Source: Vreelandella azerica
GTDB taxonomy: Bacteria > Pseudomonadota > Gammaproteobacteria > Pseudomonadales > Halomonadaceae
Length of the DNA stretch: 64,000 nt
Reading direction: 5' to 3'
Assembly: GCF_013112225.1 (NCBI RefSeq)
Contig: NZ_JABFHI010000002.1
Span: 558,001 to 622,000, forward strand
In this document: positions 1 through 64,000 of the stretch, piece by piece
How the letters are laid out: every line of letters starts with the position of its first letter
How positions within the stretch are numbered: the stretch's first letter is position 1
Translations under genes and position numbers: made by a program
Notes under the pieces: generated by a model
Databases searched by the model: none
Told to the model about the DNA's origin: nothing
What the model saw: only the letters and a program-made list of their open reading frames with translations

Positions 1-1344
<1,344 letters not shown>

Positions 1345-1364
1345 AATACCCGCTGAGAGAATGA

Positions 1365-2722
<1,358 letters not shown>

Positions 2723-2743
2723 CGGCAATTAACCCTCGGGTAG

Positions 2744-2783
2744 TGTAAGAGATCTCTTCAATTCTTGTAAGAGATCTCTTACA
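2744..2783 (+). promoter_or_regulatory. Tandem GacA-type upstream activating elements
   Basis: Positions 2766-2783 read TGTAAGAGATCTCTTACA, an 18-bp perfect palindrome that fits the Pseudomonas GacA box TGTAAG-N6-CTTACA exactly. A second copy at 2744-2761 (TGTAAGAGATCTCTTCAA) keeps the left half and core and degenerates at the end. The two centres are 22 bp apart, about two helical turns, so both would face the same side of the DNA. In Pseudomonas such boxes sit far upstream of rsmY/rsmZ. Here the palindrome centre is about 175 bp before the proposed RNA start. No protein gene on the + strand follows that they could serve. Confidence 0.82.
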
Positions 2784-2872
2784 AAAGGCGTAGAAATTAG
2801 CGCAAAAACAACTGTTTATCAGCCATAATGTAACAGTGTAGCTGGCAACTGATTGTTTTGGCATTGAATGTT

Positions 2873-2904
2873 ACACAAGGCGGGCCAAGCAGCCCGCCTT
2901 GTGT
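2873..2904 (+). terminator. Strong hairpin, probable eno terminator
   Basis: A perfect 13-bp inverted repeat (ACACAAGGCGGGC, loop CAAGCA, GCCCGCCTTGTGT) follows eno by 150 bases. The run after it is only ATTTTG, so termination may be imperfect. It separates the GacA-like boxes from the proposed small-RNA promoter; it could alternatively form the 5' part of a longer RNA. Confidence 0.6.
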
Positions 2905-2917
2905 ATTTTGGACGCCC

Positions 2918-2945
2918 TTGAGTCGCCAGATAAATCTGCCACAAT
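2918..2945 (+). promoter_or_regulatory. Candidate promoter of the RsmZ-like RNA
   Basis: TTGAGT (2918-2923) and CACAAT (2940-2945) are separated by 16 bp and match 4 of 6 bases at each sigma-70 hexamer. Transcription would start near 2951-2953, just before the first GGA motif. A weak core promoter is what one expects for an activator-dependent gene with the GacA boxes upstream. The assignment is inferred; an alternative CATAAT lies at 2824-2829. Confidence 0.45.
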
Positions 2946-2950
2946 GAATT

Positions 2951-3119
2951 TATGGACAAGGGGAGGCAAGGACGCTCTCGAGCAGGATGCAACGGGATAG
3001 TCAGGTACGCCGGGTGATATAGGGGGTGTTGGCCCCGGCAGGGAATGTACCTTTGGATGTTAGGCATAGGGAATGCCTGTGGACATGCTGGGAGCGGGCG
3101 GCCTACGGGCCGCTTTTTT
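2951..3119 (+). ncRNA. rsmZ: RsmZ/CsrB-type CsrA-sequestering small RNA
   Basis: The gap between eno and fdxA has no credible protein gene but ten GGA trinucleotides in 140 bases (at 2954, 2962, 2970, 2985, 2995, 3042, 3055, 3070, 3081, 3091). One is displayed ideally: GGCAT (3063-3067), loop AGGGA, ATGCC (3073-3077), the classic CsrA/RsmA recognition hairpin. The RNA would end at a GC hairpin with six T at 3114-3119, giving about 169 nt. Known rsmZ genes of Pseudomonas lie next to fdxA and are switched on by GacA; both features are seen here. The expected role is to bind and titrate CsrA (encoded at 12994), relieving translational repression. The 5' end is inferred. It could equally be named rsmY/csrB. 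Confidence 0.8.
3098..3119 (+). terminator. Rho-independent terminator of the RsmZ-like RNA
   Basis: GCGGCC (3098-3103), loop TACG, GGCCGC (3108-3113), then TTTTTT. The orientation is + strand, with no + strand protein gene between eno's own hairpin and this site, which supports an independent non-coding transcript. Confidence 0.88.
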
Positions 3120-3162
3120 GTGCGTGTAATAAACTTTTGAGTGACGTTTCTTTCAGTCGGCG

Positions 3163-3212
3163 ACACCCTGACTGCAATCCTGTTGCCTGCTGGTGTTGAG
3201 GCAAGGTGTCGC
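3163..3212. other. Nested inverted repeats between the small RNA and fdxA
   Basis: GCGACACC (3163-3170) pairs with GGTGTCGC (3205-3212), and inside it TTGCCT (3184-3189) pairs with AGGCAA (3199-3204). The structure lies 24 bases beyond the stop of fdxA (minus strand) and may serve as its transcript end, but there is no T-run on either strand. Function unknown. Confidence 0.4.
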
Positions 3213-3235
3213 ACCACTAATTTTGCTGAGCCAAG

Positions 3236-3559
3236 CTAGCGTTCGAGCTTTTCCAGTTTGCCGGTCTTGCCATCCCATTCTTCTGCATCAGGTAGCGGGT
3301 CTTTTTTCTCGGCAATATTGGGCCACACCTCCGCCAGCTCGGCATTGAGTTCGATAAACTGCTCCTGGCCGTCGGGTAATTCATCCTCGGAAAAAATTGC
3401 CTCCGCAGGACATTCCGGCTCGCACAGGGCGCAGTCGATGCACTCATCAGGGTGAATGACGAGAAAGTTGGGGCCTTCGTAAAAACAGTCGACCGGGCAG
3501 ACTTCCACGCAGTCGGTATATTTGCATTGAATGCAATTTTCGGTCACGACAAACGTCAT
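3236..3559 (-). CDS. fdxA: Seven-iron ferredoxin FdxA
   Basis: A 107-aa 3Fe-4S/4Fe-4S ferredoxin of the Azotobacter FdI type, a cytosolic electron carrier. The N-terminal half has [17 protein letters not shown] and [12 protein letters not shown], giving one 3Fe-4S and one 4Fe-4S cluster. The acidic C-terminal tail ([20 protein letters not shown]) is typical of the family. Start ATG at 3559 follows a GAGGGA site; a longer reading of 6 residues is not supported. It is convergent with the RsmZ-like RNA, and mutS lies upstream in the opposite reading order, as in Pseudomonas. Confidence 0.96.
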
Positions 3560-3677
3560 CGTTAATTCCCTCTTCAAGTGCTGGTTATGTCGTCAGGTGG
3601 CATACCCAGACTGGTTTAATAACATTTGGATATAAAATTCAGTTTTCATATAAATAAAGTGTTGTATTTTAGAGGGT

Positions 3678-3704
3678 GACAGCTACTTGCGGCAAGTACC
3701 TGTC
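3678..3704 (-). terminator. Imperfect 12-bp inverted repeat after mutS
   Basis: GACAGCTACTTG (3678-3689), CGG, CAAGTACCTGTC (3693-3704) pair with one mismatch, 22 bases beyond the mutS stop. There is no real T-run, so it could be a weak terminator or a solitary REP-like unit. The flanking region 3560-3677, upstream of fdxA, is AT-rich and presumably carries the fdxA promoter. Confidence 0.45.
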
Positions 3705-3726
3705 CCCTTGATAGGTCATTATTCTA

Positions 3727-6293
3727 TTACACCCGCTCCCGCCACTGATACAGCAGTTCAAGTGCCTGACGGGGCGTGAGTTCATCAATGGCCAGGTTTT
3801 CCAGGGCTTCTACTACCGGGTGGGGAGCCTGGGCAAAAAGGTCATCCTGCAGCGGCGCTGTCTGTGTACCTGCTGGGTTGGGCAAGGTTTCACTGTCACG
3901 TTTTTCAAGGCTGTGCAGGGTTTCCCTGGCGCGCTGAATAACGCTAGTAGGTACGCCCGCCAGTTGGGCAACCTGTAGGCCGTAACTCTGGCTGGCGGGG
4001 CCAGGCTCAATGCGGTGCATGAAGATGATGCGGTCACCGTGCTCCGTTGCTGTCAGGTGGATATTGGCGACACTTTCGGCATGCTCTGGCAAGGCAGTCA
4101 TTTCAAAGTAATGGGTGGCAAACAGGGTCAAGGCGCGCAGCTTGGCGAGATGTTCGGCGCTGGCCCAGGCCAGTGAAAGGCCATCGAAAGTGCTGGTGCC
4201 CCGGCCAATTTCATCCATTAATACCAGGCTTTGCGAAGTGGCGTTATGCAGGATGTTGGCGGTTTCCGTCATTTCCACCATAAAGGTTGAACGCCCACCC
4301 GCCAGATCATCGGAGGAGCCAATCCGCGTGAAGATACGGTCAACCGGGCCGATTTCTGCTGCATCAGCAGGTACAAAGCTGCCACAGTGGGCCAGCAGGG
4401 TGATCAGTGCTGCCTGGCGCATGTAGGTGGATTTACCGCCCATATTGGGGCCGGTAATGATCAGCATCGCCTGTTCCGGGTTGAGGCTGACATCGTTGGG
4501 CACAAAGGGCGTCTCACTGACCTGCTCAACCACCGGATGGCGCCCGGCGCGGATAGTGATGCCGGTGTCTTCCTTCAGCACTGGGCGTACCCAGTCCAGC
4601 GCATCGGCGCGCTCGGCAAAGGCGCACAGAACATCCAGTTCCGCCAGCGCACGAGAGCTTGCCTGTAGGGCATGCAGATGGGTGTTGAGTTCATCCAGCA
4701 GGCGCTCATACAGCCATTTTTCACGGCTCAAGGCGCGGGATTTGGCGGATAGCGCCTTGTCTTCAAACTCCTTGAGTTCAGGAATGATAAAGCGTTCGGC
4801 ATTTTTAAGTGTCTGGCGGCGAATATACTCGGCCGGTGCCTGCTGGGCTTGGGCGCGGGGAGTTCGATAAAGTAGCCGTGTACCCGGTTGTAGCCAACCT
4901 TGAGGTGGCTAAGCCCGGTGCGCTCGCGCTCGCGTGTTTCCAGGGCGACCAGGTAGTCGCCGGCGTTTTCGGCCAGCCCGCGCTGCTCATCCAGTTCGTC
5001 ATCAAAGCCTTTGGCAATCACGCCACCCTCGCGGATCACCACGGGTGGATTTTCAACAATAGCCCGCTGCAGGGTGTCGCTCAGCGCCGGATAAGGCTGA
5101 ATATGGGGGCGCAGATGGTCAATGACGCTACCGTTGTCCACCTGGCTTAACAGCGTCTGCAGCTGTGGAAGGGTGGCCAGTGCATCGCGCAGCCTGGCTA
5201 GGTCTCTCGGGCGGGCGCTGTAGAGCGCCACCCGGGAAAGAATGCGTTCCACATCGCCGACGGCGTTCAGCGTTTCACGCAAGGCTTCATAGGTGACATC
5301 AAGCTGCAGCAGGGCAACCCCGGCCTGGCGGTCATGGATGATGTCACGCTGGCGCAGGGGACGATTAAGCCAGCGTTTGAGCAGGCGTGAACCCATGGCG
5401 GTGGCGCAGGTGTCGAGCACGCTGGCCAGGGTGTTGTCGCTGCCGCCGCCTAGATTGGTGTCGATCTCCAGATTGCGCCGGCTGGCGGCATCAATCACTA
5501 CCGCATCGTCACGGTTTTCAACGCTGATCGAGGTGACGTGCGGCAGGCGAGAGCGCTGGGTGTCGCGGGCATAATCAACCAGGACGCCAGCGGCAATCAG
5601 GGCGGTGGTCAGGTGGGCACAGCCAAAGCCGCGCAGATCCTGTACCTCAAACTGATCGCACAGGCTTCGGGTGGCACTCTCCAGATCATACAGCCACTCA
5701 CCCTGGCGGCGCAGGCCGCGCTGGGCGGAAAGCGGCTCGGGCAGTGTGAGGTTTTCCGGCACCAGCAGTTCAGCCGGAGAGAGCCGCGTCAGCTCGGCTA
5801 GCATTTCTTCGTCGCTTTCAAGCTCTAAAAGGCTGAAACGGCCGCTGGACAGCTCCAGCCAGGCAATCCCCCATTTGGCCTGGTGAGGCGCAATGGCGGC
5901 CAGCACGTTATCGCGGCGGGCATCCAGTAAGGCTTCATCGTGCAGGGTGCCAGGCGTGACAATACGTACTACCTTGCGCTCTACTGGGCCCTTGCTGGTG
6001 GCCGGGTCGCCAATCTGTTCGCAGATGGCGACGGATTCCCCCGCGCTGACCAGACGAGCCAGGTAGCCTTCCGCACTGTGAAAGGGAACGCCTGCCATGG
6101 GGATGGGTTGCCCGCCGGACTGGCCGCGCTGGGTAAGGGTGATGTCGAGAAGAGCCGCAGCGCGTTTGGCGTCATCAAAAAACAGCTCATAGAAATCCCC
6201 CATGCGGTAAAACAGCAGGACCTCGGGGTGTTCGCGTTTAATATTCAGGTATTGAGCAATCATCGGCGTGTTTGCCGGGCTGGTATTGGCCAT
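3727..6293 (-). CDS. mutS: DNA mismatch repair protein MutS (frame broken at 4857-4860)
   Basis: Recognises mismatches and small loops and, with MutL, starts mismatch repair. The mismatch-binding N-terminus is visible ([24 protein letters not shown] with the Phe-x-Glu wedge). The core, clamp and C-terminal ATPase follow, with Walker [28 protein letters not shown] and FATHYFE. Repaired length is 855 aa, as in E. coli. The start is ATG 6293, with AGGA five bases before it; a TTG 27 bases upstream has no ribosome site. The break lies after GYFIELP: a run of G at 4857-4860 (C on the coding strand) has four bases where five restore [12 protein letters not shown] and the rest of the clamp. If the break were real the strain would be a mutator; a sequencing error is more likely. 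Confidence 0.94.
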
Positions 6294-6458
6294 GAGCGTC
6301 CTGAAATAAGCAGGGCGCAAGCTGTATAATGGCTTGCGCGTGGTTCCGTGAATTAGGTTCTACGCTTGAATGGGCAGCGCTTGGGCAGGCAACCATTCTT
6401 TAGCCACGCAAAAGCCGCTATTCTACGCTGAAGTCATCACCGACATGAAGGAGTGAGC

Positions 6459-6971
6459 ATGGAGCCAAGCGTTGAAAGCCTGAAAAATCTCGATCTGACC
6501 CTGTTGGCGCAGCGGTTGGGTAAACTCTGCCAGCAGCATCAGCTTGAGATTGCCACGGCAGAATCCTGTACCGGTGGCGGTATTGCCAGTGCCATTACTG
6601 CAGTGCCGGGCAGTTCCGCCTATTTTGCCACTGGCTATGTGACCTATTCCAATGCGGCGAAAACCCGTCTTTTGGGGGTAGAGAGCTCGGTACTTGCCAA
6701 TGAAGGCGCGGTCAGCGAGGCCGTGGTCAGGTCCATGGTGGCCGGGGCCTGTAAGGAAAGCGGTGCTGACCTTGCCGTGGCCGTGAGCGGCGTGGCAGGC
6801 CCGGACGGCGGTAGCCCGGAAAAGCCCGTGGGCACCGTTTGGCTGGCATGGGGTAACCAGCAGGCCCAGCAGGCAGAATGTCTGCATTTCCCCGGCGACC
6901 GCCACGCGGTACGTGAACAGACGGTTCGCCAAGCCATGGCCACCTTGATCATGTCGATCAGTGAGCGGTGA
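6459..6971 (+). CDS. pncC: Nicotinamide-nucleotide amidohydrolase PncC (CinA C-terminal domain)
   Basis: A 170-aa stand-alone CinA C-terminal domain that deamidates NMN to nicotinic acid mononucleotide in the pyridine nucleotide cycle. Signatures: TAESCTGGGIAS, the GYVTYSNAAKTRLLGV segment, AVSGVAGPDGGSPEKPVGTVW and REQTVRQAM. AAGGAG at 6448-6453 is correctly spaced for ATG 6459; a GTG six bases earlier overlaps the ribosome site. It lies upstream of recA in the same direction, the classic cinA-recA neighbourhood, but recA has its own promoter. Confidence 0.93.
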   Translation: MEPSVESLKNLDLTLLAQRLGKLCQQHQLEIATAESCTGGGIASAITAVPGSSAYFATGYVTYSNAAKTRLLGVESSVLANEGAVSEAVVRSMVAGACKESGADLAVAVSGVAGPDGGSPEKPVGTVWLAWGNQQAQQAECLHFPGDRHAVREQTVRQAMATLIMSISER

Positions 6972-6997
6972 GCAGTGAATAATACGCGCCAGAGCAT

Positions 6998-7042
6998 TTG
7001 TTTATGGTGTAAACTTTGGCATACTACTGGCTAGTTATACAG
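6998..7042 (+). promoter_or_regulatory. recA promoter with LexA (SOS) box
   Basis: TTGTTT (6998-7003), a 16-bp spacer and CATACT (7020-7025) form a sigma-70 promoter. Directly after it, CTGGCTAGTTATACAG (7027-7042) matches the LexA operator CTG-N10-CAG. LexA bound here would block the start of transcription, giving SOS induction of recA. Confidence 0.85.
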
Positions 7043-7064
7043 CATCTTTATGAGGAGTTTTTAA

Positions 7065-8180
7065 ATGGCTCAGGACGAAAACCGCACCAAGGCGCTTAAC
7101 GCAGCGCTCAGCCAGATTGACCGCCAATTCGGTAAAGGCACTGTTATGCGTCTGGGTGATACGCCCCGCGTGGTGATGCCGTCCGTGTCCACAGGCTCCT
7201 TGGGGCTGGATATCGCACTGGGCATCGGCGGTCTGCCGTTTGGCCGTGTCTGCGAAATATTCGGCCCGGAATCATCCGGTAAAACCACGCTGACGCTGTC
7301 GGTTATTGCCCAGGCGCAAAAGCAGGGCAAGGTATGCGCCTTTGTGGATGCCGAGCACGCTCTAGACCCTAGCTATGCAGAAAAACTGGGCGTCAATCTT
7401 GATGATCTTCTGGTGTCTCAGCCGGATACCGGTGAACAGGCGCTGGAAATTACCGATATGCTGGTTCGTTCCGGCGGCGTCGATGTGATTGTCATCGACT
7501 CGGTAGCGGCTCTGACACCACGGGCTGAAATTGAAGGCGAGATGGGGGATTCCCACGTCGGTTTGCAGGCCCGTTTGATGTCCCAGGCGCTGCGCAAGAT
7601 TACCGGCAACATCAAGAACGCCAATTGCCTGGTGGTGTTTATTAACCAGATTCGTATGAAAATCGGCGTCATGTTTGGTTCACCCGAAACAACTACCGGC
7701 GGTAATGCGCTGAAGTTCTATGCCAGCGTCCGTCTGGATATTCGGCGTACCGGCTCGGTCAAGTCAGGCGATGAAGTGACCGGTAATGAAACTCGCGTCA
7801 AAGTGGTGAAGAACAAGGTGGCGCCGCCGTTCAAGCAGGCTGAGTTCCAGATTCTCTATGGCAAGGGTATTTATCATGCTGGTGAGGTGATTGATCTGGG
7901 CGTGCAGTGCAACCTGGTCGATAAAGCCGGTGCCTGGTACAGCTACAAAGGCAAGAAAATTGGCCAGGGCAAGGCTAATTCCGCCCAGTATCTGGAAGAC
8001 CACCCGGATATCATGGAAGAAATTGAAAGCCAGATCCGTGGCCAGTTGCTGGCACCGCCTGAGCCTAAGGACAAGGAAGAAAAGCCCGAGAAAGAAAAAG
8101 TCAGCAGTAAAAAAGGTGCAAAGGCAGCGGCTGCCACTGATGACACGGCTTTTGAGCCCGATAGCGGCGATTTGCTGTAA
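7065..8180 (+). CDS. recA: Recombinase A
   Basis: Strand-exchange ATPase for homologous recombination and co-protease that triggers LexA cleavage. The protein is 371 aa. Walker A GPESSGKT is at residues 67-74, followed by the [20 protein letters not shown] region, the loop L1/L2 segments ([33 protein letters not shown]) and the [12 protein letters not shown] domain. The C-terminus is long, Lys/Glu-rich and acidic at the end. A GAGGAG ribosome site precedes ATG 7065. recX follows after 3 bases. Confidence 0.98.
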
Positions 8181-8183
8181 TTT

Positions 8184-8645
8184 ATGGCATGGGGCAAAGA
8201 ACCGCCTTCACCGCGTGAAATGGCCATCGCTCTGTTGGCTCGGCGCGAGTACTCGCGCGCCGAGCTGGCAACACGTCTGCAGGCCAAGCAGGTGCCTGCA
8301 GACGAAATCGACGTTTGCCTGGACGAGCTGGCCGAAAAAGGCTGGCAGTCAGACGCGCGTTTTGCGGCCAGCTTCATACGCACACGCGTACTGCGCGGCC
8401 AAGGCTGGCGGCGCATTGAAAATGATCTTCGCCAGCGCGGGGTTGATGGCGAGATTATCCGTGCAGCGTTGGATGATGTGGTTGAGCAGGAAGCCATTGA
8501 CTGGTTTGAGCTGGCCCGTGACGTGCTGGTAAGGCGTTTTGACTCGCCCGGTCAAACGCCCAAGGAGCGTGCCAAGCGCGAGCGTTTTCTGTTGGGGCGT
8601 GGCTTTGACTTTGAACAGATCCGCTATGCGCTATCCTGCCTGTGA
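8184..8645 (+). CDS. recX: Regulatory protein RecX
   Basis: Inhibits RecA filament extension and recombinase activity. 153 aa made of tandem three-helix repeats; REMAIALLARREYSRAELATRL and CLDELAEKGWQSDARFAASFIRTR are typical. ATG 8184 starts 3 bases after the recA stop with no separate ribosome site, so translation is probably coupled to recA and the gene shares its SOS promoter. Confidence 0.92.
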   Translation: MAWGKEPPSPREMAIALLARREYSRAELATRLQAKQVPADEIDVCLDELAEKGWQSDARFAASFIRTRVLRGQGWRRIENDLRQRGVDGEIIRAALDDVVEQEAIDWFELARDVLVRRFDSPGQTPKERAKRERFLLGRGFDFEQIRYALSCL

Positions 8646-8690
8646 TACGTTTGTAATATCTTCCGCTTATCTTTTTGAAAACTCCTTCGC

Positions 8691-8713
8691 AAACCCTGTT
8701 TAAGGGGTTTTTC
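8691..8713 (+). terminator. Terminator after recAX
   Basis: AAACCC (8691-8696), loop, GGGTTT (8705-8710) followed by TTC forms a short Rho-independent terminator 45 bases after the recX stop. Confidence 0.6.
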
Positions 8714-8758
8714 AATGCCTTCCTACTCGCTGCTGCTTTAGTCATTTGACAACTACGC

Positions 8759-8764
8759 TATAAT
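8759..8764 (+). promoter_or_regulatory. Candidate -10 element of alaS
   Basis: A perfect TATAAT lies 75 bp before alaS. No good -35 is correctly spaced: TTGACA at 8746 is only 7 bp away. The 8765-8838 leader may be folded, but I recognise no regulatory RNA in it. Confidence 0.45.
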
Positions 8765-8838
8765 GACGTTTTTGCGACCCCGTTGGGTAGCGGTTAAAGC
8801 GCCCTGGGGCATCACGCCATCTCGTTAACGGATACCCT

Positions 8839-11448
8839 ATGAAAAGCGCAGCAATCAGACAGGCCTTTCTTGATTATTTTGAACACCACGGACACACCCC
8901 AGTAGCCTCCAGTTCACTGGTGCCGGACAACGACCCGACCTTGCTGTTTACTAACGCTGGCATGGTGCCGTTCAAGGATGTCTTCCTGGGGCGTGACCCG
9001 CGCCCCTATGTGCGCGCCGTCTCGGCGCAGCGCTGTGTGCGGGCTGGCGGTAAGCATAACGATCTGGATAACGTCGGCTATACTGCGCGCCATCATACGT
9101 TTTTCGAGATGCTCGGTAACTTCAGCTTTGGCGACTACTTCAAGCGTGACGCCATCAGCTTTGCCTGGAACTTTCTGACCCAGACATTAGGGCTGCCGAA
9201 GGAAAAGCTCTGGGTAACCGTCCATATCAGTGATGACGAAGCAGAAAAAATCTGGAAGGACGAGATAGGCATTGATCCTGAACGCTTTTCCAAGCTGGAT
9301 GAAGATAACTTCTGGCAAATGGGCGATACCGGCCCTTGCGGGCCAAGCTCAGAGATTTTCTATGATCATGGGCCTGAGGTCTGGGGTGGCCCACCGGGAA
9401 GCCCGGAAGAAGACGGCGATCGCTATATCGAGATCTGGAATCTGGTATTCATGCAGTTCGACCGCGATGCGGGAGGCAATATGAACCCGCTTCCCAAGCC
9501 GTCGATAGACACCGGAATGGGGCTCGAGCGTGTGGCGGCGGTATTGCAAGGCGTTCACTCCAACTACGAGATTGATCTCTTCCAGAACCTGCTCAAGGCA
9601 GCGGCACAGGCAACGGGTCATGCGGATATCTCGACACCATCGCTGCGCGTGATTGCCGATCACATTCGCTCCTGTGCGTTTCTGATTACCGATGGCGTCT
9701 TGCCTTCTAACGAAGGTCGGGGCTATGTGTTGCGGCGGATTATTCGTCGCGCGGTGCGTCATGGCCACAAGCTGGGGGCAAACGAGCCGTTTTTCCATAC
9801 TCTGGTGGAAGCTCTGGACGCAGAAATGGGCGATGCCTACCCAGAGCTGCGCGAGGCCAAGGCGCAGATTGCGCGTATTCTGCTCAAGGAAGAGGAGCAG
9901 TTTGCACGCACGCTGGATCATGGCATGGGGCTATTGGAAACCGCTCTTGATGAGCTTGATGGCAAGGTGCTGCCCGGCGCGACCGTATTCAAACTGTATG
10001 ACACCTATGGTTTCCCCTACGACCTGACCGCTGATGTCTGCCGTGAGCGGGATGTCACCCTGGATGAAGATGGTTTCCAACGCGAGCTCAACGCCCAGCG
10101 TGAGCGCGCCCGTGCCGCCAGCCAGTTTGGTGCCGATTATAGCGCCACGCTGGAGCTGGAGGGTGAAACCACCTTCAGTGGCTATGATCAGCTGGAAGAC
10201 GACACCCAGGTGACGGCGCTTGTTGACCATCAGGGTAACGAGCTGGCGGCTCTTGAAGCAGGGCAAAAAGGGATTGTCGTGCTTGAGCGCACACCTTTCT
10301 ATGGCGAGTCGGGCGGTCAGGTGGGCGATACCGGCTATCTGCACTTTGCCGATGGGCGTTTTCAGGTGACGGATACCCAGAAGCAGAGCGGCCATCACCT
10401 GCATCACGGCGTCATGCTGGAAGGCACGCTTAATGTAGGCAGTCGGGTTCATCCTCAGGTGGATGCTTCGCTGCGGGCTGCGACGGTGCGTAATCACTCG
10501 GCCACTCACCTGTTGCACAAGGCATTGCGCATGGTGCTGGGTGACCACGTTCAGCAGAAAGGCTCGCTGGTGACCGCCGAGCGCCTACGCTTTGACTTCA
10601 GCCACTTTGAGCCAATGACGACGGAGCAGCTCAAGGAAGTCGAGCGGCTGGTGAATGAGCAGATATTGGCCAACGCACCGACCAAAACCGAACAGATGAC
10701 CTTGGACGAAGCCAAGGCCAAAGGCGCCGCCGCGCTGTTTGAAGCCAAATATGCGGATAACGTACGCGTGCTCACCATTGGCGCCGATGATTTCTCAATT
10801 GAACTGTGTGGCGGCACCCATGTGGCGCGCAGCGGCGATATTGGTTGTTGCCATGTGGTATCAGAAGCCGGTATTGCCTCGGGTGTGCGGCGTATCGAAG
10901 CGATCACCGGCGAAAATGCACTGGAATATTTCTATCAGCAGGAGGCGCGCGTTCAGCATGTAGGGGAGCGTCTCAAGGTCAAACCGGAGCAGGTGGAAGC
11001 GCGGGTTGACGCCCTGCTTGAGCGCAACCGTCAGCTGGAAAAACAGCTTGAGCAGCTAAACGCCAAACTGGCCAGTGCGGCAGGCAGCGATATGCTGGCA
11101 CAGGCGCAGGATATCAAGGGCGTTAAATTGATAGCGACCCAGCTGGAAAACGTGGCTGGCAAGGAATTGCGCAACGTGATGGATCAGCTTAAAAACAAGC
11201 TGGGTTCAGGCGTTATCGTACTCGGTGTGGCTGACAGGCAGGCCTCAAAAGTCAGCCTGATTGTCGGCGTAACCCAGGATCTGACGGGCAATATCAAGGC
11301 GGGTGATCTGGTCAATCACGTTGCCTCCCAGGTAGGGGGTAAAGGCGGCGGTCGTGCTGATATGGCGCAGGCGGGTGGTAGCCAGCCGGATGCCTTGCCT
11401 GAGGCCTTGAAGAGTGTTTCCAGTTGGCTTGCAAATAAGCTGGATTAA
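8839..11448 (+). CDS. alaS: Alanyl-tRNA synthetase
   Basis: Charges tRNA-Ala; cytosolic. 869 aa, unbroken. The class II catalytic core begins at the N-terminus ([73 protein letters not shown]). The editing domain has [11 protein letters not shown] and [13 protein letters not shown], the zinc ligands that clear mischarged Ser/Gly. A coiled linker ([17 protein letters not shown]) and the C-Ala domain ending [15 protein letters not shown] follow. It is followed by its own terminator and then lysC, the order seen in Pseudomonas and Halomonas. Confidence 0.98.
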
Positions 11449-11453
11449 TAAGA

Positions 11454-11482
11454 GGCCGGTGACATTCATGTTACCGGCCTTT
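11454..11482 (+). terminator. alaS terminator
   Basis: GGCCGGTGAC (11454-11463), loop ATTCAT, GTTACCGGCC (11470-11479), then TTTATAG. A ten-bp stem with one G-T wobble, six bases beyond the alaS stop. Confidence 0.8.
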
Positions 11483-11551
11483 ATAGTTATGGCTATAAAA
11501 GCTTTTTAACACTTCATATTTCATTTCCGAACGCAACAGGAAAACTCCTAT

Positions 11552-12802
11552 ATGGCACTTTACGTTCAGAAGTTTGGCGGTACCTCGGTGGGCTCTGTCG
11601 AGCGCATCAAGGCCGTGGCGGAAAAGGTAAAAGGGTTTCGTGACCAAGGGCATCAGGTGGTGGTGGTGGTATCAGCCATGAGCGGTGAGACTAACCGTCT
11701 GACCGATATGGCAACGGCACTTAACAATGACCCTTCACCGCGCGAAATGGATATGCTGCTCTCGACCGGCGAGCAGGTCACCATTTCTCTGCTCGCCATG
11801 GCCTTGCAGAGCCTGGGGGTGCCGGCTACTTCGCACACCGGGGCGCAGGTGGGTATCCATACCGATAAAGCCTATACCAAGGCGCGCATCCAGCGCATTG
11901 AGACCGATGATCTACGCGAAGATCTGGATGATGGCAAGGTGGTAGTGGTGGCCGGTTTCCAGGGGGTCGATGAGGAAGGCAACATCACCACGCTTGGCCG
12001 CGGTGGTTCCGATACCACTGGGGTGGCGTTGGCAGCTGCGTTGAATGCCGATGAATGCCAGATCTATACCGATGTTGACGGCGTTTATACCACCGACCCG
12101 CGCGTGTGTTCCAAGGCTCAGCGCCTGGAAAAGATCACGGTGGAAGAAATGCTCGAACTGGCAAGCCTGGGTTCCAAGGTATTGCAGATCCGGGCGGTGG
12201 AATTCGCCGGTAAATACAATGTTCCACTACGGGTGCTGTCGAGCTTTGAAGACGGCCCCGGTACGCTTATTGTTGCAGACTCTGACCAAGACGAGGACTC
12301 CATGGAAGAACCGCTGATCTCCGGTATCGCTTTTACCAAGAATGAAGCCAAGCTGACGCTTTTGAATACGCCGGATGTGCCGGGTGTTGCCTCACGCATT
12401 CTGGGGCCGATTGCTGACGCGAATATTGAAGTTGATATGATCGTCCAGAACGTAGCGCCTGCAGGCGATTACACTGACTTCACCTTTACCGTTGCCAAGG
12501 GCGACTACAAGGCGACCAAGCGTATCCTGGAAGAGACGGTAATGCCTGATCTGGGCGGCGGTGAGCTGCGTGGCGATGACAATATTGCCAAGGTGTCACT
12601 GGTCGGGGTAGGCATGCGTTCACATGCTGGGGTTGCTTCCAAGATGTTCCGCGTGTTGGCCGATGAAAACGTCAACATTCGCATGGTCTCAACGTCAGAA
12701 ATCAAGATCTCTGTTGTGATCGACGAAAAGCATATGGAGCTGGCGGTTCAGGCGCTTCACGACGCCTTTGGTTTGAGCAAATCTGATATCGAATCCGAGT
12801 AA
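11552..12802 (+). CDS. lysC: Aspartate kinase
   Basis: Phosphorylates aspartate, first step to lysine, threonine, methionine and ectoine. 416 aa. The kinase domain opens with QKFGGTSVG (KFGGT at residues 7-11), followed by STGEQVTISLLAMAL and LGRGGSDTTGVALAAAL. Two C-terminal ACT domains (ISGIAFTKNEAKLTLLNTPDVPGVA and VSLVGVGMRSHAGVASKMFRVLADENVNIRMVSTSEI) give allosteric feedback. The monofunctional length argues against a fused homoserine dehydrogenase. In a halophile it also supplies aspartate semialdehyde for ectoine. No lysine riboswitch is seen in the short (70-base) leader. Confidence 0.96.
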   Translation: MALYVQKFGGTSVGSVERIKAVAEKVKGFRDQGHQVVVVVSAMSGETNRLTDMATALNNDPSPREMDMLLSTGEQVTISLLAMALQSLGVPATSHTGAQVGIHTDKAYTKARIQRIETDDLREDLDDGKVVVVAGFQGVDEEGNITTLGRGGSDTTGVALAAALNADECQIYTDVDGVYTTDPRVCSKAQRLEKITVEEMLELASLGSKVLQIRAVEFAGKYNVPLRVLSSFEDGPGTLIVADSDQDEDSMEEPLISGIAFTKNEAKLTLLNTPDVPGVASRILGPIADANIEVDMIVQNVAPAGDYTDFTFTVAKGDYKATKRILEETVMPDLGGGELRGDDNIAKVSLVGVGMRSHAGVASKMFRVLADENVNIRMVSTSEIKISVVIDEKHMELAVQALHDAFGLSKSDIESE

Positions 12803-12993
12803 TTCGAGCCGTCTGATTTGCCAGCTGACAGGAAGCTCGTTGCTGCAAGGTAATGAGCTTTCTTTCATTGCGGGTTTGATGTGTTATATTTGTTGTACCA
12901 AAAGTGAAATAACGTGTCATGCCCGTAGAGGGTTTCGTATTTCGCTGGTGGATATCCCGTTGCATACAAAAACGTCTGAGAAGGAGATCAGCC

Positions 12994-13182
12994 ATGCTCA
13001 TTTTGACTCGCCGAGTCGGCGAAACCCTTATGATTGGTGATGACATTACAGTCACTGTACTGGGTGTCAAAGGTAATCAGGTGCGAATCGGTGTGAATGC
13101 ACCGAAGGATGTTTCTGTCCATCGTGAAGAAATATACCAGCGCATCCAGCGTGAACGTTCAGCTGACGTGAGCGATGAATAA
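12994..13182 (+). CDS. csrA: Carbon storage regulator CsrA/RsmA
   Basis: A small RNA-binding dimer (62 aa) that represses or stabilises mRNAs by binding GGA hairpins at ribosome sites. The sequence [16 protein letters not shown] is near-identical to the family; the [20 protein letters not shown] segment contains the RNA-contacting Arg/Val positions. Start ATG 12994 is set by AAGGAG at 12981-12986; a longer reading from 12919 has no support. Its ribosome site itself contains a GGA, compatible with autoregulation. The presumed antagonist, an RsmZ-like RNA, is encoded 9.9 kb upstream in this window. The 12803-12993 leader has a plausible TATATT near 12885. Confidence 0.97.
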
Positions 13183-13296
13183 ATCGATGATGATTTGTTC
13201 GCAGGGTTGGAAGTGGTTGTGACATGCGGTTGTGAAACGCTGTTATTCAGCAGTGTTTTAAAAAAGGAGTGGGCGGTTCGTATGGAATACACGTCA

Positions 13297-13321
13297 AGTG
13301 CCTTCCTGGGTTAAGGCACAA
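13297..13321. other. Small hairpin in the csrA-tRNA gap
   Basis: GTGCCTT and AAGGCAC flank an 8-base loop at about 13299-13321 in the 250-base gap between csrA and the tRNA operon. No T-run follows. It may end the csrA transcript inefficiently. Nothing else is recognised in 13183-13387. Confidence 0.3.
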
Positions 13322-13387
13322 GTGTCCCTGCCAGTGACGAAGTTAGCGTCCACTCTCGTATGAAAACTGAAAAAATTGTCATAAGTC

Positions 13388-13416
13388 TGGACAAGGCGCA
13401 GGAAAATCGGTAATAT
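13388..13416 (+). promoter_or_regulatory. Promoter of the tRNA operon
   Basis: TGGACA (13388-13393), a 17-bp spacer and TAATAT (13411-13416), followed by the GC-rich discriminator TCGCGCCG, lie 18 bp before the tRNA-Ser gene. A GC-rich discriminator is typical of stringently controlled stable-RNA promoters. Confidence 0.8.
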
Positions 13417-13433
13417 TCGCGCCGTGCCGTTGA

Positions 13434-13526
13434 GGAGAGGTGGCCGAGTGGCTGAAGGCGCTCCCCTGCTAAGGGAGTATAGGGTTTATAGCCCTATCGA
13501 GGGTTCGAATCCCTCTCTCTCCGCCA
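13434..13526 (+). tRNA. tRNA-Ser (anticodon GCT)
   Basis: 93 nt including the encoded CCA. Acceptor strand GGAGAGG, D-arm GGCCGAGTGGCTGAAGGC, anticodon stem CTCCC/GGGAG around CTGCTAA (anticodon GCT, reads AGC/AGT), a long variable arm (TATAGGGTTTATAGCCCTAT) diagnostic of serine tRNA, and T-arm GGTTCGAATCC. It is the first gene of a three-tRNA operon. Confidence 0.96.
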
Positions 13527-13554
13527 CATGGCACAGTTCAGGTTAGACAGATGT

Positions 13555-13631
13555 GCGCCCGTAGCTCAGCTGGATAGAGTATCTGACTACGAATCAGAGG
13601 GTCGGAGGTTCGAATCCTCCCGGGCGCGCCA
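13555..13631 (+). tRNA. tRNA-Arg (anticodon ACG), copy 1
   Basis: 77 nt including CCA. Acceptor GCGCCCG/CGGGCGC, anticodon loop CTACGAA (ACG, whose A is normally edited to inosine to read CGT/CGC/CGA), T-arm GGTTCGAATCC. Identical in sequence to the copy at 13688. Confidence 0.96.
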
Positions 13632-13687
13632 TTTACGCTAGTAATTCTGGACTGTTGTAGTCGTTAAGTATCAGCACATTTTGTTAA

Positions 13688-13764
13688 GCGCCCGTAGCTC
13701 AGCTGGATAGAGTATCTGACTACGAATCAGAGGGTCGGAGGTTCGAATCCTCCCGGGCGCGCCA
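13688..13764 (+). tRNA. tRNA-Arg (anticodon ACG), copy 2
   Basis: Exact 77-nt duplicate of the gene at 13555, starting 133 bp downstream; the spacers differ. Likely co-transcribed with the preceding tRNAs and ended by the terminator at 13771. Confidence 0.96.
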
Positions 13765-13770
13765 GATACC

Positions 13771-13802
13771 AAACCCGTTCTCAATTGAGAGCGGGTTTTT
13801 TT
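13771..13802 (+). terminator. tRNA operon terminator
   Basis: AAACCCG-TTCTC, loop AATT, GAGAG-CGGGTTT followed by seven T. It lies seven bases after the last tRNA. Confidence 0.88.
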
Positions 13803-13898
13803 GGTCAGCTTACCTGTTAAATGTACTGCCGAAGTGTTTCCTGCCCGTTCGCGATGCCATTTTGGTGCGTATCGCTGGGTCAACGTTTTCCTTTAGCT

Positions 13899-13974
13899 GG
13901 ATCGGCTGTCGCTCGCGACCGATCCTGCGATCGTGTAGCGCCCTCCCGTCTATTGGCGGTAGGGCGCTTTTTTT
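13899..13974 (+). ncRNA. Possible small structured RNA ending in a terminator
   Basis: Two hairpins follow each other in a gap without a gene. GGATCGG (13899-13905) pairs with CCGATCC (13919-13925). Then AGCGCCCT (13937-13944) pairs with AGGGCGCT (13961-13968) and is followed by a run of T to 13974. The second is a strong + strand terminator although the tRNA operon already has one at 13771, so a separate short transcript may start in 13803-13898. dusC is convergent with a stop at 14001, so the hairpin may also help separate the two. I recognise no RNA family. Confidence 0.4.
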
Positions 13975-14000
13975 ATGCGTGGTTTTCAGGTTTGAGTGTT

Positions 14001-15020
14001 TTATGCATAGCTTGTTTCAGGCGTTTCAGTGACAACAAGGTTGTGTAATAGATCATCGAGTCGGGTGATGCGTTTGAGGCGCTGAAACTCGACGTTTGCC
14101 TCAGCGTTGCCCTGGCGCATCTGGGCCAGCCATTGCTTAACCAGTGAGGTCACCACCCGTTCAGGCAGTTTCTGGCACTGCAGGTGAGCATAGGTTTTCA
14201 GCACCTCGGCGCGCATGCGCCAGGTGGTTTCAGGTAGGCGCTGGCCGGTGGCTTGCCAATGCCGGATGCGTGGTGCCAGCCAGGGGTCGGCAAGGGCGGC
14301 ACGGCCAAGCATGACATCACAGCAGCCTGATAGAGTGCGGGCTTTCCAGTAGTCTTCCAGCGTCCATATATCGCCGTTGGCTACGACCGGAATGTCGATA
14401 TGGTGGCGTATTCGGCCAATCCATTCCCAGTGGGCAGGCGGGCGATAGCCTTCATCCCGTGTGCGGCCATGAACCACAAGCTGGGAAGCACCTCCGGCCT
14501 GCACGGCCTGGGCGCAGGCAACGGCTTGAAGACGGTTGGAAAACCCCAGGCGTATCTTGGCCGTCACGGGGATTTCGCCATCCAGTGCTGTGGCAACCGC
14601 GTGAACAGCATTGAAAACCCGTTCAGGGTTACGTAGTAGCGCCGCACCACCATCATGGCGGTTGACAAGCTTGGCAGGGCAGCCGAAGTTAAGGTCAATG
14701 CTTAACGCACCCAGTTCAAGCGCCCGGCGCGCATTGGCAGCCAGGGTGGCCGGGTCTGAACCGAGCAGCTGCAAATGCACTGGGACGCCACTAGGCGTTG
14801 CTACTGGCAACTGCTTTAATGAATGCAGAAGCTCAGGGCAGTGCTTATAGAACACGCGAGGAGGCAGGCGAGCATCGATAACGCGGACAAACTCGGTGAC
14901 CGTCCAGTCAAAGCCAGCTTCACGGGTCAGGAGGTCGCGGGTCAGAGCATCAATGACCCCTTCCATTGGCGCTAGGCCTATCTTGCCTTTATGTAGTAAA
15001 TTAACAACGTTGACTTCCAC
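14001..15020 (-). CDS. dusC: tRNA-dihydrouridine(16) synthase DusC
   Basis: Flavin enzyme reducing U16 of the tRNA D-loop. 339 aa, TIM-barrel start IGLAPMEGVIDALTRDLLT, substrate loop LNFGCPAKLVNRHDGGAALL with the catalytic Cys, then KIRLGF, VVHGRTRDEGY, VANGDIW and GCCDVMLGRAALADPWL. The subfamily DusC rather than DusA/B is judged from the overall pattern and length. GTG 15020 is taken as start because the barrel begins soon after; no clear ribosome site is seen. It is divergent from oadG. Confidence 0.9.
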   Translation of the reverse strand: MEVNVVNLLHKGKIGLAPMEGVIDALTRDLLTREAGFDWTVTEFVRVIDARLPPRVFYKHCPELLHSLKQLPVATPSGVPVHLQLLGSDPATLAANARRALELGALSIDLNFGCPAKLVNRHDGGAALLRNPERVFNAVHAVATALDGEIPVTAKIRLGFSNRLQAVACAQAVQAGGASQLVVHGRTRDEGYRPPAHWEWIGRIRHHIDIPVVANGDIWTLEDYWKARTLSGCCDVMLGRAALADPWLAPRIRHWQATGQRLPETTWRMRAEVLKTYAHLQCQKLPERVVTSLVKQWLAQMRQGNAEANVEFQRLKRITRLDDLLHNLVVTETPETSYA

Positions 15021-15138
15021 TATGGCGCCATTGCATTCAATTCTGAGTGTGGCAGTTTAGTGTACCATTTTTATTGCGCCATTCATGGCTTCACCTCTTT
15101 TTGCTGGTCTGCGAGGCTTGAGACGAGGAGTGACTCTG

Positions 15139-15396
15139 ATGCAAGATAGTGACTTATTGACGGAAGGCCTTGTCCTTATGGGGCTGGGTATGGGGTTTGT
15201 ATTTGTTTTTCTTACCATTCTGGTAATTACTGTAACGCTGATGTCGATCGTTATCAGGCGCTTCCAGCCTGTAGCCGTCAACTCACCCACACAGAATACG
15301 CCAAAGGCCAGTTCCGCCCCTGTTGGCCAGGATGATGAGGTAATGGCGGTCATCAGCGCTGCTGTTCACCGTTATCGTCGTCATAAGGGCCTCTAG
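15139..15396 (+). CDS. oadG: Oxaloacetate decarboxylase gamma subunit
   Basis: Small membrane anchor (85 aa) of the sodium-pumping oxaloacetate decarboxylase. One N-terminal transmembrane helix (LVLMGLGMGFVFVFLTILVI) followed by a linker rich in Pro/Ser/Thr and the C-terminal AVISAAVHRYRR tail that binds the alpha subunit. Start ATG 15139 has GAGGAG at 15125-15130. It leads an oadGAB operon, with 165 bp before oadA. Confidence 0.9.
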   Translation: MQDSDLLTEGLVLMGLGMGFVFVFLTILVITVTLMSIVIRRFQPVAVNSPTQNTPKASSAPVGQDDEVMAVISAAVHRYRRHKGL

Positions 15397-15561
15397 AAAC
15401 ACCCAGGCACTGTTTGTTTGCTAAGCTACGTAAATTACCTACAAGGTGTAGCGCCAGAAAAAGCGCTCCTGTGTCAGGGCGAGCGGATGCAGCAACGGCT
15501 TGTTTGGCGCCTTTTTTACGATCCATTTCTAACGATTCACTTGTCAATGCGAGAAAACGTC

Positions 15562-17378
15562 ATGAAAGAGACGAAGCGCCCTTTGGGTATTACTGATGTA
15601 GTGCTGCGCGACGCCCACCAGTCGCTTTTTGCCACGCGGATGCGCCTGGATGACATGCTACCGATTGCAGAAAAGCTTGATCAGGTAGGTTTCTGGTCGC
15701 TGGAATCCTGGGGCGGCGCTACTTTTGATGCCTGTATCCGTTATCTGGGCGAAGACCCCTGGGAGCGTATTCGGGCCTTGAAAGAAGCAATGCCCAACAC
15801 GCCACAGCAAATGCTGTTGCGGGGGCAGAATATCCTGGGTTATCGCCATTATGCAGACGACGTTGTGGATCGCTTTGTCGAGCGCGCCAAGATTAACGGT
15901 GTCGATGTGTTCCGCGTATTTGATGCGATGAACGACCCACGCAACCTTGAGCATGCGATCAAGGCTGTGCGTAATGTCGAAGGGCACGCTCAGGGCACCA
16001 TTTCATATACGGTAAGCCCGGTACATACCCTGGATAGCTGGGTGGATCTGGCCAAGACCATTGCAGATATGGGTGCAGACTCTCTGGCTATCAAGGATAT
16101 GGCGGGGCTGTTGACGCCGTATACAGCGTTTGACCTGGTAACGCGTCTTAAGCAGGAATTGTCGATTCCGATTCATATGCAGTGTCACGCGACGACGGGG
16201 CTTTCCACCTCAACAATTCTCAAGGCGGTGGAAGCGGGCATTGATAACGTTGATACCGCGATTTCTTCGATGTCCATGACCTATGGCCACAGCCCGACCG
16301 AGTCGGTAGTGGCCATGCTGAAAGATACCGACCGTGATACCGGCCTTGACCTGGAGCTGCTTGAAGATATCGCTGGTTACTTCCGCGAAGTGCGTAAAAA
16401 GTACGCGGCTTTTGAAGGCTCCCTGAAAGGTATTGATTCGCGGATTCTAGTGGCTCAGGTGCCAGGTGGCATGTTGACCAATATGGAAGGCCAGTTGAAG
16501 GAGCAGGGGGCCGGCGACAAGCTGGATGATGTGCTGAGCGAAATCCCCGCGTGCGCGAAGATCTGGGTTTTATTCCTCTGGTAACGCCGACATCGCAGAT
16601 TGTCGGTACCCAGGCGGTGATGAATGTGATGATGGGCGAACGCTATAAGTCTATCTCCAAGGAAGTACAGGCGCTTTTAAAAGGTGAATACGGTTCCGCG
16701 CCAGCGCCCTTTAATGCCGAACTGCAAAAGCGTGTGCTGGAAGGCGGCGAGCCGATTACCTGTCGCCCGGCGGATAACCTGCAGCCGGAAATGGATAAGC
16801 TGACGACTGAGCTTCAGGAAAAAGCCAAAGCAGAGGGTATTCGCCTGGCTGAAGGTGAGCGTCAGGTAGATGACGTGTTGACCTATGCACTTTTCCCGCA
16901 GATTGGCCTCAAGTTCCTGAAAAACCGTGACAACGCGGATGCCTTTGAGCCCGCGCCGCAGGCGCAGGAAACCAGCGCATCAGGTGTGCCTGCCAAGGCT
17001 GAGCCGGCCCAGCCGCCTGCGGTTGCACAAGGGGCTGAAACCTACACCGTCAAGCTTAACGGTAAGGCCTATGTGGTAGAGGTGGCTGAAGGTGGTGAAA
17101 TTGCCGACGTTCAGCAACAAGGTGAGGCGCCCGTATCCGCACCGGCAGCAGCGGCGCCAGCCCCCAGTGGTGAGGCTATTAACGCCCCATTGGCTGGTAA
17201 CATCTTCAAAGTGAACGTTAAGCCTGGCGATACAGTGGCCTCGGGTGACGTGGTCATCATTCTGGAAGCCATGAAGATGGAAACCGAAGTGCGAGCCTCC
17301 AGTGGCGGAACCGTATCTGCCGTGAAAGTCAGTGAGGGCGATAGTGTCTCCGTTGGCGATGCGCTGATCGAACTCTAA
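15562..17378 (+). CDS. oadA: Oxaloacetate decarboxylase alpha subunit (frame broken at 16545-16548)
   Basis: Biotin-dependent carboxyltransferase that takes the carboxyl group from oxaloacetate, the soluble part of the decarboxylase sodium pump. The carboxyltransferase barrel ([59 protein letters not shown]) is followed by the PYC/OADA domain, a Pro/Ala linker and a biotinyl domain with EAMKMET; the biotin Lys is near residue 572 of 605. Start ATG 15562 is where homology begins; ATG 15547 is possible. The frame breaks after LSEIP: CCCC at 16545-16548 needs a fifth C to read [20 protein letters not shown]. Confidence 0.94.
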
Positions 17379-17392
17379 GAGGTCTTCGTACT

Positions 17393-18715
17393 ATGGATAA
17401 GCTAATCACGTTGTGGGAAGGCTCGGGGCTTTATAACCTTGAGCTGGGCCAGGCGGTGATGATTGTAGTGGGGCTTTTACTGCTCTATCTGGCAATCTAT
17501 AAAAGGTTTGAACCCTTGCTGCTGGTGCCCATTGGTTTTGGCGGTATTCTGGCCAATATTCCTGAGGCGGGTCTGGCCATATCGGCCCTGGATCAGGCCA
17601 TTGAGGTCGGTAAGCCCGCGGTTTTGCAGCAGCTTGCACCAGCGCTAGGGGTGGTGTTGAACCCTCTGGGCGACGTGGAAAGTTGGCGTGAAGCGCTGAA
17701 AAGTGTTGCTCATGGCAATACATCGGCGGAGGCGCTGCGCGCCGCCAAGGATGTGGCTACCAACGTTGGGTACAGCGATGGCATGCTTTACAGCTTTTAT
17801 AGCGTGGCTATTGCGTCCGGTATCGCGCCTCTGCTGATTTTTATGGGCGTAGGGGCGATGACTGACTTCGGGCCACTGCTTGCCAATCCACGGACCCTGT
17901 TTCTGGGGGCTGCTGCCCAGTTTGGTATTTTTGCCACCCTGTTTGGTGCTGTAGGGCTTAGCTCAATGGGTATCATGGACTTCTCGCTCAATCAGGCGGC
18001 TGCCATCGGTATTATTGGCGGGGCTGACGGTCCTACGTCCATTTATGTGGCCAGCGTGTTGGCGCCTGAATTGCTGGGGGCGATTGCGGTCGCTGCCTAT
18101 GCGTACATGGCCTTGGTCCCCTTGATCCAGCCGCCGATCATGCGTCTTCTGACCACGCAGAAAGAGCGTGAAATCACCATGACGCAGCTGCGCCCGGTCT
18201 CCAAACTGGAGAAAATCATCTTCCCGCTGATGCTGTTGATTCTGGTAGCCCTCTTTTTGCCAGATGCGGCGCCACTGCTGGGGATGTTCTGTTTTGGTAA
18301 CTTGATGCGCGAGTGCGGTGTGGTAGAGCGTCTCGCCGATACGGCCCAGAATGCGCTGATCAACATAGTGACGATTGTGCTGGGGTTATCGGTTGGCTCT
18401 AAACTGATGGCGGAAAGCTTCCTGTCGGTTGAAACCCTGGGTATTCTTGGCCTGGGTATGGTGGCGTTTGCCATCGGCACATCCGCAGGCGTCTTGATGG
18501 CTAAGCTAATGAACCTGGTTAGCCGCATGCCGATCAACCCTTTGATTGGTGCTGCAGGCGTGTCAGCTGTTCCGATGGCAGCGCGGGTTGCCAATAAGGT
18601 AGGGCTTGAGTCCAATCCCCATAACTTTCTGCTGATGCACGCCATGGGGCCCAATGTGGCGGGTGTTATTGGTTCTGCGGTCGCGGCTGGGGTGATGATC
18701 AAGTACCTGGGATAA
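17393..18715 (+). CDS. oadB: Oxaloacetate decarboxylase beta subunit (sodium pump)
   Basis: Integral membrane subunit that decarboxylates carboxybiotin and exports Na+. 440 aa, many hydrophobic helices. Signatures: [46 protein letters not shown] (the membrane-embedded catalytic Asp region), and [23 protein letters not shown] near the C-terminus. AGAGG precedes ATG 17393, 14 bases after oadA. The last codons (KYLG) fall within a short duplicated sequence described separately. Confidence 0.96.
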
Positions 18716-18754
18716 AAGCACTTAGGATAAAAGTACCTGGGGTAAAAGCACTAG
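18695..18754 (+). repeat. 15-bp tandem repeats running off the end of oadB
   Basis: Units start near 18695, 18710, 18725 and 18740; the clearest are GGATAAAAGCACTTA, GGATAAAAGTACCTG and GGGTAAAAGCACTAG. At a 30-bp scale, AAGTACCTGG at 18701 recurs at 18731. The first unit encodes the end of OadB, and the later ones are in the 3' untranslated region, each carrying a TAA-like stop. Looks like local slippage duplication. Confidence 0.75.
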
Positions 18755-18808
18755 AAGGAAAAGGCATTAAACCCTGATAGCGTCAACGAGTCGCTTTGAG
18801 GGAAATTC

Positions 18809-18848
18809 AAAAAACGGCATGTGCGAAGAGGCACATGCCGTTTTTTTT
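18809..18848. terminator. Bidirectional terminator between oadB and yigZ
   Basis: ACGGCATGTGC (18814-18824), loop GAAGAG, GCACATGCCGT (18831-18841), flanked by AAAAAA on the left and eight T on the right. An 11-bp perfect stem serving both oadB (+) and the convergent yigZ (-). Confidence 0.93.
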
Positions 18849-18853
18849 GCCCG

Positions 18854-19497
18854 CTATGATGGGTCCGGCTGGGAAGCCTTCGTGTCTGATTCGATAGTGA
18901 GGGTGCTTTTGAGACGGTTCTCCAAGGGGCTGAGGTCAAGAGGCTTGTCTCGTGGCCAGCCGAGGGCCAGTCTCACGCCGTCTCCATCATAGTCAGCGCT
19001 GAAAACGGGCAGGGCATTTTCAGCACACCAGGCGCGGACATCCGCTTCCTGGGAAAAGTTCAGGTGCAAGACCAGGGTGTCGCGCTCAATGATTTCACGG
19101 GTGGGAAGGGTGTCAAGCGCCTGGCTGACCGCCTGGGCATAGGCACGCGCCAGCCCGCCCGTTCCCAGCTTGGTGCCACCAAAATAGCGGATTACCACGC
19201 AACCTATTTCACCAATACCGCTGCCGTTCAACACCTGAAACATGGGGCGGCCCGCCGTGCCACCCGGTTCGCCGTCATCAGAAAAGCCGATGGCCGTCTG
19301 CTCACCTGGGGCGCCAGCAATAAAGGCACTGCAGTGATGGCTGGCGTTAGGGTGGGCGTGTTTTGCCGCCGCTACCAGAGTGTGGAGAGCATCGGGCGAA
19401 GGGGTGTGTGCCACCCAGGCAATAAACTGGCTTTTTCAATCTCGATTTGATGGCTATGCCAGCTATGGGCTTCCAGCGCGGGAACGAGATAGCGCAT
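18854..19497 (-). CDS. yigZ: YigZ/IMPACT family protein (frame broken at 19432-19436)
   Basis: Member of the UPF0029/IMPACT family; the cellular role in bacteria is not settled. After repair it is 214 aa. The N-terminus reads MRYLVPALEAHSW and EIEKSQFIAWVAHTPS, then HHCSAFIAG, GFSDDGEPGGTAGRPM, the GSGIGEIGCVVIRYFGGTKLGTGGLARAY core, and a C-terminal ferredoxin-like domain. A run of T at 19432-19436 (A on the coding strand) has five bases where six restore the frame; without this the protein would seem to start at 19414. ATG 19497 overlaps the stop of the upstream S24-like gene (TAATG), so the two are translationally coupled. Confidence 0.88.
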
Positions 19498-19901
19498 TAA
19501 TGCTCCGTTAGATAGTGTTCAACCCCCATAACAAGGTTAAGTACCTGAATATCCTGGTTACGCAGGTAAATGGCAGGCACGCTGTCATCTTGCGCAAGCA
19601 GGTAGAGGCCATGGCGGTCAATGATCAGGCGTTGCAGCTTGATCGGCTTGTGATTGATTTCTGCGCTGGCGGTTTCCTCAGCGGTTCCCGTCTGGCAGCG
19701 ACGGATGATAATGACATCCCCATCAAACAGGTTGCAATCCTGCATACGGTCGCCGCGTACCCTGACCGCATAGGTAGTGTGGCGTCGTGTGGTGTTGTTG
19801 ACAGTGTTGGGAGCAGGCGCCCTGCGCTTGGCCCAGAGCCGATTTATACGGTGAGAAGGGAAGGGTGCTTGATCAATGGAAATGGCAGTCGTGGCGCTCA
19901 T
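19497..19901 (-). CDS. LexA/UmuD-like S24 protein lacking the catalytic Ser
   Basis: 134 aa. No DNA-binding N-terminus; a basic Pro-rich leader is followed by TYAVRVRGDRMQDCNLFDGDVIIIRR, which aligns with the UmuD/LexA motif VxGDSMxxxGIxDGDxxxV. The nucleophile Ser is Arg here (GDRM instead of GDSM). The Lys of the pair may remain in KPIKLQRL. So the fold of a self-cleaving repressor or UmuD subunit is kept, but self-cleavage should be impossible by the known mechanism. It is coupled to yigZ by a stop/start overlap and divergent from ccmA. No umuC follows. Function unknown; a structural or partner-binding role is possible. Confidence 0.6.
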   Translation of the reverse strand: MSATTAISIDQAPFPSHRINRLWAKRRAPAPNTVNNTTRRHTTYAVRVRGDRMQDCNLFDGDVIIIRRCQTGTAEETASAEINHKPIKLQRLIIDRHGLYLLAQDDSVPAIYLRNQDIQVLNLVMGVEHYLTEH

Positions 19902-19999
19902 TGATAGTCTCCAGCATCAGGGCAATGGATATAAGCAGGCAGTTAATCGATGCCTGTTACTAGGCACGTTTTAACGAAGCGTGCTTTACTGGGCATGTC

Positions 20000-20041
20000 T
20001 TTTCATACAGTATTTTCAGTATACATGGTTTTCTATACAGT
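20000..20041. repeat. Three degenerate direct repeats in the S24-like/ccmA gap
   Basis: TTTTCATACAGT (20000-20011), TTTTCAGTATACA (about 20013-20025) and TTTTCTATACAGT (20029-20041) repeat within the 276-base divergent gap. They are reminiscent of LexA half-sites (CTGTATA on the other strand), but no full CTG-N10-CAG is formed. They may be an operator for the S24-like gene or the ccm operon. Nothing else is recognised in 19902-20177. Confidence 0.4.
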
Positions 20042-20177
20042 GCCAGTGGGTTTTCGATCAACCTGTCAGGACGATAACAGGCAGCGCTGCTGCGACCTGG
20101 CGCCGCAGTGGGTGACTGGCGGGATAGACGCTTTCCGTGTAAAGTTCGTACACAACTAATTGTGTCTGGAGAGCGCC

Positions 20178-20798
20178 TTGAGCCTGTGTCTGCAAGCCCG
20201 TCAGCTAGCCTGCGAGCGAGATGAACGCTGGCTGTTCAAGGGCCTTGATGTGGACATTCGTAGCGGTGAAGTTGTCCGTATCGAAGGCCCTAACGGCAGC
20301 GGCAAAACCACTCTGTTAAAGATCCTTTCCGGGCAATTGACCGATTATCATGGCGAGCTGATTTGGAACGGCGAAGCGATGCGCCAGGTGCGCGAGCACT
20401 TCCTAGCCAATCTTTTATATCTGGGCCATTCCCCAGGGGTTAAAACCGGGTTGAGCGCGCTTGAAAACCTGGCCTGGTATCAGGCACTGGATGGCCAGAA
20501 AGACAATCAGGCTGTCAGTTGGAAGGCGCTTGAAAACGTCGGCTTAGCCGGATTTGAAGATGTGCCAGCCGGTCAGCTTTCCGCCGGTCAACAGCGCCGC
20601 ATTGCATTGGCCAGGTTAACCCTGACGCCACGCATTCTCTGGGTGCTTGATGAACCATTTACCGCCATTGACCGTCACGGCGTTGCGGCACTTGAAGCGC
20701 AGTTGGTAGCGCACGCCAATAATGGCGGTTGCGTTATCGTAACGACACACCATGAGTTATCATCCTCGCCCGCCTTGCGCCGTATTCAGCTTGGGTAA
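20178..20798 (+). CDS. ccmA: Heme exporter ATP-binding protein CcmA
   Basis: ATPase of the CcmABCD complex that releases holo-CcmE during cytochrome c maturation. 206 aa. Walker A EGPNGSGKTTLLKILSG, signature AGQLSAGQQRRIALARL and Walker B LWVLDEPFTAID are all present. The start is taken as TTG 20178 with GGAGAG four bases before it; homology begins at LCLQARQLACERDERWLF. It is the first gene of ccmABCDEFGHI, all on the + strand with short gaps or overlaps. Confidence 0.93.
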   Translation: MSLCLQARQLACERDERWLFKGLDVDIRSGEVVRIEGPNGSGKTTLLKILSGQLTDYHGELIWNGEAMRQVREHFLANLLYLGHSPGVKTGLSALENLAWYQALDGQKDNQAVSWKALENVGLAGFEDVPAGQLSAGQQRRIALARLTLTPRILWVLDEPFTAIDRHGVAALEAQLVAHANNGGCVIVTTHHELSSSPALRRIQLG

Positions 20799-20816
20799 TC
20801 ATGAAGGAGAAAAGTG

Positions 20817-21556
20817 GTGTCGCAGCCTGAAACCGCGAAGCTTGCCCCGGGTCTGAAACCGCATCTGAAAGAACCCTCAGAAAATTTATCATTGGCCCTT
20901 AAGGCAACGCTCAAGCGTGACCTGGTCTTGATGCTGCGCCGCCGTGGCGAGGTGCTCAACCCGCTGGTATTTTTTGCCTTGGTGATTACGCTGTTTCCGA
21001 TTGGTATCTCACCAGATCCGGACCTGCTGGCGACCATAGCGCCTGGGCTCTTGTGGGTGGCGGCGCTACTGGCGGCGCTTCTTTCACTGGATAGCCTGTT
21101 TCGTAGTGATTACGACGACGGCAGCCTGGAGCAGCTTTTGTTGGCCCCACAGCCATTGCCTGCGTTGGCCCTGGCCAAAGTGGCGGTTCATTGGCTGTTA
21201 ACCGGGCTTCCGCTGGCGCTTATGGCACCGGTATTGGGTATAATGTTGGCGCTTCCAGGGGGAGTTATCTGATATTGGCTGTTTCACTGGCGCTGGGGAG
21301 CGCGATACTCAGCCTGATTGGCGCGATAGGTGCGGCCTTGACGGTTGGCCTGGCGCGCGGTGGTGTACTGCTGTCCCTGTTGGTGCTGCCGCTTTATATT
21401 CCGGTACTTATTTTTGGGGCGGGTGCCGTTCAAGCGGCGATAGCCGGTGATCCTGTCACCGCTCATCTGGCCATCCTGGGTGCGCTGTTGGCGGTTGCCT
21501 TAATGCTGGCACCCTGGGCGATAGCCGCATCATTGCGAATCAGTATTAACGGTTGA
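20817..21556 (+). CDS. ccmB: Heme exporter membrane protein CcmB (frame broken at 21258-21262)
   Basis: Membrane partner of CcmA. After repair 246 aa with about six transmembrane helices. Conserved text: LNPLVFFALVITLFPIGISPDP, IAPGLLWVAALLAALLSLDSLFRSDYDDGSLEQLLLAP, ALTVGLARGGVLLSLLVLPLYIPVLIFGAGA. The first ~30 residues are an extra cytosolic segment compared with E. coli. GTG 20817 fits the AAGGAGA site better than the GTG three bases earlier. GGGGG at 21258-21262 needs a sixth G to read LPGGSYLILAVSLALG. Confidence 0.92.
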
Positions 21557-21568
21557 GGACACGCGTAC

Positions 21569-22307
21569 ATGTGGTCTTTTATTCATAAGCTTGGGTCACC
21601 CAAGTGGTTTTATCGGATTAGCGCAAAACTGCAACCCTGGTTCTGGGTGGCTGCCGTCGGACTGATAGTGGTGGGAACGGTCTGGGGTCTGCTATTTGCC
21701 CCGGCAGATTATCAGCAGGGCAATAGCTTTCGAATTATCTATGTGCATGTGCCTGCAGCTTTCCTGGCCCAGTCGATATTTGTTTCGATGGCAGTGGCCG
21801 GACTGGTCTTTATGGTCTGGAAAATCAAAGTGGCTGATATGGCCGCTGCGGTCATGGCCCCCTTGGTGCTGCGATGACCTTTGTGTCGCTGTTTTCTGGC
21901 GCCGTGTGGGGCGTTCCTACCTGGGGAACCTGGTGGATGTGGGATGCGCGTCTGACATCCATGCTGATCCTATTATTTCTGTATCTGGGCGTGATTGCGC
22001 TCAGGGGCGCGTTCACCAGTCGTGACAGTGCCTCTCGGGCGGCATCGGTGCTGGCCATGGTGGGAGTGATTAATATTCCGATCATCAAATACTCGGTGGA
22101 CTGGTGGTATACCCTGCATCAGCCGGCCACGTTCACGATCACGTCACGCCCGGCAATGCCCATGGATATGTGGCTGCCGCTGCTGATCATGGTGCTGGGT
22201 TTTTACAGCTTTTTATCGCCCTGACCCTGATGCGGACACGCAACGAAATTTTGCGCCGCGAGTCGAATAAACGTTGGGTGCGTGAACTGATTGAGGAGGC
22301 AAAGTAA
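21569..22307 (+). CDS. ccmC: Heme exporter protein CcmC (two frame breaks)
   Basis: Heme-handling membrane protein that loads heme on CcmE. Repaired length is 246 aa, matching E. coli (245). [23 protein letters not shown], then the tryptophan-rich heme motif [27 protein letters not shown], then [23 protein letters not shown]. Break 1 is at 21865-21866, where GG needs a third G to read [16 protein letters not shown]. Break 2 is at 22210-22214, where TTTTT needs a sixth T to read [22 protein letters not shown]. Two breaks in 740 bp of a conserved gene argue strongly for sequence error. Confidence 0.93.
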
Positions 22308-22538
22308 ATGGCTTTTGACTCTTTTGCTGCATTTATTGCCATGGGAGGTCATGCGCCCTATGTCTGGTCTTCCTGGATTATCACGCTGCTGTTGATTCTG
22401 GGGCTGGTATGGCATGCACGTGTTGAGCGCCGCCAACTGGTGGAGGGTCTCAAGCGCCGTGCCCGTAGAGAGCAGGCGCGCCAACAGCAAGGTGGACAGG
22501 CGACGGTTTATCCAGTTGATCAAGGGGAGTCATCATGA
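22308..22538 (+). CDS. ccmD: Heme exporter protein CcmD
   Basis: Small membrane protein (76 aa) that stabilises CcmABC-CcmE. One transmembrane helix preceded by AFIAMGGHAPYVWSSW, the family signature, and followed by a basic tail (LKRRARREQARQQQ). It begins directly after ccmC and overlaps ccmE by 4 bases (ATGA). Confidence 0.93.
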   Translation: MAFDSFAAFIAMGGHAPYVWSSWIITLLLILGLVWHARVERRQLVEGLKRRARREQARQQQGGQATVYPVDQGESS

Positions 22539-23044
22539 CACCTAAACGCAAGCAAAAACTATTTGTGATTCTTGGCCTTGTATCGTTAACCGCCATTGCG
22601 GTTGGGCTGACGTTATATGCCCTTAGAGCCAATATTAATCTGTTCTTCAGCCCAGTGCAGATTGCTCAGGGCAATGCCCCCATGGAGCGCACCATTCGTG
22701 CCGGGGGCATGGTCAAGGAAGGCACGGTGGCCCGTGATGCAGAGACCCTGAACGTCGAATTTGTGGTGACCGATTACGTTGATGATCTGGATGTTTATTA
22801 CAGCGGTATTCTGCCGGATCTGTTCCGCGAAGGTCAGGGCGTTGTGGTGGTGGGGCAGTTGCAGGCAGATGGACGCTTCCGAGCCGATGAAGTGCTCGCC
22901 CGGCATGATGAAAACTATATGCCGCCTGAAGTGGCTGAAGCCCTGAAAGAAGCAGGGTACGAACCGGCAGACTATCAGGCAAAAGCAGCAGAAATCGGCA
23001 AGCGCCTTGACGCCCAGGGTGTTCCCAAAGCGAGCGATTACTGA
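22535..23044 (+). CDS. ccmE: Cytochrome c maturation heme chaperone CcmE
   Basis: Periplasmic heme chaperone anchored by an N-terminal helix (KLFVILGLVSLTAIAVGLTLYAL). OB-fold landmarks are RAGGMVKEGTV, FVVTDYVDDLDVYYSGILPDLFREGQGVVVVG and VLARHDENYMPPEV; the His in LARHDENYMP covalently binds heme. 169 aa. Between it and ccmF are ~95 bp without a gene. Confidence 0.96.
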   Translation: MTPKRKQKLFVILGLVSLTAIAVGLTLYALRANINLFFSPVQIAQGNAPMERTIRAGGMVKEGTVARDAETLNVEFVVTDYVDDLDVYYSGILPDLFREGQGVVVVGQLQADGRFRADEVLARHDENYMPPEVAEALKEAGYEPADYQAKAAEIGKRLDAQGVPKASDY

Positions 23045-23138
23045 TGCGATTCGTGGCAATGTTTTCACTCATCGCACGCTTCCCTGATATCAAGATGTTC
23101 AGTTATCAAGACGTCACACGTGCTGAACCGGAGCGAAC

Positions 23139-25155
23139 ATGTTCACTGAAATGATCCCTGAAATTGGCCATTATGCCTTAGTCATTGGCCTACTGATGGC
23201 CGCTGTACAGACCCTTGCCCCGCTGGCAGGGGCGACGATGCGTAAACCCTTATGGATGGCTTATGGCCTGCCAATGGCGGCGGGACAGTTTCTGTTTGTT
23301 GCCATTGCGTATGCGTGCTTGACGACAAGCTATATGCTGGATGATTTCAGCGTGGCCAATGTGGCCAACAATTCCAATTCGTTGCTGCCTTGGTACTACA
23401 AGTTCAGTGCCGTCTGGGGTAACCATGAAGGCTCTGTGCTGCTGTGGAGCTTAATGCTGGCAGGCTGGAGTTTTGTCGCGGCGCTGTTCTCACGCAACCT
23501 GCCGCGTGACATGGTCGCCCGTGTAATTGGCGTTATGGGGGCTGTATGCGTGGGCTTCCTGCTGTTCATTCTGATGACCTCAAACCCTTTCGAGCGCCTA
23601 TTGCCCGGAATTCCCCAGGATGGCGCTGATCTTAATCCGCTGCTTCAGGATTTCGGCCTGGTGGTTCACCCGCCGATGCTCTACATGGGCTACGTCGGTT
23701 TTTCTGTCGTGTTTGCGTTTGCCATTGCCGCTCTGCTAGGAGGGCGCCTGGATTCTGCCTGGACCCGTTGGGCGCGGCCTTGGTGTAACGTGGCCTGGGC
23801 GTTTCTTACCGTGGGTATTGCCCTGGGTAGCTGGTGGGCCTACTACGAGCTTGGCTGGGGCGGCTGGTGGTTCTGGGATCCGGTCGAAAACGCCTCTTTG
23901 TTGCCCTGGTTGACGGGCACCGCCTTGATTCACTCCCTGGCGGTCACCGAAAAGCGCGGGTCTTTCAAAAGCTGGACAGTGTTGTTGGCCATTGCCACCT
24001 TCTCGCTGTCACTGATGGGAACCTTCCTGGTGCGTTCCGGGGTGCTGACTTCTGTTCACGCCTTTGCCAATGACCCTTCGCGTGGCTTTTTCATTTTAAT
24101 GCTGCTGGCCATTACGGTGGCGATCTCACTGTTTATCTTTGCCTTGCGCGCGCCGCGCGTCAGCCACCAAGTAGGGTTCAGCTGGTTATCCAGAGATTCG
24201 CTGCTGCTGATCAACAACATTCTGCTAGTGATCATGACGGTCACCGTCTTACTGGGGACTCTCTACCCGCTGATTCTGGATTCTCTGAACCTGGGTAAGA
24301 TCAGCGTGGGGCCTCCTTACTTTAACGCTTTGTTTGTGCCATTGACGGTCATCATGAGTATCTTCATGGGTATGGGCCCGGTGTCGCGCTGGAAGCGCAT
24401 GCCAGGTAAAGAGATTTACAAGCGTCTGTGGTTATCTGCTGTTGCCGCTGTGGTGATCGGTGCGCTGATTCCGGTCTTCTACGGCCCCGAATGGAACGTA
24501 TGGGTGGCGCTAGGCATGATCGTCGCCCTTTGGATTGTGATTCCCATGCTGCGCGACATTTTCGACAAGGTGCGTCATGCCAGTTCTTTTATGGCGGGCA
24601 TTAAAAAGCTTTCATACCCCTACTGGGGCATGGTACTTGGGCATCTAGGTGTCGCGGTGACCATAGTCGGCGTGGCGGTTGTGTCTAACTACAACCTTGA
24701 GCGCAATGTACGCATGTCGCCGGGTACCAGTGTAGAGCTGGGTGGCTACACCTTCACCATGACAGAGCTGACCGAGCGCCGCGGTGCCAACTTCCTGGCC
24801 GATACCTCGATTATCAATGTGCAGCGTGGTGACGGACGCAATTTCATCATGCGGCCTGAAAAACGCCTCTATCTGGCCACTGGGATGCCGATGACCCAGG
24901 TAGCGCTGCGCCCTGGTTTCTTCCGTGACCTTTATGTGGCCATGGGTGAAGATCTGGGGGATGGCAGCTGGGCCATGCGAATTCAATTCAAACCCATGGT
25001 GCGCTGGCTGTGGCTGGGTGGTGTTAATGGCTGCGGGCGGCCTAGTGGCCGTGGCAGATAAACGCTACCGTCGGGTTAAGGTGCGTCAGGATAAGCCGCA
25101 GAAATCATTCGCAGTGCCTGCTCAACCGCAAGCTGCTGGGGAGTCGGGCGCATGA
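23139..25155 (+). CDS. ccmF: Heme lyase subunit CcmF (frame broken near 25020)
   Basis: Large membrane protein that attaches heme to apocytochrome c together with CcmH/I. About 671-672 aa after repair, many transmembrane helices. WD region GWGGWWFWDPVENASLLPWLTGTALIHSL, FKSWTVLLAIATFSLSLMGTFLVRSGVLTSVHAFA and the C-terminal KRLYLATGMPMTQVALR. The frame changes between about 25017 and 25028: the text VRWLWLGG must join VLMAAGGLVAVADKRYR. Unlike the other breaks this one needs one base removed or two added, so the cause is less clear. The stop overlaps ccmG by 4 bases. Confidence 0.93.
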
Positions 25156-25679
25156 ACCGTCGTGTGTTGTTATTTTTACCTCTGTTAGGGTTTATCGGCC
25201 TGGCAGTATTCTTCTACTACGGGCTGGGTCAGGATCCGTCCTATCGGGATTCTGCTTTGATGACCCGCGAGTTCCCGGCGTTTGAAGCATCGACGCTGGA
25301 AGACCCGGAACGTCAGGTGGATGAGTCACTGCTGACCGGTGCGATCACCCTGGTCAACGTATGGGGAGAATGGTGCCCTGCCTGCAAACAGGAAATGCCT
25401 CAGCTGCTTGATCTGGCCGACCGAGGTATCCGCATGGTGGGTATCAACTATCGCGATACCCGTGAAAAAGGGCGTGAATTCCTCGACGAATTTGGTAACC
25501 CCTTTGAAGTCAATATCTTTGATCCTGAAGGTGATCTGGGGTTTGATCTGGGCGTCTACGGCGCTCCGGAAACCTTTCTGGTAGATGCGCAGGGCGTTAT
25601 TCGCTATCACCATACCGGCTATATCTCGCCGGAAGATGTGCGTAACACCCTGCTTCCGGAGGTGGAAAAATGGCGTTAA
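25152..25679 (+). CDS. ccmG: Periplasmic thiol:disulfide oxidoreductase CcmG/DsbE
   Basis: Thioredoxin-fold reductant that keeps the apocytochrome CXXCH cysteines reduced. 175 aa; N-terminal anchor helix RVLLFLPLLGFIGLAVFFYYGL, active site WGEWCPACKQEMPQL, then GINYRDTREKGREFL and GAPETFLVD with the cis-Pro loop. It overlaps ccmF at the start and ccmH at the end by 10 bases. Confidence 0.95.
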   Translation: MNRRVLLFLPLLGFIGLAVFFYYGLGQDPSYRDSALMTREFPAFEASTLEDPERQVDESLLTGAITLVNVWGEWCPACKQEMPQLLDLADRGIRMVGINYRDTREKGREFLDEFGNPFEVNIFDPEGDLGFDLGVYGAPETFLVDAQGVIRYHHTGYISPEDVRNTLLPEVEKWR

Positions 25680-26140
25680 CGAGATGCATAACCGCCTTGG
25701 TGAGTGTATTGCTGAGTGTCAGCGTCATGGCGGCAGGAATTGAGCTGCGAGAGTTTGATGACCCTGTGATGGAGGAGCGTTATAAAGATCTGACGGCATC
25801 AATGCGCTGCCCGCTGTGTGAGAATCAGGCGATTGATGATTCTGATGCGCCCATTTCAGCCGATATGCGTGAACGTGTTTATCGCCTGTTGCAGGATGGT
25901 CAATCGGATATCGAGATTACCAACCATATGGTCGCCCGCTTTGGGGATTACATTCTTTACAACCCGCGTCTGGAAAACCGCACCTACCTGCTTTGGGGAA
26001 TACCTATTGCCTTGATTGTTGGCGGCGGCTTAATGGTAGTGCTGATTGTTCGTGCCCGGCGCAATGCGTCAGCGACAGCACTGAGTGCTGAAGAACAGGC
26101 TCGCCTGAATGAACTTATCAACCGTGAGAGATCTTCATGA
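25670..26140 (+). CDS. ccmH: Cytochrome c maturation protein CcmH (CcmL-type)
   Basis: Periplasmic redox protein presenting apocytochrome to CcmF. 156 aa; N-terminal signal/anchor, active site MRCPLCENQAIDDSDAPISADMRERV with the RCPLC pair, and the MVARFGDYILYNPRL motif followed by one helix. It is the short CcmH form; the TPR part is the separate gene ccmI downstream. Confidence 0.95.
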   Translation: MALTRCITALVSVLLSVSVMAAGIELREFDDPVMEERYKDLTASMRCPLCENQAIDDSDAPISADMRERVYRLLQDGQSDIEITNHMVARFGDYILYNPRLENRTYLLWGIPIALIVGGGLMVVLIVRARRNASATALSAEEQARLNELINRERSS

Positions 26141-27396
26141 CGTCGCTATGGATCGCCTTTGCTGTCTTGTTGTTACCGGCTATCTGGCTGTTGATACTCC
26201 CGTTGCGCCAAGCACGCGCCCTGCACGATGCCCAGCGTGATTATGAAGCCAACGACACAACAGCCGAGCAGAATGTTGCGATTTACAAGCGGCGTCTGGC
26301 ATCGCTGGAAGCGGCAAAGGAGCGTGGAGATATCGACGAGGAGCGTTTCGCGGAAGACCGTCTTGAGTTGGAGCGCAGCCTGCTTGAAGATACCACCACC
26401 GTGAAGCGTCGCCCTTTAAAATCATATACCTCTGGCCGCTTTGTCGTGCCTCTGGTGCTGCTGGCCGTCGTGGGCACCAGCGTTGTCTGGTACCAGTTTC
26501 ACGGGGCAGAAGGGGATCTGGTGTTGCTGCAAACCCAGCGAGACGTGCAGAATCATCCGGAAGGTTCCTTGGTCATGTATATAGAACGCATGGAAGAGCA
26601 GGCTGTGTTGCAACCAGACAACCCCAATGTCTGGTCCGAGCTTTTCCCGCTTTATCGCCAGACAGGCCAGGCAGAAAAAGCTGTCGATGCTCTTGAACAT
26701 TTGATTGCCCTTGAAGGTCGCCTCGCGCCCTTGCTTGCCCAGTTGGCGCAATTGCGTTTCTTTATGGAAGGGCGCGAATTGACACCCGAAGTCCAAGGAT
26801 TGGTGGATGAAACTCTTGAACAGGATCCCAGGCAGCCCACCGTACTCGGCCTGCTGGGTATTCACGCCTTTGATGCAGGCAATTATGAAACGGCTATTGA
26901 TCGCTGGCGGCGCGCCATTGCTAACATTCAGAATCAGGGCACTGCTGACTCTTTGCGCGAAGGCATTCGAGTTGCTCAGCAACGCATGGGTGTTGCCCCA
27001 GATGCTGCCTCTATCAACCAATCGCCGGAGGCATCCGATGGCCCTGGGATTCGCGTTGAAGTCTCGCTGGATGAAACGCTGACGGAGCGAGTATCACCGC
27101 AGGCAACAGTATTTGTCACCGCTCGGGATATAGCCGGTGAGTTGCCACCGCTAGCCATTGCCCAGGCCCAGGTGTCTGATCTGCCAGCTACCTTTGTGCT
27201 GGATGCCAGCAACGCCATGTCGCCACAGGCAAGCCTTGATCAGGTAGACGAAGCGCGCCTGATGGTGCGGGTCTCGCCCTCAGGCCGGGCAACGCCACAG
27301 CCGGGTGACCTGTTTGGCGACCTTGATAGTGTTGCGGTTGGCCCTGTTAACGACAGCGACGCTGTCAGCGTTCTGATTGATAGCATCTTTGAATAA
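26137..27396 (+). CDS. ccmI: Cytochrome c maturation protein CcmI
   Basis: Membrane-anchored TPR chaperone of apocytochrome c. 419 aa. Two N-terminal helices flank a cytosolic loop (NVAIYKRRLASLEAAKERGDIDEERFAEDRLELERSLL), then periplasmic TPR repeats (VWSELFPLYRQTGQAEKAVDALEHLIAL, GLLGIHAFDAGNYETAIDRWRRAI). The C-terminal domain ends like the IgG-like part of Pseudomonas CcmI. It overlaps ccmH by 4 bases and is the last ccm gene; smc starts 18 bp later. Confidence 0.9.
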   Translation: MTSLWIAFAVLLLPAIWLLILPLRQARALHDAQRDYEANDTTAEQNVAIYKRRLASLEAAKERGDIDEERFAEDRLELERSLLEDTTTVKRRPLKSYTSGRFVVPLVLLAVVGTSVVWYQFHGAEGDLVLLQTQRDVQNHPEGSLVMYIERMEEQAVLQPDNPNVWSELFPLYRQTGQAEKAVDALEHLIALEGRLAPLLAQLAQLRFFMEGRELTPEVQGLVDETLEQDPRQPTVLGLLGIHAFDAGNYETAIDRWRRAIANIQNQGTADSLREGIRVAQQRMGVAPDAASINQSPEASDGPGIRVEVSLDETLTERVSPQATVFVTARDIAGELPPLAIAQAQVSDLPATFVLDASNAMSPQASLDQVDEARLMVRVSPSGRATPQPGDLFGDLDSVAVGPVNDSDAVSVLIDSIFE

Positions 27397-27414
27397 ATCG
27401 CTGTCTTTAGCTCC

Positions 27415-30400
27415 ATGCGCCTGACGTCTATCCGCTTGGTAGGGTTCAAATCTTTCGTTGACCCCGTCAATGTTCCCTTCGATGGCAATATGACAGCCAT
27501 CGTGGGGCCAAACGGCTGCGGAAAATCCAATATCATTGACGCCGTGCGCTGGGTCATGGGGAGTCTTCCGCCAAGACCCTGCGCGGTGAGTCCATGGCAG
27601 ACGTGATTTTCAACGGCTCAAGTGCCCGCAAACCGGTGGGCCAGGCCGCCATTGAGCTTAAGTTTGATAATCGTGACGGCAGCCTTGGTGGTGTCTACGC
27701 CCAATATGCTGAAATTGCCGTCAAGCGCCTGGTTTCCCGGGATGGCCAGTCCAGCTATTTCTTTAATGGCCAGAAATGCCGCCGCCGAGATATTGCTGAC
27801 CTCTTCATGGGTACCGGCCTGGGGCCGCGCTCCTACGCGATTATTGGTCAGGGAATGATTTCTCGCCTGATTGAAGCCCGTCCTGATGAATTGCGCTCGA
27901 CCCTGGAAGAAGCCGCCGGGATCTCCAAATACAAGGAGCGGCGTCGTGAGACGGAAAACCGCATGCGTCGAACCCAGGAAAACCTCGACCGTCTCGATGA
28001 CATCCGTGAAGAGTTGGATAAACAGCTTGAGCGCCTTAAGCGTCAGGCAGAAGCCGCGCGCCGTTACCAGGATCTTAAACAGCAGGAATACCGTCTGAAA
28101 GGTGAGCTTGCGCTGCTGCGCGGTCGCGCCCTGCGTGCTGAACAGCAACAGCAGGAGCACCGAGTGCGTGAGCTGGAAATAGCCGTCGAAAAAGACGTCT
28201 TTGGCGTACGCGAGTGTGAAAATCGCCTGGAACAGGCCCGTGAGCAGCATGATCAACTGGTGGAGGTGCTGGAGCGCCATCAGCAACAGTTCTATGACAC
28301 CACCACCCGGATTGCCCGTCTGGAGCAGGATCAATCCCACCGCCGCAGTCGGCTTGCTCAACTGGCCAGTGATATTGACAGTGCGCGTCGGGATCTGGAG
28401 CAGCAGCGTCAGGTCATCCGTGGGGATAATGAGCGATTAGCCGCCATTGAAGAACGTTTTGAGATGTTGGTGCCGGAGTGTGATGGCCTAGAAGAGCAGC
28501 TTGCCGAGCTTGAAGAAACCTTAAACGATCTGTCGCCGGCCCTGGAGCGGGCGACAAATGCCTGTGCAGACGCTGATGAAAGCTGGCGCCAGGCATCGCG
28601 CCAAGCGGAGCGTGGCCAGGATCAGGTGCGTGATCTTGAGCAACGCATTCAGCGTTTGCAAGATGACCAGCGCCGCCGCCTACAGCAGCGCGGTGATATC
28701 GAAGACCTTGCGGCGCTACGCCAGGCTCATGCCGCATCCCAGGCGGAGCTAAGCGCTGCCGAACAGGGAGCGGCACGGTTTGAACGCCAGCGAGAGGGCT
28801 GGCAGCAGCGTATCAGTGAGGCAAAACAGGCTCACAGCAATGCCAACATGGCTCGCGAAAACGCCCAGGCCGCGCTCAGCCGCCTGGAAGGCGAGCGCGC
28901 TTCTCTTGATGCCCTGATCAACGCTGCCCTAGCTGATCATGACCCGGCGATAGACGATACCCTGAATGCGCTTGGCCTGGCAGAAGCGCCGCGCCTGGGC
29001 GAGCAGATTCAGGTAGCTGACGGTTGGGAAGGCGTCGTCTCCTGGCTGCTCAAACCCTGGCTGAATGCCCGACTGGTATCAGCAGAAAAACTGGCTGTCT
29101 TGCCTCAGGCACTGCCCGCTGACTGGTGTCTATTGGCCGATACACCAGATCCGCAACCGGTGCCGGGGCGTTTATCGGCTCAGCTAAAAGGGGCAGGTGC
29201 ACTGCATGAATGGCTTGCGACTATCCACTGTGTTGAAAGTGTCGACGCGATTCCAGAGTCCCTGGCAGATCTGCCCGCCGGGCATAGCCTGTTGAGCCGC
29301 GACGGTGTCTGGTGCTCAGCGCAGTGGTTGCGCCAACAGGCAGAAGGGGAAGGCGTGGATGCCCTTCTGGTTACCCGCAAGCGTCAGTCAGAGTGTGTAC
29401 AGCAAATTGATGAGCAAAACGAAGCGCTGGAACAAGCGCAGCAGCGTCTGGACGAGGCCGCTGAGCAGCTGGAATTACTCGAACAGCAGCGTGATGCCAG
29501 CACAGCAAGTGAGCGCCTGCACTCCCAGGAGCGCCAGCAGTTAGCGCTCAAAGAAAGGAGCCTAGCCCAGAAAGTCGAGCACTTGGAAGAGCGGGTGATG
29601 GAGTTGGACGAAGAGCTCACTCGGCTTCAGGAAGATGAGGCGGAACTTTCGCTCACCCTTGAAGAAAGCCGTGGACGCTGGGACGAGGCGATGGCAAGCC
29701 TTGAACTGGCCACCACCCAGCGCGACCTTGCCAATGCTGAACTGCAGGCTCAGCGCGAGCAGCGTGAACGTCTTGAGCAGCAGCTGGCGCCTTTAAAATC
29801 CCGTCAGCAGCCCTTGGCGCTTGAACGCGAACGCTTAAAAACCGAGCGTGACAGTTTGCTCGCCCAGCAATCTCGCAGCCAGGAGACTGATGAGCGCCTT
29901 TTGTTGCGTATTGCCGAACTGGAAGAAACTCGTGAAAGCCTGATCGAGCCGGATGAACTGGCGGGCGAAGAGCTTGCACTCCTGCTGGAAGAGCGGGGAG
30001 AGCAGGAAGAGCGCCTCAATGCTAGCCGCGAGCAGGCAAGCGCACTGGCCGAGCAGCTACGTAATGATGAGCTGGCCCGTCAGGCCCATGAGCGCAGCCT
30101 CGAACAAAGCCGCGAACAGCTGCAGCAGCGGCGTATGGATGCCCAGGCGCTGGGGCTGAAAGCCGCCACTCAGGATGAGCAGTTAGCTGAAATGGGCCAC
30201 GATGCACAAGCGCTTGCTGCCAGCCTGCCAAGCGATGCGCAAGAGCCTGTTTGGCAGCAGAGCCTGGAAGCCACTTCAGATAAAATCCGTCGCCTGGGGG
30301 CGATCAACCTGGCAGCAATAGAAGAATATGACCAACAGGCAGAAAGGCGTGATTACCTTGAAGCCCAGCATGCCGAACTGAGCGAGGCGCTGGAGACGCT

Positions 30401-30910
30401 GGAGCGTGCTATTCGGCGGATTGACCAGGAAACCCGAGCACGCTTTAAGGAAACCTTCGAACAGGTCAACCAGGGTTTTCAGGCGCTGTTTCCGCGAGTC
30501 TTCGGGGGTGGCAGTGCCTGGCGGCGCTGACAGATGATGATCTGCTCGAAACTGGTGTGGCTATCATGGCGCGGCCACCAGGAAAGAAAAATAGCACGAT
30601 TCACCTGCTATCCGGGGGAGAAAAAGCCCTGACGGCTCTATCCTTGGTTTTTGCCATTTTTCAGCTGAATCCTGCGCCGTTCTGCATGCTTGACGAAGTG
30701 GATGCACCGCTGGACGATGCCAACGTCGGGCGTTATGCTAAACTCGTTAAAGAGATGTCTGAAACAGTTCAGTTTATATATATTACCCATAATAAGATTG
30801 CTATGGAAGCTGCAGAGCGCTTGATGGGGGTGACGATGCAGGAGCCTGGCGTGTCACGGCTAGTCACCGTTGATGTTGAAGAGGCGGCAGCACTCGCTGA
30901 AGTAAGCTGA
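27415..30910 (+). CDS. smc: Chromosome segregation protein SMC (two frame breaks)
   Basis: ATPase of the condensin complex that organises and segregates the chromosome. Repaired length 1165 aa. N-terminal head [17 protein letters not shown] and Walker [20 protein letters not shown]; long Gln/Glu/Arg-rich coiled coils around a hinge (about residues 510-660, with [17 protein letters not shown]); C-terminal head [28 protein letters not shown] and [16 protein letters not shown]. Break 1 is at 27558-27561, where GGGG needs a fifth G to read [16 protein letters not shown]. Break 2 is near 30520, where one base is missing before [22 protein letters not shown]. It is the classical Smc, not MukB, as in Pseudomonas and Halomonas. 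zipA and ligA follow. Confidence 0.95.
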
Positions 30911-31244
30911 AATTTGGAGAGCTTTAGTGTTTTATTATGATTGCGAATTTAATGCTAAGTTAATCAAAAATAGTGATTAAATAATTGCTTTGCTTGCATG
31001 TTTTTCGCTCTTCAGCAATACAGCTTAACACTGTTACAGCGCTTGCCTTGCGCGTGCAAAAGAGTGAAAAATCGTAAAAAGTCACCATTTTCAGAATAAT
31101 AACGCTATTCTAGACATATAGCCTTGTTCGGTGTAGGTGATTTATCGTGTCATCGTTGCAACTAATATCACAATTTAATGCCTTACAACTTCAAGCAATA
31201 AAGCTTGCCTCCGCTGTTGGCAAACGACCCATGGAATGTACAAC
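30911..31244. other. AT-rich smc-zipA gap
   Basis: About 330 bases, clearly more AT-rich than the flanking genes, with no credible reading frame. It must contain the zipA promoter; several AT-rich hexamers (for example around 31095-31125) are possible -10 elements, but none stands out with a well-spaced -35. No structured RNA is recognised. Confidence 0.4.
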
Positions 31245-35393
<4,149 letters not shown>

Positions 35394-35400
<7 letters not shown>

Positions 35401-37394
35401 GCGCGGATTAAGGCGCTGATAATCCGCCGCCCAGGGTGAAGATGATCGACAAGCGGTGCTTCCAGTGGCATGGGCTCGTCGCAGATACGTGAAGCAATCA
35501 CCTCGGCGCACAGCGGCGCGCTGGCCAGCCCTCGGGAACCATGGGCAGCGCTGATCCAAAGGCCAGGGTAATGCTGCCCAGCCAGTGCGGGTATTCGGGT
35601 TGCATCTTTTTTCAGTAGCGCATAGTCCTGTTGCCATGCTTCAGTTTTGGGGACAGGGCCTGCGTAGGGTGACTTGTCCGGGCTGGCGGCACGCACCGCC
35701 GCCCGACCGTCAAGGTTTTTGGGAGTGAGATCCACACCGGCCTTCTCAAGTGCGGTTGCCAGAGCGGGAAGCGTTTGGCGCAGCTCCTCAATATTGCCCA
35801 AGTGATCCTGATCCTGCACCTCTGTGGTGGCGTTGTTAGGTACAAAGCTGGCGCCAAAGGTCAATACGCCGTCCACTGCCGGGGGCACATAGCCGCCCGC
35901 GCAAACCACGCTTCTGGGGCCTTCAACGTTGTCCGGCAAGTTAAGCGACGATACCTGGCCGCGTACCGCCTGCAGCGGCAATTCGTGGGTCTGTTCAAAG
36001 CGGTTGGCCAGTTGGGCGTTCGCGACGACCACCTGATCTGCCTCGACGTTTTCACCATTGGTCAGGTGAATCAACCAGCCTTGTGAGCTTTCTTCCAGCC
36101 TGATGACCTCACCCTGTCGATAGGTGATACCTGGCTGAGAAAGTAAGTGTTCACATAGTTTTCTGGGTTTGACCCAGCCCGCCTGTGGATAGAAAAGTGC
36201 GCTTTCAGCGCTTGCATCCATGCCGATAATATCGCCAAGCGAGTCGCTATTTTCAGCTTTAAGCACGCCATCCGGCAGTGGATGGGCGGCCAGGAAGCGC
36301 TGCTGGCGCTGTGCCTCTTTTGCGTTGAGCGCCAGTTGAATGACGCCACTGTTGTGCCATAGCTGGTGAGCAGGGTCGAGGTTTTCCAGCCAGCGACGGC
36401 TATATAACAGCCCTGAGAAATACACACGGCTTTGGTCATTGGTCTGGGCGGCCAGCTTGACGTATAGCGCCCCCTGCTGGTTGCCGGAACCGCCAGCCCC
36501 AATCGCCTGCTTTTCAATCACGCTGACGCGCAAGCCGCGCTTGGCCAGGGCGGCGGCCACACTGGCCCCGGCAATACCGGCACCTATCACCACGATATGA
36601 GCCGCGGGCCGCGCCGCTGGCGGTGTGAACCAGGGGGTCTGTTGACGGCGGCAATCCAACGGTGGAGTGTCTATCCGGCCTGCGAGCATTTCCCGTTTAC
36701 GCCCGAAACCGGGCACCTTTTGCCAGTTGAACCCCGCTGCTTTTAACCCGCGTTTGACAATGCCCGCACAGGTGAAGGTAGCAAAAGTGGCCCCTGGTCG
36801 TGAGCGCGCCGCCATGCTGTGGAAAAGTTCAGGCTGCCACATATCCGGGTTTTTGGAGGGGGCAAAACCATCCAAAAACCAGGCGTCGACCTGGCCGTCA
36901 AGCAGTGCCAGCCGTTCACAGGTATCGCCAAAATGCAGATCCAACGTCACCCTGTCCGTCAGGTGCAGGCGGTGAATGCCGCTGACAGCAGCCGGCCATT
37001 GAGCTAGTAAGGAGGCTGCGTGGCTAGCCAGTTCCGGCCAGGCCCCGAGTGCTTGTGCCAACTCCGCGCGGGTTAGTGGGTACTTCTCGGTGGATAGCAG
37101 ATGCAGGCGTGCCTGCTTGGGGGCGTGGCGTTCAAAGCATGCCCAGGCACACAGCATGTTGAGCCCGGTGCCAAAGCCGGTTTCTCCAATCACGAAAGGG
37201 CGTGTTTCAAGCCAGTGTGAGAAACGTTCAGGCAAGCGGTTGGCGTGGATAAAAACGTGTTCCGTTTCGGCGCGGCCATTCTCTCTGGAAAAGTAGACGT
37301 CCTCGAATACTTCGGAATAAGGCGAAGCCGCGTTCCAGCTGAGTGAAGGTGCCGTGAGAGCCGCTAGCGGTGGCAGGGTGGGGCGTTGAGTCAC
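35394..37394 (-). CDS. mnmC: Bifunctional tRNA wobble-uridine modification enzyme MnmC
   Basis: Finishes 5-methylaminomethyl-2-thiouridine at tRNA position 34: the FAD domain removes the carboxymethyl group from cmnm5s2U and the methyltransferase domain adds the methyl. 666 aa, unbroken. The N-terminal methyltransferase has FVIGETGFGTGLNML, DAWFLDGFAPSKNPDMW and GATFATFTCAG. The C-terminal oxidase starts with AAHIVVIGAGIAGASVAAALAKRG, the FAD dinucleotide fold, and ends GSRGLASAPLCAEVIAS. The region 37395-37560 upstream holds its promoter. Confidence 0.95.
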
Positions 37395-37560
37395 GCAGGT
37401 ATCCCGTGCTGATAGAATGAGTCGTGAAAGCTGGTTAAAAAATGATCAATTTGCTAAGCGAGCCGTTATCTCTCGCCTAGCGCAAAGCGTCCGCCGGGTT
37501 TTCACAGAGTTTTCCACAGGCTTTGAAGAACTGAACGGCGCCCATTGTTTCACTTTTGAG

Positions 37561-37860
37561 TCAAGGCAATACTTTCTTGAACGGCTTGACGCTGACATGG
37601 GCATAGACGCCAGCAATCACATAAGGGTCCGCATCGGCCCAGGCCTGCGCTGCGTCCAGGCTATCGAATTCGGCAATCACCAGGCTGCCGCTGAAACCGG
37701 CCTCGCCGGGGTTGTCGGCATCAATGGCTGGATGCGGCCCAGCAAGCACCAGGCGCCCTTCATCGCGCAGGGTTTCAAGCCTTGCCAGGTGGTCGGGGCG
37801 TGCCGCCAGGCGGCGTTCCAGACTGTTGGCAACGTCTTCACTGATAATTGCATACAGCAT
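37561..37860 (-). CDS. YciI-like protein
   Basis: 99-aa dimeric alpha-beta barrel protein of the YciI family. [39 protein letters not shown] and [29 protein letters not shown] are typical, including the His and Asp residues conserved at the putative active site. Biochemical role unknown. Start ATG 37860 follows GAGGA; a longer reading of 30 residues runs into repeated AT-rich sequence. E. coli has yciI near yciO as well. Confidence 0.88.
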
Positions 37861-37872
37861 GAATAAATCCTC

Positions 37873-37914
37873 GATAACAAGCGTGTGTGGATAACAAAGG
37901 TATATGGATAACAA
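37873..37914. repeat. Three GATAACAA repeats at exact 17-bp spacing
   Basis: GATAACAA occurs at 37873, 37890 and 37907 in the divergent gap between the YciI-like gene and rnm. The second sits in TGTGGATAA (37886-37894), a match to the DnaA box (TTATCCACA) on the other strand, and the third in TATGGATAA. Spacing of 17 bp is not a whole helical turn. Could be an operator array or short tandem duplication. Confidence 0.6.
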
Positions 37915-37986
37915 GGACGTGTAATTGACCGTATCAATCCAAGGCCGCACTATAACCTGACTTTTGCCTAGCCAGAGTGCGCTATT

Positions 37987-38933
37987 TTGACAAACTCGAC
38001 TTACGCCGTCATGCCTGGAACCGAACTTCCTGAAACACTTGATGCAGACCGGCGTTATCCACTTGATCTACACATGCATTCTACCGCCTCTGACGGTGCC
38101 CTGCCGCCCAGCGAAGTGGTCAGCCTTTGTGCTCAGCGCGGCCTGCAGCATATGGCGCTGACGGACCACGACACCATGGCAGGGGTCGCTGAAGCCCAAC
38201 AGACTGCTGAACACCTGGATATCAGCGTCTTGCCTGGCTGTGAATTATCCACACGCTGGAGCGGCGTCGGTATTCATGTGGTGGCGTTAATGCCCCAGGG
38301 GGCGCAAGGGGCCCTGGCAGAGGGTCTGGTTAGCCAGCGCCAGGCGCGTATAGAACGTGCCGAGATTATTGCCAGGCAGCTGGAAAAGCTTGGCCTGCCC
38401 GACGCCCTGGCCAAAGCTCGTGAACAGGCTGGTAGCGAAAGACCGCTCGGGCGCCCGGATTTTGCCCGTGCGCTGGTGGCGGCCGGTATGGCCCGGGATT
38501 GGGCGGATGCTTTCAAACGCTATCTGGGTAGCGGTAAGAAAGGGGATGTCAAAGCTCAGTGGCCCGAGGTTTCACACGCCACTGAGTGGATAGTAGCATC
38601 GGGGGAGTTGCGGTGATTGCCCATCCATTACGCTACAAGTTGACGCGGCGTAAGCGAGGGCTGTTGATGGATGCGTTTGCAGAAGCGGGCGGTCAAGCGG
38701 TCGAACTGGTCAATGGCCAGCAGAACCCTGATGCCACCCGTGATCTGGCGCGCCAGTTGGTTGAACGCGGGCTATATGCTTCGCTGGGGAGCGATTTTCA
38801 TTTTCCGGGTGGCCACGCTGCCCCCGGCAGTATGAGCCTGGTACCGCGTACAGCAGCGCCACCCATATGGCAGCATCCGCTACTTGCCGAACATTTCAAC
38901 GTATCAACTGACCCTGACATCAAAGGAGAATGA
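37987..38933 (+). CDS. rnm: PHP-domain phosphoesterase, 5'-3' exoribonuclease Rnm/YciV (frame broken at 38601-38605)
   Basis: PHP-family metal phosphoesterase related to E. coli YciV (RNase AM), which trims 5' ends of rRNA and degrades short RNA and 3',5'-bisphosphonucleosides. The metal-binding motifs are visible: [49 protein letters not shown] and [11 protein letters not shown]. The start is TTG 37987 (315 aa) or ATG 38011 (307 aa); neither has a strong ribosome site. GGGGG at 38601-38605 needs a sixth G to read [13 protein letters not shown]. The stop overlaps the upstream edge of yciO, as in the E. coli yciV-yciO pair. Confidence 0.9.
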
Positions 38934-38935
38934 CG

Positions 38936-39556
38936 GTGAGCCAATTTTTTCAGATTCATCCAGAAAATCCGCAGAAACGCCTGATCGATCAAGCCATCGA
39001 GATTATCAATAAAGGTGGTGTCGCCTACCCCACGGATTCCGGCTATGCGCTGGGCTGCCATCTGGGGGAAAAGAAGGCCATCGAGAAGATCAAGTGGCTG
39101 CGTTCACTGGATGACAAGCACAACTTTACTCTGGTGTGTTCAGATCTTTCCGAAATCGGCACCTATGCCAAGGTTGATAACGATGTCTTTCGTCTGCTGA
39201 AAGCGCACACGCCAGGTGCCTACACCTTTATTCTTGATGCCACTTCTGAGGTGCCCAGGCTACTGTTGCACCCCAAACGCCGCTCAATCGGAGTGCGGGT
39301 GCCGGATCATCGTATTACCCATGCCCTGCTGGCCGCGCTGGGTGAACCCTTGATGAGCGTGACCCTGATTCCGGTCGGCGAAGATCTGCCGATGACCGAT
39401 GCCGAGGAAATCCGCGAGCGTTTTGGTGCCCATCTGGATGCTATTATCGATGGTGGGGCCTGCCATCTCGACCCCACCAGCGTGATTGACCTGCGCGAAT
39501 TGCCACCCAAAATTCTGCGTGAAGGCCGCGGAGATACCGCGCCCTTTGAAGACTGA
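38936..39556 (+). CDS. yciO: YciO, Sua5/YrdC family protein
   Basis: 206-aa member of the Sua5/YciO/YrdC/YwlC family; related proteins make threonylcarbamoyl-AMP for tRNA t6A, but the YciO branch has weak or different activity. MSQFFQIHPENPQKRLIDQAIEII, GGVAYPTDSGYALGCHLG, DKHNFTLVCSDLSEI, TPGAYTFILDATSEVPR and KRRSIGVRVPDH are near the E. coli sequence. GTG 38936 is chosen because AAGGAG (38923-38928) is well spaced and MSQFF matches E. coli; the ATG six bases before is too close to the ribosome site. Confidence 0.92.
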   Translation: MSQFFQIHPENPQKRLIDQAIEIINKGGVAYPTDSGYALGCHLGEKKAIEKIKWLRSLDDKHNFTLVCSDLSEIGTYAKVDNDVFRLLKAHTPGAYTFILDATSEVPRLLLHPKRRSIGVRVPDHRITHALLAALGEPLMSVTLIPVGEDLPMTDAEEIRERFGAHLDAIIDGGACHLDPTSVIDLRELPPKILREGRGDTAPFED

Positions 39557-39594
39557 GCCTGTTTCAGGCGAATGGGAGTTGTCGTCCAGCCCGG

Positions 39595-40479
39595 TCACTC
39601 AGACGAACCGTCCGGGCTGGCATGTTGTTGCTTTTCACGTGGATCCTGGGTGTTTTCATCCAGCCAGGTGCCGCAGCGCAGGCAATAGTAGGCGTTTTTT
39701 TCATGGCGGTCGTGGCCGCAGCCGGGGCAGGCTTCCTCAGAATAACGTTCTTCACGAATCGAGCGGATAACCTGGGCTGAAAATACCCCGGTGGGTACGG
39801 CGATAATTGAGTAACCCAGCAGCATCAGCAAAACGGTGATGGCCTGGCCCAGAGGTGTCACTGGTACAATGTCGCCATAGCCAACCGTCGTCATGCTGAC
39901 AATGGCCCAGTAAATTGACATCGGAATGCTGGTAAAGCCTGCTTCCGGGGATTCAATGGCATACATCAAGGCGGCAAAAAGAATGACTATCATCAGGATG
40001 CTGAAAAAGAATAGAAATATCTGACGCGAGCTTCTTTTCAAAGCATCAATCAGCAGGTGCCCTTCGCCGACAAACTCCATTAGCCGCAGAATACGAAAAA
40101 TCCGCAGGGCACGTAGTACCCGTATCATGACCAGGCTTTGAGCGCCAGGCACTATCAATACCAGCCAGGCAGGCACAATGGCGACCAGATCCACCAGCCC
40201 GTAAAAGCTTTTCAGGTAAAGCGAGGGCTTCTCCAGACAGTAGAGGCGCAGAGCTAGCTCAATGGTGAAAAGTAATGTGAAACCCCATTCAATATAAGCA
40301 AACAAAGTGCCGAAACGCTGATGGTAAGCATCGACACTATCCAGTAGCAGGGCCGCCACGCTAATCAGGATGGCAATAATCAGGGCAATATCGAAGGCTT
40401 TGGCGCCTGGCGTATCAGATTCAAAAATAACGTGAAAAATGCGGGTACGCAGGCCTTCTGCTGCGGGGCTGAGAGACAT
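39595..40479 (-). CDS. Voltage-gated potassium channel with C-terminal zinc ribbon
   Basis: 294-aa six-helix ion channel. Voltage sensor S4 is MIRVLRALRIFRILRLMEF with regularly spaced Arg; the selectivity filter is SMTTVGYGDIVPVTPLGQ between S5 and S6. After the last helix comes a short soluble tail with CPGCGH and CLRCGTW, a four-Cys zinc ribbon. Known relatives are the Kv-like bacterial channels of the KvAP/KvLm type. In a halophile it may take part in turgor or membrane potential control. A four-Cys tail is not part of the basic channel and might gate or assemble it. Confidence 0.88.
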   Translation of the reverse strand: MSLSPAAEGLRTRIFHVIFESDTPGAKAFDIALIIAILISVAALLLDSVDAYHQRFGTLFAYIEWGFTLLFTIELALRLYCLEKPSLYLKSFYGLVDLVAIVPAWLVLIVPGAQSLVMIRVLRALRIFRILRLMEFVGEGHLLIDALKRSSRQIFLFFFSILMIVILFAALMYAIESPEAGFTSIPMSIYWAIVSMTTVGYGDIVPVTPLGQAITVLLMLLGYSIIAVPTGVFSAQVIRSIREERYSEEACPGCGHDRHEKNAYYCLRCGTWLDENTQDPREKQQHASPDGSSE

Positions 40480-40516
40480 GGCAGTGTCCTTGGTGTGAGC
40501 GTGCTGGCAACAGGTG

Positions 40517-41419
40517 CTAGCTTAAAGCACCTGGCTCGCCAAGGCGACGGGCAAGTGCCAGGGCAGCCGGACCGTAATGGATGCCGGGTTGGCCGTGTGA
40601 GTCCAGGCTAGGCGCCAGCTGCTTGGCGAGTTCACGTAAACTCTCATCCAGCGCCGGATGTGCGGCTAGCTGGTGCAGGCTATCCAGCGCCGCGTCCAGA
40701 TGAGCTACCCACTGGCTGTCGTGCCAGGCATCCAGCGCCAGGGTTGCGCGGTGGAGCAGGGCGCTTGGCGCGCGGGCATCCGGTAGCGGCCAGTGCTGCT
40801 CGGCCAACCACTTGCCGCGCGCGGCCTTGCTGCTGTCTGAAGGGCGCAAGGGCGCTGTGTTGGCGATCAGGCTAGCGACTTCCCATAAGGCGCCTGCATG
40901 GCCGTTCTTAAGCTCCAGTTCGATTTCCCGGATGGGGGTAGTGTGCTGGCCGCTGACAATCTCGCCTTCATCCAGAACGACTTCAATCTGACTGTCCGAA
41001 TATTCCATTTCCCAGCGGGTGCGCAGGAAATTGGTTTCCAGCTGAGGTGCCAGCTCGGTCAGGCGTGCCGGGTCAATATCAGCAAAGGGCGGCAAGTCCT
41101 TTAATCCGTCGATATCCAGCGCTGGCTGCTTCAGGGGCCATTCCCATTCCCCTCGGGTGGATAAGCCGCCGCCGCCCAACCCTGCCGTTTTGACGGTCTG
41201 AAGAATCTGGCCATCGTAATGGCGCAGGCGCAAAGCCATGCGTTGCCCGGCGAGCAAGCTGTCGGGCGTATCGTAATAGGTGTTGACCAGTGTGTGCTGC
41301 TGAACGTCATGGCGGGCCAACAGTGGATGGTGTTTGACCAGCGGAATTGAGGTTTCAGGAAGAGCCAGTTTTAGCTCAACTTCCTGAGGAGAGGGCGCTT
41401 CCTGGTTTTGATGCCGCAT
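40517..41419 (-). CDS. CYTH domain protein (inorganic triphosphatase-like)
   Basis: 300 aa. N-terminal CYTH tunnel: the leading QEVELKLAL has the ExExK signature, followed by NTYYDTPDSLLAGQRMALRLRH, TVKTAG, RGEWEW, FLRTRWEM and IREIELELKNG. The C-terminal half resembles the CHAD-like helical region of E. coli YgiF only weakly. The expected activity is hydrolysis of tripolyphosphate with a metal ion. ATG 41419 is chosen; the open frame runs a further 160 residues upstream into the divergent gene, which is not credible. It is divergent from the PhoU-like/Pit pair, suggesting a phosphate theme. Confidence 0.82.
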   Translation of the reverse strand: MRHQNQEAPSPQEVELKLALPETSIPLVKHHPLLARHDVQQHTLVNTYYDTPDSLLAGQRMALRLRHYDGQILQTVKTAGLGGGGLSTRGEWEWPLKQPALDIDGLKDLPPFADIDPARLTELAPQLETNFLRTRWEMEYSDSQIEVVLDEGEIVSGQHTTPIREIELELKNGHAGALWEVASLIANTAPLRPSDSSKAARGKWLAEQHWPLPDARAPSALLHRATLALDAWHDSQWVAHLDAALDSLHQLAAHPALDESLRELAKQLAPSLDSHGQPGIHYGPAALALARRLGEPGALS

Positions 41420-41567
41420 GAAAATGCTACCTTTAAAGATGAATTTAAGATTAAATTTACATGTCAATATGAACTTTTTGTGACGAAACGGCGGCCAAAC
41501 TTTATACTGCGGCGCTTGTTCGATGAATTCAGTTTTCCGGCTCACCGAGAACAGGCTAAAAGGCTTT
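41420..41567. promoter_or_regulatory. Divergent promoter region, CYTH gene and PhoU-like/pit pair
   Basis: 148 bp, AT-rich at its left. On the + strand a TTGTGA and TATACT (near 41479 and 41504) form a possible promoter with a slightly long spacer. I looked for a Pho box and did not find a convincing one. Confidence 0.4.
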
Positions 41568-42251
41568 ATGGTTACCTCCAACCCTTTTTCTGCAATGTTT
41601 GGCCGATCGCCATTCCAACCGCTGCTGGCGCATATCGTTAAAACCCACGAATGCTCAGAACATCTGCTGCCCTTCTTTGAAGAAACCCTGAAAGGTGACT
41701 GGGAAGGCGCGGCCAGGCTGCGTGAGGATATCACTCGCCTGGAGCATGATGCCGATGTGCTCAAGACAGAGCTGCGTCTCAACCTTCCCAACACCATGTT
41801 CCTGCCTGTTTCACGCTCCGATCTGCTCGATCTGATCAGCGTGCAGGACAAGATTGCCAACAAGGTGCGGGATATCAGCGGCATTATGCTGGGGCGCAAG
41901 ATGCGCGTGCCTGAACCGCTGGCCGAACCGATGCGCGTCTATATGCGCACCAGTGTGGCCTGCGTGGCCCAGGCCCGTCAGGCTCTTGAAGAACTCAAGG
42001 AACTGCTGGAGTCCGGCTTCTTCGGGCGCAATGTGTCAGACGTCATGCAGAACATGATCCGCGAGCTGCATACCCTCGAAAACCAGGCCGATAGCCAGCA
42101 GATCGCCATTCGCCGCCAGCTGTTTGAGCTGGAAAGCGAGTTGCCACCCATTGATGTGATTTTTCTCTACCAGATCATCGACGGAGTGGGTGAGCTATCC
42201 GACCGCGCCGAGCGCGTCGGTAGCCGCTTGCAAATTCTGACGGCACGCTAG
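41568..42251 (+). CDS. PhoU-like DUF47 protein, Pit accessory protein
   Basis: 227-aa all-helical protein of the DUF47 (YkaA) family, related to PhoU. Motifs: FQPLLAHIVKTHECSEHLLPFFEETLKGDW, DITRLEHDADVLKTELRLNLP with the metal-binding ExxxD-type helix, and VQDKIANKVRDISGIMLGR. Such genes sit directly before pit phosphate transporters and are thought to control them. Here pit starts 8 bp after the stop. ATG 41568 is preferred to a longer reading; AAAGG lies upstream. Confidence 0.88.
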   Translation: MVTSNPFSAMFGRSPFQPLLAHIVKTHECSEHLLPFFEETLKGDWEGAARLREDITRLEHDADVLKTELRLNLPNTMFLPVSRSDLLDLISVQDKIANKVRDISGIMLGRKMRVPEPLAEPMRVYMRTSVACVAQARQALEELKELLESGFFGRNVSDVMQNMIRELHTLENQADSQQIAIRRQLFELESELPPIDVIFLYQIIDGVGELSDRAERVGSRLQILTAR

Positions 42252-42259
42252 GAGGCAAC

Positions 42260-43524
42260 ATGCAGATCATTGCGCAATACGGCGATATATTCATCATCCT
42301 GGCCTGCCTGTTTGGCTTCTTTATGGCCTGGGGGTCGGGGCTAATGATGTTGCCAATGCCATGGGAACTTCCGTGGGTTCCCGGGCGATTACCATCAAGC
42401 AGGCCATCCTGATAGCGGTCGTCTTTGAATTCCTCGGCGCCTGGCTGGCAGGCGGTGAGGTCACCAATACCATCCGCAAGGGGATTATCGACCCCAAGCT
42501 TTTGCAGGATGACCCTCAGCTGCTGGTGTATGGCATGCTGTCGGCGCTGCTGGCGGCGGGCACTTGGTTATTGATTGCTTCCATGAAAGGCTGGCCGGTT
42601 TCGACCACCCACTCGATTGTGGGGGCCATTGTCGGCTTTGCCGTGGCAGGCCTGGGTGCTGCCACGGTTGACTGGAGCGCGGTGGGCACCATTGCCGCCA
42701 GCTGGGTAGTCTCGCCCTTGCTGGCGGGCACCGTCGGGTTTGTGCTGTTCAAGTCGATTCATCATCTGGTGTTTGAAGCGCAGAACCCGCTGGCGGCCGC
42801 CAAACGATACTTGCCCGCCTATGTGTTCCTGGTGGGCTTTGTCGTCGCCATGGTCACCATGACCAAAGGACTCAAGCATGTGGGGCTGACGCTGAGTTTT
42901 GCTCAAAGCCTGATACTCTCGGTGATTCTGGGCCTTGTACTGATGGGGATTGGCTATGTGATGGAGCGCCGCGTGATTTACGTCAAAACCAGCGAAGACC
43001 ACTTCGGCTACGCCAACGTGGAGCGTGCCTTTGCCGTGCTGATGATTTTCACCGCCTGCGCCATGGCCTTTGCCCACGGCTCCAATGATGTGGCCAACGC
43101 GGTTGGCCCGCTGGCAGCGATTATCAGCGTGGTGCAAAGCGGCGGTGAAGTAGGCGGCGCTGCCCTGGTGCCCTGGTGGGTGCTGGTACTGGGTGGTGGC
43201 GGTATTGTGGTCGGCCTGGTGACCTACGGCCATAAGGTGATTGCCACGGTGGGCACCGGTATTACCGAGCTGACCCCAAGCCGGGGCTTTGCGGCCACAT
43301 TGGCAGCCGCCACGACTGTGGTGCTGGCCTCCGGCACTGGGCTGCCCATTTCCACCACTCATACCCTGGTCGGGGCGGTGCTCGGGGTAGGCCTTGCACG
43401 CGGCATGACCGCCCTGAACCTCAGGGTGATCGGTACTATCGCCATGTCATGGTTGATCACCCTGCCGGCAGGCGCGGGTCTGGCTATTCTGTTCTTCTTT
43501 ATGTTCAAGGGCATGTTCGGCTAG
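42260..43524 (+). CDS. pit: Low-affinity inorganic phosphate transporter, Pit family (frame broken at 42330-42334)
   Basis: Proton- or sodium-coupled phosphate carrier in the inner membrane. Repaired length 421 aa with ~10 helices in two inverted repeats. The paired signatures are GVGANDVANAMGTSVGSRAIT near the start and FAHGSNDVANAVGPLAAII in the second half, with WPVSTTHSIVGAIVG and LPISTTHTLVGAVLG. AGGAGG precedes ATG 42260. GGGGG at 42330-42334 needs a sixth G; without it the first repeat is lost and only an internal start at 42361 would be seen. Whether it is PitA-type or sodium-type cannot be told from sequence alone. Confidence 0.92.
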
Positions 43525-43561
43525 TTTAACGCTGTCCTGTTTTACCCTGTGAAAGCCCCCG

Positions 43562-43610
43562 GCGGCATCTTTTCGGCATTTGATCATGCTGGAGAGGTGC
43601 CGCTGTTTTT
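43562..43610 (+). terminator. Possible pit terminator
   Basis: GCGGCA (43562-43567) and TGCCGC (43598-43603) with a 30-base loop, followed by TGTTTTTTC. The loop is long, so efficiency is uncertain. Confidence 0.35.
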
Positions 43611-43668
43611 TCAGCTCTGGTAAAGTAAACGCTGATATTTTCTTTCACCTGCTGCCGGAGAGCGGCCC

Positions 43669-44981
43669 TTGGATACACGCTTCCCCTTTGTTGACTGGTT
43701 TCGCAATGCATCGCCCTATATTAATGCCCACCGCGGGCGAACCTTCGTCATCCTGATCGAAGGTGAAGCGATTGCGTCGCAGCGCGGCGAACAGCTGATT
43801 CAGGATCTGGCGCTGCTGCATTCGCTCGGCGTTCGTCTGGTGGTGGTGTTCGGTATTCGCCCTCAGGTACAGGCGGCCCTGCAGAAAGCCGGGGTGGCGC
43901 CGCGTCTGGTGGCAGGGCGCTGGGTGGCTGACAGCGCTGTGATGGCGCAGGTAGAGCAGGTGGCCTCTCATCAACGCCTGTGGCTGGAAGCGCGTCTTTC
44001 TCTGGGTTTGCCAAGCACCCCTTGCATGGGGTAGATCTGAGTGTGATTTCCGGCAATCTGGTGACCGCCAAGCCGCTAGGCGTGCGTGAAGGGGTGGATT
44101 TTGACCACAGCGGCGAGGTGCGCCGCGTACGCGCCGGGGCGATTGAAGGGCTGCTTGAAAAGGGCTCTCTGGTGCTGCTGCCGCCGCTGGGTTTTTCCAG
44201 CACGGGGGAAGTGTTTGACCTGGATGCCGCCGAGGTCGCGCATCATGCGGCGGTGGCGCTGAAAGCCGATAAGCTGATTCTGCTTGGGGAATCTGACGGG
44301 CTGGCCAATGAGCAGGGTGCCTTGCTGCGCCAGCTAAGCCCGGACGAGGCCGAACCGCACCTGGCAGCGGCTGAGCAGGGCAGCGAACTGGCGCGCCATC
44401 TGCAGGCCGCCTGCGCGGCAGCTAGAGAAGGCGTGGCGCGCACTCACCTACTGTGCTGGCGCAACCATGATGCACTCTTGGGGGAGCTGTTTACCCGCGA
44501 CGGCGTCGGCACCATGATCACCCAGCATCGCTACGAACAGCTACGCCCCGCGACGCTTAACGACATTGCCGGGCTACTTGAGCTGCTGGAACCGCTTGAA
44601 CGCCGTGGCATGCTGGTGGCGCGTTCCCGCGAGCGCCTGGAACATGAGATTGATGACTACCTGGTGATCGAGCGTGACGGCATGGTGATCGGCTGTGCGG
44701 CCCTGCATGCGTTTCCGCAAGCCGACATTGCGGAGCTTGCCTGTGTGGCCGTGCATACCAGCTACCGAGGCGGCGAGCGCGGTGAGCGTCTGGTGGAAGC
44801 CATTGAGCAGCGTGCGCATCGCCTCGGGGTGGGCGCCATCTTTGTGCTCACCACCCATACTGCCCACTGGTTTGTGGAGCGCGGCTTTGCGTCAGCCAGT
44901 ATTGATGACCTGCCGTTACTCAAGCGCGAAACCTACAATCACGCGCGTAAATCCAAGGTGCTGATCAAGACGCTTGCTTGA
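43669..44981 (+). CDS. argA: N-acetylglutamate synthase (frame broken at 44018-44021)
   Basis: Acetylates glutamate, first step of arginine synthesis. Repaired length 437 aa (E. coli 443). N-terminal amino-acid-kinase-like domain that senses arginine (RNASPYINAHRGRTFVILIEGEA, LVVVFGIRPQVQ, VDLSVISGNLVTAKPLGVREGVDF) and C-terminal GNAT domain (IGCAALHAFPQADIAELACVAVHTSYRGGERGERLVEAIE). Start TTG 43669 with GGAGAG upstream. CCCC at 44018-44021 needs a fifth C to read PSTPLHGVDLSV. Confidence 0.93.
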
Positions 44982-45028
44982 CTGCTCATATTTAATCATT
45001 CACCGACCGCAGCGAGGGTATTGGCGCC

Positions 45029-46086
45029 ATGTCTGATCAGGTTTCATCGCTGGGCTGGCAGCGCATTAGTGGATGCCCTTATGACATTGGCATGGCCCTG
45101 GGTCAAGCCGGGCATGATGCGGTACACCGCCATCTGTTGCCCAGTGACATCTGGGCGGAAGTGACCGCGCCGTGTCATCGTGAGGCCGTGGCCACCATGG
45201 CCGCTAACACTCAGCATTATTTCCCGGCGGTCTGGGAAGAACTCGAGGGTTTGGCAGACGGCTTAGCGTTGCCTTTCCAGGCAGTATTTGCCTGGAACTG
45301 CCGTGGCGACCTGCTGCCCCATGTGCCGGATGGCTGCACCACATTGGCAATTCCCGGTGATAATCCGCTGATAGCGCATAACGAAGACGGCCTGCCGTTT
45401 TTCAGCGGGCACTGCTTTATTGCCGAGGTAAACCCAGAGCAGGCCAATGGGTTTATGGCCTTCTGCTATCCAGGCTCGATCCCTGGCCACACCCTGGCAA
45501 TCACCCGCCAGGGCTTTGTGCAGGCAGTTAATAACCTGCGCTTGCATGGCGTGATTCCCAAGATGCCGCGCATGGTGCTGGGCCGCGCTGCTCTGTATAA
45601 AAGCAGTATTGCGGAGGTAGTCGCCCTGCTGGAGCAGCACCCCGAATGTGGTGGTTTTCATTTCTCACTGGCTGAAAGGGGCCGGGCTGAGGTGATCAGC
45701 GTCGAGTTCGGGGCAGGTGCCCTGGCGCAGCGGGCCTTGAGTGCGCCTGCGATACATGCAAATCATGCGCTTTTTCAGCCCCAGGGAGTCGTCGCCCAGT
45801 CGATCACGGCATCCTCCCGTGACCGCCAGCAGCGTGGTGAGCAGTTACTCGCAGCCGGTGAGCGGGCGCCTCTGGCGATTCTTCACGATCAACAGGGGAT
45901 GGCCTGCCCATCCTGCGCCTTGCCGCCGACGACCCGGATCAGGAAAACACCCTGGCCACGGCGGTGATGCGCATTGAAGCGGATGGGGTTGCCTGGGAAA
46001 TTCATGATCGCCCCAACGCAAGCGTCTGCCTATGCGGGAAAGCTGGCCTTCGCCCTCGGCGGCTAAGCGCTATTTACCCTGAGTAA
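45029..46086 (+). CDS. C45-type acyltransferase/peptidase (frame broken at 45895-45898)
   Basis: About 350 aa, related to the isopenicillin N acyltransferase-like C45 family of Ntn hydrolases. Visible: [17 protein letters not shown] at the start, [21 protein letters not shown], then [20 protein letters not shown] and [22 protein letters not shown]. In the family a Cys exposed by self-cleavage is the nucleophile; the Cys of DGCTTL is the likely candidate. The substrate is unknown. GGGG at 45895-45898 needs a fifth G to read [43 protein letters not shown]. Beyond that the last ~25 codons are uncertain, and the end may overlap the 3' end of xseA. Confidence 0.72.
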
Positions 46087-47414
46087 AGCGCCGTTTGACC
46101 TCAACGCTGAGCCTGCCTTTACCCAGCCGCAGTTTGAGCTTCTGGCCGGGGAGGTATCGGCGGCGCTGCGCACAATCTGGCCGTGCTCATCCTGAGCAAT
46201 GGCATAGCCGCGCCCGAGCACCGCCAGCGGGCTTACTGCATTCAGCTCGCGGGCAGCGCTGGAAAGCGTTGTCTGGCGCCTTTCCAGCTGCAGGGCCATG
46301 GCGTTTTGCAGGCGTCGGTTGAGACGCCCTAAGCGCTGCTGTTCGTTCAGGTGGCGGCGTTGCAGATCCTCGACTACCAAGCGTTTGCGCCACAGCTCCA
46401 GGCGTTCACGCGCCTGGAACAGGCGTTGCTGCATGGCCCGCTCAAGGCGCTGGTGCAATGTCTTGATATGCTGACGTTGCTGCGCCAGCCGTTCGCCGGG
46501 GTGGCGTAATCGGGCGCGCAGGGTGTCGAGGCGCTGACTGTCGCGCTCAAACCGGGCGGTGATGGCGCGCTGCAGGCGCTGCTGCTGGTCAACCAGCTGG
46601 CGTTTTAGCTCTCGCTGGTCGGGCACCAGCTGTTCCGCTGCCGCAGACGGCGTAGGCGCCCGGCGATCGGCGGCAAAATCCGCCAGGGTGACATCCACTT
46701 CATGGCCAACGGCTGACATCACCGGCAAGCGGGAGTGAAAAATCGCCCTGGCCAGATGCTCGTTATTGAATGCCCACAGGTCTTCCAGGCTGCCGCCGCC
46801 TCGGGTGATCAGCACCGCATCCCTGAGCGGGTCTAGCCGGTTCTGGCGGTTGAGCATGCCCAGCGCTGAAATCAATGCCGGGGCAGCCTCGCTGCCCTGC
46901 ACCGGTACGGGAATCACGCTCACCTCAATCAGCGGCCAGCGGGCGTTGAGCACCGCGAGCACATCGCGAACCGCCGCGCCGCTGGGGAGGTGACGATCAG
47001 CAGGCGGCGCGGCGGAAACGGCAGGGGACGAGCATTGGCAAACACACCTTCAGCGTTAAGCTGGGTTTTCAGGCGCTCAAAGGCCGCCAGCAGCTCGCCC
47101 AGCCCGGTGGCCTGCACGGCTTCCACCAGTAACTGGTAATCACCGCGTGGCTCAAACAGGGAAACCCGCCCGCGCAGCCGAACCTGATCACCGTCGCGCA
47201 TCGGCGCCGAGACAAAACGTGCCCGCTGGCGAAACAGCGCGCAGCGCACCTGGGCAGCGTCATCTTTCAGGGTAAAGTAAAGATGCCCCGACGCAGGCCG
47301 GGAGACATTGGAAAGCTCACCTTCCACCCACACATCGCCAATTCCCTGCTCAAGGGATTGACGCGTCCGCTGATTCAGCTGGCTGACGGTGAGGGCTTGA
47401 TCATGATCATCCAT
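46070..47414 (-). CDS. xseA: Exodeoxyribonuclease VII large subunit (two frame breaks)
   Basis: Catalytic subunit of the single-strand exonuclease. Repaired length 448 aa. N-terminal OB fold ([41 protein letters not shown]), then [49 protein letters not shown] and [29 protein letters not shown], then a long coiled coil. Break 1 on the coding strand is at 46984-46987 (GGGG on +, five needed) inside TSPSGAVRD. Break 2 is at 46148-46151 (GGGG on +, five needed), restoring [29 protein letters not shown] and moving the stop from 46063 to 46070. Divergent from guaB. Confidence 0.92.
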
Positions 47415-47468
47415 GGTAGATTAACTCGTGTAACGGCTGGGGTGCGGTAATTTGAATCGTGACATGAA

Positions 47469-47498
47469 TTGCTGCCTTGGTCGCATAGGCGTTATAAT
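47469..47498 (+). promoter_or_regulatory. guaBA promoter
   Basis: TTGCTG (47469-47474), 18-bp spacer, TATAAT (47493-47498), 53 bp before guaB, divergent from xseA. I see no PurR-like palindrome that I would defend. Confidence 0.7.
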
Positions 47499-47551
47499 GG
47501 GGGATTAACTTTTCAGCCCCATCTTCCCACTTCAAATTGGGTGTTGCCACT

Positions 47552-49021
47552 ATGCTACGTATGGCCCAAGAAGCACTTACGTTTGACGACGTACTTCTCG
47601 TTCCTGGCTTCTCCGATATCCTGCCCAAGGATGTCAGCCTCAAAACCCGCCTGACCCGCAACCTTTCGCTGAATATCCCCCTGCTTTCCGCTGCCATGGA
47701 TACGGTGACCGAAGCGCGTCTGGCGATTGCCATGGCTCAGGAAGGCGGCATTGGCATCATCCACAAGAACATGACCATGTCTCAGCAGGCCGCTGAAGTC
47801 CGCAAGGTCAAGAAATACGAAAGCGTGATCGTTAACGATCCGGTCACCGTCAGCCCCAAGGCCAAGCTTGAAGACCTGCTGGCCATGGCCCGTGAATACG
47901 GCTTTTCGGGCTTCCCGGTGGTAGAAGGCGAAACCCTGGTCGGTATTGTGACCGAGCGTGATATGCGTTTCCAGCCGAATCACGGCGACAGCGTGGCGGA
48001 TATCATGACCCCGCGTGAACGCCTGGTCACCGTGCCGGAAGGTACCGGTATCGAAATCAGCAAGGCCAAGATGCGCGAGCACCGCATCGAGAAAATGCTG
48101 ATTGTGGATGATGCCTTCCATCTGCGCGGCCTGGTGACCTTTCAGGATATCGAAAAGGCTCGCACCTACCCGATGGCCGCCAAGGACAACGATGGCCGCC
48201 TGCTGGTGGGCGCCGCTGTTGGCACCGGCCCGGAAACGCCTGACCGTGTAGCCGCACTTGCCGAAGCCGGTGTGGATGTGATCATCGTAGATACCGCTCA
48301 CGGCCATTCCAAAGGCGTGATTGACCGGGTTCGCTGGGTGAAAGAGCATTTCCCCCAGGTGCAGGTGATTGGCGGTAACATTGCCACCGGCGCCGCCGCT
48401 ATCGCCCTGGCTGAAGCCGGTGCGGACGCGGTGAAGGTCGGCATTGGCCCCGGTTCCATCTGTACGACTCGGGTGGTAGCTGGCGTGGGTATGCCCCAGA
48501 TCACGGCGGTATCCAACGTCGCCGCAGCGCTGGAAAAATACGATATTCCGTTGATTGCCGATGGCGGCATCCGCTATTCAGGTGATCTGGCCAAGGCGAT
48601 TGCCGCAGGCGCCAGTGCCGTCATGGCGGGTGGCCTGCTGGCCGGTACCGAGGAAGCGCCGGGTGAAATCGAGCTTTACCAGGGCCGTACCTATAAAGCT
48701 TATCGCGGTATGGGCTCCATGGGTGCCATGTCCCAGAATCAGGGCAGTGCCGACCGCTACTTCCAGGATAAAACCGAAGGTGCCGAAAAACTGGTGCCAG
48801 AAGGTGTTGAAGGCCGCGTCCCCTATAAAGGCATGATGGGCGCGATTGTCCACCAGATGATGGGTGGCCTGCGCGCGTCCATGGGCTATACCGGGTGCCG
48901 CACGATTGAAGAAATGCGCACCAAGCCGGAGTTCGTCAAGATTACTGGTGCCGGCTTTAACGAATCCCACGTCCACGACGTGCAGATCACCAAGGAAGCG
49001 CCCAACTATCGCGCCAGTTAA
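47552..49021 (+). CDS. guaB: IMP dehydrogenase
   Basis: Oxidises IMP to XMP, the committed step to guanine nucleotides. 489 aa, unbroken. [18 protein letters not shown] matches E. coli at the start. The barrel has [28 protein letters not shown], the catalytic loop [17 protein letters not shown] and [21 protein letters not shown]. Two CBS domains (for example [23 protein letters not shown]) are inserted as usual. It ends [17 protein letters not shown]. guaA follows after 93 bp. Confidence 0.98.
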
Positions 49022-49042
49022 TTCCTAAGCGCTATATCACAG

Positions 49043-49071
49043 CGGCGAGGCTCTCCTCGCCGTTTGCTTTT
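49043..49071 (+). terminator. Hairpin between guaB and guaA
   Basis: CGGCGAGG (49043-49050), CTCT, CCTCGCCG (49055-49062) then TTTGCTTTTT. It may attenuate transcription between the two genes rather than end it. Confidence 0.55.
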
Positions 49072-49114
49072 TGGCTTTACCAGCGGCTCCATACCGCGTA
49101 ACCGAGACCCCGCC

Positions 49115-50694
49115 ATGAGTGACATTCACGCCCATAAGATCCTGATTCTCGACTTCGGCTCCCAGTACACCCAGCTGATCGCCCGCCGCGTGCGCGAAAT
49201 CGGTGTGTTTTCTGAAATTCGCGCCTTTGATATCACTGAAGAAGAGATCCGCGACTACAATCCCAACGGTATCATCCTGGCCGGTGGCCCGGAATCCGTG
49301 ACCGAGCTGGATTCTCCGCGTGCGCCTGAATGTGTGTTTACCATGGGCCTGCCGGTATTGGGTATCTGCTACGGCATGCAGACCATGGCCGAGCAGTTGG
49401 GCGGAAAGGTCGCCGGTTCCAACCAGCGTGAATTTGGTTACGCCCAGATTCAGATCGACGCCGAAAACGCCCTGTTCAAAGCCATTAAAGACCATGTCGA
49501 TGCCAGCACCGGCAAAGCACTGCTGGATGTGTGGATGAGCCACGGTGACAAGGTCGCCGAAGTGCCGGATACCTTCACCGTCACCGCTTCCACCCCAAGC
49601 TGCCCAATTGCCGCCATGGCTTGGGAAGACAAGCAGTTTTACGGCGTACAGTTCCACCCGGAAGTGACCCACACCCTGCAAGGCCAACGTATTCTTGAGC
49701 ACTTCGTGCTGGATATCTGCGGTGCTGAAAAACTCTGGACGCCGGCACAAATCATTGAAGATCAGGTGCAGCGCGTACGCGAGCAGGTGGGCGACCGCCA
49801 CGTATTGCTGGGTCTCTCCGGCGGCGTCGATTCCTCTGTAGTAGCGGCGCTGTTGCACAAGGCGATTGGCACCCAGCTGACCTGTGTGTTTGTGGATAAC
49901 GGCCTGCTGCGCAAGCAGGAAGGCGACCAGGTCATGGAAACCTTCGCCAAGCATATGGGCGTCAAGGTCATCCGCGTGGATGCCGAAGACCTTTTCCTCG
50001 GCAAGCTGAAGGGCGAGAACACCCGGAAGTGAAGCGCAAGATCATCGGCAACACCTTTATTGATGTGTTCGATGAAGAAGCCAGCAAGATTGAAGGCGTC
50101 GATTTCCTCGCCCAGGGCACCATCTACCCGGACGTGATCGAATCCGCCGCCTCCAAGACCGGCAAGGCCCATGTGATCAAATCCCACCACAACGTGGGCG
50201 GCCTGCCGGAAACCATGAAGCTCAAGCTGGTTGAGCCGCTGCGCGAACTTTTTAAAGACGAAGTGCGCAAACTCGGCCTCGAACTCGGCCTGCCGTATGA
50301 CATGGTCTACCGCCACCCCTTCCCGGGGCCTGGCCTGGGCGTGCGTATCCTGGGTGAGGTGAAGAAGGAATACGCTGATATCCTGCGCGACGCCGACGCC
50401 ATCTTTATTGAAGAACTGCGCGCCTCCGGCTGGTACGAAAAAAAAACCAGCCAGGCGTTTGCCGTCTTCCTGCCGGTGAAATCCGTTGGTGTCGTCGGCG
50501 ACGGCCGCCGCTACGAATGGGTCATCGCGCTACGCGCGGTAGAAACCATCGACTTCATGACCGCCCGCTGGGCGCACCTGCCCTATGAGCTGCTGGAGAA
50601 GGTTTCCAACCGGATTATCAATGAGTTGGAAGGTGTATCGCGGGTGACTTATGATGTTAGTAGCAAGCCTCCAGCGACGATTGAGTGGGAGTGA
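49115..50694 (+). CDS. guaA: GMP synthase, glutamine-hydrolysing (frame broken at 50022-50024)
   Basis: Converts XMP to GMP. Repaired length 526 aa (E. coli 525). N-terminal amidotransferase with [17 protein letters not shown] (nucleophile Cys) and [15 protein letters not shown]-PPase domain with [21 protein letters not shown]-terminal dimerisation domain ([23 protein letters not shown]). CCC at 50022-50024 needs a fourth C to read [25 protein letters not shown] terminator follows, and the AT-rich island begins right after it. Confidence 0.96.
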
Positions 50695-50721
50695 AGTTTG
50701 GAAGCCTAATGAATGAACATA

Positions 50722-50749
50722 AACCACCTGTTTGTCGGGTGGTTTTTTT
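50722..50749 (+). terminator. guaBA terminator
   Basis: AACCACC (50722-50728), a 9-base loop, GGTGGTT (50738-50744) and a run of T. It marks the boundary between core GC-rich DNA and the AT-rich island. Confidence 0.85.
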
Positions 50750-50761
50750 AATTAAAAAATA

Positions 50762-52762
50762 ATGAGATTAGCTATGCAAACTGATTTGTTCACAGTCTCA
50801 AAATTATTTACAGAACGATTATTTAGAATCCCTGATTATCAGAGAGGTTATGCCTGGAGAGAAAAGCAGTTAAAAGACTACTGGAATGACTTGGAGCAGC
50901 TTGAAGATAAAAGCCATTATTTAGGGGTTTTGACGTTAGAGGATGTCCCTGAAGAAGTAGTGAAGGAATGGAAAGATGATAAGTGGATAATTGATTCTAA
51001 AGGTTATACTCCTTTTTATATCGTTGATGGTCAGCAAAGGCTTACAACTACAATAATATTGATCCAGGCTATAACAGAAGTTATTAAAGAAGGTGAGAAA
51101 ATAAATTATACTTCTAAATGCGAGATTAAAAGAAGATTCCTTTGGGACTCTAAAGATGATGGTATATCAAGATCTTATATTTTTGGTTATGAAAAAGATA
51201 ATCCAAGTTATGAGTTTTTGAAAACAAAAATATTCAATGAGTCATCAGATGTAAGTTTTCCAAGTCAAGACACTATTTATACAAATAACTTAAGTTTTGC
51301 GAAAGAGTTTTTTCTTAAAAAAATAGTTGATCTTGACATAAGATCTCTAGAGGAAATATATAAAAAAGTTACGCAGCAACTGCTTTTTAATATATATGCC
51401 ATTTCGCGTGAAATTGACGTTTTTGTCGCTTTTGAGACTATGAATAACAGGGGTAAGCCTTTATCTCATCTTGAGCTTCTAAAGAATAGACTGATATATT
51501 TATCGACTAAATTTCAAGTGGAAGATTATGAGAAAGATAATCTCCGTGCAGTTGTAAATGAAAGCTGGAAGAATATCTATCACTATTTGGGTAAGAACAA
51601 AGATAACCCACTTGATGATGATTTCTTTTTAAGGAATCATTTTCTCCTGTATTTTGGAAAAAGCCTAACAGATGAGGATGATCCTGATTACCGTGGTTAT
51701 TTAAGGATGAGAAGAAGTTATGCTCACGATTATAAAGACTATTTACTGGAAAATCACTTTACAACCAGAAATATAGAAGGTGTTGGGAAGAGTGAAGGGA
51801 AAGCAATAAAGACTAAAGATATTTATGATTATTCTAAAAGTCTAAAAGACTCAGTTGAAATATGGTATCAAATACTTAATCCGAGTGACAGCACATTTAG
51901 TAGAGTTGAGAAGGAGTGGTTAGATAAGATAAATAGGCTTGGTATTGAATTTGTTGCCCCTCTAATTATGGTTTTTTATCAAAAAGTCAGAAAAAATGCA
52001 TTAAAGATTGAGTTTCTTAAGGCTTTAGAGAAACTCATTTTTTTAAATGAGTTAGTTAGATATCGTCATTATATGACATTTGATCCTGTTCTTTTTTTAG
52101 AGATGTCTTCAAAGCTTAGTTCTGGTAAGTCTAGTGCTGAAGATATAGTTAAAGAATTAACTGTTGCATTTGAAAGTGGAAGAGATAGCAAAGAGATTTG
52201 GAAGATAATTCAAGCTGAATTTATTCGGTCAGGCTACTATGGCTGGAGAGGTATCAGATATTTTCTTTATGAGTATGATTTAAATCTTAAGTCACAGTCA
52301 AAAACACAAAGAGAAAAGATAGATTGGGATGTTTATATAGACACTCCGGAAGATTATCATACGGTAGAACATATTTATCCTCAGCGCGCCAGACGCGAGT
52401 GTTGGACAAAGCTGTATGCTGCATACACTAATAAAGAGAGAAGTGTTTTAAGGCACTCGCTGGGTAATTTAGTGCCACTTTCTAGACCCAAGAATTCATC
52501 TTTCTCAAATAAATGTTTCCAAGATAAAGTTGGCGATATTAGCACTAAAGTTGGCTTTAGGTATGGTTCATATGCAGAGAATGAAATAGCCACCTATGAG
52601 AAATGGGGAGCTGTTGAAATACTACAAAGAGGAGTTTCTTTGCTAGATTTTATGGATGATAGATGGAGTTTAAAAATTGGAGATAGGGGGAAGAAAGTAA
52701 AAATGCTAGGCCTTGAATTCGTAGAAGAAAAAGAGGGTATAACTAAAAAGAGAAGAAAATAA
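50762..52762 (+). CDS. GmrSD-type DUF262/DUF1524 nuclease, AT-rich
   Basis: 666 aa, unbroken. N-terminal DUF262 (GmrS-like) domain: LFRIPDYQRGYAWREKQLKDYWNDL and the NTP-binding YIVDGQQRLTTTIILIQAI (near residue 90). C-terminal DUF1524 HNH-type nuclease: VEHIYPQRARRECW (near residue 535) and LGNLVPLSRPKNSSFSNKCFQDK (near 565-590). Fusion of the two in one chain is the GmrSD layout; the founding member is a type IV restriction enzyme that cuts phage DNA carrying sugar-modified cytosine. The gene is strikingly AT-rich against all neighbours (AAA, ATA, AGA codons), so recent transfer is likely. Start is ATG 50762 or ATG 50774; no strong ribosome site. The target modification is unknown. Confidence 0.88.
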   Translation: MRLAMQTDLFTVSKLFTERLFRIPDYQRGYAWREKQLKDYWNDLEQLEDKSHYLGVLTLEDVPEEVVKEWKDDKWIIDSKGYTPFYIVDGQQRLTTTIILIQAITEVIKEGEKINYTSKCEIKRRFLWDSKDDGISRSYIFGYEKDNPSYEFLKTKIFNESSDVSFPSQDTIYTNNLSFAKEFFLKKIVDLDIRSLEEIYKKVTQQLLFNIYAISREIDVFVAFETMNNRGKPLSHLELLKNRLIYLSTKFQVEDYEKDNLRAVVNESWKNIYHYLGKNKDNPLDDDFFLRNHFLLYFGKSLTDEDDPDYRGYLRMRRSYAHDYKDYLLENHFTTRNIEGVGKSEGKAIKTKDIYDYSKSLKDSVEIWYQILNPSDSTFSRVEKEWLDKINRLGIEFVAPLIMVFYQKVRKNALKIEFLKALEKLIFLNELVRYRHYMTFDPVLFLEMSSKLSSGKSSAEDIVKELTVAFESGRDSKEIWKIIQAEFIRSGYYGWRGIRYFLYEYDLNLKSQSKTQREKIDWDVYIDTPEDYHTVEHIYPQRARRECWTKLYAAYTNKERSVLRHSLGNLVPLSRPKNSSFSNKCFQDKVGDISTKVGFRYGSYAENEIATYEKWGAVEILQRGVSLLDFMDDRWSLKIGDRGKKVKMLGLEFVEEKEGITKKRRK

Positions 52763-52867
52763 TGAAAGTCTTGGGGGTTCTTGAATATAAAAACTCCCAT
52801 TTCTTCTATTGTTTTATTTGCGATGTTGTTTGTTAATCATTGGAAGATATCACTCCTGATCTTCCTC

Positions 52868-52975
52868 TTAGATTAATACAACTTGCTTGATGAAATGCTC
52901 CACCTTTTCCCGCTCTTTAAGCATACCCGGCGGTTGGCAGAAAATGGAGATGTAATGAGTCCCTGCAGATAATTG
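52868..52975 (-). pseudogene. Possible remnant of an unrecognised gene
   Basis: In the 351-base gap 52763-53113 the minus strand has a short open tail (about 35 codons) reading ...THYISIFCQPPG and LKEREKVEHFIKQVVLI, ended by TAA at 52868-52870 and preceded by an in-frame stop. The text looks like real protein but has no start and no family I can name. The rest of the gap holds no gene; the right end carries the ribosome site of the next gene. Confidence 0.3.
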
Positions 52976-53113
52976 CTAGCTCAATGAGTTCCATGCTTTG
53001 ACGATAAAAAATTGCCGAGGGATTGCTAGCGCTGGCTTTGAGGTAAAAGAGCGATCCGCCCACGCCGCTGTGTGCTTTACTATCTACAAGGTTCATTCAC
53101 GGAGGAAACACCC

Positions 53114-53371
53114 ATGGCCATAGGCGGCTTGATAGGATTACTGGACGACACTGCCGCGTTGGCGAAGTTAACCGCAGCATCGCTGGATGATATCAGTGCC
53201 GCCGCTGGTCGTACGACGGCGAAGGCGGTAGGGGTGGTGGTCGATGATACGGCCGTGACGCCGCAATATTTGCAGGAAGTGGCGGCGGAGCGTGAGCTGG
53301 CGATTGTGAAACAGATCGCGCTGGAGGCCGAGATCAAGCGAAACCTCGGGGGCCTGGGCTATGAGCTCTGA
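53114..53371 (+). pseudogene. DUF808 (YedI-like) N-terminal fragment
   Basis: 85 aa. MAIGGLIGLLDDTAALAKLTAASLDDISAAAGRTTAKAVGVVVDDTAVTPQYL is the cytosolic start of the DUF808 inner-membrane family. The following membrane part of about 230 residues is missing: after VAAERELAIVKQIALEAEIKRNL the frame runs 11 bases into the next gene and stops. A good GGAGG ribosome site precedes it, so a short protein may still be made. It reads as a gene cut off when the downstream module was joined. Confidence 0.75.
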
Positions 53372-54776
53372 ACACCCGCTCTGGGACGAAATCCAGCAGG
53401 GCGAAGGCAAAACCCTGGAGTTCAAACAGCAACTCCCCAAAGGAGACCAGCTGGCCAAAACCCTGGTGGCTTTTGCCAATACCAGTGGTGGCAAGCTGAT
53501 CATCGGCGTGAATGACCAACGCCAGGTAGTCGGTGTGCAAGGCGACGAGTTTGATCTGATGGATCAGATTGCTTCCATGCTCTATAGCCAGTGCCAGCCA
53601 ACGTTACTACCGAATATCTACCTGGAAACCCTGGAAGACAAAACCCTGATTGTGGTGCAGGTACACCGGGGCAGCCAATTGCCCTATCACCTGAAAAGCC
53701 ACGGCCGGGACGAAGGCGTGTATGTACGCCTGGGAGCAACCAATCGCCCGGCCAGTCTGGAAATGATCCACGAGTTGGAACGCCAGCGCCTGTTGCAAAG
53801 CTATGATGAGCAGGCCGCCTGGCAAGTGGAACTGGGTGAGCTTGACCTCACGCCTCTCACCCAGGCTTTCGAGCAGGTCGGCAAACCACTCGACACCGCC
53901 CGTATGAAAAGCCTGAAGCTGATTCGGGAAGAGCACGGCGTCGACCGCCCGACCCACGGCCTGATGATTCTGTTGGGCCTGTACGAGCATGTGGAAATCA
54001 AGTGCAGCCGGTTCAAAGGCACCAGTATGGCGGTATTTTTGGATAAGAAAGAATACCGAGGCGATCTGTTTAGCCAATTGGCGCAGACTGAAGGCTTCAT
54101 TAAAAACCATTTGCACCTGAAGGCGGAAATTCTCGGCCTGCAGCGCACCGAAACTTATGAAATCCCCATTCCGGCCATTCGCGAGGCCCTGGTAAACGCC
54201 GTGGTGCATCGTGATTACAGCAATGCCGGGCGTGATATCAAAGTCGGCATCTACGATGACATACTGAACATCGTCTCTCCCGGTGGCCTCCCAAATGGCC
54301 TCACCCTGAGCGAAGCCTTAAAAGGCCGCTCGGAAATCCGCAATAAAGTGCTGGCCCGGGTCTTCAAGGAGCTGGGTTATATCGAACAGTGGGGCAGCGG
54401 CATGAGCCGTATTCGGGAACTGTGTCAGCAAGCGAGCAACCCCGAGCCTGCATTCAGTGAAAGCGGGGATTTTGTGGATATTGAGTTTGCCAGGGATACC
54501 AGCCTTGCGGCTACAGATACTGATGAAACAGGTGGCTCAATAGGTGGCCCAATGGGTGGCTCAATCTCAGGAAAGGTGGCTCAAACCGAACTCACCGATC
54601 GTCAGTTAGCCGTACTGGAACTCATCAAGCGAGACTCACACATGCCCTACCGGAAAATGGCAGAAGAGCTCGGTATCAACGACTCCGCAGTAAAGAAGCA
54701 TTTGAACAAGCTGAAGGCAGCTGGCGCGATTGAACGGATTGGCGGTACGCGGGGCTACTGGAAGGTGAAGGTATGA
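53361..54776 (+). CDS. AlbA_2 (Schlafen-like) - ATPase-like - winged-helix regulator
   Basis: 471 aa, unbroken. N-terminal AlbA_2 domain (LEFKQQLPKGDQLAKTLVAFANTSGGKLIIGV), middle HATPase-like C-terminal helper region (IPIPAIREALVNAVVHRDYSNAGRDIKVGIYDDILNIVSPGGLP and RNKVLARVFKELGYIEQWGSGMSRIRELC), a Gly/Ser-rich spacer encoded by GGTGGC repeats near 54530-54590, and a C-terminal winged helix (LIKRDSHMPYRKMAEELGINDSAVKKHLNKLKAAGAIERIGGTRGYWKV). Members are annotated as ATP-binding transcriptional regulators and are frequent in genomic islands and next to restriction systems. The target is unknown. Starts inside the end of the DUF808 remnant. Confidence 0.82.
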   Translation: MSSEHPLWDEIQQGEGKTLEFKQQLPKGDQLAKTLVAFANTSGGKLIIGVNDQRQVVGVQGDEFDLMDQIASMLYSQCQPTLLPNIYLETLEDKTLIVVQVHRGSQLPYHLKSHGRDEGVYVRLGATNRPASLEMIHELERQRLLQSYDEQAAWQVELGELDLTPLTQAFEQVGKPLDTARMKSLKLIREEHGVDRPTHGLMILLGLYEHVEIKCSRFKGTSMAVFLDKKEYRGDLFSQLAQTEGFIKNHLHLKAEILGLQRTETYEIPIPAIREALVNAVVHRDYSNAGRDIKVGIYDDILNIVSPGGLPNGLTLSEALKGRSEIRNKVLARVFKELGYIEQWGSGMSRIRELCQQASNPEPAFSESGDFVDIEFARDTSLAATDTDETGGSIGGPMGGSISGKVAQTELTDRQLAVLELIKRDSHMPYRKMAEELGINDSAVKKHLNKLKAAGAIERIGGTRGYWKVKV

Positions 54777-55264
54777 GACGTGAGCGGCAAAACGTTGAAA
54801 ACCATTCAGGATGCGCGCTTGCACAAGCAGAGCGTCAATCCGTCCGCTTTTATTCCTTGAGCGCAGCCATTATGGCGCGCCGCCACGCTTACTACGATCA
54901 GCTTGAAAGCGCTCAACAAGGCAGCCTCGATATTACGCCGTGGTTGTTGTGGTTTCTGGACACGTTGAAAGAGGCGCTTGAACAGGCATTGTTAAGAGTC
55001 GACCGTGTATTAATCAAAGCTACCTTCTGGCAGCGCCATGCCACTACTGTGCTGAACGAACGGCAAATTAAAGTGCTGAACCGCTTGTTGGATACCAAAG
55101 GGGAGGAATTTGCGCAGGGGATTAATGCCCGCAAGTACCAATCGTTGGCTAGGGTAAGTAAAGCCACCTCTACGCGGGACTTGGCCGAGCTACTGGAAAA
55201 AGGCTGCCTTTCCAAGCTGCCCGGTGGTGGGCGAAGTACGCGTTATTCGGTTATGCCTGGGTGA
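54773..55264 (+). pseudogene. C-terminal fragment of a Fic family protein
   Basis: 163 aa. The text FYSLSAAIMARRHAYYDQLESAQQGSLDITPWLLWFLDTLKEAL, FWQRHATTVLNERQIKVLNRLLD and LAELLEKGCLSKLPGGGRSTRYSV is the helical and winged-helix tail of DUF4172-type Fic proteins. The Fic domain itself, with its HPFxxGNGR AMP-transfer motif, is absent; the first 25 residues are unrelated. It overlaps the previous gene by 4 bases. A start codon exists, so a protein could be made, but AMPylation activity cannot. Confidence 0.75.
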
Positions 55265-55376
55265 GTAGTGGATGTACGCAAGCCGCTATGCTATGACTAA
55301 TGCTCTACGTCATCGTTATGGAACACGAAGGATTGATGGCTTTTCAGGTGTCAGTCTATAACGACAAGGAACGGTT

Positions 55377-55994
55377 ATGTCTGAACAACAGGTACGCATT
55401 TTTACCCCGACTGACGGCCAAGCACAGCTGGAAGTGGCGCTGGATCAAGAAACCGTCTGGCTGAGCCAAGCTCAGGTGGGGGAACTCTTCGATACCAGCC
55501 CTGAGAATGTGTTGATGCACCTCCAAAACATCTTCAAGGATGATGAATTGGAAGAGCTGGCAACTACTAAGCTGTTCTTAGTAGTTCGTCAGTAAGGCAA
55601 TCGTCAGGTACGGCGCCGCATCAAACATTACAACCTGGATGCCATTATTTCAGTGGGCTATCGGGTCAGCTCAAAACGCGCCACCCAGTTTCGCCAGTGG
55701 TCAACCCAGATTCTCAAAGATCACCTAGTGCAGGACTCTACCCTCAACCAGCGCCGCCTAACCGAGCGTGGCATTGAGTTCGAGCAGGCCGTTGACCTGC
55801 TCTGCCGCACCTTGACCAACCAAGGCCTGGTCTCCAACGAAGGGGAGGTCACCGAGTTGTTCGGTCAGTTACGGGGTGACGGTCTGACGTCTGCCCTGGC
55901 TACCATTGAGCAAAGTGTTGGGGATGAGCTTTTTTACCCTGTAAGACGTATTCCTAATCGCTTGCGCGGTAACATGTGCGCTTACCCACGTTAG
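55377..55994 (+). pseudogene. RhuM family gene, decayed
   Basis: Starts well (ATG 55377 after AAGGA) with the RhuM N-terminus VRIFTPTDGQAQLEVALDQETVWLSQAQVGELFDTSPENVLMHL, then hits an in-frame TAA at 55593-55595 inside the conserved FLVVRQ-GNRQVRRRIKHYNLDAIISVGYRV segment. The same frame continues with SSKRATQFRQWSTQILKDHLVQDSTLNQRRLTERGIEFEQAVDLL, then jumps from SNEGE to VTELFGQLRGDG, a loss of about 50 residues, and ends at DELFYP, so the C-terminal Fic/Doc domain is gone. Unlike the breaks elsewhere, this is a substitution plus deletions, hence real decay. Confidence 0.85.
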
Positions 55995-56038
55995 TCTTGC
56001 GAGGCTGGCGTTTCACTCCCAGTCCAGGCTTATTTGCT

Positions 56039-56515
56039 ATGACAAGCGTCGCTATTTTCGTGGATACCCAGAACGTCTACTACACCGTGCGTGAAGCCTA
56101 CGGTAAACACTTCGATTATCGTCGGTTCTGGGCAAAGGTGACGGCGAACCGAGAAGTGTTGACTGCCCGCTGCTACGCCATCGATAAGGGCGATGCCAAG
56201 CAGCGTGAGTTCCAGAATATCCTCCGTTCGATTGGCTTTGATGTTCGGCTAAAACCGTTTATCCAGCGCATGGATGGTTCCGCCAAGGGCGACTGGGACG
56301 TGGGTATCACGCTGGATGCTATCGAATACGCGGCGCAAGCGGATGTGGTGGTGCTGGTCTCCGGCGATGGCGATTTTGATCTGCTGGCGCAGAAAATTCG
56401 TGAGGTGTACGGCAAGCGTGTCGAGGTCTACGGCGTGGCCCAGCTCACCGCGGCCTCCCTCATTAATGCTGCGAGCCAGTTTATACCGATTGAACGCGAT
56501 CTGCTGCTCGGGTGA
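56039..56515 (+). CDS. NYN domain (PIN-like, LabA/DUF88) protein
   Basis: 158 aa. VAIFVDTQNVYYTVREAYG with the first catalytic Asp, RCYAIDKGDAKQREFQNILRSIGFDVRLKPF, KGDWDVGITLDAIEYAAQADVVVLVSGDGDFDLLAQKIRE with the acidic pocket, and GKRVEVYGVAQLTAASLINAASQF. The fold is that of predicted RNases; the substrate is unknown. ATG 56039 is chosen, as the upstream reading has no homology. It lies at the right end of the island; its codon use looks like the core genome. Confidence 0.85.
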   Translation: MTSVAIFVDTQNVYYTVREAYGKHFDYRRFWAKVTANREVLTARCYAIDKGDAKQREFQNILRSIGFDVRLKPFIQRMDGSAKGDWDVGITLDAIEYAAQADVVVLVSGDGDFDLLAQKIREVYGKRVEVYGVAQLTAASLINAASQFIPIERDLLLG

Positions 56516-56685
56516 GTCAGCATATAAAGTACCGATAACAACAAAGTCACAAATAGGAAATGGTTCCACGGTCTGCTCAAGGTAATCGTGAACTTTATTG
56601 AATAAGTAAGCATTGTGCTTTTAATTTACCAAGTACCTTGTATTATTTAATGACATCATAATTAAGTAATTTAAGGGTTGTTAAC
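56516..56685. other. AT-rich gap before the lipoprotein gene
   Basis: 170 bases, AT-rich, no gene. It should contain the promoter of the lipoprotein gene, but I cannot place it with confidence. Confidence 0.4.
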
Positions 56686-57729
56686 ATGAAGTTTCGCTAT
56701 CTCTTGGCGCCAATTACGGCTGCTGTCATTTTATCCGGCTGTGCCACTAGTCAGCAGAACGTGACAGAAACCGAGGAATTCAAAGAGTTGATGAGCCGCC
56801 AGGCCCAATTAACGGCTGAGAACAATCGGCTTGAAGAATTGTTAAATGAATCATCTCAATCAAGCCTTCTGCCACCGAATGCCAAGCCTAATCATTGTTA
56901 TGCGCGTGTTGTCGTTCCTGCTGTCTATGAAACCGAGACCGAAACAGTGTTGGTTGCTGAAGAAAGCGAGCGCGTAACGGTGATTCCGGCTCAGTATGAA
57001 ACGGTTACCGAGCGGGTAGTCGTCGAAGAAGCCTACGAAGAACTCAGGGTAATTCCTGCTACCTATAAAACAGTCACCGAACAGGTTTTGGTATCTGAAG
57101 CCAGTACTGAGCTCAGGACAATCCCAGCCGAGTACCGTACGGTGACTGAAGAGGTTATGGTCAGCCCAGCCTATACCACTTGGGAAAAGGGTAGAGGCGC
57201 GATTGAGCGTATTGATCAAGCCACCGGCGAGATCATGTGTCTTGTTGAAGTGCCAGCTGAATACAAAACGGTTACTCGTCAGGAGCTTGTCAGCCCTGAA
57301 AGAACCGTTGAAGTAGACGTGCCCGCCCAGTACAAAACGGTGACGCGCCGCGTGGTTGACCAGCCAGCACGCACTGAAAAAGTCACTGTTCCAGCGGTTT
57401 ATGAAACGGTTGAAGTGGTGCGTGAAGTGCGCAAGCCGCAAAAGCAGGTAACCAAGATCCCAGCAGAATATGCTGAGGTGACCAAGCAGCGTATGGTCAG
57501 TGATGCAGACCTGGAATGGCGTGAAATTCTGTGTGAAACCAATACGACTGAAGACGTGGTACGTCGCCTGCAGTTAGCACTTGAACAGAAAGGCTATGAC
57601 CCTGTGTGGATTGACGGCGTCTACGGTGACAGGACACGTAATGCTGTTATTCAGTACCAGCAGGATAACGGCCTGCCATATGGCCAGCTGACCATGGGAA
57701 CACTGCAGCACATGGGTGTTGAGCTGTAA
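56686..57729 (+). CDS. Lipoprotein with tandem YxTVT repeats and a peptidoglycan-binding domain
   Basis: 347 aa. Signal peptide ending in the lipobox LSGC (Cys at residue 19), then a short coiled segment. About nine repeats of ~25 residues of the form PAxYxTVTexVVVxxA follow (for example IPAQYETVTERVVVEEAYEEL, IPATYKTVTEQVLVSEASTEL, IPAEYRTVTEEVMVSPAY), interrupted once by TTWEKGRGAIERIDQATGEIMCLVEVPAEY. The C-terminus is a PG_binding_1-type domain (RRLQLALEQKGYDPVWIDGVYGDRTRNAVIQYQQDNGLP). It would sit in the outer membrane and bind the cell wall, like a repeat-extended linker. The function of the repeats is unknown. Confidence 0.78.
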   Translation: MKFRYLLAPITAAVILSGCATSQQNVTETEEFKELMSRQAQLTAENNRLEELLNESSQSSLLPPNAKPNHCYARVVVPAVYETETETVLVAEESERVTVIPAQYETVTERVVVEEAYEELRVIPATYKTVTEQVLVSEASTELRTIPAEYRTVTEEVMVSPAYTTWEKGRGAIERIDQATGEIMCLVEVPAEYKTVTRQELVSPERTVEVDVPAQYKTVTRRVVDQPARTEKVTVPAVYETVEVVREVRKPQKQVTKIPAEYAEVTKQRMVSDADLEWREILCETNTTEDVVRRLQLALEQKGYDPVWIDGVYGDRTRNAVIQYQQDNGLPYGQLTMGTLQHMGVEL

Positions 57730-57781
57730 GGCGTAAAAATAACGCCTGAATGATCCAAAAGCTTCGTTAGTTGCATTAGCT

Positions 57782-57821
57782 GAAACACCTGGCAGACGCC
57801 TTGTCTGTCAGGTGTTTTTTA
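57782..57821 (+). terminator. Lipoprotein gene terminator
   Basis: AAACACCTGGCAGAC, loop, GTCTGTCAGGTGTTTTTT: a 14-bp stem with one wobble followed by T. The next 60 bases to the convergent gene hold GGGGACGACACC, a motif also seen as remnants of REP-type repeats. Confidence 0.85.
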
Positions 57822-57887
57822 TTACGGACAGTAAAAAGGTGAAGGGGACGACACCAAGAGTAACATTTCCTTCTCAGGCGGCTTATT

Positions 57888-58628
57888 CTAGGCATCGATA
57901 AAGGCGAGAAAATGCGTCAACAGCCGCGTAGCCTCAGGGGTGTCCTGCACTGAGCGATGCAGTGCTTCAACATCCATGCCTTGCTGCTGCAGCGCCTCGG
58001 TCTGATGTTCCAGATAGGCACGCATTACCGCCGGAGTGAACTCAGGGTGAAACTGCACGCTCCACTGGCGTGGCCCGTAGCGCAGTGCCTGGTGGGTATC
58101 ATGGGCATTACTTGCCAATACCGTGGCGCCCTCAGGCTTTTCAAGCACTGATTGTGCGTGGGTCAGGTGCGCGAAAAAGCGCATGGGTAACTGGCCAAAC
58201 AGGGCATCGGCCTGGCCTTCTGGGGTGAGCTGGACGGCATGAGTGCCTGATTCGCGCCCATCAGGATGGTAATCGCTCAAACCGCCAAAAGCTGAGGCCA
58301 TTAGCTGATGGCCATAACAGACGCCGAGTATCGGAACGTTGGCGCTTAGTGCTTGCTGTAGCCAGGGCTTCAGGCGCTCGCTCCAGGGCTCAGCGTCACT
58401 GACCATGCTGTGAGAGCCAGTAATCACGATGCCAGCAAGGGTAGCGGGGGCGGGCAGGGAAGGCTCTCGGGGGGCATTGAGTATCTCCAGCCGCATGCCT
58501 GAAGGCAGGGCTGTTGCCAGCTGATTTTCAAATAGCGTCTCGAAATCGCCATGGGTAGCGATGACGTCGGCAAAGGCATCGCCGGTTTTGACAATCACCA
58601 GTGTATTGACAGCAGAAGGTAAGGGCAT
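57888..58628 (-). CDS. Class I glutamine amidotransferase-like protein
   Basis: 246 aa. [30 protein letters not shown] with the nucleophile Cys, and [13 protein letters not shown] with the catalytic His. It has no fused synthetase domain, so its partner is encoded elsewhere or it hydrolyses gamma-glutamyl compounds on its own. Divergent from tpx. Substrate unknown. Confidence 0.85.
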
Positions 58629-58701
58629 GGATATTCCTGTATGTTACTTTAAGTGCCAATCAACCATTCAGGCCGGAGGCCTGAACCCACGCAGAGAGTC
58701 A

Positions 58702-59205
58702 ATGATGCCATATGTAACGCGCGGCGGTGAGCCGATGGAAGTCAAAGGGGATGTACCCGCCGTTGGGCAAAAGGCGCCGCCCTTCACTTTGACCAACACC
58801 GACCTTAAAGATGTGACCCTTGAAAATTTTGCGGGTCAGCGCAAGGTGCTCAATATCATCCCCAGTGTGGATACCCCCACCTGTGCGGTATCCACCCGGC
58901 GCTTCAATGAGCTGGCCTCTGGCCTGCCGGATACCGTGGTGCTGGTGGTATCGGCAGACCTGCCCTTTGCCGCCAAGCGCTTCTGTGGCGCCGAAGGCCT
59001 GGATGACGTTGAAACCCTGTCGACCTTTCGTCATCCCGAGTTCCGCGAAGCCTGGGGCGTTGCCTTTCATGGCAATGTGATGGAAGGGCTGTGCGCCCGC
59101 GCCGTCGTGGTGCTGGATGCCGATAATACGGTCTTGCATAGTGAACTGGTGGCCGAAGTGAAGCAGGAGCCTGACTATGACGCTGCCCTGGCCGCGCTGA
59201 ATTAA
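58702..59205 (+). CDS. tpx: Thiol peroxidase Tpx
   Basis: 167-aa atypical 2-Cys peroxiredoxin that reduces peroxides with thioredoxin. [22 protein letters not shown], the peroxidatic Cys in [16 protein letters not shown] and the resolving Cys in [11 protein letters not shown] are all in place. ATG 58702 (or 58705) fits where homology starts; a longer reading upstream overlaps the divergent gene. It overlaps the convergent C26 gene by 4 bases. Confidence 0.95.
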
Positions 59206-59882
59206 TCTTCTGAGTGAGAACGACGCCTGGATGCTTCCACCAGGGCGCGAATCAGGCGTTGTTGCGGGCGGTTGAAAATCAGCCATTCGGGGTGCCATTG
59301 CACGCCTATCAGAAAATCATGCGCCTCGGATTCAATTCCCTGCACCAGCCCATCGCGGTCACGGGCGACAATTCTGACGCCCGTGCCCGCTTCATTGACG
59401 GCCTGATGATGCAGGCTGTTAACCCGACACCAGGTAACGCCAAGCAAGCGGTGCAACTGGCTATCGCCGACGATATCCACTGTCTTGCGGGGGAGAACCG
59501 TACGCCTGCGTTTAAGCCCCTCGTGCGTGGTATGAATATCCGGATCCAGGGTGCCGCCAAGATGAACATTGATCAGCTGAGCGCCCCGGCAGATGCCGAG
59601 TACCGGCGTGTGCTGGGGAATAAAGCGTTCGAGTAGCGCCAGTTCCAGTTCGTCACGCTCAGGGTCAACTCGCACATCCAGCTGCACTTCAGCATCATAA
59701 AGGTGCGCCTGAATATCATCGCCGCCACCGATAATCAGCCCATCCAGCTGTGTTGGCCTGGGGCGCTTGGGAGATAGTCTCACTGGGCGCCCGCCATGGC
59801 GCCATACAGCAAACCAGTCAAAGCACCAGGCCAGGCGGCTTTTGTGGTCAGAGGTGGTAATTCCTATCAAGGGGCGTGGCAT
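59202..59882 (-). CDS. Gamma-glutamyl hydrolase-type amidotransferase (peptidase C26, PuuD-like)
   Basis: 226 aa. [48 protein letters not shown] (nucleophile Cys) and IGVQWHPEW (catalytic His). Members cleave gamma-glutamyl amides such as gamma-glutamyl-GABA. It lies 57 bp downstream of, and in the same direction as, an amidoligase; this pairing is known from predicted peptide-bond and glutamyl-tagging systems. ATG 59882 is chosen; four residues upstream are possible. Confidence 0.85.
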
Positions 59883-59939
59883 TAAGCAAAGCATCCTGTC
59901 AGCGAGCGAAAAGTGTTAGCTGTCTGGTGGCCGGCTGCC

Positions 59940-60950
59940 CTAGCGGCGCTTTTGCCACCAGTGTTGCAGTCTGTCTGCCCAGCGTTTGTAGAAGGGCCGC
60001 TGTTGATCGCTAATGTAATCGGCACAGCGCTGTCTGAGGGTATCGCGATCAGCGGCCAGTTTTTCAACCTCTACCCAGCGGTTCCATTCGCTGACTGACC
60101 CCCAGCTCGGTTCAGACAGCTGGGCGTTGGGCAGCCGGTAATGAAAGGTGGGGCGTGGCTTGGTCAGCTTGCTATGCAGCAGCTTGTGGGAATGGTTCGG
60201 GCGGAGGTGGGCAAACAGCGGCAGCATATCCAGTTCGCGGTTACGTGTCGGGTTGTAGTGAAGGTAGTCGTCAATCAGGCTATCCAGGTCAGGCCGATAG
60301 TCGGCAGCCAGCACTTTCAAGGCATATTCCTTGGGGAAGGGGTTGGCATGCGGCAGCACTTCACGGGTGATATCTACCTTTATTTCTTCGCGTAACCAGG
60401 CGGCCAGCAGCAGGTATGCCCGTAAGATGGATAGCAGGTAATCGGCGTCCTGGCTGGCGACTTCCGGGTTAAGGTGTAAGCCGAACCCGTAGAGCAGGCT
60501 GGCATCGGTGCCTTTGGCGCCGTGCTCGCGCAAAGCATCGAAAAGCCGATCAAGCTCGTCCAGCTCATCCCATGGAACTGGCGGGCAGACAATTTCGGTG
60601 GGTACTAATCCGGTGACCACATCACCTATCAGTTCACGGGTTTTCTGGTGGAACTCTACTCGGAACTGGTGCTGCTGACGCGCCCACTCGGTATCCAGAG
60701 TTTCATGCTCGTTCAGCACGGCGTCATCGGGGTGGGCATACTGGGTGTCCAGCTCTATGCCAAATTCGCCCCAACGCGTATCACCAACATGCAGGCGATG
60801 AGGGCTATCAACCTGTATAGTGCCACCAAAAAGCTCGCGTACAAGGTTGGCAGTGTCGCGTGGTGGCAATCCGGCAAATTCAACTTCAACCCCTACGCTG
60901 CGCGTTTTCTGGTCGCTATTGGCGCCCATCGGTGGTGCCGTTACTGTCAT
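59940..60950 (-). CDS. Amidoligase family protein
   Basis: 336 aa. Matches the Amidoligase_2 type (COOH-NH2 ligase related to glutamine synthetase): SVGVEVEFAGLPPRDTANLVRELFGG, WGEFGIELD, KTRELIGDVVTGLVPTEIVCPPVPWDELDELDRLFDALREHGAKGT and GFGLHLNPEVASQDADYLLSILRAYLLL. It should join an amine to a carboxylate using ATP. ATG 60950 has AGGA eight bases before it; a TTG further up is less likely. With the C26 hydrolase it probably forms a two-gene unit. Substrates unknown. Confidence 0.85.
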   Translation of the reverse strand: MTVTAPPMGANSDQKTRSVGVEVEFAGLPPRDTANLVRELFGGTIQVDSPHRLHVGDTRWGEFGIELDTQYAHPDDAVLNEHETLDTEWARQQHQFRVEFHQKTRELIGDVVTGLVPTEIVCPPVPWDELDELDRLFDALREHGAKGTDASLLYGFGLHLNPEVASQDADYLLSILRAYLLLAAWLREEIKVDITREVLPHANPFPKEYALKVLAADYRPDLDSLIDDYLHYNPTRNRELDMLPLFAHLRPNHSHKLLHSKLTKPRPTFHYRLPNAQLSEPSWGSVSEWNRWVEVEKLAADRDTLRQRCADYISDQQRPFYKRWADRLQHWWQKRR

Positions 60951-61063
60951 CTCTGCTTCCTGTGAGCTGAACAAATCATGGCTTCAGCCTATCATAGACC
61001 TCAGCAAAGCAAGACATGCTTTTGAGTGCCTGCGTTTAGGTGATCACCTGTTAGGAGATATTC

Positions 61064-63367
61064 GTGCGACTGCACAAAAGAATAACCCCGTTGGCCAGCT
61101 TCCTTGGTCTGCTGATACTCAGCCTGATGACAACGCCGTTGCAGGCCCAGATGGTCTCGATCCCTGGGTTCAGCACCACTGAAGTCCAGGAGGAAGAAGT
61201 TACTCAGGCAGAGTTCCAGCGTTCGCTGGACGATGTGGTCACTCTGCTGGAAAGCGATGAGCAGCGTCAGCAGCTGTTGAGCTCGTTAAAAGAGTTGCAG
61301 ACTGTCAACGCCGCAACCGAAGAGGAAGTGATCAGCCGCCAGGGATTACTGGGAGCGCTGGCGGAAACCCTGACAGATATCGGTGAGCAGGCCCAGGAAG
61401 GTGGCTCACCTCAGGAAAAATGGACCCAGCAACTCAATGATGGTCTGGAAGACCTGCAGCAGCTTGGCAGTAACGCCAGCTTGAGCGAGCTGGCCAGAAC
61501 CGCCGCTGATGGTCTGGTGCTGGCGGCTGTTTGGGCTATTTTGCTGATCGTGATGATAGCCATAGGGCGTTTGATCGCCACCCGTAAGGGGTGGCCGCAT
61601 GATCTGCCCCGCGACCCTAAGGGCTGGCTAATGGCCGTACATTTTCTGCGGCGCATGCTGCCTTGGGCGCTGTCTTTTGCCATTGTGCTTGGCCTTGGGC
61701 AACTGCTGCCTGAAAGCGCCGGAAGAACGGCGGCGCTGGTATTGGCCTATGTGTGCCTGTGTGGGCGGGCGCTGTCGGTGGTGTTTGAAACCGTGATAGC
61801 GTTTTTCAGCCGTGGCCATCGCTTCACCGCCGTACGCCTTCTGCAGTTAAAGGCGCTGCGCGGCCTGTTTGTGATTGGCGCTCTGGTGGCGTTGGGCGAT
61901 GCGGTTAACTCGAGCCGCCTGGTTGATATGCTGGGCGGAGAGCTTTCCAACCTGGTGTCGATTTTTGCCAACATGCTGGCAGCGCTTATCTCTGCGCGGT
62001 TTATCTTCAAGTTCAAGCGCCCGATACGGCATCTGATCTGCAATCGGCCCTATCATCTGCGCCGCGATGCCAGCACAGCAGTGGAAATCAGCCGTGCCCT
62101 GGGCGGGCTCTGGCATATTCCGGCGCTGCTGCTGGTAGGCGGTTCACTGCTGGCCATCTTTATCTCGGTGGGTGATGTAGGTACGGCACTGGCCCGTTCG
62201 ATTGTGTCCGCCAGCCTGCTGGTGTTGACCCTGGTGATCACCGGGTTGTTAAGGCGTCAGGCAGAACGAATAGGCAAACATCGTCACCGCCGGCGTACCA
62301 GCCAGTATCGCAAGCGTCTTGAACGCTTCGGGTTTGTGCTGGGGCACATTGTTTCCTGGATGATTTTCGCTGAACTCTTTATGCAGGTTTGGAGCAGTTC
62401 GCTGTTTGGCATTGGCCATCAGGGGCTGGCCGGGGCCGGCATTGGAGAAGCGCTATTGAGCCTGGGGGCTACGGTGTTACTTGCCTGGCTGGTGTGGATT
62501 TTGGCCGATACGGCTATTCAGCGGGCGCTGATTACCTCGGCGGGTTCGCGCGGGAGGCGGGTGAATCAGGCCCGTGCCCAGACAATCACGCCGATGATTC
62601 GCAACGTGCTACTGGTCACTATCCTGATCATCGCCAGTATTGCCGGGCTTGCCAACCTGGGGGTCAACGTGACGCCGCTGCTGGCCGGTGCCGGTGTGAT
62701 TGGCCTGGCGATCGGGTTTGGCGCCCAGACGCTGGTACAGGATCTGATCACCGGTATTTTTATTGTGATTGAAGACTCGCTGGCAGTTGATGATTTTGTC
62801 CAGATCAATGGCCATATGGGCACCGTCGAAGGGCTGACCCTGCGCACCGTGCGCCTGCGTGATCTGGACGGCATTGTGCATATCATTACCTTCAGCCGGA
62901 TTGATTCCATCCACAATATGTCCCGCCAGTTCGGTATCGCCTTGATGAAAATCCGCATTCCTTTTGATATGAAAATAGACAGCGCCATCAACCTGATGCA
63001 GGAAACCGCGCTCGCCTTGCGGCAAGACCCGATGATGCGCCACTACATCTGGTCGCCGCTGGAAATGCAGGGGGTCAATGGCTTTGAAGAAGGCTGCCCG
63101 ATCCTGCGGATGCGCTTTAAAACCGCTCCGGAAATGCAGTGGGATGTGGCCCGCGCCTTTAACCTGCTGCTCAAACAGCGTATGGAAGCGCAGGAACTCA
63201 ACCTGGGAGCACCACGCCTGAGCGTCAGTATGGAGGGCCAGGCGGCGGCTGGTTGGCAAGCAGCGGATAGCCCGGCCAGAACCTCAGGCGCTCGCCAGCC
63301 GCATGGCCCAGGCGAGCCCAGCGGCGAGGCTCATGCCAGCGACGGTCAAGAGGGTGGCGACCAGTAA
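61064..63367 (+). CDS. MscS family mechanosensitive channel (YbiO-like)
   Basis: 767 aa. Signal peptide (ASFLGLLILSLMTTPLQA), a periplasmic coiled region (ESDEQRQQLLSSLKELQTVNAATEEEVISRQGLLG), several extra helices, then the MscS pore helix and beta domain: LLVTILIIASIAGLANLGVNVTPLLAGAGVIGLAIGFGAQTLVQDLITGIFIVIEDSLAVDDFVQINGHMGTVEGLTLRTVRLRDLDGIVHII. The C-terminal tail (residues ~735-767) is hydrophilic and likely disordered. It opens on osmotic downshock, an important release valve for a halophile. GTG 61064 follows TAGGAG. The gene overlaps the end of the next gene by about 80 bp. Confidence 0.92.
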   Translation: MRLHKRITPLASFLGLLILSLMTTPLQAQMVSIPGFSTTEVQEEEVTQAEFQRSLDDVVTLLESDEQRQQLLSSLKELQTVNAATEEEVISRQGLLGALAETLTDIGEQAQEGGSPQEKWTQQLNDGLEDLQQLGSNASLSELARTAADGLVLAAVWAILLIVMIAIGRLIATRKGWPHDLPRDPKGWLMAVHFLRRMLPWALSFAIVLGLGQLLPESAGRTAALVLAYVCLCGRALSVVFETVIAFFSRGHRFTAVRLLQLKALRGLFVIGALVALGDAVNSSRLVDMLGGELSNLVSIFANMLAALISARFIFKFKRPIRHLICNRPYHLRRDASTAVEISRALGGLWHIPALLLVGGSLLAIFISVGDVGTALARSIVSASLLVLTLVITGLLRRQAERIGKHRHRRRTSQYRKRLERFGFVLGHIVSWMIFAELFMQVWSSSLFGIGHQGLAGAGIGEALLSLGATVLLAWLVWILADTAIQRALITSAGSRGRRVNQARAQTITPMIRNVLLVTILIIASIAGLANLGVNVTPLLAGAGVIGLAIGFGAQTLVQDLITGIFIVIEDSLAVDDFVQINGHMGTVEGLTLRTVRLRDLDGIVHIITFSRIDSIHNMSRQFGIALMKIRIPFDMKIDSAINLMQETALALRQDPMMRHYIWSPLEMQGVNGFEEGCPILRMRFKTAPEMQWDVARAFNLLLKQRMEAQELNLGAPRLSVSMEGQAAAGWQAADSPARTSGARQPHGPGEPSGEAHASDGQEGGDQ

Positions 63368-63715
63368 GCCGCTGACCCGAAAGCGCTGCCAGCGGTTATA
63401 AAGCATTGCCGCTCGGCTGATCCGCTCGGCCAGATCATCCTGGCAGGAGCGTGTCTGATCCGGAGGCAGCGAGAAATCATTGGCAACGCTGCCTTGCCAG
63501 TGGGCACCGTGGGTTAACCCCAGGCGCGAGCGCAGTTGGCCGATATCGCTGAGGGTGGCATGCAGCTGATCATAGGCGAGGCGGTGCTCGGGAATGCCAA
63601 GTACCGCCGCGGCATCCTGTTTCAAGGTATTGTGCTGGCAGTGCTCAATGGCCTTGGCAATGGCCTGTTGGTTGGCATCAGGCGGCAAATCAAGACGCTG
63701 ATAAAGGTCACGCAT
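63284..63715 (-). CDS. Degenerate J-domain-like protein with a C-terminal membrane helix
   Basis: 143 aa. The N-terminal half keeps the shape of a J domain (LYQRLDLPPDANQQAIAKAIEHC to GIPEHRLAYDQL) but lacks HPD. The C-terminus has one hydrophobic helix (VSGLLVATLLTVAGMSLAAGLAWAM). Its end overlaps the convergent MscS gene by ~84 bp, and it lies downstream of a true J-domain gene on the same strand. It may be a membrane adaptor in a DnaK-related pair. Function unknown. Confidence 0.6.
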   Translation of the reverse strand: MRDLYQRLDLPPDANQQAIAKAIEHCQHNTLKQDAAAVLGIPEHRLAYDQLHATLSDIGQLRSRLGLTHGAHWQGSVANDFSLPPDQTRSCQDDLAERISRAAMLYNRWQRFRVSGLLVATLLTVAGMSLAAGLAWAMRLASA

Positions 63716-63810
63716 GACGGGCAGAATATCCGTTCAAAAAGGGCGTTAGCTCACGACTGTGAGCAGCGTCCATGTTGCTGTGCGCCTTTCGGGAAATCAA
63801 GGGTGATCGT

Positions 63811-64000
63811 TCAAGAACGCTCTCCGCGCTGACTCAGATAATCATAAGCATTTTTAATGCGTTGAAATCGCGCTGACGCCAGAGCAATCTGCTGATCGCT
63901 CTGTGAAAAGAAACGATCCGGATGATGTAGTTGGGCCATCTTGCGGTATGCGCGGCGAATTTCACTGTGGCTGGCCCCAGGTCTTAACCCGAGCACTGCG
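63811..64000 (-). CDS. J-domain protein, cut by window end
   Basis: Only the last ~62 residues are present, reading VLGLRPGASHSEIRRAYRKMAQLHHPDRFF with an intact HPD, and SARFQRIKNAYDYLSQRGERS. It is the C-terminal J domain of a DnaJ-type co-chaperone whose start lies beyond 64000. GTG 63996 is open but unlikely as the start, since the J domain begins earlier. The 95-base gap 63716-63810 to the next gene holds nothing I recognise. Confidence 0.7.
   Translation of the reverse strand, partial: AVLGLRPGASHSEIRRAYRKMAQLHHPDRFFSQSDQQIALASARFQRIKNAYDYLSQRGERS

Follow-up and report, generated by a model that had tools for sequence, protein, structure and literature searches.

The 64-kb window analysed here (64,000 nt of the Vreelandella azerica genome, to which all positions refer) carries, between eno and fdxA, a gap that contains two GacA-like boxes, the intrinsic terminator of eno, a putative promoter and a predicted RNA of the RsmZ type (Table 1). 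An earlier note, made from the letters of the window, had read this gap as an RsmZ/CsrB-type small RNA gene under a GacA box. Its coordinates for the elements of the gap were correct on recheck, the hairpin GGCAT-AGGGA-ATGCC is present, the terminator whose T-run ends at 3119 was recovered with a hairpin at approximately 3096–3115, and a csrA gene indeed starts at 12994. The ends of the RNA were set by a covariance model, and the 5′ ends from which distances were calculated were taken from models or from alignment.

Table 1. Features in and around the eno–fdxA gap and their positions in the window
Feature	Position	Strand	Remarks
eno	ends at 2722	+	gap to fdxA begins here
Upstream GacA-like box, TGTAAGAGATCTCTTCAA	2744–2761		2 mismatches; centre ~200 bp before RNA 5′ end
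Perfect GacA box, TGTAAGAGATCTCTTACA (TGTAAG-N6-CTTACA)	2766–2783		0 mismatches; centre 178 bp before RNA 5′ end
eno intrinsic terminator	2872–2905	+	14-bp stem, then TTTT; predicted fold and covariation
Putative promoter, TTGAGT-N16-CACAAT	2918–2945	+	alignment of relatives
RsmZ-type RNA, predicted to bind CsrA, ~169 nt, ten GGA	2953–3121	+	covariance model and GGA count
Hairpin GGCAU-AGGGA-AUGCC, GGA in loop	3063–3077	+	helix 4 of the consensus structure
Intrinsic terminator of the RNA	3096–3121	+	terminator scan; helix 6 of the consensus structure
fdxA	3236–3559	-	convergent neighbour of the RNA
csrA	12994–13182	+	single copy in the genome search; presumed to act with the RNA

Conserved islands between eno and fdxA

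A pattern scan confirmed the box reported in the earlier note, which matches the published GacA/UvrY consensus (PMC4950607, PMC4682653) without mismatch and is the only perfect GacA box of the window. The perfect motif occurs four times in the 3.42-Mb assembly, compared with no occurrence of a reversed-pattern control, even at one mismatch. Loose matches with up to three mismatches are not enriched in the window (10 found vs 15.0 expected), so that the weight rests on perfect and paired sites only. The second box, described previously as half-preserved, does lie 22 bp upstream, but it is not decaying: it is kept in all 22 aligned loci of the same genus (L086–L107, the window included, from 24 same-genus genomes with a BLAST match), invariably at exactly 22 bp and with 1–3 mismatches located mostly in its right half. 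Three same-genus genomes (G164, G168 and G138) do not keep a second box with at most two mismatches. The fixed spacing makes cooperative binding at the paired boxes plausible. MicroRNA-like Rfam matches over the boxes were discarded; they are below the gathering scores of the respective families and correspond to the inverted repeat that the two palindromes form.

The distance between the centre of the box and the 5′ end of the RNA, 178 bp in the window, is mostly 177–187 bp in the relatives, the shortest and longest values being 155 and 203 bp. In two loci (L092 and L093), the spacer is shorter by ~22 bp, placing the downstream box at 157–158 bp and the upstream box, with one mismatch in L093 and three in L092, at the 180-bp place. 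This shift points to a site at ~180 bp as the probable requirement, with a supporting role for another one at a distance of two turns. In L276 and L277, a single box is found at 155–156 bp.

Between the boxes and the promoter lies the terminator of eno, absent from the earlier note, which combines a strong fold with a covarying stem: in 21 same-genus sequences, double changes affect 9 of the 11 modelled pairs, and covariation amounts to 0.442 vs 0.238 in shuffled data. Farther downstream, the promoter-like CTTGAG and CTGCCACAATG are largely conserved, several relatives being one base off and L107 more, and a scan for the sigma-70 consensus did not detect the putative promoter at 2918–2945. When the 22 same-genus gaps are aligned, the two boxes, the eno terminator, the promoter-like site and the RNA stand out as islands in a drifting spacer. 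The earlier note had proposed a comparison of this kind.

The predicted RNA and its known counterparts

All ten GGA motifs listed in the earlier note were counted within 2953–3121, on the + strand, with none on the other strand. At least ten GGA are found in 30 of the 127,664 segments of 169 nt that cover both strands of the 64 kb, all 30 in the RNA cluster; measured against shuffles that preserve the dinucleotides of the RNA itself, ten GGA stand out only moderately (5.7 ± 1.6 expected; 10 reached in 13 of 2000). The stability of the single-sequence fold is unremarkable (z −1.09). BLAST with 2730–3130 yielded matches in 77 of 151 family genomes, many of the weaker ones covering a fragment of the terminator or box only. 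Among the 30 loci kept, eno is present in all and fdxA in 26, which was not found in the examined stretch of the other four. The consensus structure over 32 RNAs consists of 31 pairs, 11 of them with double changes, with 99.1% of the cells paired. Its covariation (0.336) exceeds that of shuffled (0.183 ± 0.008) and slid (at most 0.085) alignments, part of the signal being built in, since structure and covariation rest on one and the same alignment. In helix 4, three of the four pairs show double changes, and both sides of the stem vary in relatives; within the consensus, GGA occupies the loops of two hairpins with varying stems.

A covariance model built from the aligned RNA sequences (R1; match threshold E 0.01) matches 171 of 201 family genomes, including 50 of 50 from the genus of the window. 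The RNA of the window, which belonged to the training set, scores 154 bits and is the one match of R1 in its own genome at E 0.01. Near three further box sites of this genome (L001, L003 and L004), no second Rsm RNA was apparent, since neither flank exceeds five GGA per 180 nt.

The comparison with Rfam models of RsmY, RsmZ and CsrB that the earlier note had put forward turned out negative for the gap, with no match to RsmZ, RsmY or any CsrB-type family; genome-wide, RF00166 has one match, located elsewhere and short of the gathering cut-off (13.1 bits, E 1.99). Rfam is also silent on all five named Halomonadaceae loci matched by R1 (L006, L009, L017, L022 and L041), and the same scan recognized RF00166 RsmZ in three of three Pseudomonas loci. 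In all three, RsmZ is downstream of and convergent with fdxA, in agreement with the earlier note. At the place of RsmZ, R1 itself produces weak matches in 5 of the 11 Pseudomonadaceae loci searched (E 0.0018–0.0044), to which only their position gives weight, given that an other-strand match in L017 (+ strand) scores equally (E 0.0018). One Marinomonas locus also has a weak R1 match at that place (E 7.7e-5). The Marinomonas loci include a perfect box at a distance of 475 bp from fdxA (M. algarum) and a weak R1 match next to fdxA (M. ushuaiensis; L071, L058), and rsmZ may extend beyond these families.

The resemblance to PrrB/RsmZ (RF00166) thus resides in the location beside and convergent with fdxA, in the same orientation, with a box 170–181 bp upstream in Pseudomonas (178, 181 and 170 bp in the three loci). 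Like the halophile RNA, Pseudomonas RsmZ is GGA-rich and ends in a terminator. The two differ in that the RNA described here does not match RF00166, is ~169 nt long compared with 119–134 nt for the three Pseudomonas matches, is preceded by eno, which was not detected in the 2.5 kb downstream of fdxA in the Pseudomonas loci, and, in the genus of the window, has two boxes 22 bp apart. CsrB and CsrC of Escherichia coli represent the same CsrA-titrating class but have other gene neighbours, and CsrB is about twice as long as the halophile RNA, which lacks a match to the CsrB family in Rfam. RsmY of Pseudomonas carries GGA motifs and shares the GacA box but, again, has no Rfam match in the gap. Published GacA/UvrY sites fall in the same range for rsmZ (−196 in P. 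aeruginosa; PMC4950607) and for csrB of E. coli, where an 18-bp palindrome is located far upstream, with a crosslinking/binding region from −222 to −142 (PMC4682653), whereas the rsmY site of P. aeruginosa is at −75 (PMC4950607), as opposed to approximately −178 here. Within the family, the closest known system is that of Halomonas anticariensis, in which GacS/GacA controls quorum sensing (PMC4187203); the difference is that the table of a 2020 review enters its sRNA as Unknown (PMC7366521), and the eno–fdxA RNA is a candidate for that entry.

Taken together, the locus combines a position beside and convergent with fdxA, a GacA box at an rsmZ-like distance (178 bp), several GGA motifs, some of them in hairpin loops with conserved stems, a Rho-independent terminator at the 3′ end of the RNA, and GacA and CsrA encoded in the same genome. 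By its place, its convergence with fdxA and the distance of its box, the RNA is the positional counterpart of rsmZ and very probably belongs to the same functional class; given the negative Rfam check, it is RsmZ-type but lies outside RF00166 as modelled.

The RNA has been expanded in two genera. In the eno–fdxA gap of Cobetia amphilecti (L041), it measures ~719 nt and contains 39 GGA (3 on the other strand), with a box ~180 bp upstream of the assigned 5′ end; R1 matches the 3′ part of this longer RNA, such that the box is 722–724 bp from the R1 match in Cobetia. The gaps of two more Cobetia genomes (L267 and L268) also hold 39 GGA. In Larsenimonas suaedae (L022 6491–7211, − strand; the same as L265), the gap is occupied by four tandem RsmZ-like modules, each with 6–7 GGA and 55–74% identical to one another. 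The three sampled Larsenimonas genomes gave no GacA match, and the gap of L. suaedae has no box with at most two mismatches.

GacA, the box and the proposed circuit

The search for gacS and gacA in the rest of the genome, also proposed in the earlier note, yielded GacA and a candidate for GacS. GacA was identified by a match to NF007018 above the cut-off, next to a uvrC-like gene that follows it. No match to the sCache_4 domain, by which GacS was sought, was found in the genome, and the best BarA-like kinase was adopted as the candidate instead. This GacS-like protein of 900 aa, encoded between pdxJ-like and cysM-like genes (these neighbour identities, like that of uvrC, being read from the sequences), is a tripartite kinase of HisKA-HATPase-receiver-Hpt architecture, with a weak HAMP match below the Pfam cut-off; against the BarA model, it scores 613 bits, below the cut-off of 890 bits. 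CsrA was found in a single copy, the one encoded in the window.

Across the family, the box follows GacA. With GacA-negative defined solely by the lack of an NF007018 match at E 1e-50, 20 of 201 family genomes fall in this category, namely, G144 and 19 others, which make up the entire sample of seven genera. A box with at most two mismatches is found upstream of the RNA in 42 of 46 GacA-positive relatives vs none of 9 GacA-negative ones (Fisher p 1e-7, without phylogenetic correction), and the reversed-pattern control has one match in all 55 loci. The 55 loci, in which 500 bp upstream of the RNA were examined (1000 bp for two Cobetia), comprise 40 picked to spread over genera and 15 picked mostly because of a weak match or a GacA-negative genus; L086–L107 and a further 10 loci were analysed apart from these 55. 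The number of independent events is small, since the nine GacA-negative loci, eight of which are shown inside the eno–fdxA gap, come from only three genera, and the GacA-negative genera may represent few independent losses. The four GacA-positive relatives with no such box in the 500 bp all belong to genus g20. Genome-wide, exact boxes are present in 41 of 84 genomes with GacA and in none of 17 without it. The presence of the RNA itself does not track that of GacA, with R1 matches in 154 of 181 GacA-positive and 17 of 20 GacA-negative genomes. The 27 GacA-positive genomes without an R1 match belong to g4 (16 genomes) and to g3, g5 and g24. In g4, where GacA scores are lower, this applies to 16 of 18 genomes; another sRNA may be present in these g4, g3, g5 and g24 genomes. 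In two Salinicola loci (L007 and L018), the eno–fdxA gap is short (229 and 109 bp) and contains neither a box nor an R1 match.

A chance origin of the locus was ruled out by the rarity of the perfect box, covariation, the paired-box pattern, the GGA cluster and the association of the box with GacA. The computation established that the locus is conserved, structured and syntenic, that the boxes keep their spacing and that box and GacA occur together; from these results, we infer transcription, binding of GacA and of CsrA, and the physiological output. The gap very probably holds an unannotated RsmZ-type RNA gene that would be driven by GacA and would titrate CsrA, and the corresponding reading in the earlier note is supported by the syntenic covariation, the rsmZ-like place and distance, and the presence of GacA, a GacS-like kinase and CsrA. 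Under the proposed mechanism, the gap would constitute an independent gene for the small RNA, with phosphorylated GacA binding the box centred ~180 bp upstream, probably with the help of another dimer bound two helical turns farther upstream, at the neighbouring box. Bound GacA would activate the promoter at approximately 2918–2945, yielding an RNA of 169 nt that is predicted to end at its own terminator. The GGA motifs of this RNA, some of them displayed in the conserved hairpin loops, would bind CsrA dimers and draw CsrA off its target mRNAs, such that activity of GacS/GacA would relieve repression by CsrA.

Alternatives to this circuit concern each of its parts. The RNA could be processed from the eno transcript, as an sRNA derived from the 3′-UTR, with the boxes acting on something else. 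Such an origin would fit its location immediately after eno, in the same orientation, as well as the outcome of the sigma-70 scan, which gave no consensus promoter; however, a strong covarying terminator separates eno from the RNA, the promoter-like CTTGAG...CTGCCACAATG is largely conserved amid drifting spacer, and the distance to the box is mostly kept, so that we rank processing as the least probable of the alternatives. Slightly above it, yet still very improbable, is a main role of a genuine RNA other than CsrA titration, be it base-pairing with mRNAs or an action on the convergent fdxA, which is close by. Binding of CsrA is indeed a prediction, but the presence of ten GGA on one strand with none on the opposite one, the placement of GGA in two consensus hairpin loops with varying stems, and the GGA-rich expansions in Cobetia and Larsenimonas fit a CsrA sponge.

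The remaining alternative retains the sponge and replaces its activator, the palindromes being bound by another regulator of the LuxR/FixJ type. Similar boxes occur at many other loci of the genus, one genome having as many as 19 tandem sites, whereas UvrY of E. coli acts most strongly, and by a wide margin, on csrB and csrC (PMC4682653); in addition, G144 has paired boxes without a detected GacA. Against this, the motif coincides with the published GacA/UvrY consensus, and the box tracks GacA both at the RNA loci (42/46 vs 0/9) and genome-wide (41/84 vs 0/17 for exact boxes), which leaves another regulator improbable, if a little less so than the two preceding alternatives.

A CsrA-titrating RNA controlled by GacA, the reading that we favour, is ordinary in principle and new in this family. 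In Halomonas, Gac regulates quorum sensing (PMC4187203) as well as, according to a review table, exopolysaccharide and biofilm (PMC7366521), and a 2026 preprint that modelled the CsrA of Halomonas hydrothermalis calls the regulated pathways uncharacterized (PMC12889724). We found no description of an eno–fdxA RNA in the Halomonas/Vreelandella literature covered, subscription journals being mostly outside its scope. The RNA is therefore offered as a concrete candidate for the missing sRNA link from GacS/GacA to CsrA in Halomonas-type bacteria, along with R1, a covariance model that matches most of the sampled family genomes. The genera without a GacA match, which keep the RNA without a box before it, amount to a natural experiment, and the pairing of boxes at 22 bp with one of them held ~180 bp from the RNA start provides a testable cis-regulatory rule. 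To a specialist, the paired boxes, the boxes linked to type VI secretion described below and the RNA expansions would be new.

Paired boxes elsewhere in the genus

A pattern of 24 fixed positions, searched with at most three mismatches in 275 family genomes, retrieved paired boxes in 77 genomes, many of the sites being the RNA locus itself, and the reversed control occurred in none of the 275. Paired boxes are concentrated in the genus of the window (69 of 82 genomes vs 8 of 193 others). Among 98 distinct box sites, 14 were identified as the RNA by the terminator motif, and L231 is a fifteenth, coinciding by coordinates with the RNA of G160. At 22 of the 98, a gene of the type VI secretion system (T6SS; VgrG, PAAR, Hcp or TssB) starts within 600 bp downstream, as against none in 81 control loci, which span 988 kb and consist of the window plus 80 fdxA neighbourhoods; the 98 sites came from box searches rather than T6SS searches but are a non-random set, some having been picked as paired or core-sharing and some being near-copies within one genome (G186). 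The start of VgrG is 103–132 bp downstream of the box in 14 of 17 cases, and T6SS domains were confirmed for seven example sites. The boxes concerned, often paired or tripled at 22 bp, are situated ~100–400 bp before vgrG, PAAR, hcp or tssB (L193, L194, L196, L198–L201, L212, L215, L216, L220, L221 and L255–L257). Five further sites (L119, L120, L144, L145 and L211) have tssB ~1 kb downstream. No VgrG domain was detected in the V. azerica assembly (89.5% complete), and the T6SS link accordingly pertains to relatives only.

Direct targets of GacA besides sRNAs are not unheard of. In Acinetobacter, putative GacA sites of genes of interest have been tested by gel shift (PMC10746170); in E. coli, where csrB and csrC are by far the strongest targets, the effects of weaker UvrY sites on the tested genes were negligible or modest (PMC4682653). 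Control of the P. aeruginosa T6SS by Gac/Rsm was placed at the post-transcriptional level in a 2023 review (PMC10482370). We advance tentatively, at somewhat less than an even chance, a broader scenario for the genus, in which tandem boxes phased by two helical turns would confer cooperative, switch-like control by GacA, which would have gained direct protein-gene targets with them, above all T6SS genes, forming a feed-forward loop; elsewhere in the family, the RNA would have persisted after GacA was lost and, in one genus, would have been amplified. If so, GacA would, in T6SS-bearing relatives, both activate promoters and, via the RNA, free mRNAs from CsrA.

Several other box sites deserve mention. 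One same-genus genome (G121) contains 19 paired-box sites, some forming triplet arrays and several near contig ends, which are possibly repeats or a large regulon. Three sites in other genomes (L141, L208 and L140) have 10–11 GGA per 180 nt on one side, with no terminator in a simple scan. In V. azerica itself, paired GacA-like boxes are found in an A+T-rich stretch just upstream of a gene for an outer-membrane beta-barrel protein (L001 1501–1540, contig C8), and a perfect intergenic box precedes a gene resembling a polysaccharide epimerase/dehydratase (L003 1501–1518, C12:809552). Finally, in genus g21, a perfect box is located upstream of a PAS-GGDEF gene in two genomes (L207 and L209; domains checked for L207).
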